From an uncultured Fretibacterium sp. (GTDB lineage: Bacteria; Synergistota; Synergistia; Synergistales; Aminobacteriaceae), in the NCBI GenBank assembly GCA_946186205.1, contig CAMHMH010000001.1, forward strand, positions 1 through 64,000: a stretch of 64,000 nt of DNA, read 5' to 3'. Under the pieces are notes generated by a model that saw only the letters and a program-made list of their open reading frames with translations, was not told the DNA's origin and did no database searches. Below are positions 1 to 64,000 of the stretch, piece by piece. The position numbers were made by a program, and so were the translations under genes. Each line of letters begins with the position of its first letter. The first letter of the stretch is position 1.

Positions 1-65
1 ACTGCTACTGAGTCAACTGCTACTGAGTCAACTGCTACTGAGTCAACTGCTACTGAGTCAACTGC
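1..65. repeat. 15-bp tandem repeat at window edge
   Basis: Four perfect copies of ACTGCTACTGAGTCA plus a partial fifth (ACTGC), starting at base 1, so the array probably continues to the left. The unit is a multiple of three and is open in this frame (Thr-Ala-Thr-Glu-Ser), so it could be the end of a repetitive coding region or an intergenic repeat. No gene can be assigned inside the window. Perfect copies imply recent expansion. Confidence 0.9.
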
Positions 66-105
66 ATATATGGTCAACTTTTTTTGTCATGGAAATTTTG
101 CGCTC

Positions 106-114
106 ATTATAGCA
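106..114 (-). promoter_or_regulatory. Possible leftward extended -10 promoter
   Basis: The minus strand reads TGCTATAAT, an extended -10 box of the type found upstream of the pilin genes in this window, and points towards the tandem repeat. No -35 was recognised. The rest of 66-276 holds only the SD of the downstream ABC gene that I could recognise. Confidence 0.3.
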
Positions 115-276
115 TAGTGATGAGTGAGAAAAGTTTTTCAGTCTCAGATCTGAAAGATTAAGACGGCAATTAATGCTGAAAATACGCTGTATCGATTCGA
201 GATTAACGGCTACAATATCAGTTATCAATCCAAAATCACATCAACAAAAATTAATCATTCAGGAGGGTTTTGCAGC

Positions 277-1278
277 ATGAAAAAATTTCTGTTAGCTCTC
301 GTTTTAGTCATGTCGTTTTGTGTCATGGCCTGCGCGTCTGAGTCGGTCAAAGCGTATACGACGATGGAAGAACCGTTAGCGAAGGCGTTATTTGATGCGT
401 TCGAGTCAGAGACGGGGATCAAAGTCGAATGGGTAAGACTCTCAGGGGGTGAGGCTATAGCGCGTCTTGAGGCTGAAAGGGCAAACCCGCAGGCAAGTAT
501 ATGGGTCGGCGGAGTCGGCACTCAGCATATCGAAGCAAAGAATCGCGGGCTTTCGACTCCATACCGCTCGCGAGTCGCCGGGAGCATTCCGAAGAAGTAC
601 AGAGACCCCGAAAATTACTGGACGGGACTCTACGTCGGGCCTATAGCGTTTTGCATGAACACGGACCGGGCTAAAGAGTTAGGACTCGACATGCCTACGA
701 GCTGGGCGGATCTCCTCAAGCCTGAGTACGCAAAGAAAGTTAGAGTCGCGCACCCAAGCACATCAGGGACGGCCTACAACATGATAACGACAGTAATACG
801 GATATTCGGAGGCGATGAGGACAAAGCGTTCGCGTACTTCAAGGACTTGTCGAAATCTGTGGAGCAGTTCACGCGCTCAGGGTCAGCACCGGGTAAATCT
901 TGCGCGCTCGGTGAAATTCCGATTGCTATCGGCTACCTTCATGACCAGATAAAACTTCAGCGCGAGGGAGCAAAGATTCAAATCGCAATACCTTCTGACG
1001 GAACTGGCTTCGAGACGGCCTCAATGTCAATCCTTAAGGGAGGCCCTGACGCTCTCAACGCAAAGAAGCTCTATGACTGGGTACTCGGACAAAAGGCAAT
1101 GGACATAATAGCAAGATGGTACGTCATTCCGTTATCGGACAAAGCAACGCCGACAGACACGGGATTTTCTCTCGCAGAAATGAATCTCGTCAACCAGAAC
1201 GACAAATGGGACGCTGACAACAAAGAAAGACTCCTCGAACGCTGGAACAAAGAAATCTCTACAGCTCCCGAAAAGTAA
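277..1278 (+). CDS. ABC transporter substrate-binding protein, ferric iron type
   Basis: A periplasmic binding protein of the family that delivers Fe3+ (or phosphonate-like ligands) to an inner-membrane ABC importer. The N-terminus is a signal peptide (MKKFLLALVLVMSF followed by VMACAS); the Cys could make it a lipoprotein, though the lipobox is not ideal. The mature part starts with the family pattern (KAYTTMEEPLAKALFDAFE, then SGGEAIARLEAE and WVGG). At 333 residues the length is normal. An AGGAGG sits at suitable distance before the ATG. The permease and ATPase follow, so this is the first gene of a three-gene import operon. The substrate is inferred from family resemblance; Tyr ligands were not verified. 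Confidence 0.85.
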   Translation: MKKFLLALVLVMSFCVMACASESVKAYTTMEEPLAKALFDAFESETGIKVEWVRLSGGEAIARLEAERANPQASIWVGGVGTQHIEAKNRGLSTPYRSRVAGSIPKKYRDPENYWTGLYVGPIAFCMNTDRAKELGLDMPTSWADLLKPEYAKKVRVAHPSTSGTAYNMITTVIRIFGGDEDKAFAYFKDLSKSVEQFTRSGSAPGKSCALGEIPIAIGYLHDQIKLQREGAKIQIAIPSDGTGFETASMSILKGGPDALNAKKLYDWVLGQKAMDIIARWYVIPLSDKATPTDTGFSLAEMNLVNQNDKWDADNKERLLERWNKEISTAPEK

Positions 1279-1290
1279 TAGCTGATTCGT

Positions 1291-1324
1291 AATGCCTCCT
1301 GTAATGTTGCAGGGGGCATTGTTT
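1291..1324 (+). terminator. Intra-operon hairpin after the binding-protein gene
   Basis: AATGCCTCCTG pairs with CAGGGGGCATT around an 8-nt loop (11 pairs, one G-U), followed by GTTTTATG. Hairpins at this place in ABC operons often act as partial terminators or RNA stabilisers that raise binding-protein levels over permease levels. The U-tract is short, so partial read-through is likely. Confidence 0.65.
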
Positions 1325-1344
1325 TATGTGAAGGAGGTATGAAT

Positions 1345-3549
1345 TTGAACAAGCGAATCATTAACTTCATCATAACATTGTTGTTTGTTGTGCTTGTGGG
1401 ATGGTGGATATATTCAAGCGTCAGTGATGAGTTCATGAAGCAGTCAAGAGCGGCTCAGATTCGGACGGTTGAGACAGTCGCGGCGGGTTACCCTTCAGGA
1501 GATGACGAGGTAACAGAATGGCTCAAGAGACTCGCTGAGGATTCATCAACATACAGAGTCGCATATGTCCCGGAGATTCCCATGCCCGGCGAAAAGTTAT
1601 CATCAATCCCGAAAGGAGACCCTGAACTCGCAAAGCTCACGGAAGACTCAGCAATGGACTCTGAGTTCTCGAAAGGTTTCGACAATGCAGCATACGAGGA
1701 AATTTACAGGAGCGTCAAAAACTGGACTGTAGGAGCTCACGAGGAACAAGCGTTATTCTTTGCGCCGGCGGTTGACATTAAGACACATGATGTTGAAGGG
1801 GCGTTAGTGTTCTCATTCAGCACAGAGGGCGAACGGGGATTCATGCGTATGATGAATACGTTATTTTTCTGCGCGTTCGTTCTTTTCGCGGTTGTGATCT
1901 GGCAGCTGATGATGAGCCGTGATCCTATTGTCGGCTTTGCGCTCGCTGGATTGTTCCTGATGACATTAATATTTGTCGCTTATCCCTTGTTCGAGGCATT
2001 GAGACTATCATTCATTGAGAACGGAAAATTTTCCCTGTCAACATGGAAGACTATTCTACAGTCAGAAGGCTACATGTCAGCATTATGGGGAAGCCTCAAG
2101 CTAGGTTGCTGGACTGCAACATTCTCAACGATTGTGGGATTCCTTTTCGCGTTCGTAGTTTCGAGGACAAACGCGCCGTGCAAGAAGCTCATCTCAACAA
2201 TGGGAGTCTTGCCGGTAATATCTCCGCCGTTCTCGCTGACTCTGTCAATCATATTATTGTTCGGCAACAACGGACTCATAACGCGGTGGCTTCGTGTCAT
2301 CGGTCTTGACTTCTCTATATACGGCTTGCCGGGACTGGTGCTTGTTCAGACGATGGGAATGTTTCCGATTGCGTTCTTGACATTGAGCGGGGTACTTCAG
2401 GCGATCGACTCAACGTTTGAGGAAGCGTCATTGAATCTTTCAGCGGGAAGATTTCAGACGTTCAGCAAAATCACATTCCCTCTTGCGATTCCCGGAATAT
2501 TAAGCGCGTGGCTTTTGGTGTTCACTACGTCGCTTGCTGACTTTGCGAACCCCTTGTTGCTTGCAGGAGATCTCAAAGTCTTATCACTCGAAAGCTACAT
2601 AGAAGTTACAGGAATGAACCGGCTCGGCTACGGTGCTGCGCTGTCGATACTGTTATTGCTTCCGACATTAACGGCGTTCCTCGCGCAAAGATTCTGGGTG
2701 GCTAAACGCTCATACGTAACTGTAACGGGCAAACCTTCAGGGCGAATCACGGAGCTTACGACACCGGGAGTCCGGCGGGTCTTAACGGGGATAATCTTTG
2801 CGATAATAATTTTCCTCGTTATGTTGTACGGGACAATATTCGCGGGGTGCTTCGTCAAGAACTGGGGAATTGATTACACGTTCAGCCTAGAGAATATCAC
2901 GGAGGCCATAACGCGCTCGACCGATGCACTATTCGACACTGTAACGCTTGCGGCAATCGCGACTCCAATCGCAGGAATCACGGCCATGATTGCGGCATTG
3001 CTGATAGTACGCAGGAAATTTCACGGCAAAAAGTTACTTGAGATGTTATTGATGACTCCGTTCGCTTTGCCCGGGACTCTCTTGGGCATAAGCTACATAC
3101 TTGCGTTCAACCACGCGCCAATAATTTTGGTCGGGACTGCTGCAATCATCATCATCAACTACGTAATACGTGAATTGCCCGTAGGCATTGAGGGCGGTAT
3201 TGCTTCATTGCGACAGATTGACCCGTCTATAGAGGAAGCCGCAACAGATCTCGGAGCGGATCAGGCTACAGTGTTCCGTACAATCGTATTGCCGTTAGTG
3301 CGTCCTGCGTTCCTTTCGAGTCTGTCGTATACGTTTGTTCGCTCAATGACGGCAGTTAGTGCTGTAATCTTCCTGATTTCGGCGAAATGGTATCACATCA
3401 CGGTGCTGATCTATAACTTCTCGGAAAATCTTCGTTTCGGACTCGCAAGCGTACTTTCAACCGTATTAATCATAATCGTGTTCGGTGCGTTCGGGTTAAT
3501 GCGTCTTCTTGTGCGCGAGAATGCAAACTTGATGAAGAACGTAACATGA
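1345..3549 (+). CDS. ABC transporter permease, fused double-domain ferric iron type with N-terminal extracytoplasmic domain
   Basis: Inner-membrane channel of the importer. Two binding-protein-dependent permease domains lie in one chain, at about residues 220-450 and 500-725, as in FbpB-like permeases; each carries an EAA-type loop (for example EEASLNLSAGRFQTFSKI and EEAATDLGADQATVFRTI). At about 734 residues it is longer than usual FbpB. The excess is N-terminal: one TM helix (FIITLLFVVLVGWWIYS), about 140 polar residues predicted outside the cytoplasm, then another TM helix. The track start (ATG 1339) is only 1 nt after AAGGAGG; TTG at 1345 has a 7-nt spacing and is preferred. Confidence 0.88.
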   Translation: MNKRIINFIITLLFVVLVGWWIYSSVSDEFMKQSRAAQIRTVETVAAGYPSGDDEVTEWLKRLAEDSSTYRVAYVPEIPMPGEKLSSIPKGDPELAKLTEDSAMDSEFSKGFDNAAYEEIYRSVKNWTVGAHEEQALFFAPAVDIKTHDVEGALVFSFSTEGERGFMRMMNTLFFCAFVLFAVVIWQLMMSRDPIVGFALAGLFLMTLIFVAYPLFEALRLSFIENGKFSLSTWKTILQSEGYMSALWGSLKLGCWTATFSTIVGFLFAFVVSRTNAPCKKLISTMGVLPVISPPFSLTLSIILLFGNNGLITRWLRVIGLDFSIYGLPGLVLVQTMGMFPIAFLTLSGVLQAIDSTFEEASLNLSAGRFQTFSKITFPLAIPGILSAWLLVFTTSLADFANPLLLAGDLKVLSLESYIEVTGMNRLGYGAALSILLLLPTLTAFLAQRFWVAKRSYVTVTGKPSGRITELTTPGVRRVLTGIIFAIIIFLVMLYGTIFAGCFVKNWGIDYTFSLENITEAITRSTDALFDTVTLAAIATPIAGITAMIAALLIVRRKFHGKKLLEMLLMTPFALPGTLLGISYILAFNHAPIILVGTAAIIIINYVIRELPVGIEGGIASLRQIDPSIEEAATDLGADQATVFRTIVLPLVRPAFLSSLSYTFVRSMTAVSAVIFLISAKWYHITVLIYNFSENLRFGLASVLSTVLIIIVFGAFGLMRLLVRENANLMKNVT

Positions 3550-3568
3550 TAAAGGGGGAAAATGAAAA

Positions 3569-4666
3569 TTGGCAAGCAAATCAGTAACCTTTGAGAACAT
3601 AAAGAAGATATTCCGCGATCCTCAGTCAGGGCAGGACGTAGCGGCAGTAGCGGGAGTGTCATTCAAACTTGAGCCGGGGGAACTCGTAACATTGTTAGGG
3701 CCTTCAGGATGCGGGAAGTCGACAATCCTGCGAATGTTATCGGGATTCGAGCAGCCAACATCAGGGCGAATCATGATAGGCGACAACGACGTAACGAACA
3801 CACCGCCCAACAAACGCGATACGGCGATGGTGTTTCAGAGTTATGGCTTGTTCCCTCACATGAATGTTGCTGAGAATGTCGGCTACGGTCTAAAGCTCAG
3901 GAAGATTCCGCAGAATGAAATTGACACGAAGGTGCAGAAGTTTCTTGAGATGGTTGGTCTTGGGCAGATGGGGAAGCGTCCGCCGTCGAGACTCTCAGGA
4001 GGCCAGCAGCAGAGAGTCGCCCTCGCAAGGAGTCTGATTGTCGAGCCGTCAGTGTTGCTTCTTGATGAGCCATTGAGCAATCTTGACGCATTGTTGCGCG
4101 AGCAGATGAGAGTCGAAATTCGCAGACTTCAAAAGTCATTGGGCATTACGGCAATGTATGTTACTCACGACAGAGTCGAGGCAATGAGTCTTTCAGATAG
4201 AATCATCGTCATGAAGCTCGGCCACATAATACAGATTGGGACTCCCAGCGACATATACAGAGATCCGGTTGACACATTCGTTGCGGGATTCGTGGGCAAG
4301 GTTGCGTTTTTCCCGTGCGAGGTGAAGGGGATTGATGACGGGTGCCATGTTGAGATTCGCGGACAGAGATTCACGGCTCCGAGATGGGCGCAAACTCTCA
4401 AGGCCGGGGATAAAGCGTTGGTGATGGCACGACCTGAGTCGCTTTCGGTCGGTGAACCGGGCGCGGGCGTTGAGGATGGAATCGTTACGGCAAATATTTA
4501 CTTGGGCAACAGCGTGGAGACTTGGGTGAAAACAGACTTGGGGAATGTCCTTGTGCAGATCGATAATCCCGATGTCAAAAAGATTTGGGCTGAAGGCGAG
4601 AAGGTATCATTATCGTTTGACCCTTCATTGACGAAAGTATTAGCTGACGATTTAGAGAAGGCGTAA
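3569..4666 (+). CDS. ABC transporter ATP-binding protein, ferric iron type
   Basis: Cytoplasmic ATPase that powers the importer. Motifs in order: Walker A GPSGCGKST, Q-loop FQSYGLFPHM, signature LSGGQQQRVALARSL, Walker B LLLDEPLSNLD and the switch His in THD. A C-terminal TOBE-like region (about 240-365) is typical of the FbpC/PotA/UgpC subfamily. Its 365 residues match that class. The start is TTG 3569, about 10 nt after GGGGG; the ATG at 3562 is in another frame. It lies 19 nt after the permease and ends the operon at a strong hairpin. Confidence 0.93.
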   Translation: MASKSVTFENIKKIFRDPQSGQDVAAVAGVSFKLEPGELVTLLGPSGCGKSTILRMLSGFEQPTSGRIMIGDNDVTNTPPNKRDTAMVFQSYGLFPHMNVAENVGYGLKLRKIPQNEIDTKVQKFLEMVGLGQMGKRPPSRLSGGQQQRVALARSLIVEPSVLLLDEPLSNLDALLREQMRVEIRRLQKSLGITAMYVTHDRVEAMSLSDRIIVMKLGHIIQIGTPSDIYRDPVDTFVAGFVGKVAFFPCEVKGIDDGCHVEIRGQRFTAPRWAQTLKAGDKALVMARPESLSVGEPGAGVEDGIVTANIYLGNSVETWVKTDLGNVLVQIDNPDVKKIWAEGEKVSLSFDPSLTKVLADDLEKA

Positions 4667-4678
4667 GAGAAAAGAAAT

Positions 4679-4714
4679 AACCGGGTAAGAGTGAAAAGCT
4701 CCTGCCCGGTTTTT
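4679..4714. terminator. Bidirectional terminator between ABC operon and minus-strand gene
   Basis: AACCGGG pairs with CCCGGTT, followed by TTTTT on the plus strand. On the minus strand the same stem is followed by ATTTCTTTTC. It therefore serves both convergent genes. A near-copy of this hairpin lies at about 5653-5683. Confidence 0.85.
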
Positions 4715-4726
4715 GTATGCTTACTA

Positions 4727-5524
4727 TTAAGCCCAGTCATTAAGAATCTTTTTGTCAACCTTGCGCCACCACAGCACAGAGATGATTACGAGTCCCCAGT
4801 TCAGAAGAGGAGTCCTGAAAAACTCTGCAATAGCTTCATCCCATCCGCTAACGTCCTTCCCTGAGCTTATCACCAATGCACACACGATATTTATCACGAG
4901 CGCGAGATAATTCGAGTACGGCATAACAGCCCAGCTCTGACGATACCAGCCTTTTTTGTCGCACATGATGTAAATCATAACGTTGACGAGAACCGCGAGA
5001 ATGATTCCCGACACAGCCCCCCAAATTTTGAAGTGAACCGTGTTTTTCTCAAGCCATGAGTCAACAAGCATACACAGACCAGCAAGCACTACGGCAAATA
5101 TAACGCACATTACAAACTGCCCCACAGCTAAATGCGGTCTCTTTGATGATGTCGCTGATTGCACTTCTCTCTCTGCTTCATTCGCAAAGTCATTCGCAAC
5201 GTACCAGCCTAACGCCTCTGTGATTGATGCTGCTGTTGCCGCGTTGATTGCGTTGCCGATTCCCGGAATCCAGCCCACGAGAAATTGTGATACTGTTCGT
5301 CCTCCGATTGCCGCTGTTGCTCCTCCGAGAATGCTTTTTGCCACCGATTTTGAGATGTTCCGCCCGAAAACAGCACCGAGACTGATTATCATTCCAACTT
5401 GTATGGCCGTGATTGGTATTGCGTCAGAGCCGGGAATCTGCGCTAATCCTGCCGCTGCTGCCGAAGCTGAAGCCGCCGCCGTGTGAATAATCTTGTGGCA
5501 CTTGCTTTTATGGTATGAGTCCAT
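4727..5524 (-). CDS. DUF697-like multi-pass membrane protein
   Basis: A 265-residue protein with no enzymatic motif. The N-terminal third is an Ala/Gly-rich hydrophobic region (residues ~12-100, including SASAAAAGLAQIPGSDAIPI) that resembles the DUF697/YcjF-type membrane-associated domain. After a polar stretch come about four TM helices (VMCVIFAVVLAGLCMLVDSW onward). The end is basic (WWRKVDKKILNDWA). SD GGAGGG lies 10 nt before the ATG. A run of 16 G/C pairs lies about 50 bp upstream of the start. It belongs to a minus-strand group of Gly-rich membrane proteins. Function unknown; the family call is by eye. Confidence 0.6.
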   Translation of the reverse strand: MDSYHKSKCHKIIHTAAASASAAAAGLAQIPGSDAIPITAIQVGMIISLGAVFGRNISKSVAKSILGGATAAIGGRTVSQFLVGWIPGIGNAINAATAASITEALGWYVANDFANEAEREVQSATSSKRPHLAVGQFVMCVIFAVVLAGLCMLVDSWLEKNTVHFKIWGAVSGIILAVLVNVMIYIMCDKKGWYRQSWAVMPYSNYLALVINIVCALVISSGKDVSGWDEAIAEFFRTPLLNWGLVIISVLWWRKVDKKILNDWA

Positions 5525-5573
5525 GAGCTATTAGCCCTCCAATTTTTTGGGATTTGTTTATTATGCACAAATC

Positions 5574-5589
5574 GGGGGGGGGGGGGGGG
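5574..5589. repeat. Poly-G tract (G16)
   Basis: Sixteen consecutive G on the plus strand (C on the minus strand), in the upstream region of the 4727-5524 gene. Such tracts slip during replication and can switch promoters on and off, but are also common sequencing or assembly problems. Confidence 0.9.
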
Positions 5590-5644
5590 TAGCGTATTTT
5601 TACGTATTTATTGACGATGATACAACGTAAATTTTTGAGAAGAC

Positions 5645-5683
5645 ACAAAATTAACCGGGTAAGAATGAATCCTCCTGCCCGGT
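5645..5683 (-). terminator. Terminator of the minus-strand TPR gene
   Basis: On the minus strand ACCGGG pairs with CCCGGT and is followed by TAATTTTG, just after the stop of the 5693-6955 gene. The arms and loop (CCGGGTAAGAATGAA... CTCCTGCCCGG) closely match the hairpin at 4679-4714. Confidence 0.65.
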
Positions 5684-5692
5684 CTTTGTGTG

Positions 5693-6955
5693 TTAATCGG
5701 AATTGTACTGCCTGCGTAATTCTGAAACCATTTCGGCGTTGTCTTCAACTTCAGAGATTGCATCATCGAGCCATTTTTGACCCTCTTTGTGATCATTCAT
5801 CTTCCTGTAACATTTCGCTATGTTGAGTTTGTAGAGTGCTTCTATCTCGTTGACGGTCATATTTGAGAGTGCCTTTTTGTAGTAGGGTATTGCGGCGTTG
5901 TATCGTCCTGCGTTGTAGAGGCTGTTGCCCGCCATCCAGTTCATAGCGCAGACTTCATCACACCCGGCCTTTATCCCTCTGTCGAGAATGTCGAACGCTT
6001 CATGATAATGTCCCTCGTCAAAAGCATTCTGACCGAGAACAATATACGGCGTTGATGCTTTCGGTTCTGCTTCAGTGATTCCGCGCAAGAGATTCACGGC
6101 TTTGTCGTCATCTCCGGCCTGAAACGCAAGAAGCGCGTCAACATAATCAAGCACCGATGACTTGTCGATGGCTGTATATAGCCGTGCTGTCTTCACTGCA
6201 GATCTTGCGCCGTCAAAATTGTTGAGGTTGTAGCGGATTATTGCGAGCAGGAGAAAATTATACGCGGTGTATTCGTCCCTCTTTGCGTAAGTGAGTTCGT
6301 TATCTATGGCCTTCATGAGTTCGATAACGTGTTGTGCCTGAGAGTCATTGCCGCCGGTCTTGGCTATGTCATCAAGTGTATTCCTGAGTTCTTTCATCTC
6401 GTCTTTCACCACTGGCGAGACGTTATCCCAAAACAGACGGGGCTTTATGAGAGTGATAGATTTCTTGTGAGTCCCTGAAGGTATCTGAGAATTTACCGTA
6501 TCTACTGTATAGTTTACCAGCGAGGCCGTAAGAGGCAGGCTGCTTATAGCCGTAAGAACAGAGAGTCCGCCCAATGCACCGAAGCCCCCGGCAGCTAAAG
6601 TACCTCCGCCCAAGAACGCCAAGAAAGCAAGCCCGGTCTTTACTGCAGCAGCTCCCGAAAGACCGATAATCCCCCCGATAAATTTCGCGATGACTCCATT
6701 CACCGCCCATGTTACTGTCCCGGCTGACATGTACGTGAGCACAGCAACTCCCACAGTTATTGCTGCAATTCCCGTGTATTTGACGATTGTACCCGTTGTA
6801 GAGTTCCAGAAAGGCACAGGGTATATAGTCTCAAAGCGCAAATCTTTATTGCCCGGGTTAGGATCACTGAATGGCCAGAAAGCCAGCGCGGGAGTCAATG
6901 TGAAGTTAGAGAAGAACGCAATCAGAACGAGGCATGATATGTATTTCTTGTTCAT
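5693..6955 (-). CDS. Exported protein with Gly-rich membrane hairpins and C-terminal TPR repeats
   Basis: After a signal peptide (MNKKYISCLVLIAFFSNFTLTPALA) comes a region with at least two long hydrophobic Gly/Ala-rich segments (about residues 50-150, for example FLGGGTLAAGGFGALGGL). From about residue 230 to the end are TPR-like helical pairs (DYVDALLAFQAGDDDKAVNLLRG and ALYKLNIAKCYRKMNDHKEG). The track start (6976) overlaps the upstream gene. The second ATG at 6955 lies one base after that gene's TAG and starts the signal peptide directly, so I prefer it and infer translational coupling. About 420 residues. Function unknown; TPRs suggest protein binding at the envelope. Confidence 0.7.
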   Translation of the reverse strand: MNKKYISCLVLIAFFSNFTLTPALAFWPFSDPNPGNKDLRFETIYPVPFWNSTTGTIVKYTGIAAITVGVAVLTYMSAGTVTWAVNGVIAKFIGGIIGLSGAAAVKTGLAFLAFLGGGTLAAGGFGALGGLSVLTAISSLPLTASLVNYTVDTVNSQIPSGTHKKSITLIKPRLFWDNVSPVVKDEMKELRNTLDDIAKTGGNDSQAQHVIELMKAIDNELTYAKRDEYTAYNFLLLAIIRYNLNNFDGARSAVKTARLYTAIDKSSVLDYVDALLAFQAGDDDKAVNLLRGITEAEPKASTPYIVLGQNAFDEGHYHEAFDILDRGIKAGCDEVCAMNWMAGNSLYNAGRYNAAIPYYKKALSNMTVNEIEALYKLNIAKCYRKMNDHKEGQKWLDDAISEVEDNAEMVSELRRQYNSD

Positions 6956-6956
6956 G

Positions 6957-7460
6957 CTAATATGCCCAGTCTGCAATCGCGGCTTGAGTCGGATTCCTCA
7001 AGTCTACTTTCTCGCCGTACTCTTTGTATCTCTGAGCCTTGTTGATTAGCACGGCACTTCCGACACTCTTCACTCCGTTTACTGCGTGCTTCCAGGCAAT
7101 ATTAGGAGCAACATATTTCGCGGCAACCGGAGAAGCTACAGCGGTTACACCTGCAAAAAGAAGATCTTTCTTCAGCGTCTTGTTAGGCTCGTAATACCCG
7201 TATGAACCATAAATCAACGCTCCCGTACCAGCCGCAACACCAATCACAGCAGCAGGAGGACACACAATCGTAATCGCACATGCCGCCAATGATGCAGCGA
7301 CAGAAGACACTGCAACTGTTGACGTTACACCGATAACAGCACCGCCGGTGCCATACACAACAGCGTCGCCAATGTCTGAACCTGTTCGATATTCCGCGAA
7401 CGCCTGCCCCGTGAACAACATCACAAGAACAAAAAGCAGCGCAAAGTTTTTGAGCTTCAT
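6957..7460 (-). CDS. Small exported glycine-zipper-like protein
   Basis: 167 residues with a clear signal peptide (MKLKNFALLFVLVMLFTGQAFA). The middle is strongly hydrophobic with regular Gly/Ala spacing (YGTGGAVIGVTSTVAVSSV and VIGVAAGTGALIYGSYGYY), like a glycine zipper or pore-forming hairpin, followed by a basic, polar C-terminus. SD AGAGG is about 10 nt before the ATG. Its stop nearly touches the start of the TPR gene downstream, so the two are probably made together. No family recognised. Confidence 0.65.
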   Translation of the reverse strand: MKLKNFALLFVLVMLFTGQAFAEYRTGSDIGDAVVYGTGGAVIGVTSTVAVSSVAASLAACAITIVCPPAAVIGVAAGTGALIYGSYGYYEPNKTLKKDLLFAGVTAVASPVAAKYVAPNIAWKHAVNGVKSVGSAVLINKAQRYKEYGEKVDLRNPTQAAIADWAY

Positions 7461-7593
7461 TTTTCATTACCTCTTTAATAAATTGATGGATGAAATAATT
7501 TTAACAGCGTGATTCTTTTATCGTGTGAAGAAATTGTGAAACGTGAAAATCTCAAAGGCCGATTCATTTTCGAGAGTCAAATTTTCAAACAGG

Positions 7594-7629
7594 CACAAAA
7601 AATCCCTCCCGCAAATTTCACAGGAGGGA
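7594..7629 (-). terminator. Terminator of thrS
   Basis: On the minus strand TCCCTCC pairs with GGAGGGA around a 13-nt loop and is followed by TTTTTTG. It lies directly after the thrS stop and separates thrS from the downstream exported-protein genes. Confidence 0.85.
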
Positions 7630-7651
7630 CAAATTTTTTCAGCGTTGAAAG

Positions 7652-9547
7652 TTAATGTATCGGGTTAAATTCTTTCGACAATAATTCTTTGAAGCCCTCA
7701 AGACTCATGCTCCCTAAATCACCCTTTGAGCGTTCACGGACTCCAACTGTGCACGATTCCTTCTCCTTGTCGCCAATCACGAGCATATACGGTACTTTCT
7801 GCATTTGTGCGTCTCGGATCTTACGGCCTAATTTCTCGTTCCTGTAGTCAACCTCCGAACGTATTCCCCAGTCCATGAACATATCATGAAGCTCCTTTGC
7901 GTAGTCCGCGTGTGAGTCAGAGATCGGCACAATCTTAACCTGAACGGGTGCGAGCCAGTAAGGGAATGCCCCGGCGTAATGCTCAATCAATATCCCCATG
8001 AAACGCTCAATGCTCCCGAATACAACGCGGTGAATCAACACGGGCGTATGTTCTGCTCCGTCATCGCCCCTGTATGTTACGTCAAATCGTCCGGGCAGCT
8101 GGAAGTCAAGCTGAATCGTTCCGCACTGCCATGTACGCCCTAAGCAGTCCTCAAGGTGAAAATCTATCTTAGGCCCGTAAAATGCTCCGTCGCCGGGATT
8201 GATTGTGTACGGTGTGTTTGTCGACTCTAATGCGTCCTTCAGTGCCGCTTCAGCCTCGTTCCATTGCTCATCAGTCCCCATTGAGTCAGCCGGGCGGGTT
8301 GAAAGCTCAACAGTATACTTGAAGCCGAATACGTCAGTGTAAACATATCGGTCAAGCTCCATAATCGCTAAGACTTCCTCCTTGATTTTTGACGGCTCAA
8401 TATATGTGTGCGAGTCATCCTGAGTGAAGCACCTTACGCGCATAAGGCCATGAAGGACTCCGCTCTTCTCGTGGCGGTGAACACATCCCAGTTCAGCGAG
8501 TCTCATCGGCAAATCCCTGTAGCTCCGCAGCTGTGTCTTGTAGACGAGAATACTTCCCGGACAGTTCATCGGCTTGATTGCGTAGGGCTTCTCGTCAATC
8601 TCAGTAACGTACATGTTCTCGCGGTAATGATCCCAATGTCCCGAACGTATCCATAAATCGCGGTCGAGTATCTGCGGAGTCTTTATCTCAGTGTAGCCCC
8701 GTCTTATGTGTTCGCGCCGCCAAAAGTCTATGAGCGTGTTCATGATTGCCATTCCTTTTGGGTGAAAGAAAGGGAAGCCCGGCCCTTCTTCGTGAAGGCT
8801 GAAGAGGTCTAAATCTTTTCCGAGCTTGCGATGGTCGCGGAGCTTTGCTTCCTCAAGGCGTTTGAGATATTCTTTCAGCTCATCAGGTGTCGCGAATGCC
8901 GTTCCGTAAATCCTCGTCAGCATTTTGTTGTGCTCATCTCCGCGCCAATATGCACCCGCAATCGATAACAGCTTGAAGTTGTGTAGCTTTGAAGCGTCCG
9001 AAACGTGAGGGCCTCTGCATAAGTCAGCGTATTCACCCTGCCTGTATATTGAGACGGTCGGCGAGTCGATGTCAGTGATTAATTCTGTCTTGTAGGGGTC
9101 ATCAGCAAAAATTTTCAGAGCGTCAGACTTGCTCATGTCCTCGCGTGTTACCGGCTCGCCCTTGCCGGAGATCTTGCGCATTTCGGCTTCAATCTTGGGG
9201 AGGTCTTCTTCTGTGATTGTAGATGTCGCGTCAATGTCGTAATAAAATCCGTCCTTTATCGCAGGGCCTACACCGAAATGTGAACCGGGGTAGAGTCTCA
9301 GTACCGCCTGCGCCATCAAGTGAGCTGTTGAATGACGGATGATTTCGAGTCCTTCAGGTGAGTCTGTTGTTACGGGTGAGATTTCGCCGTCTGTTGTTAC
9401 TGTGCGTGAGAGGTCTGAAAGTTCGCCGTTGAATTTGGCCGCGATTAACTTTTTGCTGTCGAGGCCAAGAGATTTTATGACTTCATGAAGATTTGCGGAG
9501 TCATTATTGATTTCGATGGTTTTATCTTCGTGCTTGAAACGTAACAA
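7652..9547 (-). CDS. thrS: Threonine--tRNA ligase
   Basis: Charges tRNA-Thr with threonine using ATP in the cytoplasm. Order: TGS domain (residues ~1-60), editing domain with HSTAHLMAQAVLRLYPG, class II catalytic core with motif 2 (MRVRCFTQDDSHTY) and motif 3 (GSIERFMGILIEHYAG), then the C-terminal anticodon-binding domain. The longest ORF starts at 9670 and would overlap the upstream gene; TTG 9547, with AGAAGG 8 nt before it, gives a standard N-terminus (MLRFKHEDKTIEI) and 631 residues, near the family norm. No T-box leader is visible in the short gap upstream. Confidence 0.95.
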   Translation of the reverse strand: MLRFKHEDKTIEINNDSANLHEVIKSLGLDSKKLIAAKFNGELSDLSRTVTTDGEISPVTTDSPEGLEIIRHSTAHLMAQAVLRLYPGSHFGVGPAIKDGFYYDIDATSTITEEDLPKIEAEMRKISGKGEPVTREDMSKSDALKIFADDPYKTELITDIDSPTVSIYRQGEYADLCRGPHVSDASKLHNFKLLSIAGAYWRGDEHNKMLTRIYGTAFATPDELKEYLKRLEEAKLRDHRKLGKDLDLFSLHEEGPGFPFFHPKGMAIMNTLIDFWRREHIRRGYTEIKTPQILDRDLWIRSGHWDHYRENMYVTEIDEKPYAIKPMNCPGSILVYKTQLRSYRDLPMRLAELGCVHRHEKSGVLHGLMRVRCFTQDDSHTYIEPSKIKEEVLAIMELDRYVYTDVFGFKYTVELSTRPADSMGTDEQWNEAEAALKDALESTNTPYTINPGDGAFYGPKIDFHLEDCLGRTWQCGTIQLDFQLPGRFDVTYRGDDGAEHTPVLIHRVVFGSIERFMGILIEHYAGAFPYWLAPVQVKIVPISDSHADYAKELHDMFMDWGIRSEVDYRNEKLGRKIRDAQMQKVPYMLVIGDKEKESCTVGVRERSKGDLGSMSLEGFKELLSKEFNPIH

Positions 9548-9620
9548 GTATATACCTTCTTTGTGATTATGATTGTAATTTTGCTGAAAGAATATCACCG
9601 AAAGTTTTTCATCGCAAGGA

Positions 9621-10469
9621 TTACAAGTCAAAGATACAAATAACAGAGATAATTGCGACAATGATAACAACGATAAATTTCGGCAAGTCCCAAAACGAAA
9701 AGCCCCCGCCAGCGTCTGAAGGCTCTTCTATGGTTATATGCGCCGTCTGTCCTGTCATCATTCCTGCTTGAATTGACTTGATGATTTTCTGTGCGTTATC
9801 ACGTGCGGACTCTATCGCGCTGCCTGAGAGCTTCCCGAAATTGAACAGCCCTTCACCTTCTATGATGTCGATTTCGTTATAAGGCCAGTCAAAAATCAAC
9901 CCTCCGAGTGAAAACACGTTGCAGAAAAGCTGAAGGAACGTCCGAACAATGAAGCCGTGATTGTCGTACATTGCCCGCTGTCCTGAAACGTAGTGCCAAA
10001 TGTAAGCGTCATAAAAATTCTGACTCACTCCCAAATCAACATCACCGTTGTAATACATCTCCGCAAGTTTCTTTTGAGCCTCATAATTACCGCCGTATGC
10101 TGACTGTGTGAGAAGGTCTATTATTTGTTTGTTTCTTTGGGCGTAAATCTCCTTGATTTTGTCTTGCGCTTCGTTTCTTGCTGACTCGATTTCATTCCCT
10201 GAAAGTTTTGCGAGATTGAACAGACCCTCGCCCTCTATCAAATCAAGCTCATTATACGGCCAGTTGAAGAGGAGTCCGCCGAGCGATAATACATTGTACA
10301 AAAGCTGAAGCACTGACCGCGAAACAAAGCCGTGATTGTCGTACATAGTCCTTTGTCCGTAAACGTAGTACCATACATAAGCCCGCCTGTAATCCTTAGT
10401 CGAGTAATATATATCGGCCATGCGCTTGTACTCGTCATTGTTTTTGTCTCCGGCTTTTTCCTGCAACAA
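9621..10469 (-). CDS. Duplicated Sel1/TPR-like repeat protein with C-terminal membrane anchor
   Basis: Two copies of an ~85-residue unit make up the protein, each with the core GQRxMYDNHGF and later EGEGLFNxxKLSG. The C-terminus is one TM helix (FIVVIIVAIISVICIFDL), so the repeats probably face the cytoplasm as in tail-anchored proteins, unless the chain is exported. The only starts are TTG codons near 10469 with no SD. The frame stays open back to the TAG of the preceding gene, and the intervening codons (SPEANLRRAELLLQEKAG) fit the repeat pattern, so this may be the second half of a longer protein (see findings). Function unknown. Confidence 0.6.
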   Translation of the reverse strand: MLQEKAGDKNNDEYKRMADIYYSTKDYRRAYVWYYVYGQRTMYDNHGFVSRSVLQLLYNVLSLGGLLFNWPYNELDLIEGEGLFNLAKLSGNEIESARNEAQDKIKEIYAQRNKQIIDLLTQSAYGGNYEAQKKLAEMYYNGDVDLGVSQNFYDAYIWHYVSGQRAMYDNHGFIVRTFLQLFCNVFSLGGLIFDWPYNEIDIIEGEGLFNFGKLSGSAIESARDNAQKIIKSIQAGMMTGQTAHITIEEPSDAGGGFSFWDLPKFIVVIIVAIISVICIFDL

Positions 10470-10511
10470 TAATTCCGCACGTCTGAGATTTGCTTCAGGT
10501 GATAATTTTTC

Positions 10512-11735
10512 CTAATTGAGTTTCTTTGCGTCAATGTTCAGACCTTCAAGCGTTTTTGACAGTGAGCTGATGTTCATTTTTCCCGATTTCATTTCAGCCA
10601 GCACTGCTTTGCTTGTCTTAATGCCGTAACCGAAATTAACATTTGCTTCAACCCGCTGTATTGCCTTCTGATTTTCGCCGAGCATGTAATACACCAGTCC
10701 CGCAAAAATATTATTCGTCCAGTCTGAACGCTCAAGGTTTTCACAGAGTGCTTCAAGGTGATTAAGTGCCTCGACTCTTTTGCCATCGTTAAGAGCCTCG
10801 ACTACACGGAATTTTTCGGCTTCGACTTTCCAGGGGTCATTACGCAGTACAGAACGCCATACATTATTGAACTCGTCAAAACATTCTGAGGCTTCTTTTG
10901 CGTTTTCGGCTGACTTTGCACGGTACACCCAGTACGGCGGGTAAACTCTGAACTCATCTTCAAGCGCAATCAGCATAGCTCTTCTCTTTGCGGTGTCAGA
11001 CTCATTAACGGCCTTCAAGAAGTCATCTATTCCGCTCTGAACGATTCTATACTCGTCAGGAAGGTGATACTGTCTCAGCAAACGCCATGACGAATCAATC
11101 AGCCTCGACTGAAGCGTGTTGTACTGCTCATGTTCGGCGCGGTTAATCTTCAACATGTCTTCAGCGAGTCCACGGCGAAATTCTGCGTCAAGTTTTGCGT
11201 TCTGATGAGCGTAATATTCCGACACGCACGAGACAGCTACAGCTCCGGCGATTGTTACTATTGCGACTGGCGGGAATGCCGCAGAAATTTTTGAGAGTCC
11301 GTTTTCCGCGAGGTTAGACACGATATTTCCCGCTGCATTTTCCCCCATGCCCTGAAGTATTCCTGACGCTCCCGAAACGCTCCGTGTTATATGCTGTTCG
11401 GCCCATGCGTCATAATTGGCCTGTAATTTTTTCGCGGCCTCAAGATTGACCGTCTTATTGCTGATTGCGTTCATTAATTCTTGGTAGAGGGATATGATTT
11501 CGTTGTCTGACTCTATGCTTCCGAGCTTGAGATTGCTGATGATGTTCCTGTACTCAGTATCGAGAATTGCGCGGTCATTCGTGCTGAGTATGCGGTGAAT
11601 TGATACGACGGCCATGTTCAGGGCTAATACTGTGTGCTGAGGGTCATAATGTTTATCTTCTGCGTGAACGTTAAGAGGCTGAACGAAAATTAATACCGTG
11701 AGAATGAATGACATCAACAAGAATTTTGCTTTCAT
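10512..11735 (-). CDS. Exported helical repeat protein, function unknown
   Basis: 407 residues with a signal peptide (MKAKFLLMSFILTVLIFVQPLNVHA). A Gly/Ala-rich hydrophobic stretch at about residues 125-175 (SGASGILQGMGENAAG, PPVAIVTIAGAVAVSC) resembles those of the other minus-strand proteins nearby. The C-terminal half is helical with TPR-like pairs (HLEALCENLERSDWTNNIFAG). GGAGGA precedes the ATG by 7 nt. It ends in TAG, and the next ORF continues in the same frame. A possible -10 (TATAAT on the minus strand at about 11768-11773) lies upstream. Confidence 0.6.
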   Translation of the reverse strand: MKAKFLLMSFILTVLIFVQPLNVHAEDKHYDPQHTVLALNMAVVSIHRILSTNDRAILDTEYRNIISNLKLGSIESDNEIISLYQELMNAISNKTVNLEAAKKLQANYDAWAEQHITRSVSGASGILQGMGENAAGNIVSNLAENGLSKISAAFPPVAIVTIAGAVAVSCVSEYYAHQNAKLDAEFRRGLAEDMLKINRAEHEQYNTLQSRLIDSSWRLLRQYHLPDEYRIVQSGIDDFLKAVNESDTAKRRAMLIALEDEFRVYPPYWVYRAKSAENAKEASECFDEFNNVWRSVLRNDPWKVEAEKFRVVEALNDGKRVEALNHLEALCENLERSDWTNNIFAGLVYYMLGENQKAIQRVEANVNFGYGIKTSKAVLAEMKSGKMNISSLSKTLEGLNIDAKKLN

Positions 11736-11917
11736 TGTGATTCCTCCTTTGGGATTTTGACGGAAGCATTATACATTTAGTGAGTGGGGTATTAACGGGC
11801 GGTTTGCTTTTGAGTGTGTTATATTTTTTCACAAGATAGGAATCACAGAGCAGGTTTACAATCATATGAGACAAGTTGACAATATGTCTACGTTGAACGG
11901 GTAACGCTGAATGATGA

Positions 11918-11926
11918 TGATATAAT
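11918..11926 (+). promoter_or_regulatory. Extended -10 promoter of the small antitoxin-like gene
   Basis: TGATATAAT (TGn plus a perfect TATAAT). No -35 at normal spacing; TTGAAC lies 22 bp upstream. Transcription would start near 11933, about 40 nt before the ATG. Confidence 0.5.
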
Positions 11927-11973
11927 CAGGATAATTTCAGCAAGATACGCAGAAAAAAAGGAGAAAAAACGTT

Positions 11974-12219
11974 ATGTCGACGGCTATTAGGGAATATCTT
12001 GCGCTTGCCAAAACACCAGAAGAGCGCGAAGAAATGAAAGAACGCTTAATCGCACTCATGGAAATGAAAGACGAGGATATAGATTTCTCAGATATACCGA
12101 GAATAACAGACTTCTCTCGCCTTGTACGCGGAAAACCCATCATCGACAAAATACGCGAACATAACCGGCAGAACCGACTCAGGCGCGAACGTATGCAGAA
12201 GGCAGAAACTGTACAATAA
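11974..12219 (+). CDS. Small BrnA/DUF4415-like antitoxin-type protein
   Basis: 81 residues, highly charged. The segment DEDIDFSDIPRITDFS followed by RLVRGK resembles the conserved N-terminal motif of BrnA/DUF4415-type antitoxins and some small DNA-binding partners. The rest is predicted helical and basic (REHNRQNRLRRERMQ). AAGGAG precedes the ATG by about 10 nt. No toxin gene is next to it: rpsO is downstream and an unrelated minus-strand gene upstream. It could be an orphan antitoxin or an unrelated small protein. Confidence 0.5.
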   Translation: MSTAIREYLALAKTPEEREEMKERLIALMEMKDEDIDFSDIPRITDFSRLVRGKPIIDKIREHNRQNRLRRERMQKAETVQ

Positions 12220-12328
12220 TTCTCCCTCTTGTGTTATCATTAACACCGCTTACACTCAAGGCTCAGAACATAGCTTGCTGGATTGGCTTTGTCCTTAGCT
12301 CTGAAGTAATACACAGGAGGTTTACTCT

Positions 12329-12595
12329 ATGATCCAGAAAGAAAAGAAACAGTCAGTAATCGCTGAGTACAAAACTCACGACACAGACACAGGCTCACCC
12401 GAAGTACAGGTAGCAATTCTCACAGAAAGAATCCGCGAACTCACTGAACACCTCAAAGTTCACAAGAAAGATTTTCACTCGCGCCGCGGACTTCTCAAAA
12501 TGGTAGGCTCACGACGCAGATTATTGCGCTACCTCATGAACAAAGACTTCAACAGATACCGCTCATTAATCGAAAAACTCAGCCTCAGACACTAG
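12329..12595 (+). CDS. rpsO: 30S ribosomal protein S15
   Basis: Primary rRNA-binding protein of the small subunit (central domain of 16S rRNA). 88 residues, exactly family size, with the conserved core ([19 protein letters not shown]) and [25 protein letters not shown] precedes the ATG. S15 often represses its own mRNA through a leader structure. The leader here (about 12240-12320) has some imperfect pairing but no form I can assign. It forms an operon with rpmE 13 nt downstream. Confidence 0.97.
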
Positions 12596-12608
12596 GAGGA
12601 ATCATCAC

Positions 12609-12836
12609 ATGAAGAAAGATATTCACCCCGACTATCAGGAATGCAAAGTAACATGCGCTTGCGGTAACACCTTCATGACACGCTCAACAATGAAGGAGAT
12701 CCGCGTGGGAGTCTGCTCCGCCTGTCATCCGTTCTACTCAGGCAAAAAAGGCAGAGTACTCACAGAAGCAGGCCGCCTCGAAAAGTTCCAGAAGAAATAC
12801 AAAGGCATCAACTACGGCCAGAAAACAGAAGTATAG
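12609..12836 (+). CDS. rpmE: 50S ribosomal protein L31, zinc-binding type
   Basis: 75-residue large-subunit protein. It has the four-Cys zinc ribbon of the C+ form (CTCACG-type pair near residue 16-18 and [10 protein letters not shown] near 37-42). Preceded by AGGAGGAATCATCAC; ends at TAG before a hairpin terminator. The C+ form depends on zinc, and no zinc-free paralogue is in the window. Confidence 0.95.
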
Positions 12837-12854
12837 ATTTATGCAGACCGTTTG

Positions 12855-12881
12855 CGGGGGCTGAAATATGCTCCCGTTTTT
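12855..12881 (+). terminator. Terminator after rpmE
   Basis: CGGGGGC pairs with GCTCCCG (one G-U) around an 8-nt loop and is followed by TTTTTG. Its U-tract ends only about 10 nt before the thyX start codon. Confidence 0.8.
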
Positions 12882-12890
12882 GTTATTGTC

Positions 12891-13580
12891 ATGAACGTTA
12901 TATTACTCTCACACACTCCAGAACCTGACGCGCTTGTAGCTGCTGCTGCGAGAATCTGTTACCGTGATGTTACGGCTGAAGATTTATTGCAGTCAGAAGA
13001 GAAGAATTTATCCCGCAAATTGATAGCCGAGCTTTTCACGAGCGGGCATATGTCGACGTTTGAGCATGTATCTTTCACGTTTGGCATTGACGGATTGAGC
13101 CGGGTTGCTTCACATCAGCTTGTGAGGCACAGAGTCGCTAGTTTCAGCCAGCAAAGCCAGCGTTACGTCAAAATGTCTGACGATGAAGAAGCCGTAATCA
13201 TTCCCCCAAGTATCAAGAATAACCCTGACGCAAAAGCACTCTACATTGAGGCCGTAAGACATTCACAACAGACTTACGCCGCGTTAACCGAGATGGGTAT
13301 ACCGAAAGAGGACGCACGGTTCATTCTTCCTCATGGACATTCAACAAGACTCGTTATGACTATGAACGCAAGAGAGCTTCATCACTTTTTCAGCCTGAGA
13401 CTTTGCAGAAGAGCGCAATGGGAGATTCACGAACTCGCACGGAGAATGTTAGCTTTGTGCCGTGAAGTCGCCCCCGTAATTTTCGACATGGCCGGGCCGT
13501 CATGTATTTTCGGGAAATGCTCAGAGTCACGTACTTGCGGAAAACCCTATAAAGATATGGAGGATTTATTGTTTGCTTAA
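12891..13580 (+). CDS. thyX: Flavin-dependent thymidylate synthase
   Basis: Makes dTMP from dUMP using methylene-tetrahydrofolate and FADH2. The ThyX motif is present as RHRVASFSQQSQRY (RHR-x7-S). A second conserved region NARELHHFFSLRL with CRRAQWEIHELAR completes the active site. The track start 12852 lies before the rpmE terminator; ATG 12891 gives the family N-terminus (MNVILLSHTPEP) and 229 residues. No SD is visible: the start follows the terminator U-tract almost directly. yqhQ overlaps its end. Confidence 0.93.
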   Translation: MNVILLSHTPEPDALVAAAARICYRDVTAEDLLQSEEKNLSRKLIAELFTSGHMSTFEHVSFTFGIDGLSRVASHQLVRHRVASFSQQSQRYVKMSDDEEAVIIPPSIKNNPDAKALYIEAVRHSQQTYAALTEMGIPKEDARFILPHGHSTRLVMTMNARELHHFFSLRLCRRAQWEIHELARRMLALCREVAPVIFDMAGPSCIFGKCSESRTCGKPYKDMEDLLFA

Positions 13581-14499
13581 GAAATTTTGTTTGTGGCTGA
13601 TGACCGCCGTTAATCTTTTTGCTGATGACGCAGAGAAAAAAATACCCGTCGGAGGCCAGGCAGTTATAGAAGGCGTATTGATGAAGGGAAAAAATTTATG
13701 GGGACTCGCAGTCCGCAGACCTTCAGGGGAAATCTTCACGGATAAATGGCCGAACTCATCACGCACTAAACGTTATCCCTACAAGCTGCCGTTCATACGC
13801 GGAGTCGTCATAATGTGCGAGATGATGGCGACGGGATTCAAAGCCCTCTCGAAATCCGCTGAAGTCGCCCTTGAAGAGGAAGAAGAGAAGATGACCTTCA
13901 AAGATATTTTGCTGTCGATACTTCTTGCTGTCGTTGCGGTCGGAGGGTTATTCATCGCGCTTCCGTTATGGCTCGCGGGATTTGTCGCTGAGACTCCTCT
14001 TTACGTGAATATTGCTGAGGGTATCTTCCGGGCGTTGATATTTGTCGGCTATGTCGCTGTGATTGGACTGTGGAAAGACATTCGCGAGGTCTTCAGGTAT
14101 CACGGAGCTGAACACAAAACGATTAACGCATTCGAGCACGGACTCAATATGACTCCTGAAAATATCATGACATGTTCACGCATTCACCCCCGGTGCGGGA
14201 CATCGTTTCTATTGATTGCCGTTATCGTAAGCATAATTATTTTCTCGCCAGTTAAGACTCTCATTGCCGGTGAAAGTTTCATCTTGCAGGTGCTTGCGAG
14301 GATAATACTAATTCCCGTTGTGATTGGAATCTCGTATGAAGTTATCCGTCTCGCGTCAAATTCCGGGAAGCTCGGACTTTGCATCATTGCTCCGTTTTTG
14401 ACTCTTCAATATCTCACAACAAGAGAACCAGACATTAATCAGGCCGAAATTGCGTTAGTCTCACTAGATACAGCACTGGAAGGAGGCTTATTATCATGA
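13573..14499 (+). CDS. DUF1385 membrane protein, YqhQ type
   Basis: 308 residues. The family hallmark [13 protein letters not shown] is at about residue 27, followed by several TM helices ([20 protein letters not shown] and others) and the conserved [13 protein letters not shown] and HPRCGTSFL motifs. The biochemical role is unknown. TTG 13573 lies about 9 nt after GGAGG and overlaps the thyX stop by 8 nt, so translation is coupled. yqhQ-prfA-prmC is a common gene order in several phyla. Confidence 0.88.
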
Positions 14500-15575
14500 A
14501 CATTGAGCCAAAGTTACAGGCAATCGAACAAGAATATGACGACATAGGACAGAAATTAGCAGACCCGAAAATAGCTTCAGACCCCAAAGAGTTACAGGTA
14601 TTAGGCAGAAAACGCGCGCAGCTTGAACCCGTCGTAATGAAGTATCAAGAGTACAAATCAGCGCAGAAATCTATAGCCGAAGCAAAAGAGTTAATCAAAT
14701 CCGGCGACTCAGAATTAGAGTCATTAGCCCGTGAGGAAATCTCAGAGCTTGAACCAAAGATTGAAAGTTTCACTCATGACTTGACGCTGTTATTGCTCCC
14801 TAAAGATCCCAATGATGACAAGAGCGTTATTGTTGAGATTAGAGCGGGTACTGGAGGAGATGAGGCTACACTTTTTGCGGCTGACTTGTTCCGAATGTAC
14901 GTGAGATTCTGCGAGCGTCAAAGATGGAAGATTGAAGTCATTGACAGCTCAACAAACACGGCGGGCATTGGCGGCTATAAAGAGATCGTTTTCAGGATTG
15001 ACTCACAGGGAGCTTACAGCAAAATGAAATATGAGTCGGGCGTTCACAGAGTCCAAAGAGTCCCGGTAACAGAAGCAAGCGGACGAATACACACTAGCGC
15101 GGCAACAGTTGCGGTTTTGCCTGAAGCTGATGACGTAGAAGTCGAAATCAGGCCGGAAGATCTCAAGATTGATACGTACCGTTCAAGCGGGGCAGGAGGT
15201 CAGCACGTCAACATGACAGACTCAGCCGTAAGGATTACGCATTTGCCGACGGGAATTGTCGTAACGTGTCAGGACGAACGGAGTCAGATTAAGAACCGTG
15301 CGCGTGCTATGTCCTACTTGAAGACGAAACTTTTTGACCTTGAGCAGCAGAAGCAGAACAGCGAGCAGTCAGCAGAAAGGCGCGGCATGATTGGTTCAGG
15401 CGACAGATCCGAGCGCGTAAGAACGTACAACTTCCCGCAGAACAGAATCACAGACCACAGAATCAATCTCACTCTCTACAAACTTGACTCATATCTTGAC
15501 GGCGATTTGTACGAAATGATTGACGCAATGTTGCTCGCCGAGCAGACACAGAAGCTACAGAACCTTGAGGCTTGA
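14496..15575 (+). CDS. prfA: Peptide chain release factor 1
   Basis: Recognises UAA and UAG in the ribosomal A site and triggers peptide release. 359 residues, the usual length. The anticodon-mimic domain precedes the catalytic GGQ loop ([17 protein letters not shown]). Its ATG overlaps the stop of yqhQ (ATGA), with AAGGAGG upstream. It is followed by prmC, whose product methylates the Gln of this GGQ. Presence of RF1 is relevant to the in-frame TAG codons discussed in the findings. Confidence 0.96.
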
Positions 15576-16377
15576 TGACGTTCAGCAAAAACTCAAAGGC
15601 GCGGGCATAAGCAATCCATTTCAGGAGTCATTGTGGATTACCGGCCATGCTCTTGGGATTGGGAGTGCTGAAATCTTTTCGAGGGATGAATTTTCACCTG
15701 ACGAATCACGAAAGATTGACGCTCTCATTTCCCGGAGAATTAATCACGAGCCATTGCAGTATATTCTTGGTGAGGCTGACTTTTACGGGCGTGATTTTCA
15801 CGTAGGGCCGGGCGTGTTAATCCCTCGTCATGACACGGAGACTCTTATTGACGGCGTGAAGGAAGTTTTTGACCGTGAGGAGTCTTTCACGTTTCTTGAC
15901 TGGGGAACCGGCTCAGGCTGTATCGCTGCAACTATCCTTCTTGAGTTTCCCCGCTCCTTTGGCGTAATGCTTGATGTGAGTCATGACGCTCTGACTTATG
16001 CACGCAAAAATATTAATCGTTACCGACTCAATGAACGCTCCGAAGCTCTCACACAAAAAATTTTTGACTCAGAACAATTCAATCTCATCATCAGCAACCC
16101 CCCCTATATACCTTCAGGCGAAATCACCGGACTTATGCGTGAAGTGAGAAATTTTGAGCCTCATAACGCGCTCGACGGCGGCAATGACGGCATGACGTTT
16201 TACCGTGAAATTCTTGCGCTCGCTTTGAAGAGTCTTAAGCACGGAGGGTATATAATTTTTGAGACGGGAAATCTTCAACAGGTGAATGAGATTGAGACTT
16301 GCGGAGGGTTTGAGGCCGTCAGCAAAATTTTTGACACGGGGAATTTTCCTCGCTGCATCATTCTCAGGAGGGTTTGA
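15565..16377 (+). CDS. prmC: Release factor glutamine methyltransferase
   Basis: SAM-dependent enzyme that methylates the Gln of the GGQ motif in RF1/RF2. It has a helical N-terminal domain, the SAM-binding [18 protein letters not shown] and the catalytic NPPY ([14 protein letters not shown]). The track start (15520) lies inside prfA; TTG 15565, overlapping the prfA end by 11 nt, gives about 270 residues and a sensible N-terminus ([15 protein letters not shown]), but its SD is weak. Confidence 0.9.
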
Positions 16378-16378
16378 C

Positions 16379-16675
16379 ATGAAGAGGAAGGGCGAAACTT
16401 TCACGGAATTTTTGACGGCGGCAACAGTTTTCGGGCTTATCGCTGCGAGCATGTTTGAGTTCATGGCCAATCAGACGCAGAGTCTTGCGGACATCCGGGA
16501 CAGGGACAATCTGATTTATCATGCCGGGCGTTTCATGGCTGTCTCTGGCGATAAGACAAGGGATAATAGCGATTACAATTGCACCGACAGCGTATCATTC
16601 ACATTCTCTCATAATGACAATATCCTGACAGTTACGAACAATAACACCTCAATGACATTCAGCCTCAAGCACTAA
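16379..16675 (+). CDS. Divergent prepilin-like small protein
   Basis: 98 residues from ATG 16379, with AGGAGG just upstream and the prmC stop one base before it; the longer track ORF runs back into prmC. The N-terminus MKRKGETFTEFLTAATVFGLI resembles a type III signal: basic residues, Gly, then a hydrophobic helix with Glu at mature position 5 (ETFTE against the usual FTLxE). Position +1 is Glu rather than Phe/Met, so PilD processing is doubtful. The rest looks like short beta strands. Possible minor pseudopilin; no other pilus gene is adjacent. Confidence 0.6.
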   Translation: MKRKGETFTEFLTAATVFGLIAASMFEFMANQTQSLADIRDRDNLIYHAGRFMAVSGDKTRDNSDYNCTDSVSFTFSHNDNILTVTNNNTSMTFSLKH

Positions 16676-17583
16676 TAGTTACGGTTCTTCTTGCACTCGT
16701 GGTAGATCCTCATTACGGCTTCCACGAGTTTATATACATCTGGCTTCAGCACGTGCGTTATCTTCAGCTTCTCCGCTCGGTCTAATAACTCCTTCACCAT
16801 TATCGACGAAAACAATATCACTGGCATGTTCTCCGTTCGCAAGTCATTCCTCAACGTCTCTACTAGACTCAGACCATCAAGCAACGGCATCTCTATATCT
16901 GACACTAGCAAGTCAAAATTCTCCCCCTGGTCAAGCAACAACTTCCGAGCCTCGACTCCGTCCTTCACTGGGTAAATGCTCGTGAACCCGGACTGCTTCA
17001 ACACGTCGCACGTCTGCTGTCTCAACAATGGCGAGTCGTCTGCTACAAGTATATGAAAGTCCTCAACATGCCCGATCTGTCTGTGATACGTTTCCAGCTT
17101 GCTCTGGTCAAACATGTGTTCTGCTACCGCTGGCGCAGTCTCCTGTATTATTGCCTCGTAGTCTAGAAGCAATATATTCCTCTCGTCCCTCTTGATGATA
17201 TACAGTACCCACTTCAATGAAACTCCTCGCATCTTCGACGAGTCTAAATCTTCGGCGTTCACTTGTCTTATGCGTTCTACTCCATCAACTAGAAATCCTA
17301 ACTTGATGTCATTGAACTCAACAACCATTACTTTTGTGTTCGCCATCGGCACGGTTGAATTTATGCCTAAGAATATACGAAGGTCTATCAGCGGAAGAAG
17401 TGCATCACGCAATGTAGTTATGCCGACAAAAGCAGGCGTTTTAGTAGGAACAGGACGACACCCGGTCCATCGCAGAATTTCGCGTGTCTTGTTTACGTTT
17501 ATAGCAAATGCGTCCTTGCCTAACGTGAATACTACTACTTCCCATTTTTTGCTAGCCGCTTCAACGTTTCGTTTCTCTTCCAT
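16672..17583 (-). CDS. CheV-like chemotaxis protein (CheW domain plus receiver)
   Basis: Scaffold for chemoreceptor signalling in the cytoplasm. Residues ~10-150 form a CheW domain (VVFTLGKDAFAINV, then GCRPVPTKTPAFVGI). Residues ~175-300 form a receiver domain: acidic pair ADDSPLLRQQ, phospho-acceptor Asp in LLVSDIEMPLLDGLS, Ser/Thr in ILFSSIM and Lys in HVLKPDVYKL. 303 residues is normal for CheV. Its stop overlaps that of the prepilin-like gene by 4 nt. No cheA, receptor or flagellar gene is in the window. Confidence 0.9.
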   Translation of the reverse strand: MEEKRNVEAASKKWEVVVFTLGKDAFAINVNKTREILRWTGCRPVPTKTPAFVGITTLRDALLPLIDLRIFLGINSTVPMANTKVMVVEFNDIKLGFLVDGVERIRQVNAEDLDSSKMRGVSLKWVLYIIKRDERNILLLDYEAIIQETAPAVAEHMFDQSKLETYHRQIGHVEDFHILVADDSPLLRQQTCDVLKQSGFTSIYPVKDGVEARKLLLDQGENFDLLVSDIEMPLLDGLSLVETLRNDLRTENMPVILFSSIMVKELLDRAEKLKITHVLKPDVYKLVEAVMRIYHECKKNRNY

Positions 17584-17697
17584 TGTGTGAGACTTCCTCT
17601 CTTTGATTGTGAACGTTTGAATTATAGCTTACTTTTTTGTTTTACAGGCTATAATTACTTTGTTGATTTTATCCCATTAAAGAAAGGATTGTTTATT

Positions 17698-20600
17698 TTG
17701 AGCAGGACACAAAGATTTTTCTTGCTTGTCTTGGTGTTAATGCTTACGGTTTCGACGGCGTTCGCGGCTTCTTCACGTCAGACAACGCCGAGAGGAGTCC
17801 GCAGCTTTTCACCTTCAGGAACAGTGCCCGAAAATGTTTCATTCAGAGTCGTATTCACGTCCTCAATGGTAACACTCGCAAACATCGGAAAAACTATCAC
17901 ACCCGAAAATACATTGTTCCCCTTCTCAGTAAATCCTCCCTTGCAGATCACAGGACAATGGCAGAACGACAAAATTTTTACAGCCCGCTTGCTTTCACCC
18001 CTGAGAAATGCAACAACTTACACAGCATCATTGCGCGATAACCTTAAAGACATACACGGAAATCCAATCGGACCCGGAAAATTCATGTTTCAGACTGAGG
18101 GATTATCACCCGCTGACATCCGCGCTTCAATGGGCAAAGACGAAAACGCTCACTTCACACTGACATTCAACATGAAGGTTGACCCCGCAAGGCTAAAAGG
18201 CTTCATGAATATCCTCGACGCAGAAGGAAAAGAATTATCCTACACAATAAACAGCGCATTACCCTCAAGAACAATAAGAGCTTCAGTGCCGTCGAAAAAA
18301 ATACCTTCACGACAAAGATTCACCGTAAAAATTTCAGCAGGCCTAAAATCCGGCGAGGGCGATTTAGGTATTGACCACGACATTACAGAAAGCGTAATTC
18401 TTGACCCCGTTCTAATGGTTCAGGAACTCAGAGCAGATAATGAGAATACAATACAAACGACACTGAATTTCGGAGTAGATCCTGATACGGTGAAAAAGTT
18501 TGTAGAGATAGAACCCCCCGTAAGCAATGCAGTTTTTGAGTCAGGCTGGAGCGATGAGATTATGAGAATACGTTCATCAAGTTTCAAGCCCCGCTCGCGT
18601 TTCGTGATAACATTCAAGAAGGGCTTCCCCTCAAAGAGCGGTATAGTCCTCAAGGAAGACTTCAAGCAGGCCGTAATTATGCCAGACCTTGACCCAGAGA
18701 TTACACTTCCTTCAGCAGGAACTTACTTAGCCCCGCTTGAGAAAGGATTGATACCCGTCGAGCTTCTGAACGTACCGAAACTTCAGATTGACTTGTGGAG
18801 AATGTACGAGAGCAACATACCCTACATCATCAATGAAGAGTATGAATACTTTGACAAGGACATAGCCAGGCGGGTATTCACGAAAGAAATTCCGCTGAAC
18901 TTGCCGCTGAATGAACGAGTACGCAGAAGCATTCCCGTTGACGAAATGACATCAGGCGACAGAGGATTATTCCTTTTGACGGTGAGGAACGCCAATTCAG
19001 AGTGGTGGGACGAATCACAGCAGATGATAAGCCTATCAGACTTTGGAATCACCGCAAGAATGTGGGAAGATGCCGCGCTAGTTTGGGTAAACAGTCTCAC
19101 AACAGCTCAGACCGTAAGCGACGCGAAAGTCCGAATATTTTCCGACAAGAAGCAATTGCTCGCAGAAGGACGCACGAATGACGGCGGAGTGTTTTACTAC
19201 GAGCTTCCAGACGGAAAAACGTGGGAGAATGACAACAAACCCGCTGTCGCTGTCGTCTCAAAAGGAAATGACCTGACATATATCCATCTCACAAGAAACT
19301 TGCTTAACCGTGAAATTTTCGAGACTTCCGGCCGCGACTGGCTCAAATCAGGCTATGACGGAGCAATATTTTCACCACGAGACATTTACAGGACGGGAGA
19401 AAATGCACCCTTCAAGATCATCGTCAGGAATTTTGACAACACAACCCCCGAATCATTCCCCGTTCTTTTCATCGTCAAAGATACTTTAGGCCGAAAGGTT
19501 AAGCAGGAAGCCGTAACTCTCAACGCAAAAGGAAGCGCAGTAGCAAACTTACAGCTTCCAGGAAACGCCCTCACAGGCACATGGTCAGCATATGCGGCAA
19601 TACCCGGCCATGAGAAAAAGCCTATAGCATCGTACAAGTTTCACGTTGAAGACTTCGCACCTCCGCGCATTGAAGTCAGCATGAACACTCACAGACCGTA
19701 TTTGATTCACGGTGATACATTCACGGCGGATATTTACGCGAAATGGCTTTTCGGTGTTGACGGTGCGGATCTTCCGTTAAAAGTTTCGTGGCGTGCTACT
19801 GAGGGTTCATTCAGGCCGACACAAGACAGATGGAAGGGCTACAATTTCGGCGACCCTTCAAGGAAATTTGCGACTCAAGAAGGAGAATTTGACGAGGAAA
19901 GGCTCGACAATTTCGGAAAAGGACGCGCAACCCTCGAACTTAATGACAACTGGGAAGCACCCACTATCATAAACCTTACATTACGCGCTGAGGTCATGGA
20001 GGACTCTGGCAGGTGGGTAAACACATCGATAACACGTCCGTATTTCACAGCCCCGTGGCTTTTGGGAATCGCTCCGGCAAATGAGAATTTCGGCGTAAGA
20101 AGCAATATCGCCTTCAAGGTAGCGGGCATCACACCGAATGAAGAACCCGCCAATCCCGGCGAGCTTAATGCGGAATTGCTCAAAGTAACATGGAACTATA
20201 ACATTGTCGAGATTGACGGTCATAAACGCTGGCAGTCAACAGAAGAGCTTCAGCAGGTTGACGAGAAGAAACTGACGCTCAAAAACGGACTCGGTGAGGT
20301 CTCATTCAGGCCCGAAAGTTACGGCAGCTACATGGTGAAGATTTCCGACAGCAACGACAACGCAAGAGCGGTTTACAGGTTCTACGCTTCAGACCCAAGC
20401 TCATCCGGCGCAGGCTCTCAGTTAATCGACCGTGTAGAAATCATCCCCGACAAAGACACTTACAGGCTCGGTGAAACAGCACACGTCAAAATCAAAGCTC
20501 CTTTTGGCGGACTAATGATGATTACGGTTGAAGGCGCAAAATTAATCTCACGAAACGTCCGCAAGATTGACAGCCCCGAATTTACGTATGACATTCCTAT

Positions 20601-23049
20601 AGTGCAGGACATGAGGCCAAATGTATGGCTTTCAGCGTGGCTCGTTCGTCCCGTTGAAGGCTCTGACGCAAAGCAATGGGCTTCTCACCGCGCAATAGGT
20701 CTCGCAAGAATAAAAACGGACCTCTCAGATTACCGCATAAGTGTCGGCATAAACGCTCCCAAAAAAGTAGAGCCGTCAGCAAAACTCCCCGTAACAATAA
20801 CCCTAAAAGGTGCAAGCGCGATGATTAGTGCAAACGCTGATGTCTCAATCGCACTTGTTGATGACGGTGTATTAGGCATGACAAAGTACAAAGTGCCAGA
20901 CCTCCTGACTCACTTCTGGGGAATGAAGAAACTCAACTCGGAAGGCTTTGACATGTACGACCAGTTAATCCCCGTTGAGGACAGAGCGACAGAGATACTT
21001 CATCCGGGCGGCGACGGAGGAATGGACGCATTTGCGCTTGACGGAAATATTCAGCGTTTCAAGATTCTTTCACTGTTTGAGGGAGTTCTTTATCCTGATG
21101 AGCGCGGAGTGATTCAGACTGAGCTTGATTTGCCGGAGTCATCAACACGAGGAAGGCTGTTTGTTGTAGCGGCTTCGGGACGTAGTTTCGGATGTGGTGA
21201 AACAACGATAGAGATTGCGCGTGATATTGTTACGGAAGCAGGGTTGCCAAGGTTCGCAGCACCGGGGGACTCATTCACGATTCCTGTGTCAGTCTTCAAC
21301 ACTTCAAACGAAAACAGAGACGTGAAAATCAGCCTTGTACCTGTAGGATTAATGCTCGACAAGTCATTCACTGACCTGAAAATTTCCGCAGGGTCAAAAT
21401 CTTCATTCACGGCAACCGCAAAAGCACTCGGAGGAGCTGACAAGGCAGTCTTAAGCGTCATAACATCGTGGAACGAGAACGGCGCGGAGAAGTCATTCAC
21501 TCAGGAAATTGAGATGCCAGTCCGTCCCGCATGGCCGACAGTAACATCAGCAGGAACAGGAACATTCAACGAGGGAAAAACTCAGATTGATATACCGTTC
21601 AGCAAATTCAGCGGGAAAATAACAGGCTCATTAACGCTCGGTGCTACTCCTGCCATAAACGCTTCACAGGCCGTTGACTTCCTCAGCAAATACCCTCATG
21701 GATGTTTGGAGCAGACTATTTCATGCGCATGGCCTTTCCTCACAGTAAGAGACGCGGCCGCCGAATTAGATCCCTTGTTGCTGAATGATGAGGAAATACG
21801 CATAAGGGCAGAAAGCGCGATAACCCGAATACAGTCAATGCAGCTGTATAACGGCTCGTTCGCAATGTGGCCGGGAACGACTCAGACATACAACTGGGGC
21901 AGTGTATACGCGGCTCACTTCCTTTTGAGCGCAAAGAACGCGGGAATAAATTACCCTGAAGAAATGCTGACGGGAGTTATGAACTGGATGAGGGAGTTCC
22001 TTGCTTCAAATCCAAGCTATGAATACGAGGGCGCAGAGAAAGACGACATGACAGCAAAAGCATACGCGGTTTACGTACTTGCGCTTTCAGGTGAAAAGCC
22101 GTTAGGATGGATTGAGTATCTCCGAGAGAATGAAGACAGCCTTCACCAGTCAGGGAGAATATATCTTGCAGGAGCGCAGGCAGTTGTTGACGGAAGAGCC
22201 GACGCACTTCGCAATCTCAACATCGGAAAACGCACGGGCTATTCAGGGATGACTCTTGAGTCTGACGCTCGAAACACAGCAATACTCCTCTCAATGTGGC
22301 TTGACACAGAGCCTTCAGCACCAGAGGTAACCGAGCTTGCATTGAGACTAGCGGGCATGAAGTGGTACAGCACTCAGGATAATTCGTCGGCAATCGTAGC
22401 TTTGTCGCGCTATAACGTCGAGGCGGCCGGGGCAAAGAGCGATATTTCAGCCAGCGTAAACACAGAGACTTCAGACAAACCATTGCTCACGTGGAAGACC
22501 GGTGAAAGCTCATCAGCCATCAACGTTGACCAGTTACCGAAAGACGCAAATATTCTCATCGAGGCAAACGGACAAGGGCAGGGCTGTTACTCGTGGAGCA
22601 TAACAGGAGTCCCGACATCTAGTCCCAAGCCTGAGCGACGAAACGTCAACATAGAATGCTCATACTATGACGAGGACGGAAATACTGTAGACTTCACAAG
22701 GACGATTGAGCACGGCAAAATTATTCGCGTAGTACTCAGCGTGAAGCCATCAATGACAGTAAACAATCTCGCTTTGAGTTACTTGCTTCCGTCAGGTTTT
22801 GAGCTTGAGAATCCGAGACTCAATGACGGTCAGGAAGACTCAGACTCATACACTGGAGTTGTGAGTGATATACGTGATGACAGAATAGTTTTGTTCTTTG
22901 GGAGATTGTCGGGTGAAAGGTCTTACGGTTTCAGCATGAGAGCAGTAACACGCGGCACGTTCAAAGTTCCTCAGATAAGCGCGATGGGAATGTATGACCC
23001 CTCAATACGCTTCACAGGAAATATTCAGCGCGATGTAACAATAAGGTAA
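17698..23049 (+). CDS. Alpha-2-macroglobulin family protein, exported
   Basis: Giant periplasmic protease trap of about 1,784 residues. A signal peptide (FFLLVLVLMLTVSTAFA) starts it; there is no lipobox, unlike E. coli YfhM. N-terminal Ig-like/MG domains are followed by the bait region and, at about residue 1340, the thioester motif in YPHGCLEQTISCAW. The alpha/alpha toroid and receptor-binding-like domain complete the chain. TTG 17698 is chosen: it begins directly before the signal peptide and lies about 10 nt after AAAGGA; the track start adds 37 unlikely residues. Bacterial homologues are often paired with pbpC (PBP1c); no pbpC lies here. Confidence 0.92.
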   Translation: MSRTQRFFLLVLVLMLTVSTAFAASSRQTTPRGVRSFSPSGTVPENVSFRVVFTSSMVTLANIGKTITPENTLFPFSVNPPLQITGQWQNDKIFTARLLSPLRNATTYTASLRDNLKDIHGNPIGPGKFMFQTEGLSPADIRASMGKDENAHFTLTFNMKVDPARLKGFMNILDAEGKELSYTINSALPSRTIRASVPSKKIPSRQRFTVKISAGLKSGEGDLGIDHDITESVILDPVLMVQELRADNENTIQTTLNFGVDPDTVKKFVEIEPPVSNAVFESGWSDEIMRIRSSSFKPRSRFVITFKKGFPSKSGIVLKEDFKQAVIMPDLDPEITLPSAGTYLAPLEKGLIPVELLNVPKLQIDLWRMYESNIPYIINEEYEYFDKDIARRVFTKEIPLNLPLNERVRRSIPVDEMTSGDRGLFLLTVRNANSEWWDESQQMISLSDFGITARMWEDAALVWVNSLTTAQTVSDAKVRIFSDKKQLLAEGRTNDGGVFYYELPDGKTWENDNKPAVAVVSKGNDLTYIHLTRNLLNREIFETSGRDWLKSGYDGAIFSPRDIYRTGENAPFKIIVRNFDNTTPESFPVLFIVKDTLGRKVKQEAVTLNAKGSAVANLQLPGNALTGTWSAYAAIPGHEKKPIASYKFHVEDFAPPRIEVSMNTHRPYLIHGDTFTADIYAKWLFGVDGADLPLKVSWRATEGSFRPTQDRWKGYNFGDPSRKFATQEGEFDEERLDNFGKGRATLELNDNWEAPTIINLTLRAEVMEDSGRWVNTSITRPYFTAPWLLGIAPANENFGVRSNIAFKVAGITPNEEPANPGELNAELLKVTWNYNIVEIDGHKRWQSTEELQQVDEKKLTLKNGLGEVSFRPESYGSYMVKISDSNDNARAVYRFYASDPSSSGAGSQLIDRVEIIPDKDTYRLGETAHVKIKAPFGGLMMITVEGAKLISRNVRKIDSPEFTYDIPIVQDMRPNVWLSAWLVRPVEGSDAKQWASHRAIGLARIKTDLSDYRISVGINAPKKVEPSAKLPVTITLKGASAMISANADVSIALVDDGVLGMTKYKVPDLLTHFWGMKKLNSEGFDMYDQLIPVEDRATEILHPGGDGGMDAFALDGNIQRFKILSLFEGVLYPDERGVIQTELDLPESSTRGRLFVVAASGRSFGCGETTIEIARDIVTEAGLPRFAAPGDSFTIPVSVFNTSNENRDVKISLVPVGLMLDKSFTDLKISAGSKSSFTATAKALGGADKAVLSVITSWNENGAEKSFTQEIEMPVRPAWPTVTSAGTGTFNEGKTQIDIPFSKFSGKITGSLTLGATPAINASQAVDFLSKYPHGCLEQTISCAWPFLTVRDAAAELDPLLLNDEEIRIRAESAITRIQSMQLYNGSFAMWPGTTQTYNWGSVYAAHFLLSAKNAGINYPEEMLTGVMNWMREFLASNPSYEYEGAEKDDMTAKAYAVYVLALSGEKPLGWIEYLRENEDSLHQSGRIYLAGAQAVVDGRADALRNLNIGKRTGYSGMTLESDARNTAILLSMWLDTEPSAPEVTELALRLAGMKWYSTQDNSSAIVALSRYNVEAAGAKSDISASVNTETSDKPLLTWKTGESSSAINVDQLPKDANILIEANGQGQGCYSWSITGVPTSSPKPERRNVNIECSYYDEDGNTVDFTRTIEHGKIIRVVLSVKPSMTVNNLALSYLLPSGFELENPRLNDGQEDSDSYTGVVSDIRDDRIVLFFGRLSGERSYGFSMRAVTRGTFKVPQISAMGMYDPSIRFTGNIQRDVTIR

Positions 23050-23063
23050 CAGGAAAATATTTG

Positions 23064-23096
23064 TCCCCTCTGTTCAAAGCAGGGGGGATTTTTTTA
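23064..23096. terminator. Terminator of the alpha-2-macroglobulin gene
   Basis: CCCCTCTG pairs with CAGGGGGG (one T-G) around a 7-nt loop, followed by ATTTTTTT. The U-tract overlaps the stop codon of the converging minus-strand gene. Confidence 0.85.
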
Positions 23097-23876
23097 CCGC
23101 AATAACGAGAGAATAATATTAATGACAAGAAGGACAGCGCATGACCCGGACAATAACGCCGTAAGTTTCAGGAGCTTTGAATCATATCCGCCGCGTGATT
23201 TTGATGACTCATGTTCGCCGCCTAATGCCCCGGAGATTTCCTCTTGCGCCGCTTCTCTCACCTCATGAATCAAAGCCGTGTTGTTCTCCTCAATCATAGC
23301 TGAGATTTCCCGCGACAATTCCGAAAGCGCAGTGCTGTGTGATTTGCTTTCTGCTTTGATTAGTCCCTCTATGCCTGCGAGAGCTTCAGAGTCAATTGAC
23401 GGCCTTAGAATTTCCGGGATATTTGCCGCTTCATTCTCGTGATTCTGCGCGTAAGTCTCAAAGAATGCTTTTATCCCCTGCGTGAGAGTGTCAATTCTCT
23501 TCGACATTTCGTCAAGCTCCGTCATTATTGGCTCATTGTCATACGTGATATTTTCTTGTGGCTTTGTGCTTACTGCTGACTGCAAAATTTCTGGCAGGCG
23601 GTCAAGAGATTTTCTGAGCGATGAGATTTCCTCAAGAACATTTCCGATAGACTGCATAATCATGCTCCTTCCCGCGCGAGAGTCATCAATCTCCGAACGC
23701 AGAGCCTTCACGATTTCGGAGCGCAAATCCTGGGCTGTTCTGTTAATTCTTTCAGCAGCTCCTGCGAAATCAACGGAAGGAATAGCGGAGGCAAGAGACT
23801 TTGAGAGGCTAGGAAGAATCATAGCAGAAAGTTCTGACACTAAACGGGCAGTAGTAGGGTCTAAATCATCGGGCAT
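23094..23876 (-). CDS. Coiled-coil protein with C-terminal membrane anchor
   Basis: About 260 residues of mostly charged helix (for example LDEMSKRIDTLTQGIKAFFE) with one C-terminal TM helix (LLSGSCAVLLVINIILSLL). The track start at 24023 would run 82 nt into hemC on the other strand and add a TM-like segment. ATG 23876, with GGAG upstream, avoids this and is preferred. No enzyme motif. The arrangement resembles a tail-anchored cytoplasmic coiled coil, as in some receptor-like or division-related proteins. Function unknown. Confidence 0.6.
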   Translation of the reverse strand: MPDDLDPTTARLVSELSAMILPSLSKSLASAIPSVDFAGAAERINRTAQDLRSEIVKALRSEIDDSRAGRSMIMQSIGNVLEEISSLRKSLDRLPEILQSAVSTKPQENITYDNEPIMTELDEMSKRIDTLTQGIKAFFETYAQNHENEAANIPEILRPSIDSEALAGIEGLIKAESKSHSTALSELSREISAMIEENNTALIHEVREAAQEEISGALGGEHESSKSRGGYDSKLLKLTALLSGSCAVLLVINIILSLLR

Positions 23877-23941
23877 GGTAAAATTTTCAGCTCCAGTTAA
23901 AATTTTGTGATGAAACAAGTATATATCATGAAGGTGAAAAT

Positions 23942-24796
23942 TTGCGTATAAGAATAGGCACAAGGCCAAGTCCGTTAGCATTAGCCCAAGCGAAAATAAT
24001 TGCTGACGGGATAAGAACTTCATGGCCTGACGCAGAAATAATCACAATACCTATAAGGACATCGGGAGACAAGAACATGTCCCCTTTCACGACAGACCCT
24101 CGGGGGATAAAAGGATTGTTTACCAGAGAGATCGAAAAAGGGTTACAATTGGGAGAAATAGACATAGCGGTGCACAGCCTGAAGGATTTGCCTGTGAACA
24201 TGAGTCCCGATTTGCCGATAGTAGCATATTCACGGAGGGGAAATCCTTTTGACGCACTAATCACGAACGCGTCGTGCGGAAAAGTCATAGGCTCGTCATC
24301 ACTGAGAAGGCGTTTGCAGATTGCGAGGTTATATCCTGCCATGAAGGTTGTACCAGTACGGGGCAATGTAGGAACGAGGCTCAAGAAACTTGATGATGGA
24401 GAAATTGACGGTCTTGTACTTGCGGCATGCGGTCTTCAGAGGCTTGGCCTAACAGGTAGGATAGCCCGTATATTTACGGCAGATGAGATAATGCCATCAG
24501 CGTGCCAGGGTATTATAGCGTGCCAGGGCAGAGCTGGTGAAGATTATTCGTATCTATCGTGCGTTGATGATGATATTTCGAGGGACTGTGCGACTGCTGA
24601 GAGGAGTTTTTCGCGTTGTATAGGAGCGGGCTGCAACATTCCTGCTGGTGCATATGCTGAGATTCACGGGGATATGATTACACTTAAGGGATTGTATATT
24701 GATGACGCGGGTAACTTCCTCAAAGGAACGATTTCGGGACATCGGAAAGATTCTGAGACACTTGGAGTGAGATTAGCGGAGATGATACTGGGATGA
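23942..24796 (+). CDS. hemC: Hydroxymethylbilane synthase (porphobilinogen deaminase)
   Basis: Joins four porphobilinogens into hydroxymethylbilane. Family signatures: RIGTRPSPLALAQA at the N-terminus, HSLKDLP, SSSLRRRLQI, VRGNVGTRL and the dipyrromethane-cofactor Cys in GAGCNIPAGAYA. At 284 residues it is slightly short. The start is TTG 23942 (AAGGTG upstream). It overlaps the cobA-hemD gene by 4 nt (ATGA). No hemA, hemL or hemB is in the window, so this two-gene unit covers only the bilane-to-precorrin step. Confidence 0.93.
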   Translation: MRIRIGTRPSPLALAQAKIIADGIRTSWPDAEIITIPIRTSGDKNMSPFTTDPRGIKGLFTREIEKGLQLGEIDIAVHSLKDLPVNMSPDLPIVAYSRRGNPFDALITNASCGKVIGSSSLRRRLQIARLYPAMKVVPVRGNVGTRLKKLDDGEIDGLVLAACGLQRLGLTGRIARIFTADEIMPSACQGIIACQGRAGEDYSYLSCVDDDISRDCATAERSFSRCIGAGCNIPAGAYAEIHGDMITLKGLYIDDAGNFLKGTISGHRKDSETLGVRLAEMILG

Positions 24797-26199
24797 CGGG
24801 GAAAATATATCTTGTCGGTTCAGGGCCTGGCGATTCGGGACTGATGACACTGCGAGGGCTTGAGGTGCTTCGGCGCGCTGAGTGTGTGATATATGATCAT
24901 CTTGTGGGCGAGGGGATTACAGCAATGATTCCTGAGAACGCAGAAATGATTGACGCGGGGAAATTTTCGGGACATCATAAACTTTCACAGAATGAAATCG
25001 AGTCGGCCATGATAGACCGTGCATTGTCAGGAAGAATTGTAGTTCGTCTCAAAGGAGGAGACCCGTATATATTCGGTCGCGGAGGAGAAGAGGCAGAAGC
25101 GATTATTCGTGCGGGAATAGATTTTGAGGTTGTCCCGGGCGTAACGTCAGCTTCAAGCGTACCTGCCTATGCTGGGATTCCGGCGACGCACAGGGATTTC
25201 TGCTCAGGAGTCAACATCTTCACGGCTCACGACAAGAACGGAAGTATACCCGGCATCACTGAGTCAACGTCAATATTCTTGATGGGTGTGAACAATTCAG
25301 AGTCATTGCAGAGGAAACTTCTTGAGACTATGAGTCCTGACACGCCTTGCGCTATAATTGAGAATGGAACTACATCAAGGCAGCGGGTCATACGCACAAA
25401 ACTTTCGGGGCTTCATGAGTCAGTCGTCAGCAAAAATATCAATCCTCCCGCCATAATTGTTGTTGGGAATGTGGCGACTCTCAATCTTGACTGGCGCAAA
25501 AATCTTCCTTTAGCCGGCAAAAGAATCATCATCACGCGCCCTGAAGGAAGGTCAGAAAGATTAGCGTCAAGACTTCACGACATGGGAGCAGAGATAATCT
25601 TAATGCCGACGATAAAGACCCGGACTCTTCACGGCTCAATCGACAATGTTAATTTATCCGGCTATGATTGGGCAGGATTTACGAGTGTTACGGGGGTTAA
25701 AGCACTCTTTGAGCTTTTGTGCGAGTCAGGGCGGGACATACGCGAGCTTGACGCTAAAATTGCGGCGATAGGTTCAGCGACAAAAGAGGCTCTAAATTCT
25801 CACGGGCTTAAGGTTGACTATGTGCCAGAAGTTTTTGACGGTCATCACATGGCCGTGGGCTTGTCGAAAATTGGGGGAAAAATTTTGATGTTCCGCGCTG
25901 AAAACGGGACTCCCGAAATTGATTCAGTCTTCATGAATTGCGGAATTGATTTCACGAATGTTTGTATTTACCGTGCTGATTATGTAAAATTGTCTCACGT
26001 TCCAGAATTTGCAGACATAATAATATTCACATCGTCTTCAACTGTGCGGGGATTTTCCGCGAGTACTGACAAATTGCGCGAGTCATTAGCGGTATGCATA
26101 GGTAGTCAGACGGCGGACGAAGCAATGAAGGCGGGATTTTCACGTGTAAAGATTGCGGAACAGGCTGATATTGATTCGCTAGTGAAAGCCTGTACGTGA
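24793..26199 (+). CDS. Uroporphyrinogen-III C-methyltransferase / uroporphyrinogen-III synthase fusion
   Basis: Two enzymes in one 468-residue chain. Residues ~1-240 are a SUMT (CobA-type) domain: VGSGPGDSGLMTLRG, VVRLKGGDPYIFGRGGEEA and the VPGVTSASSVPAYAGIP substrate loop. Residues ~245-468 are HemD-like (GKRIIITRPEGRSERLASRL). Together they turn hydroxymethylbilane into precorrin-2, the branch to sirohaem and cobalamin. The fusion is common in Firmicutes, Synergistota and others. Translationally coupled to hemC. Confidence 0.92.
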   Translation: MTGKIYLVGSGPGDSGLMTLRGLEVLRRAECVIYDHLVGEGITAMIPENAEMIDAGKFSGHHKLSQNEIESAMIDRALSGRIVVRLKGGDPYIFGRGGEEAEAIIRAGIDFEVVPGVTSASSVPAYAGIPATHRDFCSGVNIFTAHDKNGSIPGITESTSIFLMGVNNSESLQRKLLETMSPDTPCAIIENGTTSRQRVIRTKLSGLHESVVSKNINPPAIIVVGNVATLNLDWRKNLPLAGKRIIITRPEGRSERLASRLHDMGAEIILMPTIKTRTLHGSIDNVNLSGYDWAGFTSVTGVKALFELLCESGRDIRELDAKIAAIGSATKEALNSHGLKVDYVPEVFDGHHMAVGLSKIGGKILMFRAENGTPEIDSVFMNCGIDFTNVCIYRADYVKLSHVPEFADIIIFTSSSTVRGFSASTDKLRESLAVCIGSQTADEAMKAGFSRVKIAEQADIDSLVKACT

Positions 26200-26227
26200 T
26201 GAATATATTTTGCGGAGGTAATATTTC

Positions 26228-27190
26228 ATGCGTAAAATTTTTCTTTCGTTGTTACTTGTTGCGTTGATGTGTTCAGTTTTGTTTGCTGACGAGAAATTCA
26301 CGAGCAAGACTCTACCTGTTGAGCTGAAAGACAATCCCATAACGCTGTATGAGAATATCCCGTTCAATTCGGGGAAAGAGCGCGGGGCTCAAATGTTCTC
26401 TCTTGCGATGGACATTCTTCAGCCGGACAGCAAGACACCATTGCCGTTAATTGTCTACGTATCGGGCGGAGGGTTCATAATGGCACCGAAAAACAACTGG
26501 ATACAGCAAAGGATGAAACTAGCTGAGGCCGGTTATGTTGTTGCGAGCATTGAATACCGTCATGCGCCGCTGTCGAAGTTCCCGCTTCCTTTGGAGGACT
26601 GCAAACTTGCTATAAGATGGTTAAGAGCGCACGCGAGTCAGTACAACATTGACGTGAACCGGGTCGGCATATTGGGTAACAGCGCGGGCGGTTATCTTTC
26701 GTCATTCGTGGGAGTAACGAACGGGATGAAGGAGTTTGACAAGGGGGACTTTCTCGAATATCCGAGCGATGTATTATGCGCGGTTGATATTTTCGGTATC
26801 TCTGAAGTAATGAGCATAGGAGACGATTACCCTGAGGAAGAACGGAAGCTCCACGACTCAGCCGGAATCACTGAGGCAATGTGGGTGAAAGGAGTTCCGG
26901 GCTTCGGAGGGCCAGACGGAGGCGTGAAAGATTTCCCGGAAGAGTCAAAGAAGGCAAGCCCGTTGTATTACGTCAGCGAAAAATCTGTGCCTATGCTCTT
27001 AATGCACGGGGACAAAGACAAGTCAGTATCACCGAGTCAGACCGACAAACTATATCAGGCACTCAAGGCAAAAGGAGTTGAGGCTGAAAGGTACGTAATA
27101 CCCGGAGCAGCTCACGGCGGGCCGCATTGGATTCAGGAGCCTGTGATGAAAATTATGATTGAGTTCTTCGACAAGCACCTCAAGAAATAA
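26228..27190 (+). CDS. Exported alpha/beta-hydrolase esterase, BD-FAE/HSL-like
   Basis: 320 residues with a signal peptide (MRKIFLSLLLVALMCSVLFA). Alpha/beta-hydrolase signs: oxyanion region YVSGGGFIMAPKNNW, nucleophile elbow GNSAGG, acid in HGDKDKSV and the catalytic His in GAAHGGPHW. Close in layout to bacterial feruloyl/acetyl-xylan esterase-like and lipase families. The substrate cannot be told from sequence; a role in trimming acetyl or feruloyl groups in gut material is possible. Good SD (GGAGG), single gene, strong terminator. Confidence 0.85.
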   Translation: MRKIFLSLLLVALMCSVLFADEKFTSKTLPVELKDNPITLYENIPFNSGKERGAQMFSLAMDILQPDSKTPLPLIVYVSGGGFIMAPKNNWIQQRMKLAEAGYVVASIEYRHAPLSKFPLPLEDCKLAIRWLRAHASQYNIDVNRVGILGNSAGGYLSSFVGVTNGMKEFDKGDFLEYPSDVLCAVDIFGISEVMSIGDDYPEEERKLHDSAGITEAMWVKGVPGFGGPDGGVKDFPEESKKASPLYYVSEKSVPMLLMHGDKDKSVSPSQTDKLYQALKAKGVEAERYVIPGAAHGGPHWIQEPVMKIMIEFFDKHLKK

Positions 27191-27204
27191 ATTGATGATT
27201 ACGA

Positions 27205-27238
27205 TTCCCCTTCATGAAAACGTGAGGGGGAATTTTTT
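27205..27238 (+). terminator. Terminator of the esterase gene
   Basis: TTCCCCTTCATG pairs with CGTGAGGGGGAA around AAAA (12 pairs, two wobbles), followed by TTTTTTG. Confidence 0.9.
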
Positions 27239-27326
27239 GTTGATTTTTTTTGTGTAGAATGCGTTTTTAATATCCATAAAGTAAAATAACACTTTTTACG
27301 TAGCAGAAATAACGTTCCGTTTTGAC

Positions 27327-27614
27327 ATGTCGAGGGCAAAAATCAAGACGGATGAAGGCAGTAATCACGCTGAAATAACATTGCCTCCGCTTGATATGAA
27401 GTCAACAATTGACGTGAACAATGTGCGTGTTTATGACAGCACCAGAGGAATATGGGATTTTGTAGCTGACACGATAACTTTCAGCAATACATTCGACTAT
27501 AACGCGGTGGGCGAGATAATACGCGAAAAACGTGATGAGATAAACGCACGTCTTGTTCTCGAAAATTTAGCTTCTGCATTTGGCTATACATCTACAATTT
27601 CTTTTTCTGATTAA
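27327..27614 (+). pseudogene. DUF4230-like C-terminal fragment
   Basis: The translated end (AEITLPPLDMKSTIDVNN, then VRVYDSTRGIWD and a charged helix) resembles the C-terminal half of DUF4230 proteins, where a beta-rich domain ends in an ITLPPPEI-type strand. The frame is open upstream of the ATG (reading ...FYVAEITFRFDM) up to a stop at 27282-27284, and those codons fit the domain, but no start or SD is present. The N-terminal half including the usual membrane anchor is missing. It is therefore probably a remnant, or a gene whose real start was lost. It lies between two strong terminators. Confidence 0.5.
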
Positions 27615-27625
27615 CGGCGTGAAAA

Positions 27626-27659
27626 TCCCCTTGTGAGTTTTCGCAGGGGGAATTTTTTT
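27626..27659. terminator. Terminator between the DUF4230-like ORF and the mini-Hsp70 gene
   Basis: TCCCCTTG pairs with CAGGGGGA around an 8-10 nt loop, followed by ATTTTTTT on the plus strand; adjacent to the end of the converging minus-strand gene. Confidence 0.8.
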
Positions 27660-28596
27660 ATGCGTTCTTGATCTCGCGGATAAGATTCTCCATCATCGTT
27701 ATGATTCCTGAGTCGTTAATCCCTTCCGCCTGCCTGAAAAGTATATAGAGCTTGTCTTTCTGCGAACGTGTGAGTCCGTCCTCAATCCTCAGAATCTCAG
27801 CCCTCAATGCCCGGATACGTGATACGCTGTCGGCAATGTTCTTCCGGGCTTCCTGTTTCGACAGCGATAACCCTTTGAGTGATGCCCCCTTCACAATGAC
27901 ATCATCAACAACTTCTGAACCCGTGAAAAGCTCCCGGACCAACGGAATTTTCGCGCAGCCTCCCGTGAGTATGACTCTCTCAGGACTGAATACCCGCATG
28001 AATCTGTGAAGCGTATGTGAGGCTCTCTTTACGGGAAAATATATGAGCCTCTCGAAATCATCACGCAGAATATTTACGTTATGCCACAGCCGCGAGTCTT
28101 CATTGCTGAGAATGTGCTTGATTCTTTTTGCCTCGCTGAGAATTACATCATCAATTTTTTTCATCAGCTTCAATTCGCACAGGTAGCCGGCAAAAATTTT
28201 GTCGAACATATCACCGCAAACATCAACAGAGTCACAATCAATCACTTCACCGGCTTCAACCAGAACGAAATCACATCTTGACGCGCCGAAATCGCAAATC
28301 AGAGTCCGGGTCTCATCATTAAGTCCGAGAGTCAACGCTTCATGCTGGCTGATTATCTCCGTGTCCCTGAAGCCCGAATTGACCGCATTAACCCTTAAGG
28401 CCTCGCGCTGTCTTGAAGGCATGTCATCATGAACGGCAATAACGCACGAAAACACAGGCTCATCAAAAAATATCTCTGCTTCCTCTCTAAGCGTCAAAAA
28501 GTCTTGGCCGTCAGAACGCGCAATGATTCTCGTTCCCAAGTTGTCGGAATATCCCAGCTTTGAGCATGAAGACCCCGCGTCAATTCCCGCAAACAC
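27658..28596 (-). CDS. Short Hsp70/actin-fold (ASKHA) ATPase-like protein
   Basis: About 312 residues with the ASKHA nucleotide-binding pattern: phosphate-1 AGIDAGSSCSKLGY, phosphate-2 LICDFGASRCDFVLV and the adenosine region RVILTGGCAKIPLVRELF. The lobes match DnaK but it is much shorter than DnaK (about 640) and lacks the substrate-binding domain; a helical tail (residues ~250-312) replaces it. The start is uncertain; GTG 28596, about 8 nt after GCGGG, fits best, and TTG 28617 is the track alternative. It overlaps mtaB and so ends a prmA-mtaB-ASKHA operon. Partner and activity unknown. Confidence 0.7.
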   Translation of the reverse strand: MFAGIDAGSSCSKLGYSDNLGTRIIARSDGQDFLTLREEAEIFFDEPVFSCVIAVHDDMPSRQREALRVNAVNSGFRDTEIISQHEALTLGLNDETRTLICDFGASRCDFVLVEAGEVIDCDSVDVCGDMFDKIFAGYLCELKLMKKIDDVILSEAKRIKHILSNEDSRLWHNVNILRDDFERLIYFPVKRASHTLHRFMRVFSPERVILTGGCAKIPLVRELFTGSEVVDDVIVKGASLKGLSLSKQEARKNIADSVSRIRALRAEILRIEDGLTRSQKDKLYILFRQAEGINDSGIITMMENLIREIKNA

Positions 28597-29866
28597 ATTC
28601 AAACCCGCTGCCGTCAAAACGAATCACCTCAGCTTTCACGATCTCGTTGTTATCACCTTTGCATGTCGCCTCGATGTAGTGCCGTGTATGTCCTTTGCTG
28701 TCTCGCTCAATCAAAATTTCTTCTTCATGGCCGACGAATCTTTTTGCGTAACCGCTGAATAACTTTCTGCCTAATGATATTGCCTCTGCTACTCTTGAGA
28801 CTTTTACGGAGCTTGAGACTTGCCCTGCCATGTCCGCCGCAATTGTTCCTCTTCTCGCTGAATACGGGAAAACGTGAACGCGCCCGAACCCTGAAGCCCT
28901 CATTATGTCGATGGTGTTATTGAACGCCGAATCACTTTCACCGGGGAAGCCCACGAGAATGTCGCTTGATATGTGAATGTCGGGTGAAATTTTTTGCCGT
29001 AAATTTTCGCAGACCTTCACGAAATCACGCGCTGTATATCCTCTCCGCATGGCCGACAATACTCCGTCATCCCCGCTCTGTAATGGCAGGTGTAAATGAT
29101 GGCAGAATGACTCGCACTCAGCAAGAGCGTCAATTAATTCATCATTCAGGCTGAAAGGTTCAAGAGAGCCGAGTCGGAATCGTTTCAGGCCGTCAATCTC
29201 TGAGACACTCCGAATCAGTTCAGCGAGTGAGGTATCAATATCACGTCCGTAAATGCCCAAGTGTATCCCGGTGAATATGATCTCTTTCGTTCCGCCGTCA
29301 ATGAGCCTCTTAATGTCGCTGATGATGTTGCCGGGCTGTCTGCTTACGGGTCTTCCTCTCAGGTAAGGAATGATGCAGTAAGTACAGAAGTGATTGCATC
29401 CGTCCTGAATTTTCATGAACGCGCGGGAATGCATGACGGGTAAAGATGAGGGAAGCTCTTCCCATTCTGAGACGGTGAAAATATCCTGAACCCGCAAATC
29501 ACGAAAAGCCCGGCCATGTTTGAGCATTTCATTTACGGCAGAAGGAAGAATATTTTTGCCCTTTGAGCCTCCGAGAATATCGACTCCGAGTTCACGCGCT
29601 GAATTTTTGTCGACAGCCTGAGACCAGCACCCGCAGACCGCAAGAACGCCATCATTGCCCAAAACTTTGCGGACTCTGCGTATGAGGCTTCTGCATTTCC
29701 TGTCGGCCTCCTGAGTCACTGAGCAAGTAACGATTACTGCTGACGATATTCCCGGCGTTAAGTCCTGCGTTACTTCATGGCCGTATGACTTGAGAGCACC
29801 GGCAATGTATTCACCCTCGCAGAGACTCGAACGGCAGCCGAAAACGTGAACGAATATTAGCCCCAT
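28580..29866 (-). CDS. mtaB: tRNA t6A37 methylthiotransferase, MtaB type
   Basis: Radical-SAM enzyme that converts t6A to ms2t6A at position 37 of tRNAs reading ANN codons. The N-terminal UPF0004 domain carries Cys ligands of the second cluster (VFGCRSSLCEGEYI, VTCSVTQEA, CGCWSQ). The radical-SAM CxxxCxxC is CNHFCTYC at about residue 140. A TRAM-like tail ends the chain. Start 29866 (MGLIFVHVFGCRSS) overlaps the prmA end by 10 nt; the track start adds eight residues. About 428 residues, normal. Confidence 0.9.
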   Translation of the reverse strand: MGLIFVHVFGCRSSLCEGEYIAGALKSYGHEVTQDLTPGISSAVIVTCSVTQEADRKCRSLIRRVRKVLGNDGVLAVCGCWSQAVDKNSARELGVDILGGSKGKNILPSAVNEMLKHGRAFRDLRVQDIFTVSEWEELPSSLPVMHSRAFMKIQDGCNHFCTYCIIPYLRGRPVSRQPGNIISDIKRLIDGGTKEIIFTGIHLGIYGRDIDTSLAELIRSVSEIDGLKRFRLGSLEPFSLNDELIDALAECESFCHHLHLPLQSGDDGVLSAMRRGYTARDFVKVCENLRQKISPDIHISSDILVGFPGESDSAFNNTIDIMRASGFGRVHVFPYSARRGTIAADMAGQVSSSVKVSRVAEAISLGRKLFSGYAKRFVGHEEEILIERDSKGHTRHYIEATCKGDNNEIVKAEVIRFDGSGFECVCGN

Positions 29867-30768
29867 GCTTTTACGGCCCGGCAGCCCCACCAGTCGCCTA
29901 TTCTCATTTCGCGCTCAATCTCAAGCCGTGAAGACTCCATCACCGACACGAACATATGACGCTCTACATTTGTCATGCCTGAAAATATTGCGAAACCTTT
30001 GGGCTTTAATGCGCGTCTCACGTCAGGCAGCAGCGTAATGTTAGGATTAAGGAGTATATTTGCTGTGAGAATGTTTACTTGTCCTTTGAAGCCTTTGAGG
30101 AGGTCTCCTTCTGAAAGCTCGCAGATTTTCGGGTTGATTCCGTTAAGGTTCATGTTTCGTTTTGCCTCGTTGAGAGTCTCCGGGTCAATGTCTCTTGCGA
30201 TTGCCTTTCCTGCTCCGAGCTTCAATGCTGTGATGAATAATATCCCCGTTCCTGTACCGACATCAAGAATCGTGTCGCCCTTCTTCACAACTTCTTCAAT
30301 CAGCGACAAAGCAATCTGCGTGCTCTCATGATACCCTGTTCCGAATGCGCTGGCGGGGTAAATGTATATTGGCATACGTCCTTCTGGGATCTCGTCATCT
30401 TCATGCCACGGAGCCATAACGATTAAGCCCTTTCCGACCGGTAGCGGGGGGAATGCGTCATAATGCTGAGTGTTCCACGCTTCATTCTCGAGCTTGTAGC
30501 AGCGTGTGATACTTATGCCCGTAAAATTTGCGTCCTCAAGAATAAATTGCAGCTGAAAAATTACGTCATCAATTCCGCGTGAGCCTTCATAACTTGCACG
30601 GAGGAATAATAATTCATTGCCGTAAAAATCATTCTCCGTGAAAATTTCTGAGCCAATCGCTTCACTAAGGGCTGCTATTGTGCTGAGTCTCTCTTCATTA
30701 TGTGAACGGTTATACAAAGCGCAAGGCACGCTGAGTTCGACAATCCACCAGAAATTATTATCCTTCAT
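29857..30768 (-). CDS. prmA: Ribosomal protein L11 methyltransferase
   Basis: SAM-dependent enzyme that methylates L11 Lys and N-terminal residues. The C-terminal Rossmann domain has the PrmA pattern: PASAFGTGYHESTQIAL, VLDVGTGTGILFITALKLG (as ILDVGTGTG) and NILLNPNITLLPD in the place of the usual NI(L/V)A. An N-terminal RNA/protein-recognition domain precedes it. 303 residues. GGAG precedes the ATG. First gene of the minus-strand operon with mtaB and the ASKHA protein. Confidence 0.88.
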   Translation of the reverse strand: MKDNNFWWIVELSVPCALYNRSHNEERLSTIAALSEAIGSEIFTENDFYGNELLFLRASYEGSRGIDDVIFQLQFILEDANFTGISITRCYKLENEAWNTQHYDAFPPLPVGKGLIVMAPWHEDDEIPEGRMPIYIYPASAFGTGYHESTQIALSLIEEVVKKGDTILDVGTGTGILFITALKLGAGKAIARDIDPETLNEAKRNMNLNGINPKICELSEGDLLKGFKGQVNILTANILLNPNITLLPDVRRALKPKGFAIFSGMTNVERHMFVSVMESSRLEIEREMRIGDWWGCRAVKAWG

Positions 30769-30844
30769 AAATTTTTCTCCTGATTAGTTTTGTGTGATTA
30801 GTGTATATGTTATCATGCCTGAAAATCTCAAGGAGTGATTGTTA

Positions 30845-32005
30845 ATGAAGAAGATTGTTGCGCTGATGATGATATTCTGCGTGTGTCATTGCGTATGTGC
30901 GTGTGCTGAAACGAGAGCGCGTTTTCTTTTCATCGGGGACATAATGATTCACGACCAGCAGTTAGACGCGGCGAGGCTCAAAGACGGAACGTATAATTTC
31001 TCGCCTTCATTCAGGAGGGTTAAGCCGCTGCTGAGAGACTCATTTCTTGTTGGTAATCTTGAGACCGTTTTTGCAGGAACAGGAAAGAAACTAAAGTATG
31101 CTGGCTTCCCGTTCTTTAACACGCCGGATGTATTCATTGAGAATCTTTCGGGTGATTTGGGAGTTGATTTGCTGACACTTGCGAACAATCATATTTTTGA
31201 CCGGGGCGCGGAAGGTGCGAGACGTACAGCAGAGATTCTCACTTCCTCCGATATTCCGTGGATAGGACTCGGAGTCGGTGATATTCCCTCGAACGATGCA
31301 ATCATCCTCGACAACAGCGGAATCAAAGCGGCGTTCATTAATCACTCATACGGGAGCAACATGTGGCCTAAATCATCAGACGTTCACCTTAATGTTTACG
31401 GAGAAGATGACATTGTTACGAGCATGACCCGCGCAAAGAGTTTGAGTCCTGATGTGATTATCGCGCTGTTTCACTGGGGGAATGAGTATCACTACAAGCC
31501 TAACGTCCATCAGAAGAGGGCAGCGAATGTTGCATTACGTGAGGGAGCGTCATTAGTTGTTGGGACTCACCCGCATGTGCTTCAGCCTGTAGATGTTATT
31601 GTGAGTGATGACAGTGTGAAGGCTGTAGCGTGGTCATTGGGAAATTTCGTATCATTCCAGAGGACTCGCCCTCGTGAAAGAAGCGTGATACTTTCGGCTG
31701 AGTTCGTGAAGAATGATGACGGTGCAACGAGGCTCGCAAGCCTGAGTATTGCTCCGCTGTATGTGGTTGCGCCCGGCTCAAAGCGTACTGAAGTAACATA
31801 CGCGGGGAGTAATGAATCGCTGATTGAGTCGCTTGATTTTGACGGGATGAATAAGTCTCAGGTGAAAAATTTGCGTTCAATCGGCCATGCTGTGAATGAG
31901 TTTCTCGGAGTGCAGAAAGTTTTTGACGGTTACGGCTTCAATATATTGTGGCGTGAAGAGAGTCGCGATGTACTTCCCAAGAGCAGACGTAAATCACCAA
32001 TGTAA
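30845..32005 (+). CDS. CapA/PgsA-family metallophosphatase-like exported protein
   Basis: 386 residues with a signal peptide (MKKIVALMMIFCVCHCVCACA). The CapA fold is seen in FIGDIMIHDQQLDAARL, NLETVFAG, LLTLANNHIFDRGAEG, FHWGNEYHYKPN and VVGTHPHVLQPVD, which carry the metal-binding residues of calcineurin-like enzymes. CapA proteins take part in poly-gamma-glutamate capsule formation, but most singletons of the family have no proven role. ATG 30845 is 9 nt after AAGGAG and is preferred over the track TTG 30839. No capB/capC nearby. Confidence 0.85.
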   Translation: MKKIVALMMIFCVCHCVCACAETRARFLFIGDIMIHDQQLDAARLKDGTYNFSPSFRRVKPLLRDSFLVGNLETVFAGTGKKLKYAGFPFFNTPDVFIENLSGDLGVDLLTLANNHIFDRGAEGARRTAEILTSSDIPWIGLGVGDIPSNDAIILDNSGIKAAFINHSYGSNMWPKSSDVHLNVYGEDDIVTSMTRAKSLSPDVIIALFHWGNEYHYKPNVHQKRAANVALREGASLVVGTHPHVLQPVDVIVSDDSVKAVAWSLGNFVSFQRTRPRERSVILSAEFVKNDDGATRLASLSIAPLYVVAPGSKRTEVTYAGSNESLIESLDFDGMNKSQVKNLRSIGHAVNEFLGVQKVFDGYGFNILWREESRDVLPKSRRKSPM

Positions 32006-32069
32006 AAGATAAAATTTTGGTGTAATATTCTCTTATCCACAACACGAACAAAAACAAGGAGGCTAATAA

Positions 32070-32690
32070 ATGGCCGGAGTCTATGAATGCATATCGTTAA
32101 TCGCAGAACGTATCACAGAAAATAAAGACTTCCTCACCGAATTAGACCGCGAAATAGGCGACTCGGATCACGGCATAAACATGGCGCGTGGATTCGCTGC
32201 TGTCATGGAGAAATTATCCCCGGAAGATTCCGACATCGGCGCAACGTTGAAGAAGGCGGGAATGACTCTCTTGTCGAAAGTCGGCGGAGCTTCAGGGCCT
32301 CTATACGGTACGGCATACATGGAGGCCGGGAAAATCACGGCGGGCAAAACGGAGCTTACTCCCTCAGACATGAAAGCGGTAATTGAGTCGGCAATCGCTG
32401 GAATACAGAAGCGCGGAAAAGCCGTAAAGGGTGAAAAGACTATGCTTGACGCGTTAATACCTGCGTGCGAGTCATTCTCAGAAAGCATTGCTCACGGTGC
32501 GGACATGATTGCGGCGTTGGAGTCAGCGTGTGAGTCAGCTCGTGAAGGAGTCGAATACACAAAGACGATAATCGCGACAAAGGGCCGGGCAAGTTATCTC
32601 GGCGAGCGCAGCATAGGACATCAGGACCCCGGCGCAACGTCAGCACTAATTACGCTTGAGGCAATCCTGGACTACTACAAGGGGGCATAA
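32070..32690 (+). CDS. dhaL: Dihydroxyacetone kinase ADP-binding subunit DhaL
   Basis: Holds ADP/ATP and transfers phosphate from DhaM to dihydroxyacetone bound on DhaK. 206 residues. Mg-nucleotide Asp residues are in LDREIGDSDHGINMARG; GGASGPLYGTAYMEAG and GERSIGHQDPGATSA are also family marks. AAGGAGG lies 8 nt before the ATG. First gene of a dhaL-dhaM-dhaK unit. Confidence 0.93.
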   Translation: MAGVYECISLIAERITENKDFLTELDREIGDSDHGINMARGFAAVMEKLSPEDSDIGATLKKAGMTLLSKVGGASGPLYGTAYMEAGKITAGKTELTPSDMKAVIESAIAGIQKRGKAVKGEKTMLDALIPACESFSESIAHGADMIAALESACESAREGVEYTKTIIATKGRASYLGERSIGHQDPGATSALITLEAILDYYKGA

Positions 32691-32691
32691 C

Positions 32692-33087
32692 ATGGTAGGA
32701 ATCGTAATAGTGTCTCACAGCTGGAAGATTGCTGAAGGAGTCTGCGACCTTGCGCGTGAAATGGCACACGGCCATGAAGGGATAATACCTGCTGGCGGAC
32801 TCGATGACGGCTCAACGGGAACTGACGCACAGAGAATAGCGGACGCGATTGTCGAGGCTGATACGGGCGACGGAGTAGTGATACTTGCGGACATAGGGAG
32901 CGCGATAATGAGTGCGGAGTCAGCGATTGAGATTCTTGAAGACGAGGGGCGCGGAATCAATGCGGTGATTGCTGATGCTCCTATTGTTGAAGGTTCAGTG
33001 TGCGCTGTCGTTGAGGCTGCCGGGGGAGGAAGTATTGAGTCTGTTTTGTCGGCAGCAGAAGAGTCACGCGAGGCAAATAAACTTTAG
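32692..33087 (+). CDS. dhaM: PTS-dependent dihydroxyacetone kinase phosphotransferase subunit DhaM
   Basis: EIIA-mannose-like subunit that takes phosphate from HPr, so the kinase draws on phosphoenolpyruvate rather than ATP. 131 residues from ATG 32692 (two nt after dhaL); the longer track ORF starts inside dhaL. The active His is in GIVIVSHSWKIAEGV, and GLDDGSTGTDAQRI and ILADIGSAIMSAE follow. It is the one-domain form without fused HPr and EI, so separate HPr and EI must exist elsewhere. Confidence 0.9.
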   Translation: MVGIVIVSHSWKIAEGVCDLAREMAHGHEGIIPAGGLDDGSTGTDAQRIADAIVEADTGDGVVILADIGSAIMSAESAIEILEDEGRGINAVIADAPIVEGSVCAVVEAAGGGSIESVLSAAEESREANKL

Positions 33088-33102
33088 GGAGGAATAATCG
33101 AC

Positions 33103-34098
33103 ATGAAGAAGTTAATCAACGGCGTGGAGAATATTGTTGACGAAATGTTAGACGGAATGACGGCGGCATATCCTCAGTACGTGAAGAGGCTTGAAGGTTT
33201 CAACGTTCTTGTGCGTGCGTGCGGTGCGTCTCCGAAAGTTGCGCTTGTGTCAGGCGGCGGATCAGGTCATGAACCCTCGCACGGGGGCTTTGTTGGCCGG
33301 GGAATGCTTGACGGTGCTGTGGCGGGTGAAGTGTTCACGTCCCCGACTCCCGATCAGGTATACGAGGCTGTGAAGGCTGTGAACGGCGGAAAAGGAGTCT
33401 TGCTCATCATAAAGAATTACACGGGCGATGTGATGAATTTCGAGATGGCCGAAGAGATGTCAGCGGACGAGGGAATCAAAGTCGAGCATGTAATAGTTGC
33501 TGATGATGTAGCTGTGGAAAATTCGACGTGGACGACAGGCCGAAGGGGAATCGCGGGTACAGTTCTCGTTCACAAAATCGCGGGTGCATGTGCTGAGTCG
33601 GGTGCGGAACTTGCTGACGTTAAGAGAGTCGCCGAGAAAGTAATCGCTAACGTTCGCTCGATGGGAATGGCTGTAAATGCGTGCACAGTACCTGCTGCGG
33701 GGAAGGTGAGCTTTGAGCTTGCGGAAGACGAGATAGAGATCGGGATCGGCATTCACGGCGAACCCGGGACTCACCGTGAGAAAATTTCTGACGTGAACAA
33801 CATAGCCGATAAACTTCTGGAGAAAATTTTTGCCGAGGGGATTTACGGTGAAGGTGATGAAGTTTGCGTGCTTGTGAATGGGATGGGCGGCACTCCGTTA
33901 ATGGAGCTTCTTGTTGCGAACAAGCACGTGAAGAGTGTCATTGAGAGTCGCGGCCTCAAAGTCGTGAAGACTCTTGTCGGGAACTACATGACCTCGCTCG
34001 ACATGGAAGGCTTCTCAATAACGCTGCTGAAACTTGATGAGGAACTGAAAAAATATCTTGACGCACCTGCTGACACGCCTGCGTTTGTTCAGTGCTGA
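33103..34098 (+). CDS. dhaK: Dihydroxyacetone kinase substrate-binding subunit DhaK
   Basis: Binds dihydroxyacetone as a covalent hemiaminal to a His, here in GIGIHGEPG (about residue 220). N-terminal SGGGSGHEPSHGGFVG is also diagnostic. 331 residues. GGGAGG precedes the ATG. The product dihydroxyacetone phosphate enters glycolysis. The order L-M-K differs from the commoner K-L-M; no dhaR or glycerol dehydrogenase is next to it. Confidence 0.93.
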   Translation: MKKLINGVENIVDEMLDGMTAAYPQYVKRLEGFNVLVRACGASPKVALVSGGGSGHEPSHGGFVGRGMLDGAVAGEVFTSPTPDQVYEAVKAVNGGKGVLLIIKNYTGDVMNFEMAEEMSADEGIKVEHVIVADDVAVENSTWTTGRRGIAGTVLVHKIAGACAESGAELADVKRVAEKVIANVRSMGMAVNACTVPAAGKVSFELAEDEIEIGIGIHGEPGTHREKISDVNNIADKLLEKIFAEGIYGEGDEVCVLVNGMGGTPLMELLVANKHVKSVIESRGLKVVKTLVGNYMTSLDMEGFSITLLKLDEELKKYLDAPADTPAFVQC

Positions 34099-34111
34099 GT
34101 GAAAATGATTG

Positions 34112-34140
34112 CCCCTCTCGATAATGGGAGGGGTTTTTTT
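34112..34140 (+). terminator. Terminator of the dha operon
   Basis: CCCCTC pairs with GAGGGG, extended by inner pairs, followed by seven T. Confidence 0.88.
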
Positions 34141-34158
34141 GTGGGAGGACATAAAGAA

Positions 34159-34187
34159 AGAGTCCCCGTTATAGGCGTGAGGACTCT
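34159..34187 (-). terminator. Conserved 3' UTR hairpin of pilin copy 1
   Basis: AGAGTCC pairs with GGACTCT; on the minus strand it is followed by TTCTTT. The loop reads CGCCTATA on the minus strand. Equivalent hairpins with the same loop core follow the pilins at 48.2 and 53.6 kb, and the segment between hairpin and stop codon (minus-strand CAAACCTATAATCAAAC) is also conserved. Confidence 0.8.
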
Positions 34188-34238
34188 AAAAATGTATTGT
34201 GTTGTTTGATTATAGGTTTGTCGATTGTTCGTTTGTGA

Positions 34239-34775
34239 TTAGCGTACTCTCATATAGACCGTGTCTGTAGTTCCATCGTACGCACTATCGTAATCTGTGG
34301 TCTGACTACCTGCCTCTCCAGTAACATTAGCTTTTTTGAAAGCTGCCGATGTTGCTTTGCTTGCAAGTATCTTGGCGACTTTTGAATTTGCTTCGGGAAG
34401 TTTGTATGACAACCACCACTGTTTATTAGTATCAACTGAAATGTTGTATTTTCCTACCGTTTCACTTCCTGCGGCTGCTGTCGTTATGATGGAGTTTTCT
34501 CCAGTAACATCCATCTTTGTGTAAGGACCTAAGCCAGTCTTAATTGTTCCGGCTAAAGTAGTGCCTCCATCTGATGCATCGCATGTGGTTCTGTTATCAG
34601 CGTAGTACATATTCATTGCCGCACCGATAATGTTAAACTCCTCAACGATTTTGTTTGCAGTTGCGATGTTGTTTGCCTCTGAACCTCCTACTACACCCAT
34701 TGCACTGAGAATACCGATTATTCCGATGACGATCAGCAACTCCACGAGCGTGAATCCTTTGCGTGCTTTCTTCAT
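34239..34775 (-). CDS. Type IV pilin-like protein, copy 1
   Basis: 178-residue prepilin. The leader MKKARKG is followed by FTLVELLIVIGIIGILSAM, the classical class III signal and assembly helix with Glu at +5, cut by a PilD-type peptidase. The C-terminal domain is small, with conserved parts NKQWWLSYKLPEANSKVAKILASKA and the ending VYMRVR shared with the 48.2-kb copy. No disulphide pair is obvious. SD GGAGG is 9-10 nt before the ATG. The 5' and 3' flanks are conserved with two other loci. No pilus assembly gene (pilB, pilC, pilD, pilQ) is nearby. Confidence 0.92.
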   Translation of the reverse strand: MKKARKGFTLVELLIVIGIIGILSAMGVVGGSEANNIATANKIVEEFNIIGAAMNMYYADNRTTCDASDGGTTLAGTIKTGLGPYTKMDVTGENSIITTAAAGSETVGKYNISVDTNKQWWLSYKLPEANSKVAKILASKATSAAFKKANVTGEAGSQTTDYDSAYDGTTDTVYMRVR

Positions 34776-34807
34776 GTGAATCTTTCCTCCTAATTATTTT
34801 TCCTTGT

Positions 34808-34833
34808 CTCATCCGCCGCCTATTACAGATGAG
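34808..34833 (-). promoter_or_regulatory. 5' UTR hairpin of pilin copy 1 with AATAGGCG loop
   Basis: In the pilin mRNA CTCATC pairs with GATGAG and the loop shows AATAGGCG. The loop is complementary to the CGCCTAT in the loop of the 3' terminator of the same gene. The same hairpin, with shifted stem pairs, is in copy 2. Confidence 0.45.
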
Positions 34834-34956
34834 TCCTTCTTGCAGACTGATTACTGCAAAACCCTTTACGCTGTTACTTGTTACTTTGTGAAACGGAAAA
34901 ATTTTTTGCACACAACTAATTCACACATCCCCTTGCCTTTGTGATATAATCTCTCA

Positions 34957-35037
34957 CAGAGACAAAGAAAATGCTCCGCACTAATTGTGTGCGTTTCCTA
35001 ATGACAAAAAAATTATAGCATAAACTTTGTCTTTTTT
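34957..35037 (+). ncRNA. Putative antisense small RNA upstream of pilin copy 1
   Basis: A TGTGATATAAT extended -10 (TATAAT 34945-34950) precedes a segment that starts with GACAAAG (34961) and ends with CTTTGTC (35025-35031) and TTTTTT. The closing stem continues after an internal loop with TGCT/AGCA, and CGCAC...GTGCG forms an inner hairpin. The same layout recurs at 48.9 and 54.4 kb with changed but still pairing stem sequence. It runs antisense to the pilin promoter and early leader. Function and expression are inference. Confidence 0.45.
35012..35020 (-). promoter_or_regulatory. Extended -10 promoter of pilin copy 1
   Basis: Minus strand TGCTATAAT; no clear -35. The transcript would start near 35005, giving a ~230-nt leader. 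It sits inside the 3' arm of the putative plus-strand RNA, so the two transcripts overlap at their 5' ends. Confidence 0.5.
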
Positions 35038-35072
35038 GTTATACCCTCACACAAATTTTTCACAAACATTTC

Positions 35073-35101
35073 TTGACGCTCTCAATCTCAGCACGTATAC
35101 T
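35073..35101 (+). promoter_or_regulatory. Sigma-70-type promoter of the Rpn-family gene
   Basis: TTGACG, 17-bp spacer, TATACT. The spacer holds CTCAATC, and this promoter is closely related in sequence to the one before fapR at 36132-36160. Confidence 0.75.
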
Positions 35102-35138
35102 TTTCATCATCCAAATAAAATTTCAGGGACAACATAAT

Positions 35139-36080
35139 ATGAATGACACAAACACGCAGCACAAAGACAGGCTCTTCAAGTTCATATTCGGCAACCCGGA
35201 TCATAAAGAATGGACGCTGAGTCTATACAACGCGCTTAACGGTTCGGATTACACAGACCCGGAGGCAATCGAGTTCAATACGATCGAGAATGTGATATAC
35301 ATGGGCACGAAAAATGATGTCTCATTCATCGTAATGGACGCTATGAATCTCTGGGAGCATCAGTCATCTGTTAATCCTAATTTGCCCGTGCGTTTCCTGA
35401 TATACGCGGGGCAGCTTTACGACAAGTATCTTGCAGATAATGACATATACAGGTACGGCAGAAGGCTGCACAGACTCCCGAAGCCAAGTTGTATATGCTT
35501 CTACAACGGCACAGAGAAACAGCCCGAAGAACAAATATTGAGATTGAGCAGCGCATTCGGAGCGGAAGACGGAGATATAGAAGTCCGTGTGAGAATGCTC
35601 AACGTAAATTACGGATTCAGCCGGGCATTGATGGAGGTGTGCAAGGTGCTTGAAGAATATTCAGAAGTTGTTGACGGAGTGAGGAAGAATCGCAGGGTTA
35701 TGCGTACACTTGGCGATGCGGTTGACGCTGTTATTGACGACATGCCTGATGATTATATCCTCAAGAAGTTTCTTGTTGCGCACAGGGCGGAGGTGAAAGG
35801 TATGTATCTCACAGAATACAACGCGGAGAAGGAACAGCAGCGGGCACTCAGGGAAGGACGCGAAGAAGGCCGCGAGATTGGTCTTGAAGAAGGTCGTGCA
35901 GAAGGTCGCGAGATTGGACTCACTGAAGGACGTACAGAAGGACAGCATAATGAAAAAGAACGCGCAGTGATTGCTATGCTCAAAGAGAGTCTCCCGCTGT
36001 CATTAATCGCAAAGATCAGCGAGCTCTCAGAAGACACAATACGCACAATCGCATCAGGACTCGGAATCACATTGGCATGA
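35139..36080 (+). CDS. Rpn/PD-(D/E)XK nuclease-family transposase-like protein
   Basis: The N-terminal pattern (HKDRLFKFIFGNPDHKEWTL, then VSFIVMDAMNLWEHQSS) is that of the Rpn/PDDEXK-family transposase-like group, proposed recombination-promoting nucleases. The C-terminus has the usual Glu/Arg-rich short repeats (REIGLEEGRAEG, REIGLTEGRTEG) and a final helical hairpin. Start ATG 35139 (MNDTNTQHKDR) is preferred; the track start falls on the promoter -35. 313 residues. No inverted repeats or target duplications typical of an IS were found. Such genes are often multicopy and horizontally mobile. Confidence 0.82.
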   Translation: MNDTNTQHKDRLFKFIFGNPDHKEWTLSLYNALNGSDYTDPEAIEFNTIENVIYMGTKNDVSFIVMDAMNLWEHQSSVNPNLPVRFLIYAGQLYDKYLADNDIYRYGRRLHRLPKPSCICFYNGTEKQPEEQILRLSSAFGAEDGDIEVRVRMLNVNYGFSRALMEVCKVLEEYSEVVDGVRKNRRVMRTLGDAVDAVIDDMPDDYILKKFLVAHRAEVKGMYLTEYNAEKEQQRALREGREEGREIGLEEGRAEGREIGLTEGRTEGQHNEKERAVIAMLKESLPLSLIAKISELSEDTIRTIASGLGITLA

Positions 36081-36084
36081 CTCA

Positions 36085-36130
36085 AATTTTCCCCTTTGGC
36101 TTGAACATGGCCGTGGGGAATTTCTTTTCT
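36085..36130 (+). terminator. Probable terminator of the Rpn-family gene
   Basis: AAATTTTCCCC faces GGGGAATTTC with an inner GGC/GCC pairing, followed by TTTTCT. The stem is imperfect, so efficiency is uncertain. Confidence 0.45.
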
Positions 36131-36131
36131 C

Positions 36132-36160
36132 TTGACGAACTCAATCAGAGTCCGTATACT
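36132..36160 (+). promoter_or_regulatory. Promoter of the fapR-plsX-fab operon
   Basis: TTGACG, exact 17-bp spacer, TATACT, about 35 bp before the preferred start of fapR. The likely origin of the whole fatty-acid transcript. No FapR operator that I could recognise. Confidence 0.75.
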
Positions 36161-36201
36161 TTGCGGCATTCAAAAATTTTGCAGTGAGGTATTATTATCA
36201 G

Positions 36202-36762
36202 GTGCTAAAAGACAAGCCCGCAAGAAAATTACGGCAGGACAGGTTAGCGGAAATCCTAAAATCAAATCCCATGATTACGGACAATGAATTAGCTTCCCGG
36301 CTCGATGTCAGCATATCTACAGTGAGGCTTGACCGCGCATTGATGGGAGTCCCGGAATTACGCGAGAGGATTCGCACAATGGCACAAAACGCTGTGAGCA
36401 AGTTGCAGTCATTGAATCCCTCTGAAGTGATAGGAGACCTCTTAGAGCTTGAGCCGGACAAATGGGCATTATCAGTTTTGCGGACGGCCAAAGATATGGC
36501 GTTCAGGTTCACGGACATTGTGAGCGACAACTACATTTACGCTCAGGCAGGGTCTATCGCTGTCGCTGTCATCAACTCCGCAAAGGTCATAATCGACTCA
36601 ATGAGGGGACATTACAGCGGCCATGCTCATGTCGGAGATGTGTTGATTGCGCGCGCAAAAGTCGGAGTGAATCATGAAGGCAAAAAGATTGTCAGCGTCC
36701 GCACAAAAGCAGGGGGCAAAGAAATTTTTGTAGGGCGTTTCATCATCGAAATACTAGAATAG
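36202..36762 (+). CDS. fapR: FapR-like regulator of fatty-acid synthesis
   Basis: An N-terminal helix-turn-helix (ITDNELASRLDVSISTVRLDR) is joined to a hot-dog-fold effector domain (YSGHAHVGDVLIARAKVGV). In FapR, malonyl-CoA binds the hot-dog domain and releases the repressor from lipid genes. GTG 36202 is 11 nt after GAGG and gives about 186 residues, FapR size; the track start at GTG 36184 is before that SD. First gene of the lipid operon, which implies autoregulation. FapR is best known in Firmicutes; binding here is inferred. Confidence 0.82.
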   Translation: MLKDKPARKLRQDRLAEILKSNPMITDNELASRLDVSISTVRLDRALMGVPELRERIRTMAQNAVSKLQSLNPSEVIGDLLELEPDKWALSVLRTAKDMAFRFTDIVSDNYIYAQAGSIAVAVINSAKVIIDSMRGHYSGHAHVGDVLIARAKVGVNHEGKKIVSVRTKAGGKEIFVGRFIIEILE

Positions 36763-36781
36763 CCAGGCAGGTGAATAAACT

Positions 36782-37768
36782 TTGAGCAGAAAAATTACGA
36801 TAGCACTTGACGCAATGGGAGGAGACAACGCGCCTTCCGAGATCTGCAAGGGAGCTTATGAAGCCTGCACGCAGTATGACGACATAGAGTTAATACTCAC
36901 AGGCGACACACAGCGAATCAAATCATGTCTCACTCCTCACGATCGAATCCATATTGAGCACGCAACAGAAATCATTGACCCCGACGAACACCCCGCGAAC
37001 GCAATCCGCAAGAAGAAAGACTCAAGCCTCCGTGTAGCTATGGAGATGGTGAGACGAGGAGACGCGCAGGGATGTATCAGCGCAGGGAGCACGGGTGCAA
37101 TCGTCGCAGGAGGAGTCCTCGTTGTCGGACGCATTGAAGGAATCGATCGGCCCGCGTTGGGAGTCCCGATCCCGTCAGCAGACAAAGTATCATTCATGCT
37201 TGACGTAGGAGCAACAGTACGGTGCAAGCCTGAAAATCTTTTGCAGTTCGCGCAGATGGGAAGCGTTTACTCACGGAAAATTCTCGGAGTCGATAATCCT
37301 GAAGTCAAATTGTTGTCGAACGGCAGCGAGGATATTAAAGGTGATGACACTGTGCTTGCTGCCCGTGAGCTTATCGAAAAGAAAGGCGCGGTGAGGTTCG
37401 GAGGATACATTGAGGGTAACGAGGTATTTTTCGGCAAAGCTGATGTAGTTGTGTGTGACGGCTTCAACGGAAATATTGCGCTCAAATTGGGCGAGGGGTT
37501 AATTCAGCGACTCAAGTCAACACTTTCTGAGGAAGTCAGCAAATCTTTCATGGCCAAAGCCGGAATATTATTGCTTGCTCCTACAGTCAGGAAATTATTA
37601 GCCCGCTTCAGCTATGAGAAATACGGCGGGACTCCTCTGCTCGGCGTTAAAGGCGCGGTGCTTAAAGCTCATGGCCGGTCAAAGTCAAACGCAATCGTCA
37701 GTGCAATCTCAGCCGCAAGGAAGTACATAGCAGAAGACGGAACAGAACAAATCAACCGTGAAATTTAG
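36782..37768 (+). CDS. plsX: Phosphate acyltransferase PlsX
   Basis: Makes acyl-phosphate from acyl-ACP for phospholipid synthesis. 328 residues, normal. Conserved start IALDAMGGDNAPSEICKGA and the later GSTGAIVAGGVLVVGRI and VVVCDGFNGNIALKLGEG. TTG start 36782 with CAGGTG upstream. Second gene after fapR. Confidence 0.94.
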   Translation: MSRKITIALDAMGGDNAPSEICKGAYEACTQYDDIELILTGDTQRIKSCLTPHDRIHIEHATEIIDPDEHPANAIRKKKDSSLRVAMEMVRRGDAQGCISAGSTGAIVAGGVLVVGRIEGIDRPALGVPIPSADKVSFMLDVGATVRCKPENLLQFAQMGSVYSRKILGVDNPEVKLLSNGSEDIKGDDTVLAARELIEKKGAVRFGGYIEGNEVFFGKADVVVCDGFNGNIALKLGEGLIQRLKSTLSEEVSKSFMAKAGILLLAPTVRKLLARFSYEKYGGTPLLGVKGAVLKAHGRSKSNAIVSAISAARKYIAEDGTEQINREI

Positions 37769-37780
37769 AGAGGTGAGAGA

Positions 37781-38758
37781 ATGTTAAAGACAAATATTAT
37801 TCTCAAGGGAAAAGATAACCGCATATGCAAATTATTAGGCACAGAATATCCCATCATACAAGGCGGTATGGCATGGGTGGCAAACGCCGAATTAGCATCA
37901 GCAGTCAGCAACGCAGGCGGACTCGGAATCATCGCAGCTGCCGCTACTCCCCCCGAAATCTTAGAGCAGGAAATCATCAAAGCCAAAAAGTTATTGCTGC
38001 CCGGCAAACCTTTCGGACTCAATATCATGCTCATGTCCCCGACAGCCGAGAGCGCACTAGAAGTCGCCGTGAAGCATAAAGTCCCCGTAGTAACAACAGG
38101 AGCAGGAAGCCCCGGAAAATTCCTCGAACGTTTGAAGCCACTCGGAACAATCGTAATACCCGTAGTAGCTTCTGTAGCTCAGGCAAGACGAGTCGAAAAG
38201 CAGGGAGCAGATGCAGTTGTAGCTGAGGGAATGGAGGCAGGCGGACATATCGGTGAGCTTACGACAATGGTGCTTACTCCGCAAATCTCGCAGGCCGTGA
38301 ATATCCCCGTTGTGTGTGCGGGCGGTGTTGCTGACGGACGGGGAGTCGCCGCGGCTTTTGCGTTAGGCGCTGAAGGCGTTCAGGTCGGAACAAGATTCAT
38401 TTGCTGCGAGGAATGCACCGTACATCCTAACTACAAACAGGCAGTTATTGACGCTCGCGACAGGTCAACAGCTATTACAGGTCAGAGTCTCGGTCATCCC
38501 GTAAGGTGTTTGCGCAACAAATTAACGGCGGAATTTGAGAGGCTCGAACATGACAACGCGCCCGCGTCAGAGATTGAAGCACTCGGCACCGGGAAATTGC
38601 GCGCAGCAGTTGTTGACGGCGACACTGAATGGGGTTCTCTCATGTCGGGACAAAGCGCGGCGATGGTCAATGACATTCTCCCGGCAAGAGACATAATCAC
38701 GCGAATGTTCACAGAGGCAGAAGAGATCATGCAGAATATGTCAGGGGTGAAAGAATGA
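37781..38758 (+). CDS. fabK: Enoyl-ACP reductase II, FMN-dependent
   Basis: Last reductive step of each elongation round. TIM-barrel nitronate-monooxygenase-like fold: GTEYPIIQGGMAWVANAELA, GGLGIIAAA, VVAEGMEAGGHIGE and ALGAEGVQVGTRF. 325 residues. Its position between plsX and fabD supports FabK rather than a nitronate monooxygenase. No fabI seen. Overlaps fabD by 4 nt. Confidence 0.92.
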   Translation: MLKTNIILKGKDNRICKLLGTEYPIIQGGMAWVANAELASAVSNAGGLGIIAAAATPPEILEQEIIKAKKLLLPGKPFGLNIMLMSPTAESALEVAVKHKVPVVTTGAGSPGKFLERLKPLGTIVIPVVASVAQARRVEKQGADAVVAEGMEAGGHIGELTTMVLTPQISQAVNIPVVCAGGVADGRGVAAAFALGAEGVQVGTRFICCEECTVHPNYKQAVIDARDRSTAITGQSLGHPVRCLRNKLTAEFERLEHDNAPASEIEALGTGKLRAAVVDGDTEWGSLMSGQSAAMVNDILPARDIITRMFTEAEEIMQNMSGVKE

Positions 38759-39702
38759 TGAGTTACGCATTAATTTTTCCCGGGCAGGGCTCGCAGTCTG
38801 TCGGAATGGGACGAGAATTGTACGAGGCTTTCACGTCAGCAAAAAACATTTTTGACGAGGCAGACGACTCTTTGTCCGAACATCTTACGCGACTCATTTT
38901 CGAGGGCAGCGAGTCAGAATTAACACTCACAAAGAACGCACAGCCCGCTATTATGACAGTCAGCATAGCGGCTCTTGCTGTGTTGCGTGATGAGATGGGC
39001 GCAAACATTTCACCGTCATGCATGGCCGGACACAGTTTAGGCGAGTACACCGCGTTATGTGCTTCAGGAGTGATTGACTTTTCGGACGCTGTGAAACTCG
39101 TTAGGAATCGCGGTATCTTTATGCAGGAGGCAGTCCCGGAAGGTGTCGGAGGAATGGCGGCGTTAATCGGCGGGAGTCGTGATGACGTTCTGAAGCTCTG
39201 CGAGTCCGTCGCCCCTAATGGTGAAGTCAGTCCCGCGAATTTCAACTGCCCCGGACAAGTCGCAATATCAGGAATGAATGAGTACATTGACGCGGCAATC
39301 GACAACGCAAAATCATTCGGCATAAAACGCGCCGTAAAGCTCAGTGTCAGCGCGCCTTTTCACAGCCAATACATGAAGCCCGCAGCCGATAAGCTCAAAT
39401 CCGAGTTCGCAAAAATTTCCTGGCATGAAGCAAAGTATGACATCATCTCAAACGTAAACGCAAAGCCCGTGAAAGACCCCGCAGAAATTCAGCAGAGGTT
39501 ATACGCTCAGACATTCAGCCCGGTATTGTGGGAAGACTCCGTGTCATTCATGGCCGGGGATTTAGGGATTGAGTCATTCTACGAGATCGGGCCGGGTGAA
39601 GTTCTTTCAGGACTCGTGAAGAAATGCCGCAAGGGACTCGATTTGTTTTCAGCAGGCACTCCCGAAAAACTTGAAGCCCTTCGCGCAAAAATGGAGGGCT
39701 AA
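38755..39702 (+). CDS. fabD: Malonyl-CoA:ACP transacylase
   Basis: Loads malonyl groups on ACP. Catalytic Ser in GHSLGEYTAL, N-terminal FPGQGSQSVGMGREL and the His-containing SAPFHSQYMKPAA. 315 residues. Two adjacent ATGs (38755, 38758) overlap the fabK stop; either could start. Confidence 0.95.
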   Translation: MMSYALIFPGQGSQSVGMGRELYEAFTSAKNIFDEADDSLSEHLTRLIFEGSESELTLTKNAQPAIMTVSIAALAVLRDEMGANISPSCMAGHSLGEYTALCASGVIDFSDAVKLVRNRGIFMQEAVPEGVGGMAALIGGSRDDVLKLCESVAPNGEVSPANFNCPGQVAISGMNEYIDAAIDNAKSFGIKRAVKLSVSAPFHSQYMKPAADKLKSEFAKISWHEAKYDIISNVNAKPVKDPAEIQQRLYAQTFSPVLWEDSVSFMAGDLGIESFYEIGPGEVLSGLVKKCRKGLDLFSAGTPEKLEALRAKMEG

Positions 39703-39705
39703 ATC

Positions 39706-40440
39706 ATGCTCGCACTTATCACAGGAGCCGCAAAAGGAATCGGACGCGCAATAACTCTTCAGCTTGCGAGGGACGGTTTCAACGTTGCAATCAATTACGC
39801 GCACAGCGAGGAAGCAGCAAAGAGTCTCAAAGATGAAGTTATGACTCTCGGTGTGAAGGCAGAAATCTTCCGGGCTGACGTAAGCGTTCAGGATGAGGCC
39901 GCGAAGATGTTTGCTGACGTAAAAGAATCTTTCGGCGAAAATGTCAGCGTCCTCGTCAATAATGCCGGGATTACACGCGACACGTTGTTGATGAGAATGA
40001 AGAGTGAAGACTGGCTCGCGGTCATCAACACGAATCTTAACGCCGCGTTTTACTGCTCACAGCTCGCAATTAAGGACATGGCTAAAGCTCGTTACGGGCG
40101 AATCATATCAATCTCATCTGTTGTAGGCCTGATAGGAAATGCCGGGCAATGCAACTATTCAGCGTCAAAAGCTGGTATAATCGGACTGACTAAATCAATA
40201 GCCCGCGAATATGCCGCAAGAGGAATCACGGCAAACGCAATCGCGCCGGGCTTTATCGATACGGGAATGACTGATATACTGAAAGACGAAGTGAAAGAAG
40301 CAATACTGAAGTCAATACCAGCAGGACGAATCGGAAGCCCTGAAGAAGTTGCGAACGCCGTATCATTCTTAGCGTCAGAGAAAAGCGCATACATCACGGG
40401 ACAAGTTTTAGCTGTTGACGGCGGCATGACAATGGTTTAG
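39706..40440 (+). CDS. fabG: 3-oxoacyl-ACP reductase
   Basis: NADPH-dependent short-chain dehydrogenase of fatty-acid synthesis. TGAAKGIGRAI nucleotide loop, NNAG, and the catalytic Ser-Tyr-Lys in ISISSVVG and YSASKAG. 244 residues. SD GGAGGG lies in the end of fabD. Confidence 0.95.
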   Translation: MLALITGAAKGIGRAITLQLARDGFNVAINYAHSEEAAKSLKDEVMTLGVKAEIFRADVSVQDEAAKMFADVKESFGENVSVLVNNAGITRDTLLMRMKSEDWLAVINTNLNAAFYCSQLAIKDMAKARYGRIISISSVVGLIGNAGQCNYSASKAGIIGLTKSIAREYAARGITANAIAPGFIDTGMTDILKDEVKEAILKSIPAGRIGSPEEVANAVSFLASEKSAYITGQVLAVDGGMTMV

Positions 40441-40480
40441 TATCACAGCAACAATTATCCCTTTAAGGAGGTGAAGTAAC

Positions 40481-40732
40481 ATGACGAAAGAAGAAGCAGT
40501 AGCGAAACTCAAAGCAATAGTATCAGACCGCCTTGACGTTGAAGCCGATCAGGTAACGCCGGAGAAGTCATTCACAGATGACCTCGGAGCTGACTCGCTT
40601 GATATAGTGGAGCTTATCATGGGAATCGAGGAAGAATTTGACATCGAGATACCTGACGAGGAAGCAGAGAAACTCACAACAGTAGGCGAAGCAATGAACT
40701 ACACACTGAGCAAACTCGGCGTGGAGGACTAA
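40481..40732 (+). CDS. acpP: Acyl carrier protein
   Basis: Small acidic carrier. The phosphopantetheine Ser is in [16 protein letters not shown]. 83 residues. Strong SD AAGGAGGTG. A stable hairpin follows it before fabF, which may favour a higher acpP mRNA level. Confidence 0.97.
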
Positions 40733-40760
40733 GCAGTCTTTATCATTGCAGGACATTTAC

Positions 40761-40791
40761 GGGGGTGGAGCTGTTTATCGGTTCTGCCCCC
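40761..40791 (+). terminator. Hairpin between acpP and fabF
   Basis: GGGGGTGGAGC pairs with GTTCTGCCCCC (11 pairs with wobbles) around TGTTTATCG, then TGTTTC. The U-tract is weak, so it is more likely a partial terminator or RNA-stabilising hairpin inside the operon. Confidence 0.6.
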
Positions 40792-40820
40792 TGTTTCATA
40801 CATAAAGGAGCGTGAAAAAC

Positions 40821-42074
40821 TTGACAGACAAGAAACGCAGAGTAGTAGTAACAGGATTAGGCCCAGTGAGTCCCATAGCAATTGGAAAGAAAGATTACTG
40901 GCAGGCACTTCATGAAGCAAGAAACGGAATCTCATCAATAACAACATTTGACCTTGGTGACTGCCCCGTAACATTCGGAGCTGAGATAAAAGATTTTGAC
41001 CCTTCAGCATTCATGCCGGGAAAAGAGGCTAAACGTTCAGACAGGGTTATACAGTTCGCAGTAGCAGCGGCAAAACTTGCAGTCGAGGATTCCGGGCTTG
41101 ACGTTAAGAGCGTTGACCCATACAGATTAGGCGTGTACATAGGAACAGGCCAGGGCGGAATAGAGACATCATTCAACAACTACAAAATATTGCTTGAGAA
41201 AGGCTCAAAGAGAGTCAGCCCGTACTTTATTCCCATGATGATTAGCAACATGTCAACAGCTTACGTTGCAATAGTGTTAGGCGCGAAAGGCCCGAATCTT
41301 TGTGTCGTTACGGCGTGCGCTACGTCTCTTCATGCAATGGGAGAAGCCTATCACACAATCATACGCGATGACGCAGACGTGATAATAGCAGGAGGAACTG
41401 AGGCGGCATTGCGAACGATAGCGATTGCAGGTTTCGCGTCAATGAAGGCACTTTCAACCCGCAACGATGACCCCGAACACGCAAGCAGACCTTTTGACCT
41501 TAACCGCGACGGATTCGTAATGGGCGAGGGAGCCGGAGTCGTAGTCCTTGAGGAACTAGAGCACGCGCTGGCAAGAGGAGCGCACATTTACGCGGAGTTC
41601 ACCGGGTACGGGACATCTTGCGACGCAGGACACATCACCGCGCCTGACCCTGAAGCAAAAGGAGCATCATACGCAACCGAACGCGCCATATCTATGTCGG
41701 GCTGGGAAAAATCTCAGGTCGATTACATTAACGCTCACGGAACATCTACCGGGCTTAATGACAAAATGGAAGCCGGAATGATTAACCGCGTTTTCGGTGA
41801 TCACGCAAAGAACATCACAGTTACGTCAACAAAATCAATGATAGGTCATTGCCTCGGCGCTGCTGGAGGTCTTGAGGTCATCGCGTCATTGCAGGCAATC
41901 GAGGAAGGGTATATTCATCCCACGCTGAACTATGAGACTCCTGACCCTGAATGTGATATTAACATTTCGACAGGCGCAGGGGTAAACAGGAAGGTAGACC
42001 GGCTCTTGGTGAACAGTTTCGGCTTCGGCGGGCATAACGGGGTGCTGGCATTTGAGCGGTATGGCAGAGTTTAA
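40821..42074 (+). CDS. fabF: 3-oxoacyl-ACP synthase II
   Basis: Elongating condensing enzyme. Catalytic Cys in TACATSLHAMGEAYH, His in NAHGTSTGLND and in IGHCLGAAGG, and C-terminal NSFGFGGHNG. Start: TTG 40821 is 10 nt after AAGGAG; the track GTG 40812 is only 1 nt after it. 417 residues. No fabH gene in the window. Confidence 0.95.
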   Translation: MTDKKRRVVVTGLGPVSPIAIGKKDYWQALHEARNGISSITTFDLGDCPVTFGAEIKDFDPSAFMPGKEAKRSDRVIQFAVAAAKLAVEDSGLDVKSVDPYRLGVYIGTGQGGIETSFNNYKILLEKGSKRVSPYFIPMMISNMSTAYVAIVLGAKGPNLCVVTACATSLHAMGEAYHTIIRDDADVIIAGGTEAALRTIAIAGFASMKALSTRNDDPEHASRPFDLNRDGFVMGEGAGVVVLEELEHALARGAHIYAEFTGYGTSCDAGHITAPDPEAKGASYATERAISMSGWEKSQVDYINAHGTSTGLNDKMEAGMINRVFGDHAKNITVTSTKSMIGHCLGAAGGLEVIASLQAIEEGYIHPTLNYETPDPECDINISTGAGVNRKVDRLLVNSFGFGGHNGVLAFERYGRV

Positions 42075-42786
42075 CTTTGACGCGCTGAGGAAGAAGCAGC
42101 GTATTGAAGACCACGAGATAAAATTTCTTGAGGACGGCATAGGCTATACGTTTGAAGACAAAATGCTTCTTGAGGAGGCTTTGTGCCATTCGTCATTCGC
42201 AAAGGAATACGGACTCAATTACAACAACGAGAGACTCGAATTTCTCGGAGACTCTGTGCTTGAGTTTGTAGTAACACGTACTTTGTTCCGAACATACCCG
42301 GACGCTAACGAGGGCGAATTGACTCAAATGCGCGCGGGACTCGTGAAAACTGACTCGCTCTTCAAGAAGGCTGACGCTCTGCGCATACCGTATATAGTCC
42401 TTCACGGCCATGCTATGAAGTCAGGCAGCCTCCCGAAATCCGTCGTGGCTAATGCTCTTGAGGCTATAATCGGCGCGGTATGTCTTGACGGAGGAATGAG
42501 CGCGGCAGAAAGAGTCATCAAGAAATTATTTCTCAGCGATTCGGAAGAGCAGTTCATAGAGAGAGACCCGAAAACGGCGTTGCAGTTATGGCTTCAGGCT
42601 CGAGGAATGCCACTGCCTAACTATGAGCTTCTGAAAACGGAAGGCCCTTCACATGCTCCGACGTTCACAGTAAGACTCTACATGAACGGCTTTGAACACA
42701 TCGAGACAGGCAAAAGCAGAAAAAGCACTGAGGCAAAAGTCGCGGCACTCATTCTCAAAGACATGAGGGAGAAATTTGGCGACTAA
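42061..42786 (+). CDS. rnc: Ribonuclease III
   Basis: Double-strand-specific endonuclease for rRNA and antisense RNA processing. Signature NERLEFLGDSVLEFVV, metal-binding Glu/Asp in ANALEAIIGAVCLDGG, and a dsRNA-binding domain from DPKTALQLWLQ to the end. ATG 42061 overlaps the end of fabF by 14 nt; TTG 42052 is the alternative. The fab-rnc link is widespread. Confidence 0.94.
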   Translation: MAEFNFDALRKKQRIEDHEIKFLEDGIGYTFEDKMLLEEALCHSSFAKEYGLNYNNERLEFLGDSVLEFVVTRTLFRTYPDANEGELTQMRAGLVKTDSLFKKADALRIPYIVLHGHAMKSGSLPKSVVANALEAIIGAVCLDGGMSAAERVIKKLFLSDSEEQFIERDPKTALQLWLQARGMPLPNYELLKTEGPSHAPTFTVRLYMNGFEHIETGKSRKSTEAKVAALILKDMREKFGD

Positions 42787-43603
42787 GTTCACGGCATTCA
42801 TACTCGGAATATTACTTCTTGCAGGAGGAGCAAACGCGGAAGACAAACTCAATGTCGCTGTAACAAATCCGTGGCTTGCCCTCCTTGTCTCATTCATTGG
42901 CGGCCCTGAAGTAAACGTTACGGCGATTCGAGTCTGGAATGACAAAGGTGATTTGGTCATGGCCGAACGGGGAAAAACTTTGCGCGAGATTCCTGACGGC
43001 ACGAAAATTATCGCGCTTGATGAGAATGACGCTAAAGACTCCGGCATTAAGTCAGCAAACAAATTCACTGTGAAATATTTGTACTCTCCTTTTCCCGTAA
43101 GCACCAATTCACTTTATGACCCCTCTGTGATTCCGTTCGTCGCACAGAGAGTATTGACCGCTTTGTCAGAATGGGACTCTCAGAATTACCCGTATTATCA
43201 GAGAAGGCTCGCGGAGTTTCAGGTGAGATTGTCAAGCTCCATACTTGTCGGGCAGGTTCTAAGGGATATGAACATTTCTGATTTCAGCGGGTCATCAGGA
43301 GTCTTGCTGAGGGCTGCGGGGTGCAAGGTTGAACGGCCTGAAGGGTTAGAGACTTGGCAGAAGGGAAATTTTTCCGGGCTTCGTGAATATCTTGATGAGG
43401 AGAGAAGCAAAGGGGCAGCAATAATTTTTGACGATGACACGCCCCCGGTGCTTCAGCGTTATCTCAACGGGAAATCTGACGTGTACAAATTAGAGCGTCC
43501 GAGCCTTGAGACTGATTACCCTTCATTCCTTCATGAGCAGTATATTTCACTGTGGCAGAAGATAACCGAAAAGCCTCTGCCCGGACGAAAGACAAAACGC
43601 TAA
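42776..43603 (+). CDS. TroA/ZnuA-like exported binding protein without visible metal His ligands
   Basis: 275 residues with a signal peptide (FTAFILGILLLAGGANA). The layout follows metal ABC binding proteins (LNVAVTNPWLALLVSFIGG, later the long helix and YPYYQRRLAEFQVRL). The usual His residues of the zinc/manganese site are absent: the only His is near the C-terminus. It may bind something else or nothing. TTG 42776 overlaps the rnc stop, with GAGGGAG as SD. No ABC permease or ATPase is next to it. Confidence 0.6.
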   Translation: MATKFTAFILGILLLAGGANAEDKLNVAVTNPWLALLVSFIGGPEVNVTAIRVWNDKGDLVMAERGKTLREIPDGTKIIALDENDAKDSGIKSANKFTVKYLYSPFPVSTNSLYDPSVIPFVAQRVLTALSEWDSQNYPYYQRRLAEFQVRLSSSILVGQVLRDMNISDFSGSSGVLLRAAGCKVERPEGLETWQKGNFSGLREYLDEERSKGAAIIFDDDTPPVLQRYLNGKSDVYKLERPSLETDYPSFLHEQYISLWQKITEKPLPGRKTKR

Positions 43604-44595
43604 TCATCGAGGCATATTGCTGCGTCCTTAACGTTTCTTCTCTGTGCACACGCGCATACAACATCATCTTCAAGCTCTCCGAAAGCTATAAAGCCCGCAA
43701 TTATTTCACTGTCTTTAATTCCGAACTCACGCTTTATTTTTTCCTGTCTTCTGTCTTTCCTAAGCAATTGGCAAATGCACGCCCCTAGTCCGTGTGCATG
43801 TATCGACATAGCCATATAGCCGAGAAAAATTCCCCCGTTTATATATTCCTGATCATCAGTTTCACTCTGACTCAATAATGCGCAGTCGCACGTTACTATT
43901 AAGCAGTCGTGAAAGCCTCCCGCTATAAACTGATCGGGAACAGCACAGATAATTCTTGCTATCGTCTCTTTATCCTCTGAGAAATATACTTTGAAGGGCT
44001 GACGGTTGCACGCTGAAGGGCAGTAAAGAGCATCCCTCACAATGTCATATATCACTTCGCGGGGAATAATTTTGTCCCTGAACTTTCTGACCGAATGACG
44101 CGATGAGACGAAACCGTGAAAGTCAAAATTTGTGTGCCTAAGAATTTCTGCTGACGGTATAACCTCGACTCCTCCGCGCAGGTTCATGGGTATATTGTGC
44201 TGTGAGATAAGAGACTCAAGCTGTGATTTCTCGCTGTCATGGCCTGATACCGTGTTCAACGCTGAACGGATTACCGCCGCGCTCTCTGCAATTGTGAAAT
44301 CATCAGGCGGGACTCCCATTTGAAGCAAACGTGATATGTTGCCTATGAGCTTGTCATACTTCACTGATGACAAATATTTTTCATGGCCGATAACCATAGC
44401 CTTTTCAAGCCCGTGAATATTTATCAGCTGCGCGACATTAAGCTGGTCTTTCGTGAAGTCAGAATCATCTGCTGAGTCGGAAATGTGCCAAGCGGATCTT
44501 GCTGAGTCAATTGCTGAAGCCAAAGAAAATTTGATGCGGTGGAGTCGGTTCGTGTTCTTTTCTCCGAGCAATGACTTTATGAGCTTCTTTATCAT
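43600..44595 (-). CDS. Nitroreductase-family protein with N-terminal extension
   Basis: FMN-binding nitroreductase domain at about residues 155-331: SRHSVRKFRDKIIPREVI, CPSACNRQPFKVYF and GLGACICQLLRK. About 150 residues before it are helical and unrelated to the usual family (typical length 180-220). Similar long forms occur next to polysaccharide genes, but there is no such context here. Its stop overlaps the converging gene by 4 nt. A perfect heptamer repeat lies about 41 bp upstream of the start. Confidence 0.82.
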   Translation of the reverse strand: MIKKLIKSLLGEKNTNRLHRIKFSLASAIDSARSAWHISDSADDSDFTKDQLNVAQLINIHGLEKAMVIGHEKYLSSVKYDKLIGNISRLLQMGVPPDDFTIAESAAVIRSALNTVSGHDSEKSQLESLISQHNIPMNLRGGVEVIPSAEILRHTNFDFHGFVSSRHSVRKFRDKIIPREVIYDIVRDALYCPSACNRQPFKVYFSEDKETIARIICAVPDQFIAGGFHDCLIVTCDCALLSQSETDDQEYINGGIFLGYMAMSIHAHGLGACICQLLRKDRRQEKIKREFGIKDSEIIAGFIAFGELEDDVVCACAQRRNVKDAAICLDD

Positions 44596-44636
44596 TGCCC
44601 GGCCTCCGTTGTCTTAACTGTCAGAAGGGAATCAAT

Positions 44637-44671
44637 TAGGCGATAGGCGATAGGCGATAGGCGATAGGCGA
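44637..44671. repeat. Heptanucleotide tandem repeat (TAGGCGA)5
   Basis: Five perfect copies in the upstream region of the nitroreductase gene. The unit length is not a multiple of three and the place is non-coding, so length change would move upstream elements relative to one another. Confidence 0.9.
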
Positions 44672-44776
44672 TTATACACAGCCATAATTTTTGTGTCAAG
44701 CTCCTTTCTTAGTGATTAGTGCGAGAGATAAAGCGATGCCGCAAATGATACAGCACCGCATTAACTTGCGCAAACG

Positions 44777-45166
44777 CTAAACAGTCTCCTCAAGAATCGC
44801 AACGGCATTCCTTACGCAGTCATCGCACGAACATAACACTTTCCCCGTTCCGACTCCTTTAAGTTCACGGCATATAGACCCGCCGCAAATCTCCGTGAAT
44901 TTTCTGTGAAGCTCCTTCGCGTCATTGCGTATTGGGCTGCCCTTGTATTTCACGAGTCCTAATATCATTTCAGCCCCGCACAATGCACCGCATGTACCCT
45001 CCATACCTCCCATACCGAGCCCGAAGCCCGCGCCGATTCGTTTCAGTACGTCCTCACTGACTCCTGTCTCTTTGCTGAACACACACGCTACTGCCTGGCA
45101 GCAATTGTAGTGAGCATCTCCCGTACGGTTCTTAAGCTCAACCGCAAGTCTCTGCTTCTCCGTCAT
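44777..45166 (-). CDS. C_GCAxxG_C_C family Cys-rich redox protein
   Basis: 129 residues with the family pattern: YNCCQAVACVF, GTCGALCGAEMILG, and C-terminal CGGSICREL, LCSCDDCVRNAV. Eleven or so Cys suggest metal or disulphide redox use. These proteins are common in anaerobes and often sit near redox enzymes; their reaction is unknown. No SD stronger than a short G-rich stretch. Confidence 0.85.
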   Translation of the reverse strand: MTEKQRLAVELKNRTGDAHYNCCQAVACVFSKETGVSEDVLKRIGAGFGLGMGGMEGTCGALCGAEMILGLVKYKGSPIRNDAKELHRKFTEICGGSICRELKGVGTGKVLCSCDDCVRNAVAILEETV

Positions 45167-45256
45167 AAATCGTTACCCCCGTTTCGTGATTGGCCGTAAT
45201 TGTATCACCTTGCTGTGCTAGAATACCTTAAACATTCCCGGAGGAGACAAACAATT

Positions 45257-46075
45257 ATGCCTGACTATGATTATCATGACGCGCATGAAACTTTAGAGTA
45301 CATGAAGAGGATAATCCCATTCACGCCGAAGACAGCCATTATTGCAGGCTCAGGACTCGCTGACGTTGCAGAAATGGTTGAAGACTCAATTACGCTTTAC
45401 GCCCATACGATTCCGAACTGGCCCGGCTCTACTGCCCCCGGTCATTCAGGACGAATCATCACAGGAACGATTCACAAAAGGCCCGTGATATTGCTTCAAG
45501 GTCGCGTGCATTATTACGAGGGCTACAGCATGAAGGCCGTAACATTTCCCACGCGCATAATCGGCATGCTCGGCGTGAAAGAATACATAGCAACAAACGC
45601 TTCAGGAGCCGTCAACACCTCGTACACTGCCGGCGAGATCGTAGCAATCAGGGATCACATTAACATGATGGGAGCGAATCCCCTCACAGGACGAAACAAT
45701 GACTCATGGAACGAACGCTTCCCGGACATGACTCACGCTTATGACCCGGAGATGCTGAAATTTTTTGATACGCTCGGACTGAAGCAGGGAGTTTACGCGG
45801 CAATGTGCGGACCTTCTTTTGAGACTCCCGCAGAGATTAACATGCTGAGAATTTTGGGTGCTGATCTCGTCGGAATGTCTACAGTTCCTGAAGTGATTAC
45901 GGCGAATGCTATGGGAATGAGAGTCGCTGCTCTTTCGTGCGCCGCTAACATGGCCGCAGGTGTTGACCCTGATCACACACTAACGGGGCAGGAAGTTCTT
46001 GAAGTTGTGAGTCATGCCGCTGTCAAAATGAAAGGAATCATCACGGCATTAATCGACATGCTCAACGCTGAATGA
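45257..46075 (+). CDS. Purine nucleoside phosphorylase, trimeric type
   Basis: Splits purine nucleosides with phosphate. Family marks: AIIAGSGLADVAEMV, PGHSGRIITGTI, LQGRVHYYEGY, CGPSFETPAEINMLR and VGMSTVPEVITANAMG. ATG 45257 follows GGAGGAG; the track start adds 19 residues. 272 residues, the size of trimeric PNP. A TGCTAGAAT extended -10 lies at about 45216-45224. Confidence 0.93.
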   Translation: MPDYDYHDAHETLEYMKRIIPFTPKTAIIAGSGLADVAEMVEDSITLYAHTIPNWPGSTAPGHSGRIITGTIHKRPVILLQGRVHYYEGYSMKAVTFPTRIIGMLGVKEYIATNASGAVNTSYTAGEIVAIRDHINMMGANPLTGRNNDSWNERFPDMTHAYDPEMLKFFDTLGLKQGVYAAMCGPSFETPAEINMLRILGADLVGMSTVPEVITANAMGMRVAALSCAANMAAGVDPDHTLTGQEVLEVVSHAAVKMKGIITALIDMLNAE

Positions 46076-46121
46076 TATATTAACGGGACAATGAAATCCC
46101 CCCTATAAGGAGAAAAATTTT

Positions 46122-47030
46122 ATGCAGAGACTGAAATTAACCGTAACAATATTAATCTTGCTGCTCATTCAGAAAACATCTTACGCGGCATCGTGGGTAA
46201 ATTTTCCGACAAGCTGGGACATAGGCCAGGCGTTCGCAATATCAATCACATCGACAGCGGAATATACGCAGCCCGTAGTAACATGGATGGACAGAAGCAT
46301 AGCACTTAACACAGAGGCGGGCGGAGCAGGGAAAATATCATACGGCCTGTTAGGTTCAGACGTTCGGAGAATCAAGCCGGGAAGCTACAAGATATTATTC
46401 GAGTTTGTGCAGAGCGGGAAAAAATACAAGGCTTCAGGAAATATTTACCTCCGCGCAAGAGAATACCCGAAAGAAGAGCTCAGAGTCAGCCCGAAAATGG
46501 TAAACCCTCCCAAAAAAGAAATGGCACGAATCCAGAACGAGTCAAAATTAATCGGCACAGCATTAAGGACAATGACGACCCCGCGAAAATGGACGACACC
46601 TCCTCAGCCCCCTTTAGCATCAATCACACTAACGAGCAATTACGGCAAGCAGAGAATATACAACGGTCAGCCGCGGGCAGGACACAACGGAGCAGATCTC
46701 AGAGCCGTAACAGGAACGAGCGTGCGCGCGCCTTTCGCCGGAACAGTTGTGCTTGCGGGACATCATTATTACGCGGGCGGAAGCGTCTACATTGACTCAG
46801 GGAACGGAGTCATAACGGCTTTCTTTCACCTCAGCAACATACTTGTGAACAAGGGCGACAAAGTAGTAAAAGGCCAAATCGTAGCGAAATCGGGCGCAAC
46901 CGGAAGAGTTACCGGGCCTCACCTGCACTACAGCCTGATACTTGGCGGGCAGTTCGTAGATCCTATACCGTTACTGTCAACGAGCATAACGAAAATGTTA
47001 AAGAATGGAAACGTTCAGCAGGTGAATTAG
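46122..47030 (+). CDS. Exported M23 (LytM-type) peptidase
   Basis: 302 residues with a signal peptide (TVTILILLLIQKTSYA). N-terminal beta-rich domain (residues ~25-120), then a C-terminal M23 domain with zinc ligands in GHNGADLR and HLHYS. Cuts peptidoglycan cross-bridges or activates amidases at division. AAGGAG precedes the ATG. The next gene starts 2 nt after its stop. Confidence 0.9.
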   Translation: MQRLKLTVTILILLLIQKTSYAASWVNFPTSWDIGQAFAISITSTAEYTQPVVTWMDRSIALNTEAGGAGKISYGLLGSDVRRIKPGSYKILFEFVQSGKKYKASGNIYLRAREYPKEELRVSPKMVNPPKKEMARIQNESKLIGTALRTMTTPRKWTTPPQPPLASITLTSNYGKQRIYNGQPRAGHNGADLRAVTGTSVRAPFAGTVVLAGHHYYAGGSVYIDSGNGVITAFFHLSNILVNKGDKVVKGQIVAKSGATGRVTGPHLHYSLILGGQFVDPIPLLSTSITKMLKNGNVQQVN

Positions 47031-47032
47031 TC

Positions 47033-48094
47033 ATGAGCAAAGTTTACGGGCTAATATTGAGCGGGGGAAGCGGAACAAGACTCTGGCCTTTGTCGCGCGA
47101 GGACTTCCCGAAACAGTTCATAAGGCTTTACGGGGACAAGACATTACTTCAGGCTACATTGCTTCGTATGCTGAACATGATTCCGCTTGAGCTAATGCGG
47201 GTAATATCCGGGGCAAAGTGGCATGACTTATTGATGGCTCAGGCGGGAGAAATTTTTGACGCTGAAGATCTTCCGGACAACTTCATCATTGATGAGCCTT
47301 GTGCGATGGGAACGGCTCCGGCTGTGCTTCTTGCTGCTGAAGACTTGCTGACTCACGGAGCGGATGAAGACGACGTAATAATTATCGTTCCGAGTGATGC
47401 GTATATACGGAGCGCGAAAATTTTCACGGACGCATTGAAGCACGGAGTCATTGCGGCTCGTGAAGGATATATTGCGACATTGGGCATTGCACCTGTGAGA
47501 CCTGAGACGGGATTCGGGTATATACGTCAGGGGCGAGAGATCGGAGCCGGGTATTACGAGGCAGAAGCGTTTGTTGAGAAGCCTGACTTCAGGACGGCGC
47601 AGAGGTATCTTTCTGAGGGTAATTACTTGTGGAACGGAGGAATATTTATCTTCACGCCAAAAAGTTTGTACCGTGAGCTTGAGCACGCAGACCCGGAATT
47701 ATACAACGCGGCCATGAAAGGAAACCTGCGGGAAAATTTCGCGGCTCTCAAAAATATATCGTTCGACAATTCCGTGATGGAGAAAGCGAAAAGGGTAGCT
47801 GTTGTTCCTCTGGTCAATTCGGGATGGTCTGATGTCGGATCATGGGACGCGCTTCATGATGACGTAATGCAGAGTGATGAACATCGTAATGTTGTTGCGG
47901 GGAACGCGGTAATACTTGAAGGGAGCAACTGCTTTGTTCATTCGCGTGATAAACTTGCGGTGCTGAACATGGTGAATGATCTTATTGTAGTTGATACGCC
48001 TGACGCGATATTTGTTACGAGGCGGGGAGCGTCGCAGGAAGTCCGCAAGGCTGTGAAGTATCTCAAGGATAACGGAATGAAAGACAGAGTATAG
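47033..48094 (+). CDS. Mannose-1-phosphate guanylyltransferase
   Basis: Makes GDP-mannose from GTP and mannose-1-phosphate. Nucleotidyltransferase loop LSGGSGTRLWPLSRE, then PSDAYI and FVEKPDFRTAQRYL. 353 residues: the single-function form without the phosphomannose isomerase cupin. Starts 2 nt after the M23 gene. Supplies mannose or fucose-type sugars for surface glycans; no glycan cluster is in the window. Confidence 0.92.
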   Translation: MSKVYGLILSGGSGTRLWPLSREDFPKQFIRLYGDKTLLQATLLRMLNMIPLELMRVISGAKWHDLLMAQAGEIFDAEDLPDNFIIDEPCAMGTAPAVLLAAEDLLTHGADEDDVIIIVPSDAYIRSAKIFTDALKHGVIAAREGYIATLGIAPVRPETGFGYIRQGREIGAGYYEAEAFVEKPDFRTAQRYLSEGNYLWNGGIFIFTPKSLYRELEHADPELYNAAMKGNLRENFAALKNISFDNSVMEKAKRVAVVPLVNSGWSDVGSWDALHDDVMQSDEHRNVVAGNAVILEGSNCFVHSRDKLAVLNMVNDLIVVDTPDAIFVTRRGASQEVRKAVKYLKDNGMKDRV

Positions 48095-48111
48095 AGAGTG
48101 AATCAAAGAGT

Positions 48112-48141
48112 GAGAGTCCCTCAATAGGCGATGGGGGACTC
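48112..48141. terminator. Bidirectional terminator; conserved 3' UTR hairpin of pilin copy 2
   Basis: GAGAGTCCC pairs with GGGACTCTC (9 bp), loop with ATAGGCGAT (plus strand). GTTTTG follows on the plus strand, ending the guanylyltransferase gene. It matches the pilin hairpins at 34.2 and 53.6 kb. Confidence 0.85.
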
Positions 48142-48192
48142 TCGTTTTGTATTGTGTTGTTTGGTTATAGGTTTGTCGTTATTCGTGTTGAG

Positions 48193-48723
48193 TTAGCGTA
48201 CCCGCATATACACAGTCTGGGCAGTGGCTACGTATAAGTTGTTCGTAGGATTGCTGCCCTCAGTAGCCGCCGGAGTCGATTCGGCATCTACTGCTGCATT
48301 TCTGAGACCTTCACTTGCTGCCTTGTTTGCGAGTATCAGTGCTACTTTTGTGTTTGCTTCAGGGAGCTTGTAGGATAACCACCACTGATTTGTTGTTGAG
48401 TCTATGCTGATATTGTATTTCCCGACAACTTCAGAGCCTGCTGTTTGTGTATCAATGCCATCCGTACTCTTCATGTATGCTGCTATACCCGTTTTGATGT
48501 CAGTAGCAGCGAAAGAAGAATTTGAGTCTATCGTTTTCCTGTTATCTGCGTAGAACAAATTCATTGCCCCGCCGATAACCCTCATCTCCTCAAGTATCTT
48601 GTTGGCAGTCGCTATGTTGTTAGCCTCTGAACCGCCAATCATAGCCATCGATCCGAGAAGCCCAATGATTCCGATAACAATCAATAACTCCACGAGCGTG
48701 AATCCTTTGCGTGCTTTCTTCAT
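48193..48723 (-). CDS. Type IV pilin-like protein, copy 2
   Basis: 176 residues. The leader and first 19 mature residues are nearly identical to copy 1 (FTLVELLIVIGIIGLLGSM). C-terminal parts NQWWLSYKLPEANTKVALILANKA and VYMRVR also match copy 1, while the middle differs, as expected of paralogous pilins under diversification. Same SD (AGGAGG) and same 5' and 3' flanks. Placed between a guanylyltransferase gene and a chromate transporter, with no pilus machinery. Confidence 0.92.
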   Translation of the reverse strand: MKKARKGFTLVELLIVIGIIGLLGSMAMIGGSEANNIATANKILEEMRVIGGAMNLFYADNRKTIDSNSSFAATDIKTGIAAYMKSTDGIDTQTAGSEVVGKYNISIDSTTNQWWLSYKLPEANTKVALILANKAASEGLRNAAVDAESTPAATEGSNPTNNLYVATAQTVYMRVR

Positions 48724-48757
48724 GTGAATCTTTCCTCCTGTGATTTCTTTCCTTCTT

Positions 48758-48782
48758 TCACCTGCCGCCTATTAACAGATGA
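48758..48782 (-). promoter_or_regulatory. 5' UTR hairpin of pilin copy 2 with AATAGGCG loop
   Basis: In the mRNA TCATCTG pairs with CAGGTGA; the loop shows AATAGGCGG. Eight loop bases (AATAGGCG) are complementary to CGCCTATT in the loop of this gene's own 3' terminator. Confidence 0.45.
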
Positions 48783-48908
48783 GTCCTCTTGCAGAATGGT
48801 TACTGCAAACCCTTGACGCTTGTTGCTTGTGTTACACTTGAAACGGGGAAAAAATTTTTGCACACAACTAATTCACATAATCCCTTGCCTTTGTGATATA
48901 ATTTCCTC

Positions 48909-48988
48909 AGAGACAAAGAATATGCCTCGCACTAATTGTGTGCGCTTTCTTTAGACGAGAAAATTATAGCATATACTTTGTCTTTTTT
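48909..48988 (+). ncRNA. Putative antisense small RNA upstream of pilin copy 2
   Basis: TGTGATATAAT (TATAAT 48897-48902), then GACAAAG (48912) and a closing CTTTGTC (48976-48982) plus TTTTTT. The stem extends to 13 pairs with one mismatch (ATATGC/GCATAT after the first seven). CGCAC...GTGCG makes the inner hairpin, as in copy 1. Antisense to the pilin leader. Confidence 0.45.
48963..48971 (-). promoter_or_regulatory. Extended -10 promoter of pilin copy 2
   Basis: Minus strand TGCTATAAT, at the same place relative to the small-RNA element as in copy 1. Confidence 0.5.
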
Positions 48989-49098
48989 GTTATGCCCTTC
49001 TCATAAATTTTTCACACTCAGATTTTCAGCAGACGATTCCGAATCACACGCGCAAATATCATCATCAACGTTATAATTCACGCAAAGGGGGAATCATC

Positions 49099-49638
49099 TT
49101 GCTTGCAAAACTCTATATACAGTTCTTGAAGTTCGGGGCGTTCACATTCGGAGGAGGCTGGAGCATCGTAGCTCAGATGAAAGAAATTTACGTCAACCGC
49201 GAGAAAGTTATCACAGACGAGGAATTACTCGACATAACCAGCATAGGCCGTTCATTACCCGGAACAATGATAGGCAACATAGCAATGTTTTTCGGCCATC
49301 GCATGGCGGGATTCTTTGGCGGACTCGCGTGCATGTTCGGAATGATTACGGTGCCGATGATAGTATTGATTCTCATTACGAGCTTCTATACTGCGTTCCA
49401 GAATAATTTGTGGGTAGCCTCTGCTATGCGCGGAGTACGTACAGCCGTCGCCCCCGTGATTCTTTCTGCGTTAATGGGAATGGTTAAGAGCGCGTTCAAA
49501 TTTCCGCCGTGCTATGTGATTGCGCTCGCGATGTTCGGGCTTTATTTCTTCCTGAGAATGAGTCCCGTGTGGCTTGTGATTATCGGCGCGGTGTTAGGCT
49601 TGCTCATGTGCGAATGGTACGAGAGGAGGAGTCATTGA
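49099..49638 (+). CDS. Chromate transporter, first half (short ChrA type)
   Basis: 179 residues, about five or six TM helices, one Chromate_transp domain: FLKFGAFTFGGGWSIVAQM and SLPGTMIGNIAMFFG match the family. TTG start 49099 after GGGGGA. Overlaps the second-half gene (TGATG), so the two short subunits are made together and form a heterodimer in place of the fused ChrA. The physiological substrate in an anaerobe may not be chromate. Confidence 0.9.
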   Translation: MLAKLYIQFLKFGAFTFGGGWSIVAQMKEIYVNREKVITDEELLDITSIGRSLPGTMIGNIAMFFGHRMAGFFGGLACMFGMITVPMIVLILITSFYTAFQNNLWVASAMRGVRTAVAPVILSALMGMVKSAFKFPPCYVIALAMFGLYFFLRMSPVWLVIIGAVLGLLMCEWYERRSH

Positions 49639-50180
49639 TGCTTCTTCTTGAATTATTCTGGAGCTTCGTTAAGATCGGCTTTACGAGTTTCGGCGGGCTG
49701 TCAATGATTCCGTTAATATCGGCTGAAATGATTTCTCACGGATGGATGACGGCTCATGAAGTCTCAGACATTGTAGCGATTGCAGAGATGACTCCCGGCC
49801 CGCTCGGTCTGAACTGCGCGACATTTGCGGGGATGAGGGCAGCGGGGATTCTCGGTGCGTTTGTCGCGAACATGGGAGCGTTGAGTCCGACATACACACT
49901 TTGCGCGGTGGCTGCGATATTTTTCGACAAGTTCCGGGACAACAAGAGGCTCGGCGAGATTATGACGGGCGTGCGTCCTGCGTGCGTGGGAATGGTTGCG
50001 GGAGTCGTTGTTGACTTGGTGCTTGTGAATTACGCTGAGGCCGGGAATATTCATCTGCCTTCTGTGATATTGGGAGCTGTAGATTTGATTCTCCTGCTGA
50101 AGTTTCACGTGTCGATCCCTAAAGTGTTAATGCTGAGTGCGATTGCCGGGGTGATAATGTTCGGTGTGATTGGGCTGTGA
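49638..50180 (+). CDS. Chromate transporter, second half (short ChrA type)
   Basis: 180 residues from ATG 49638 with GGAGGAG upstream; the track ORF begins earlier inside the first half. Second Chromate_transp domain: FVKIGFTSFGGLSMIPLI and IAEMTPGPLGLNCATFAG. Pairs with the preceding gene. Confidence 0.9.
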   Translation: MLLLELFWSFVKIGFTSFGGLSMIPLISAEMISHGWMTAHEVSDIVAIAEMTPGPLGLNCATFAGMRAAGILGAFVANMGALSPTYTLCAVAAIFFDKFRDNKRLGEIMTGVRPACVGMVAGVVVDLVLVNYAEAGNIHLPSVILGAVDLILLLKFHVSIPKVLMLSAIAGVIMFGVIGL

Positions 50181-50293
50181 TGACTCGCGTGTGATAGATG
50201 GCCGGGCTTCTTTGTGATGAGAAATTGCGCGGGGAGTCCGGCTGAAGCTGTGCGGAAAATCTGAAAGCATGATAAAATCTCCGTGTCAAAATT

Positions 50294-50380
50294 GAACATT
50301 CCTGTAAGGGATTGAAACCGAAAATCACTGCTTTATAATCTTTTACACCATATTACGAACCTTCCTATAAGGGCTGAAGC
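50294..50380. repeat. Possible degenerate CRISPR remnant (two repeats, one spacer)
   Basis: GAACATTCCTGTAAGGG followed by ATTGAAAC is similar to GAACCTTCCTATAAGGG followed by CTGAAGC. They are 38 bp apart, and the first ends in the ATTGAAAC typical of type I/III repeats. No cas gene or further repeat is in the window. The rest of 50181-50477 holds only the terminator and a start region. Confidence 0.3.
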
Positions 50381-50406
50381 TTCCGAATAAAACCGGGGGC
50401 TTTTTT
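50377..50406 (+). terminator. Terminator before the M20 amidohydrolase gene
   Basis: AAGCTTCCG pairs with CGGGGGCTT (two T-G) around an 8-nt loop, then TTTTTT overlapping the stem end. It could close the chromate-transporter unit or a transcript of the repeat element. Confidence 0.75.
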
Positions 50407-50477
50407 CATGCTTTCTCACAGCGTCATTTGCCCGGCTTTTTCCCTAAGTGCTATCATTCGCGGCGAGGTGGTTAAAC

Positions 50478-51590
50478 GTGAACAAAGAAAATTTGCGGAA
50501 AATTATTTCTCTCCGTCATGAACTCCATCAATACCCGGAAATTTCAGGCCATGAGTCACAAACAAAACGCCGATTGATGACATTCATCGAGAACAATACC
50601 CGGCTTGCTGTTGTTGACTGCGGGAAATGGTTTTACGCCTCGCGCTACGTCGAAGGCACAAAGGCAATAGCATTCCGCGCAGATATGGACGCTCTTCCGA
50701 TGGACGAGTCAATCTCACTCCCATATGCCTCGCTCAACCCGGGAGCCTCCCACAAATGCGGCCATGACGGACACAGCGCGGCACTTTGCGGACTCGCACT
50801 TGAGCTTGACGCAATGCCCGTGAAAAGATCCGTCTATCTCATCTTCCAGCACTCAGAGGAAAACGGACGAGGCGCGCGGGAATGTTCAGCAATTTTGCGT
50901 GAAAGAAATATTGCCGGGATTTACGCGTTCCACAACTGGAGCGGTTACCCTGAAGGAAGCATTGTTGTTCGTGAAGGAGTCTGTCAGTACGCTTCAGCAG
51001 GCCTCACGATAAAATTCGAGGGAAAGACTTCACACGCAAGCGAGCCGGAAAAAGGCATCAATCCTTCTCACGCTCTCGCAGAATTAATCATCAAGACAGA
51101 ATCACTTGCGCAAAATCTCTCAGCGCGAAAAGTTTTGTGTACCATCATCAATATCAAGCTCGGTGATAAAAATTTCGGGATCTCTCCTGCAATTGGCGAA
51201 ATATCAATGACACTCAGAGCTGAAAATGACTCAGACATGCGAGCGTTCTGCAATTCGGTTATTGAGTCAGCAGAAATATTAGCGCGTGAAAATTCTCTCA
51301 CAATGACACGGACAATAAGCGATTACTTCACGGACACTGCGAGCGATTCCGAATGCGTCAAGACCGTGAGAGAGTCGGCAAAATCATTAGGGCTTCAGGT
51401 TGTTGACATGGCCGGAGCGTTGAGAGCCTCTGAGGATTTCGGGATTTACACTAAGATGATACCGGGTGCGATATTCTACATTGGCAACGGAGAATCTTAC
51501 CCCGCGATTCACACGGCAGATTATGACTTCAACGATAATATTCTGGGAGTCGCTGTCGATATGTTCGCGGAGATTCTGAGACGGTCATAA
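50478..51590 (+). CDS. M20D-family amidohydrolase (aminoacylase/hippurate hydrolase type)
   Basis: Zinc peptidase-like enzyme that removes acyl groups from amino acids. Metal and catalytic residues in FRADMDALPMDE, KCGHDGHSAALCG and FQHSEENGRGAREC; the dimerisation domain contains GKTSHASEPEKGINPSHAL. GTG 50478 lies 7-10 nt after GAGGTGG and gives 370 residues; the track start (GTG 50448) is before that SD. Soluble. Confidence 0.88.
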   Translation: MNKENLRKIISLRHELHQYPEISGHESQTKRRLMTFIENNTRLAVVDCGKWFYASRYVEGTKAIAFRADMDALPMDESISLPYASLNPGASHKCGHDGHSAALCGLALELDAMPVKRSVYLIFQHSEENGRGARECSAILRERNIAGIYAFHNWSGYPEGSIVVREGVCQYASAGLTIKFEGKTSHASEPEKGINPSHALAELIIKTESLAQNLSARKVLCTIINIKLGDKNFGISPAIGEISMTLRAENDSDMRAFCNSVIESAEILARENSLTMTRTISDYFTDTASDSECVKTVRESAKSLGLQVVDMAGALRASEDFGIYTKMIPGAIFYIGNGESYPAIHTADYDFNDNILGVAVDMFAEILRRS

Positions 51591-51603
51591 ATATTTTTGC
51601 GTG

Positions 51604-51610
51604 ATAAAAT
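51604..51610 (+). promoter_or_regulatory. -10 region of rnpB
   Basis: TGATAAAAT about 7 bp before the first paired base of the RNase P RNA; no clear -35. Confidence 0.45.
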
Positions 51611-51616
51611 AGCGTT

Positions 51617-51950
51617 CACGGGCAGTCCAGACGGCCGCCGAGTCATTCGGAGGAAAGTCCGGGCTTCACAGGGCAGGATACCGGGTAACGCCCGGCCGGA
51701 GCAATCCGAGGGAAAGCGCAGCAGAAAATACACAGCCATCAACACGGCAACGGTGAAAAGGCGATGGGTAAAAGCCCGCCAGTCATGGAGCAATTCATGA
51801 GCTTTGCAAGCCCTATCCGAAGCAAGATCTAATAGCGAAGGTTAAAGGTTGCCCGCCTGCTTCAGGGTACGATCGCTTGAGGAGTTCCGCAAGGAATGTC
51901 CCAGATAAATGGCCGTCATATACAGAACCCGGCTTACGGACTGCCCGCCA
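51617..51950 (+). ncRNA. rnpB: RNase P RNA component
   Basis: Catalytic RNA that matures tRNA 5' ends. P1 is formed by CGGGCAGTCC at the 5' side and GGACTGCCCG at the 3' side. Universal cores are present: GAGGAAAGTCCGGGCT near the 5' end, GGTGAAAAGG-type P10/11 region, and AGATAAATGGCCGTC plus ACAGAACCCGGCTTA near the 3' end. About 330 nt, bacterial A-like. ORFs predicted inside it (51597-51800) and the first 26 codons of the track helicase ORF are artefacts. Confidence 0.95.
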
Positions 51951-51973
51951 TTTCACGAAAGGTATATCACACT

Positions 51974-53551
51974 TTGGACGCAAAATTTTATGACTGGCAG
52001 ATTCGCGCGTATCATCACATCAATGACAGCAGCGCAGTGTTATCAGCACCCACAGGAGCAGGGAAGACTCTTGTCGCATACTTATGGGCGGGACTCTTGA
52101 CTCTTGACGGAAAAATCACGGGCAATCCCCAAACAGGACGCATAATTTTCACCGCCCCGATAAAAGCATTGAGCAACGAAAGATATTTAGACCTCCGCAA
52201 AATGGGACTCGATGTCGGACTCGAAACAGGAGACTTCAAGCGCAACGAGGGAGCTAACATCATCTGCTGCACTCAGGAAATCTACACAATGAAATACGCG
52301 CGCAGTCCCAACCAGAAATTAATCATTGATGAGTTTCACTACATATTCACAGACTCAAGCCGCGCAAGAATGTACATTGACGGCATTCGCGAAACAGACC
52401 CAAGCACGAAAATTCTAGTCATGTCGGCAACACTCGGAGGCATTAAGAGCGTTGGACAATATCTCAGCGACATATGCGCCCGCGATTTCGTGATACATCA
52501 GGCACGCAAGAGAGTCACGGAATTAATCTTCACGCCCAACAACCCCGCCGAGCTTCACAGCATTCATGACGCGCTTGTGTTTCTCTTCTCGCAAAGGGGA
52601 GTCGTTGACATAGCCGATCAGATTTCACGCAGAAGACCGCGAATCCCTCCCGAAAATGTGAAACGGCTGAACGAGATCGCAAAAATTTTAGAGGTCAAGA
52701 AAACTATTCCCAGCCTGCTGAAAGGAGTCGGGATATATCACGGGAGCATGCTGCCAAAAGAGAAGCTGCTTGTTGAGTCTGCGTTCCGTGAAAGATTGCT
52801 TGATGTTGTCTGCGGAACTAACGCGCTTGCATTGGGCGTGAATCTTCCGGCGGAGTCTGTGATATTCGCTCAGCTCGTGAACTACTACAACTATTTGCCG
52901 ATAACACACAACGAGTTTATACAGATGGCCGGGCGTGCTGGGCGTAAGGGACTCTTTGACCCGGGCTATGTTACGTGGCTGAAAGATTCGGAGTACGAAT
53001 GCGGACGCTTCAAGACCGGGAAAATTTTCCGTCAGCTCATGGAACAATCACCCGAACACGCCGTTATTCGACTCTCACCTTCATACGGAAGATTATTGCG
53101 CCGTCAAGTCATGATTGAGGACGAAGCAGAATACATAGCTGAATACTCGCTGCCCTCGCTGAAAGTTCATGACGTTCTGCGTGAGCTTAAAGCGGGAATG
53201 CGCAAGATTGAGTTTCTCGCAAAACGTATAGCAAAAGGATCGAGACGCACAAAATTTTTGCAGATACTTGCGGAAATATGGTATGACGAAATGGAGATTG
53301 ACGAGAATTTAGAGATGGCGCGAATGTTCCTAGAAGAAGGGAATCCCAGCGCGGTTATGGCGGCTAAGTTGTTAGTGCAGTACGAGAGGAATTATTTGCA
53401 GGCACTGCTGAAGGTGAAGAGATTCGCGAATCAGCTTCCGGCTTCGAGAAGATTCAGACTTATGGATGAGCTGAACAAGACAGTGAACACGATAGACCCG
53501 ACGATTTACGGCTTTGAGGAGGCACTAACGGAGATTGAGTCGGGAAGGTAG
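51974..53551 (+). CDS. Ski2-like DExH-box RNA helicase, short form
   Basis: ATP-driven nucleic-acid helicase. Motif I APTGAGKT, Ia TAPIKALSNE, II DEFH, III SATLGG and VI QMAGRAGRKG are in order, the Ski2/Mtr4 pattern. About 525 residues, without the extra C-terminal domains of eukaryotic relatives. The track start (51896) lies inside rnpB; TTG 51974, with AAAGG upstream, is the first sensible start. Next to rnpB, so an RNA-processing role is tempting but unproved. Confidence 0.85.
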   Translation: MDAKFYDWQIRAYHHINDSSAVLSAPTGAGKTLVAYLWAGLLTLDGKITGNPQTGRIIFTAPIKALSNERYLDLRKMGLDVGLETGDFKRNEGANIICCTQEIYTMKYARSPNQKLIIDEFHYIFTDSSRARMYIDGIRETDPSTKILVMSATLGGIKSVGQYLSDICARDFVIHQARKRVTELIFTPNNPAELHSIHDALVFLFSQRGVVDIADQISRRRPRIPPENVKRLNEIAKILEVKKTIPSLLKGVGIYHGSMLPKEKLLVESAFRERLLDVVCGTNALALGVNLPAESVIFAQLVNYYNYLPITHNEFIQMAGRAGRKGLFDPGYVTWLKDSEYECGRFKTGKIFRQLMEQSPEHAVIRLSPSYGRLLRRQVMIEDEAEYIAEYSLPSLKVHDVLRELKAGMRKIEFLAKRIAKGSRRTKFLQILAEIWYDEMEIDENLEMARMFLEEGNPSAVMAAKLLVQYERNYLQALLKVKRFANQLPASRRFRLMDELNKTVNTIDPTIYGFEEALTEIESGR

Positions 53552-53574
53552 CGAGAGAGTAACAGAGTAAGAGA

Positions 53575-53602
53575 AGAGTCCCCTATAGGCGCAGGGGACT
53601 CT
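53575..53602. terminator. Conserved hairpin between the helicase gene and pilin copy 3
   Basis: AGAGTCCCC pairs with GGGGACTCT (9 bp) around TATAGGCGCA. Third copy of the pilin 3' UTR hairpin; it can also end helicase transcripts on the plus strand (AAATTT follows). Confidence 0.82.
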
Positions 53603-53650
53603 AAATTTATTGTGTTGTTTGATTATAGGTTTGGCATTTGTTGTGATGGA

Positions 53651-54220
53651 TTAGCGTACCTTCAGAGCGATATAGGCTGTAGCTCCGGCATCTTCTGTAT
53701 TATCATAGTCAGCCGTAAATCCGCAGTCGTCTGCCGCTTGAGCTGGTGCTGTCGTTGTGCCATAAAGCCCCGCTTCTGTTGCTTTATCTTTTAGTTTTCC
53801 TCTGACTGCTGTACTGTCATCTGTATCCATCGTATAGACAACATACCAGTGCTTGGCACTCGCTATTAAGCTGTACTTTGTGCCTAAACTCGCTTTGCCG
53901 AGATACTTTGAAGCCAGGAGTCCATTAGGCGTTTTTTTGTCATCATCACTTCTATTGTCGTCTCCCGTAGTAGGGGCAGCAACGATTGTAGTTGTTGTAT
54001 CGTTCAATGCAAATGCCCCCAGAGAAGCAGCTTTAGGTTCATTCATATACATGTCAAATGCTGCTGCCTTCATTGTCTGCAAGTTGTTCAGAATTGCACT
54101 CGCTGATGAAGCGTCAATTGACTCGGAACTTGATATTGCCATCATTGCCGATAGTGATGCCATAATCGCGATGACTATTAACAGCTCAACCAATGTGAAT
54201 CCCTTGCGCGTATTTCTCAT
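53651..54220 (-). CDS. Type IV pilin-like protein, copy 3
   Basis: 189 residues. Signal MRNTRKG then FTLVELLIVIAIMASLSAM. The C-terminal domain differs from copies 1 and 2 (for example KHWYVVYTMDTDDS) but keeps the aromatic strand position and a -KVR end. SD GGAGG 7-8 nt before the ATG. The same 3' hairpin and the same promoter/small-RNA element flank it, so the cassette is conserved while the pilin has diverged. Adjacent genes (helicase, leuS) are unrelated. Confidence 0.92.
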   Translation of the reverse strand: MRNTRKGFTLVELLIVIAIMASLSAMMAISSSESIDASSASAILNNLQTMKAAAFDMYMNEPKAASLGAFALNDTTTTIVAAPTTGDDNRSDDDKKTPNGLLASKYLGKASLGTKYSLIASAKHWYVVYTMDTDDSTAVRGKLKDKATEAGLYGTTTAPAQAADDCGFTADYDNTEDAGATAYIALKVR

Positions 54221-54373
54221 GATTTTTTCCTCCTTCTGATTTGTTACCCTTCTTGCTGAATCCTTGTTGCTTCCGTGTTTCTACCGTTTGCGCTCCTACA
54301 ACCAAACCACGCAATGAAAATTTTTTGCACACAACTATTTAACGCTCGCCCCTCCATGTGATATAATTCACAG

Positions 54374-54441
54374 TAGGACAAGTGTTTATTATGTGCATTT
54401 CAAGTCGACAATGAAATTATAACATAAAACCTTGTCTTTTT
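54374..54441 (+). ncRNA. Putative antisense small RNA upstream of pilin copy 3
   Basis: TGTGATATAAT (TATAAT 54362-54367), then GACAAG (54377-54382), a closing CTTGTC (54431-54436) and TTTTT. A second stem TTTAT/ATAAA follows two mismatches. An inner hairpin ATTTCA/TGAAAT replaces the CGCAC/GTGCG hairpin of the other copies. The stem is one pair shorter than in copies 1 and 2 on both arms together, that is, pairing is kept. Confidence 0.42.
54416..54425 (-). promoter_or_regulatory. Extended -10 promoter of pilin copy 3
   Basis: Minus strand TGTTATAAT, at the same relative place as in copies 1 and 2. The rest of 54221-54556 holds the pilin leader and the leuS SD (GGAGG). Confidence 0.5.
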
Positions 54442-54556
54442 CTTTATGCTTTCATAAATTTTTCATTCGCTTCACAAAAATATTTCACGTTCCCCGCTGT
54501 TGTATAATTCCCTCATTATTCACACATAATTTATTATCGGAGGTACTCAATCTTTC

Positions 54557-57049
54557 ATGCCGTATAATTTTGCCGACATCGAATCAAAATGGCAGGAACG
54601 CTGGAATGAGTCTCACTGCTTCGAGTCACACACAGACACTTCACGCGAAAAATTTTTCTGCCTCGAAATGTTCCCTTACCCTTCAGGCGCGCTTCACATG
54701 GGACATATCCGCAACTACTCAATAGGCGACGTGTTAGCCCGCTTCCACCGCAAGAACGGAAAAAACGTACTCTACACAATCGGCTTCGACTCTTTCGGAA
54801 TGCCCGCAGAAAACGCCGCAATCAAATACAAAACTAAGCCGCACGATTGGACGCTCTCAAATATCGCCTACATGACTCAGCAGCTTAAACGCATGGGCTA
54901 TAGTTACGACTGGAGGCGCGAAGCTATTACCTGCCTTCCAGATTATTACAGGTGGAATCAATGGATATTCCTTCAGATGTACAAGCGCGGAATCGTTTAC
55001 CAGAAAGAAGCCCCGGTGAACTGGTGCGAGACTTGCGGGACTGTCCTCGCGAATGAGCAGGTTGTTGACGGAGGCTGCTGGCGGTGCGGTAATCCCGTCC
55101 ACAAAAAGAACCTCAAGCAGTGGTTCATAAAGATTACGGACTACGCGCAAGAGTTATTAGATGACATTGACAAAGAACTTGCAGAAGGATGGCCAAGACG
55201 AGTCCGAATCATGCAAACGAATTGGATCGGACGCTCTGAGGGCGCGAGACTCTCATTCAAGATTCCTGAGCTTGATTATGAGCTTGAAGCATTCACAACG
55301 AGGTTTGATACGATTTACGGCGTTACGTTCATCGCATTAGCTCCCGAACATGAATTAGTACGCAAAATGATGGCCGCTATGACTCCTGACGAGGCGCAAA
55401 AACTTCAAGACTTCGTAAAGCTCACGGCCTCACAGTCATCAATAGAACGTTCAGACGCGGGCGCGGAAAAACTCGGCTTCAAGACTCCTTTTTACGGCAT
55501 TAACCCCGTCAACGGCAAAAAGATTCCCATCTGGGTCGCAAACTATATACTCATTGATTACGGAACAGGCGCGATTATGGGAGTCCCCGCTCACGATCAG
55601 AGGGACTTTGATTTTTGCAGGAAGTACGACATACCTATAATCCCCGTCATTAATCCTGCTGACGGTACGAAACTTGACGGCGCGACAATGGCACATGCTT
55701 TTGAGGAGGACGGAATCGCGTGCAACTCCGGGAAATTTGACGGCATGAAAACCGCTGACGCAATCCCGGCCATGATTGAATGGGGAGAGTCTGAGGGAAT
55801 CTGCAAACGTGAGGTAAACTTCAAGCTGCGCGACTGGTTAATCTCCCGCCAAAGATATTGGGGGACTCCGATTCCTTTCGTTTACTGCGAGAAATGCGGA
55901 GTCGTTCCCGTCCCTGAAGATCAATTGCCCGTGAGACTCCCTGAAGATGTAGAAGTGAAAGATGTCGGGCGTTCACCGTTGCTTGACCTTCCCGACTTCC
56001 TCAACACTACATGCCCTCATTGCGGAGGCCCTGCACGGCGCGAGGCTGATACGATGGATACGTTCTTCTGCTCCTCGTGGTACTTTGACCGCTACTGTTC
56101 GCCCGGCTGCGATGATGCTCCGTTCAAGAAGGCTGATGTTGATTACTGGATGCCGGTTGACCAGTACATAGGCGGAATCGAACACGCATGTTTACACCTG
56201 ATATACGCGAGGTTCTTTGCGAAATTCTTATCCGATTTGGGACTCACTGAAGCAAGAGAGCCGTTCATGAATCTTTTGACTCAAGGAATGGTCATCAAGG
56301 ACGGCGCGAAAATGTCAAAGTCCCTCGGAAACACCGTAGACCCTACAGAGATGGTGAAGAAATACGGAGCTGATACGATTCGTTTGTTCATACTCTTTGC
56401 TGCACCGCCCAATAATGATTTGGAGTGGTCAGACAGAAACGTTGAAGGCGCGCACAGATTCTTGAACCGTGTATGGCGTTACGTAGAGGACAACGCAGAA
56501 AATCTCAGGAAGTCAGGCAACATTATTCCCATGTCAGAAATCAAAGCTCCGGGACTCCGGGACTTGAAGCGCAAAATTCACACAACAATAAAGAGCGTTA
56601 CGGATGATATTTCAGCGGAGAAACAGTTCAACACGGCCATTGCCAGACTAATGGAGCTTACGAACGCTATATACTCTGTCAATGATGATTCGCCAGTCGC
56701 ATGGGACATCAAGCGCGAGGCTGTCGACTCACTGCTCAATTGTCTGTCGCCCTTCTGCCCTCATATCACAGAAGAGTTATGGCAGATGTTAGGACATGAA
56801 AATATGCTGTGCTCTGAGACATGGCCGGAAGCTGACGAGTCCGCAATGGTTCAGGACTCTGTTACGGTTGTCGTTCAGATTAACGGGAAAATGCGCGGGA
56901 AGTTCGAGCGTCCTGCGGGAATGAGCAAGGATGATTTGTCGAAGAGCATACTTGCGGAGGAGTTCATCACCGGGAAAATCGCCGGAAAAGAAATCGTGAA
57001 GGTTATCGCAGTCCCGGACAAACTCGTTAATATCGTTGTGAAAGGTTGA
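54557..57049 (+). CDS. leuS: Leucine--tRNA ligase
   Basis: Charges tRNA-Leu. Class I signatures [14 protein letters not shown] (HIGH) and [10 protein letters not shown] (KMSKS), the CP1 editing domain with [19 protein letters not shown] and [18 protein letters not shown], and a zinc-type CPHCGG insert. 830 residues, bacterial length. GGAGG upstream of the ATG. Single gene with its own terminator. Confidence 0.97.
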
Positions 57050-57057
57050 TGATTAAG

Positions 57058-57090
57058 TCTCCTGCTCTTAACCGGGCGGGAGATTTTTTT
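57058..57090 (+). terminator. Terminator of leuS
   Basis: TCTCCTGC pairs with GCGGGAGA (one T-G) around TCTTAACCGG, followed by TTTTTTT. Confidence 0.9.
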
Positions 57091-57096
57091 GTGCAA

Positions 57097-57105
57097 TGCT
57101 ATAAT
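57097..57105 (+). promoter_or_regulatory. Extended -10 promoter of the 57.2-kb pilin gene
   Basis: TGCTATAAT, the same box as before the minus-strand pilins; no clear -35. Start of RNA near 57112. Confidence 0.55.
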
Positions 57106-57152
57106 TCACTGTACAAATTATCCATTCAAAAATTTATAAGGGGGGCTTCTCC

Positions 57153-57779
57153 GTGTTACGCACCGTAAAGAAAAAAGGCTTTACGCTCATTGAGCTGTTA
57201 ATCGTAATTGTTGTGATTGGAGTCCTCGCGGCCATGTTAATGATGGCATCTTCCGAAATGGAATCGACAGCAAAAGCCGCTAAGATTATCAATGACTTGC
57301 GTGTGCTTCGTACTGCATTTCAGCACTGGTATTTTGACAACTCGGGGAATATACAGGAAGCGGCTTCTAATGCCTCGGACAAAGGTTATCATCTCGTGAT
57401 AGACGGAAAAGAGATAAGATTTCATGAGGCACTGAAATCAGATAATTACGGCGTGAAGCGTTATCTCGACAACTCTCACTTTAACCTCAATAACGGCAAA
57501 TCAGATGACTGGCAGAACATGTACGCGACAGTAGGGGGGTACTCAGTGTATTTGGGTTTCACTAATACAGTAGGCTATGTTGTGTACAGGATTTCGGACA
57601 AAAGCGACAATAGCGACTATTCGCGGCTAAGAGACAAGCTCAAGAGCAGGGCAAAGTCAGCAGGACTTGTTTACTACAATTACAACAGCGGCAAGCAGGA
57701 AGAATCAGCATACAACAGGGAAAACTTTGTGTGCATGAGAGCTTTTATTTTGGACGACAAAAACCTGAAAACTAAGTAA
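57153..57779 (+). CDS. Type IV pilin-like protein, divergent fourth copy
   Basis: 208 residues. Signal MLRTVKKKG then FTLIELLIVIVVIGVLAAM. The body (TAFQHWYFDN, YSVYLGFTNTVGYVVYRI) differs from the other three and ends in KNLKTK rather than VR. GTG start after GGGGGG. It lacks the small-RNA element and the 3' hairpin of the other copies; holA follows 18 nt downstream, so the two may be cotranscribed. Confidence 0.9.
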   Translation: MLRTVKKKGFTLIELLIVIVVIGVLAAMLMMASSEMESTAKAAKIINDLRVLRTAFQHWYFDNSGNIQEAASNASDKGYHLVIDGKEIRFHEALKSDNYGVKRYLDNSHFNLNNGKSDDWQNMYATVGGYSVYLGFTNTVGYVVYRISDKSDNSDYSRLRDKLKSRAKSAGLVYYNYNSGKQEESAYNRENFVCMRAFILDDKNLKTK

Positions 57780-57797
57780 GCAGACACGCATAGCATT

Positions 57798-58727
57798 ATG
57801 CCTCACTTGATCGCAATCGAATATTCAGAAGCCCAAAGAAGGCAGCTAAAATCAGAAATTGACCGACTCAGCAAAGCGGGTTACCCGTTGTCGGCCAAAT
57901 ATGACGCTGAGACTTTCGGGACTTGGGAGAAACTTTTTGAGAACGCAATAGCTCCCGGGCTTTTTGCTGAACGTGAAGTTATTGTTGTCGAGAACGCAGA
58001 AATTTTTGACTCATTCCCCGAAAAATTATCAGAGCTCATTGAAGATGACAAAGCAGACATAGTGATAATACTCGTCTTCAATTCAGACACAAAGAATCTT
58101 AAGCCCATCGCAAAGTCAATCACTCTCATCAAACCTGAAGCGCAAATTCCCCCGTGGAAGCGTCAGGCCTGGCTCGTGTCTCTCGCAAAGGAGCAGGGAT
58201 TCCGAATCTCTTATGACGCGGCGAATCTTCTCGCAGAAAGCATAGAGTCTCAAGAGGAACTGCGCGGTGAGATTCTCAAGCTCGGAATCTTTGCTGACGG
58301 ACGCGAAATCACACTTGAAGACGCGGAAAATTTGTCGTTCGATGAGGGAGGCCGGGCAATGTTAATGTTTCTTGACGGAGTTTGCGCAAACAAGCCGAAT
58401 GATGTCGCAAAAGCATTGACTCACCTCCGCGATGATGTCATGCTCCCGATTCTCACAGCGATAACAAACAGGCTCAGACCCGCGTTAATCATCTCATTGT
58501 TTCAGGGGAAATATACTGACGGAGCGTTAAAGGCAGCAGGCTTTGACCCGGCGAAAAAGAATTACGCGATCAACAAGGCAAAATCCGCGCTGAAATTCTA
58601 CGGTGCTGAACGGATAAAAATATTCATGGCCGAGTCCGCAAGGCTTTCTTTTCTTGAGAAGACATCACGCGCTGAAGGCTGGCAGGGATTCGAGTCGGCA
58701 ATATGGAGTCTCATGGCAAAAGTTTAG
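57798..58727 (+). CDS. holA: DNA polymerase III delta subunit
   Basis: Clamp-loader subunit that opens the sliding clamp. The AAA+-like domain I-II without Walker motifs and the collar domain follow the HolA pattern (GLFAEREVIVVENAEIFD, DKADIVIILVFNSDTKNLKP, GRAMLMFLDGVCANKPNDVAKALTHL). 309 residues. No SD visible, so it may rely on the pilin gene upstream. Confidence 0.85.
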   Translation: MPHLIAIEYSEAQRRQLKSEIDRLSKAGYPLSAKYDAETFGTWEKLFENAIAPGLFAEREVIVVENAEIFDSFPEKLSELIEDDKADIVIILVFNSDTKNLKPIAKSITLIKPEAQIPPWKRQAWLVSLAKEQGFRISYDAANLLAESIESQEELRGEILKLGIFADGREITLEDAENLSFDEGGRAMLMFLDGVCANKPNDVAKALTHLRDDVMLPILTAITNRLRPALIISLFQGKYTDGALKAAGFDPAKKNYAINKAKSALKFYGAERIKIFMAESARLSFLEKTSRAEGWQGFESAIWSLMAKV

Positions 58728-58742
58728 ACAGGAGGAGTCATC

Positions 58743-59756
58743 ATGAAGAAGTTATGTGCTGTAATAATTGCTCTGATTCTGTTCGCGCCTAATATCGGAG
58801 AATGCGCCGGAATCCTTAACACGCTAAAATCAGGGGACATCATCGGGATTATTGCCCCCGGCACTTACGCTGAAAGTTCAGACCTTTACAGGGGAATTGA
58901 GGTTCTGCGTTCTCACGGTTACCGCGTTAAAGCTGCTCCGTCATCAACAGCAATGTATGAGCATTTCGCCGGGACTGACAGAAGACGCGCTGAGGACATC
59001 AATAACATGTTCCGTGATGATTCTGTGAAGGCTATACTCTGCTTGAAGGGCGGCTACGGTTCAGCGAGGACTCTCGGCATGCTCGACTACAAGATGATAG
59101 CGAAGCACCCGAAACCCTTTATCGGCTTCAGCGACGTAACAGCACTTCATATCGCGCTTGCAAAGAAAGCAAACATACCGACAATTCACGGAGCTATGCT
59201 TGTCTCGTTCACGACTGAAAGATTCATATCTGACTACACAACGCAGAATTTCTTTTCAGGACTCACTAATCCGAATCCAATCGGTGAAATACCAATGCCC
59301 GAAGGATATAAACTTGAGACCGTAACACCCGGCCATGCTGAAGGCGTAATCATAGGCGGCAATCTCACTGTACTAACATCGCTTGTCGGGACTCCGTATG
59401 AGCTTGACGGGAAGGGCGCAATCTTGTTCCTTGAGGAAGTCGGCGAATTGCCTTACAGGATTGACAGAATGCTTAATCAGCTTTACCAGAACGGATTGTT
59501 GCGGAGGGTAAGCGGTATTATTCTCGGCGAGTTTACGAACTGTGAAGATGATGACGCTGACGGAGTAAATGATTTCACGCTTGATGACGTGCTGAAGCAT
59601 TACGCAAGAATCTCACGAAAGCCCGTAATTAAAGGAGTACCCGCCGGGCATGGAAAGTATAATATGTTTCTTCCTTTCGGGGTGCATGCTGTTATGAATG
59701 CGAATGATGACGGGGCAGCAAGTTTAGTGATTGACAGTTCACCGTTCATGAAGTAA
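58743..59756 (+). CDS. Exported LD-carboxypeptidase, S66 family
   Basis: 337 residues with a signal peptide (LCAVIIALILFAPNIGECAG). S66 marks: GDIIGIIAPGTYAES, nucleophile Ser in LKGGYGSARTLGML, Glu in FLEEVGELPYRIDRML and His in GVPAGHGKYN. Trims murein tetrapeptides for recycling (LdcA) or cuts related amide bonds (MccF); export suggests a periplasmic LdcA role. GGAGG upstream, 15 nt after holA. Confidence 0.88.
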   Translation: MKKLCAVIIALILFAPNIGECAGILNTLKSGDIIGIIAPGTYAESSDLYRGIEVLRSHGYRVKAAPSSTAMYEHFAGTDRRRAEDINNMFRDDSVKAILCLKGGYGSARTLGMLDYKMIAKHPKPFIGFSDVTALHIALAKKANIPTIHGAMLVSFTTERFISDYTTQNFFSGLTNPNPIGEIPMPEGYKLETVTPGHAEGVIIGGNLTVLTSLVGTPYELDGKGAILFLEEVGELPYRIDRMLNQLYQNGLLRRVSGIILGEFTNCEDDDADGVNDFTLDDVLKHYARISRKPVIKGVPAGHGKYNMFLPFGVHAVMNANDDGAASLVIDSSPFMK

Positions 59757-59804
59757 TGAATCAGGGTATAATATGCGTATCCAGTTTTACGGAGGTGAAT
59801 CACA

Positions 59805-60458
59805 ATGCAGGTTACTTCAATGTTATCTGCCGGGTATCTTGAGCCTATGCAGAACATATCGCGTGTCCAGAAACTGACGGACTACGAGAGAGATACAGAC
59901 CAGTCAAAGCAGCAGAAAGAGCAGGAAATCTTAGCGGAAGAGCAAGCCTTGAAAGCCAAGCTCGGAGACTCGGCGCAAGTTCACACTGTCTATCATTACA
60001 CGATGGGCACTGACGGAAAACGCTACATCACGGGCGCGTCAGTAACAATGAAGGGCAGCGAGGAAGATCTTAACCGTGTGAGCGGAGGACTCGCAACTGA
60101 GGACATGCAGAGCCGTCAGCAGGCAATCACAGACTCACTCAAGAAAGATGCTGAGAAGACAGAGAAGAACCAGACAATAATTCAGCAGGAGTCCGACAAG
60201 CGCAGGGCTGAAGAGAAGAAAGACAAAGCAGAGGACGAGAAAGACTCCCAGATTCGCGAGCTTAAGCAGATTCAGCAGGAAGTAATAGCGCACGAGGCAG
60301 CGCATCAGGCAGCAGCGGGTGAATTAGGCGGAGGAGTCAGCTACACTTACACGCAAGGCCCGGACGGCCAGAAATACATTACAGGCGGAGAAGTCCCCAT
60401 ACGCTTCAAAGAAGGTGCGACACCCGAAGAGACTTTGCGGAACATGCAGAAGGTATAG
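59805..60458 (+). CDS. SprA/CJM1_0395-like putative metalloprotease, cut by in-frame TAG
   Basis: 217 residues up to TAG 60456-60458. A charged coiled-coil middle (about residues 95-160) leads to the zinc-protease-like HEAAH motif (QEVIAHEAAHQAAAGELGGG) and the family tail pattern YTQGPDGQKYITGGEVPI. The family continues beyond that with an APAxPSxQD segment, which here lies after the stop in the same frame (60459-60725). SD GGAGGTG is strong. Whether this is a pseudogene, a read-through protein or a sequence error is open. Confidence 0.75.
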   Translation: MQVTSMLSAGYLEPMQNISRVQKLTDYERDTDQSKQQKEQEILAEEQALKAKLGDSAQVHTVYHYTMGTDGKRYITGASVTMKGSEEDLNRVSGGLATEDMQSRQQAITDSLKKDAEKTEKNQTIIQQESDKRRAEEKKDKAEDEKDSQIRELKQIQQEVIAHEAAHQAAAGELGGGVSYTYTQGPDGQKYITGGEVPIRFKEGATPEETLRNMQKV

Positions 60459-60725
60459 GCGGCGGCAAACGCTCCGGCAGACCCTTCAGGGCAGGACATG
60501 AAAGTTGCGGCAAAAGCAGCGGCACTCGCGGCAAAAGCAAGAAGTGAAATCTCTCAGCAAACCTCATCCGAACACAAAGAGACCGTAGCAAAAGGAACAC
60601 CGATATTTGAGGCGGCCAAGAATCAAAGCGCGCAGAATCAGCAAGACCCGGAGAAAAACGGCGTTATGTCCATTCTCGCTTCAGTAAAAGAATTGCAGAT
60701 AATGAACATGATTCCGGCGGCGTGA
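60459..60725 (+). pseudogene. In-frame C-terminal part of the SprA-like protein after the TAG
   Basis: Reads on in the same frame: AAANAPADPSGQDMKVAAKA matches the normal continuation of SprA-related proteins (APAEPSxQDxxVAAxA). An ATG at 60498 exists but has no SD. Ends near a terminator. With the upstream part the protein would be about 306 residues. Confidence 0.65.
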
Positions 60726-60750
60726 AAATTATGATGACAATAAACTTTTG

Positions 60751-60784
60751 AATCCTCCTGTGAAAGTCTGCGGGAGGATTTTTT
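60751..60784 (+). terminator. Terminator after the SprA-like gene
   Basis: AATCCTCC pairs with GGAGGATT around a 14-nt loop, followed by TTTTG. It closes the reading frame that continues past the TAG. Confidence 0.85.
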
Positions 60785-60805
60785 GTACACTCAAAGGAGA
60801 CTCAC

Positions 60806-61717
60806 ATGAATGTTTTTGAACGTATGCTCAACACCCAAGCCCTTATGTTTGTTTACGTAATGACAGGCATCATCATGGCGAAAACTGGGATACTAAAGCA
60901 CGAAGCCCGCTCAAGTTTCATTCATTTATTGCTTGATATTACGCTCCCTTGCATGATTCTGAACTCGTTCAACATTGACATAGGCATAAACGAAATCATA
61001 GCAGCCGGGGAAATCATGATCATCTCTTCAGCGTGCGTATTAATCTCGTGGATTACGGCAAAAATTTTCTGGCGCAACCAGTCCCATGACCGCAAAGCCG
61101 TTCTTGAGTTCGCGACTCTCTTCTCTAATGCCGGCAACGCAGGTATGCCGATTGTCTCTTCAGTTTTCGGGACTGAGGGAGTCTTTTACGCCTCGTTTTA
61201 TCTTCTGCCTGTTCGTATATTGATATGGACTGTGGGACTCGCACTATTTGTTGACAGCAAAAACACGAAAGAACGTATGATACTTCTTGCGAAAACTCCG
61301 AGCGTTGTTGTCGTGTTTGTGGGAATCGCGTTAATGTTCATGCCGTTCAAGCTGCCTTCTGTTTTGTCGACTGCCGTAAAGAATATCGGGGACATGACCG
61401 GGCCTCTGTCGATGATGCTGATCGGCGCGGCACTGGGCGAGTCGAATCTGCGTGAGGCTTTCGACACTGACGCATTCATTCTGACGGGAGTCCGTCTTGC
61501 TGTTCAGCCGTTAATCTTCCTGTTTCTTTTCAGGTCATTGGGAGTCCAGGCTATATTGTGGCAGGTAGCTGTGACTCTTACGGCCATGCCCGCGGCGGCT
61601 AACACGGAAATTTTTGCTGAGATGTCCGGCAGAGATTACATGTTCGCGGCAAGGTGCGTAGTTGTCTCGACTGTCATATCACTTTTCAGCGTCCCTCTTC
61701 TGACTCTCCTCTTCTAG
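60806..61717 (+). CDS. AEC-family transporter (auxin efflux carrier type)
   Basis: 303 residues with ten or so TM helices. Family features: LDITLPCMILNSFN near the N-terminus, FSNAGNAGMPIVSSVFG in the middle and LTAMPAAANTEIFAE near the end. Bacterial members move malate or other organic acids. SD AAAGGAG. The last 39 nt overlap the end of the converging kptA gene. Confidence 0.88.
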   Translation: MNVFERMLNTQALMFVYVMTGIIMAKTGILKHEARSSFIHLLLDITLPCMILNSFNIDIGINEIIAAGEIMIISSACVLISWITAKIFWRNQSHDRKAVLEFATLFSNAGNAGMPIVSSVFGTEGVFYASFYLLPVRILIWTVGLALFVDSKNTKERMILLAKTPSVVVVFVGIALMFMPFKLPSVLSTAVKNIGDMTGPLSMMLIGAALGESNLREAFDTDAFILTGVRLAVQPLIFLFLFRSLGVQAILWQVAVTLTAMPAAANTEIFAEMSGRDYMFAARCVVVSTVISLFSVPLLTLLF

Positions 61718-62254
61718 GTATTGAGGCGGCACGAATTTCACCTGCCAGACTCCGTTTGCTGATATGTAGAATTTGTGTCCGTCCCTGAACATTTCCCCCG
61801 CTTTCACGACATAAACATACGGGTGTTTGTGGTCTCCTTTTCGTTTTCCTGTCTGTATTGCAGTCGCGTGATCTTTCGACAAGTGAACGTACAAGCGAGT
61901 CATTGGCTTTAATCCCTCGGCGTTGATGACTGGCACAGTGTCTTTTGATGTCCCGTGATAAAGTATTTCGGGCGGCTCTCGTTCTTCAAGGTCAGCGTCA
62001 ACGTCAACCGAATGACCCTGATTTGCCCGGATAAATTCTCCGTCATCGCTCAGAGAGTAACGGCCTTTTCTGTCAGTCGCAACAATTTCTTTCAGTATGT
62101 CAATGTCAATCGGGCGCGTTCTTCTGACTCCTTCTATGAGCTCGCTTACTTTCGCCCAGCCGTGTGAGTCTAAAGTTATGCCGATGATTTCCGGCTCATG
62201 CCTCAAAATTTTTGCTATGAATCTGCTGAGTGAAGAATGTTTTTCTCTTGCCAT
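61679..62254 (-). CDS. kptA: RNA 2'-phosphotransferase, Tpt1/KptA family
   Basis: Moves a 2'-phosphate from an RNA splice junction to NAD+. Family pattern: SRFIAKILRHEPEIIGITLDSHGWAKV (winged helix), YHGTS, VHLSKDH and a C-terminal WQVKFVPPQYLE. ATG 62254 gives 191 residues; the track start adds 30 residues from the upstream terminator region. The SD (GGGAGG) is the 3' arm of the upstream gene's terminator. Bacteria lack tRNA-splicing substrates of the yeast kind, so the natural role is unclear. Confidence 0.9.
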   Translation of the reverse strand: MAREKHSSLSRFIAKILRHEPEIIGITLDSHGWAKVSELIEGVRRTRPIDIDILKEIVATDRKGRYSLSDDGEFIRANQGHSVDVDADLEEREPPEILYHGTSKDTVPVINAEGLKPMTRLYVHLSKDHATAIQTGKRKGDHKHPYVYVVKAGEMFRDGHKFYISANGVWQVKFVPPQYLEEESQKRDAEK

Positions 62255-62290
62255 AAAAAAATCCCTCCCGTACGCATTATACAGGAGGGT
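62255..62290 (-). terminator. Terminator of the dicarboxylate symporter gene, overlapping the kptA SD
   Basis: On the minus strand CCCTCC pairs with GGGAGG, loop TGTATAATGCGTAC, followed by TTTTTTT and then the kptA ATG. The loop contains a perfect TATAAT. Confidence 0.85.
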
Positions 62291-62297
62291 GAAAACT

Positions 62298-63542
62298 TTA
62301 TGCCCTTGCGACTCTCGCTTTCTTGAGCCAGTCTTTTCCGTCAATGAACCTTGACACTATGAACGAGACGACATAATCTCCGGCGGCGTTAATCATCGTT
62401 GCGGGAGGGTCAACAAGATTCCCAATCGCGACAAGAATCGGGAACGCAAGCTCCATGTGATTCGGGAAGAAAAGCGCGCATATAATGTACTCGCCTATGT
62501 AGCCTCCGCCGGGGACTCCGCTCATGCCCACAGCAGAGAACACAGCGACAAGAATTATCATCGGCAAGTCCGAGACCGTAAGAGGCTGTCCCAACACGCC
62601 CATGACGAACGCAATTTTCAGAACGCACGAGAAGCACGAGCCGTCCATGTGCATTGTAGCTCCTAAGGGCAATACTATGTCGCTAACGTCGCGGGATATT
62701 CCTGTGTCAGCGGCTGCCTCCATGTTTGTGGGAATCGTCGCGACGCTTGAGCATGTTCCGAGTGAAACAACAGCGGGCTTTGTTATGTGCCTGAACATTT
62801 CCCGGACTCCTTCAGACCCTGCGCCAATCCACGCCATAATAGGGAACGCCGTGAACACGTATATAAAGCACACGGGGTAATAGAGCAATAAAGCGCGGGC
62901 GTAATCCTCTGAGATCTGCGGGCCGTAAGTCGCAACCAAGTCAGCAAAAATCGCGAAGAACGCTATCGGAGCATAGTACGTAACAATGTTCACGAACTTG
63001 AGCATTACAGCTGTGAGACTCTCAAGCAACGCCCGGACAGGCTCGCCAGCTTTGCCGCTCATATGCGCAGCGAAACCGAACAGCAGCGAGAACACTATTA
63101 ACGGGAGCATTGCCCGGCGTGTCAGGAGTCCTACAAAGTCTTCAACGGTGAAGAAGTTGACGATCATTTGAGTCATTGTCGCGTGAGTTCCGATTTCCTC
63201 GTGAGCTATGTGAGTCCATGCAGATGTTACCGGCGGGAAGATCAGCACGAGTCCGAAATATATCAATGCGGCGATTGCTCCTGTGATTACGAACGTGATT
63301 ACGGTTACCCACATGATACGGCCTGAGCGGGCGAGGTCTCTTGTTCCTGCGATTGCTCCCGCGATTGACGCAAAGACCATAGGCACGACGATGCAGAACA
63401 TCATGCGGATGAATATAGTGCCGAGAAACGCAATGTCAGATGAGAATGACGGATATAAATAGCCCGTAATCGCTCCGAAAACCATTGCGAGAATCAAGAC
63501 TGCGAGGAAAAAATAATTTCTTGCTACAGAATGAGCTTTCAT
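62298..63542 (-). CDS. Dicarboxylate/amino acid:cation symporter (DAACS family)
   Basis: 414 residues, GltP/DctA-like secondary transporter of glutamate, aspartate or C4-dicarboxylates with Na+ or H+. Marks: eight TM segments plus hairpins, SSVATIPTNMEAAAD for HP1 and DGSCFSCVLKIAFVMGVLG, SGVPGGGYIGEYIICALFF for HP2 region. GGAGG precedes the ATG. Upstream minus-strand TATAAT at about 63582-63587. Confidence 0.9.
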   Translation of the reverse strand: MKAHSVARNYFFLAVLILAMVFGAITGYLYPSFSSDIAFLGTIFIRMMFCIVVPMVFASIAGAIAGTRDLARSGRIMWVTVITFVITGAIAALIYFGLVLIFPPVTSAWTHIAHEEIGTHATMTQMIVNFFTVEDFVGLLTRRAMLPLIVFSLLFGFAAHMSGKAGEPVRALLESLTAVMLKFVNIVTYYAPIAFFAIFADLVATYGPQISEDYARALLLYYPVCFIYVFTAFPIMAWIGAGSEGVREMFRHITKPAVVSLGTCSSVATIPTNMEAAADTGISRDVSDIVLPLGATMHMDGSCFSCVLKIAFVMGVLGQPLTVSDLPMIILVAVFSAVGMSGVPGGGYIGEYIICALFFPNHMELAFPILVAIGNLVDPPATMINAAGDYVVSFIVSRFIDGKDWLKKARVARA

Positions 63543-63581
63543 TAATTCTGCCTCCTGTGAAATTTTTTGTGTGATGGGAAT

Positions 63582-63587
63582 ATTATA
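63582..63587 (-). promoter_or_regulatory. -10 box of the symporter gene
   Basis: Perfect TATAAT on the minus strand about 40 bp before the start codon; no clear -35. Confidence 0.4.
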
Positions 63588-63597
63588 GCTAAGGGGT

Positions 63598-63629
63598 AAA
63601 AAAAAAGCCTCCCATTTAATCGGGAAGCT
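63598..63629 (-). terminator. Terminator of the VapC-like gene
   Basis: On the minus strand AGCTTCCC pairs with GGGAGGCT (one T-G) around GATTAAAT and is followed by eight or more T. It starts just after the stop codon. Confidence 0.88.
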
Positions 63630-63630
63630 G

Positions 63631-64000
63631 TCATATTGTCCAGTCGCTCAGGGGTAGTCCGTCAATGCGTGAAAACTCTCTGATGTTATTAGTTACGAGA
63701 GTTGCCCCGCGTGATAAAGCTGTAGCTGCGATGAGAAAATCATTCGGCCCGATCACAAGCCCTTTGCGTTCGAGGTCTGCTTTTATTCTGCCGTATGTCC
63801 TTGCTGCTGACTCGTCAAACGGTACAATCTCTAAATCGCGGAGAAAGTCTTCTGTTTCTTCCATCATTATATTTCCGAACTTGCTCTTGTATGCTCCGTG
63901 CATTAGTTCAGCGACAACTACAGAAGGGATTCTTATATCATGCTCGTGAATTATGAATTTGTAGCCTAATGTTTCTGTCTTATTGCTTCCGCGAATACAT
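63631..64000 (-). CDS. VapC-like PIN-domain toxin, partial (5' end outside window)
   Basis: PIN-domain ribonuclease. The track ORF (90 residues from an internal Met) is too short; the frame stays open to the window edge and reads CIRGSNKTE, then IRIPSVVVAELMHGAYKS, the normal N-terminal half of VapC/FitB-type toxins. Acidic residues remain in the visible part (AELMHGA and GPNDFLIAATAL); the first catalytic Asp and the start lie beyond base 64000. The cognate antitoxin, if any, would be upstream, outside the window. Confidence 0.85.
   Translation of the reverse strand, partial: CIRGSNKTETLGYKFIIHEHDIRIPSVVVAELMHGAYKSKFGNIMMEETEDFLRDLEIVPFDESAARTYGRIKADLERKGLVIGPNDFLIAATALSRGATLVTNNIREFSRIDGLPLSDWTI

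Follow-up and report, generated by a model that had tools for sequence, protein, structure and literature searches.

A SprA-related metalloprotease gene of an uncultured Fretibacterium has an in-frame TAG at an invariant glutamine codon, probably through a recent nonsense mutation

The closest described counterparts of the locus analysed here are recent bacterial pseudogenes with a single nonsense mutation, in which one transition to a stop interrupts an otherwise conserved, single-copy gene that shows no further decay. The locus resembles them in each of these respects and differs from them in nothing notable; its base is known from the assembly consensus. It also resembles amber (UAG) recoding (pyrrolysine, UAG-to-Gln codes and programmed read-through) in that an in-frame TAG stands in place of a glutamine codon and the sequence beyond it is conserved. 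However, it departs from amber recoding in its intact RF1, the lack of a CUA tRNA among those found, the lack of a PylS match over the cut-off, and the single, unconserved site. The third comparison is with the SprA-related family (Pfam PF12118), for which a zincin-like fold has been predicted (PMC3650047). CJM1_0395 of Campylobacter jejuni, a member of this family, has been proposed to be secreted via the flagellar export system (PMC5223770); that is a proposal for the Campylobacter protein. The gene shares with the family a match above the curated cut-off and a HExxH motif, but in this copy the stop lies inside the profile match.

The window (the whole 64,000-nucleotide stretch of DNA that was analysed) had been predicted to contain a SprA-like metalloprotease gene whose frame is open on both sides of one TAG, with its Shine–Dalgarno sequence, HEAAH motif and terminator intact. 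Each of these elements is in place (Table 1). The ORF that begins at ATG 59805 runs to the end of the TAG at 60458, and the frame beyond it continues to TGA 60723–60725. HEAAH (codons 163–167) and GGEV (codons 194–197) are both N-terminal of the TAG, and an in-frame ATG at 60498 lies 13 codons past it.

Table 1. Features of the interrupted SprA-related locus in the window.
Feature	Position	Strand	Basis
Shine–Dalgarno-like GGAGGTG, also kept in sister species G010	59791–59797	+	Window sequence and sister sequence
N-terminal 217 aa of the SprA-related putative zinc metalloprotease, up to the stop, carrying HEAAH and GGEV	59805–60455	+	ORF list, profile match, alignment
In-frame TAG, codon 218; glutamine codon in 31/31 intact orthologues (19 CAG, 12 CAA)	60456–60458	+	Codon alignment
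Rest of the gene (88 codons and TGA), including the conserved AAANAPADPSGQD--VAAKAA block; untranslated unless read through	60459–60725	+	Orthologue alignment, substitution counts, profile match
Hairpin and T-run, terminator-like, also in the sister species	60751–60786 (about)	+	Read by eye; loop longer than the scan allows

The part of the product that precedes the stop matches PF12118 with 72.1 bits (E 6.8e-20, profile positions 137–257). Reading the TAG as a residue raises the match to 99.6 bits (E 2.8e-28) and extends it to profile position 292. The curated cut-off of 27.3 bits is thus exceeded with and without read-through, which bears out the SprA-like assignment. The HExxH zinc-binding motif is present as HEAAH, and H163, E164 and H167 are invariant in the orthologue alignment. 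In the translated product the C-terminal part of the domain is incomplete, ending at profile position 257 of a match that reaches 292. No second PF12118 copy was found in the 2.75 Mb assembly.

A SprA-related match was obtained in 61 of 101 genomes (that of the window and 100 relatives), with almost every member of the genus among them. The records recovered for the genus are MAGs of gut Synergistaceae, and many come from the rumen, reticulum or other gut sites of ruminants. The 306-aa read-through frame aligns over its full length with orthologues that are 56–95% identical, and the closest of these, from sister species G010 (95% identical protein), is intact. Codon by codon, the TAG falls on a glutamine in all 31 intact same-genus orthologues. 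None of these 31 has an internal stop, and the TAG occurs in this genome only. The 88 codons that follow it are the normal C-terminus of the intact proteins, and the original prediction was correct that this part is the recognisable continuation of the family and that one base change (here a single transition from the invariant glutamine codon) suffices to create the stop. Orthology is further supported by the gene order holA, LD-carboxypeptidase, sprA and AEC-type transporter, which is common to many relatives. On this evidence, the gene is a genus-wide orthologue of the SprA-related putative zinc metalloprotease.

Two neighbouring observations concern other copies of the locus. In the sister species, an insertion of ~1.4 kb separates the LD-carboxypeptidase gene from sprA (locus L107, G010 contig 12, ~26060–27526) and carries a 437-aa ORF that resembles, by eye, an IS200/IS605-type TnpB; in the window the site is uninterrupted and the two genes lie ~50 bp apart. 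In genome G025, a 97% complete draft assembly, the sprA copy is split over two frames and the start of the HEAAH stretch is gone (L142, contig 39, ~11316–12192). This loss is independent of the TAG in the window, and a second loss of sprA makes a recent one in the window's genome unremarkable for the genus.

Taken alone, 88 open codons behind a TAG are not unusual; it is their homology that exceeds chance. Across 220 kb (the window and the following 156 kb), at least 80 open codons follow the stop in 12/35 TAG-ended, 12/96 TAA-ended and 3/42 TGA-ended ORFs. In most of the TAG-ended cases examined, the next gene shares the frame and has its ATG only a few codons further on; the TAG is then often near the ribosome-binding site of that gene, and this position of the TAG seems to account for part of the excess. 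Long open frames after TAG were accordingly rejected as a sign of recoding, as most of the listed cases are the next gene starting in the same frame. Elsewhere in the window, an RNase P RNA (bacterial class A; 51619–51951) lies directly upstream of a 551-aa ORF; beyond the TAG of this ORF the frame stays open for 80 codons, none of them ATG.

In this genome TAG serves as an ordinary stop, as the original prediction held. Of 173 long ORFs counted across 220 kb of contig 1, 35 end in TAG, and RF1 is full-length with its GGQ motif. The suppressor search that the prediction proposed detected no anticodon CUA among the 44 tRNAs found in the genome; glutamine tRNAs with anticodons CUG and UUG are present. 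Because tRNAs for Ile(GAU) and Ala(UGC) were not seen, either the assembly or the search lacks a few genes, and a suppressor could conceivably have escaped detection. PylS gave sub-cut-off matches only, as in most control genomes. The 220 kb were also compared, in both directions, with ~697 kb of the sister genome. Among ~105 matched genes (35,209 aligned amino acids), three in-frame stops were recorded, of which one, the TAG at codon 218, is genuine. The TAG at 72404 is the upstream gene's own stop, the start of the sister ORF having been set too early, and the ORF that contains the TGA at 141051 is spurious and runs antisense to a 215-aa gene. Genome-wide recoding of TAG was rejected on the combination of an intact RF1, the absence of a CUA tRNA and of a PylS match over the cut-off, and the single genuine internal stop.

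Substitution counts indicate the age of the stop. In the comparison with the sister species, dN/dS is 0.03 for the part preceding the TAG and 0.13 for the part following it, of which the first 33 codons, the core, again give 0.03. Pairs of intact relatives show the same pattern, since all of them vary at the far C-terminus. When changes were polarised with three outgroups, the region after the TAG showed, on this branch, 6 synonymous against 3 non-synonymous changes and, on the sister branch, 2 against 4. Neutral evolution along the entire branch would have been expected to produce ~40 non-synonymous changes in this region (~199 non-synonymous sites at ~0.2 neutral changes per site). By these counts there is no decay on this branch either before or after the TAG, and 3 changes against ~40 mean that the stop is young, unless read-through occurs. 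It is estimated that the region after the TAG evolved free of constraint for no more than about a tenth to a quarter of the branch, if at all; the upper figure is set by changes that could not be polarised.

Taken together, the orthology, the unique stop, the lack of decay downstream and the normal termination apparatus make it probable that a recent point mutation turned an invariant glutamine codon into TAG and inactivated the gene in this genome. In such an event, codon 218 would become TAG, RF1 would terminate there, and the resulting 217-aa protein would keep HEAAH and GGEV but not the last part of the following helix or the conserved APADPSGQD--VAA segment. The ribosome-binding site, the N-terminal part and the terminator would still be intact because the event is young. 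The same data also fit a wrong assembly base, a minority allele, or low-level read-through that preserves the C-terminus, and the reality of the TAG base is itself something we infer. The original prediction had left recent pseudogene, sequencing error and amber read-through side by side. The invariant glutamine and the lack of decay favour the first two, and read-through as a system is disfavoured, since the stop is unique, RF1 is intact, no CUA tRNA or PylS match over the cut-off was found, and ~105 genes yielded no other genuine internal TAG.

The strongest rival is that the gene is intact in the organism and the TAG stems from a sequencing or assembly error or from a minority variant in the consensus. 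A single transition would account for everything, there is no decay on either side of the stop, and the ribosome-binding site and terminator are intact. However, the assembly looks sound (99.68% complete with 0.39% contamination, 2.75 Mb in 19 contigs), the ~105 compared genes contained a single genuine internal stop, and they aligned in 106 pieces for 105 genes, hence with hardly any frameshifts. An error is therefore a real but unlikely explanation, less likely than a recent loss-of-function mutation.

Read-through of the TAG, whether by near-cognate pairing of a glutamine tRNA or by an undetected suppressor tRNA, could also yield enough full-length protein to keep the C-terminus under selection. 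Glutamine tRNAs with CUG or UUG anticodons can misread UAG at a low rate; both occur in this genome, and what follows the TAG has stayed conserved along this branch. Nevertheless, RF1 is intact, no CUA tRNA occurs among the 44, PylS stays below its cut-off, and the compared genes contain no other internal TAG. A programmed site would be conserved, yet all relatives compared lack the stop, which speaks against programmed read-through. Read-through is thus highly improbable. The narrower proposal of a lineage-specific leaky stop, at which a near-cognate glutamine tRNA or an unassembled suppressor keeps the full-length metalloprotease under selection, is if anything less credible still; if true, it would be a leaky stop specific to one lineage in a bacterial chromosomal gene.

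Least plausible of all is that the 217-aa protein is functional with a new C-terminal end, or that the halves are made separately, the second from ATG 60498: HEAAH and GGEV do precede the stop and an in-frame ATG does follow it, but 17 residues besides Q218 that are invariant in the alignment lie after the stop, the stop cuts a predicted helix (207–221) and removes another (231–252) in a weak model, and the ATG codon is unconserved, relatives mostly having R there.

A recent nonsense mutation, the preferred reading, would remove the conserved block Q-AA-APADPSGQD--VAA and spare HEAAH and GGEV. The AlphaFold model, which places codon 218 inside helix 207–221, is weak (pLDDT 62, pTM 0.29), and a search of solved structures returned chance matches only. 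The truncated product is probably not a working enzyme.

As a side result that may interest specialists, the SprA-related gene is, within Synergistales, nearly confined to flagellin-bearing genomes, in keeping with the link that has been proposed between the family and flagellar export. Among 101 Synergistales genomes, flagellin was present in 60/61 with the gene versus 21/40 without it (Fisher p 1e-8, shared ancestry uncorrected), and outside the genus in 20/21 versus 18/37 (p 4e-4, likewise uncorrected). Because shared ancestry is uncorrected, the association is a lead only. For the locus itself, the observation is confirmed and its explanation is ordinary. It also carries a caution: an open frame and a conserved continuation after a TAG here probably reflect a young single-base change, not a changed code.
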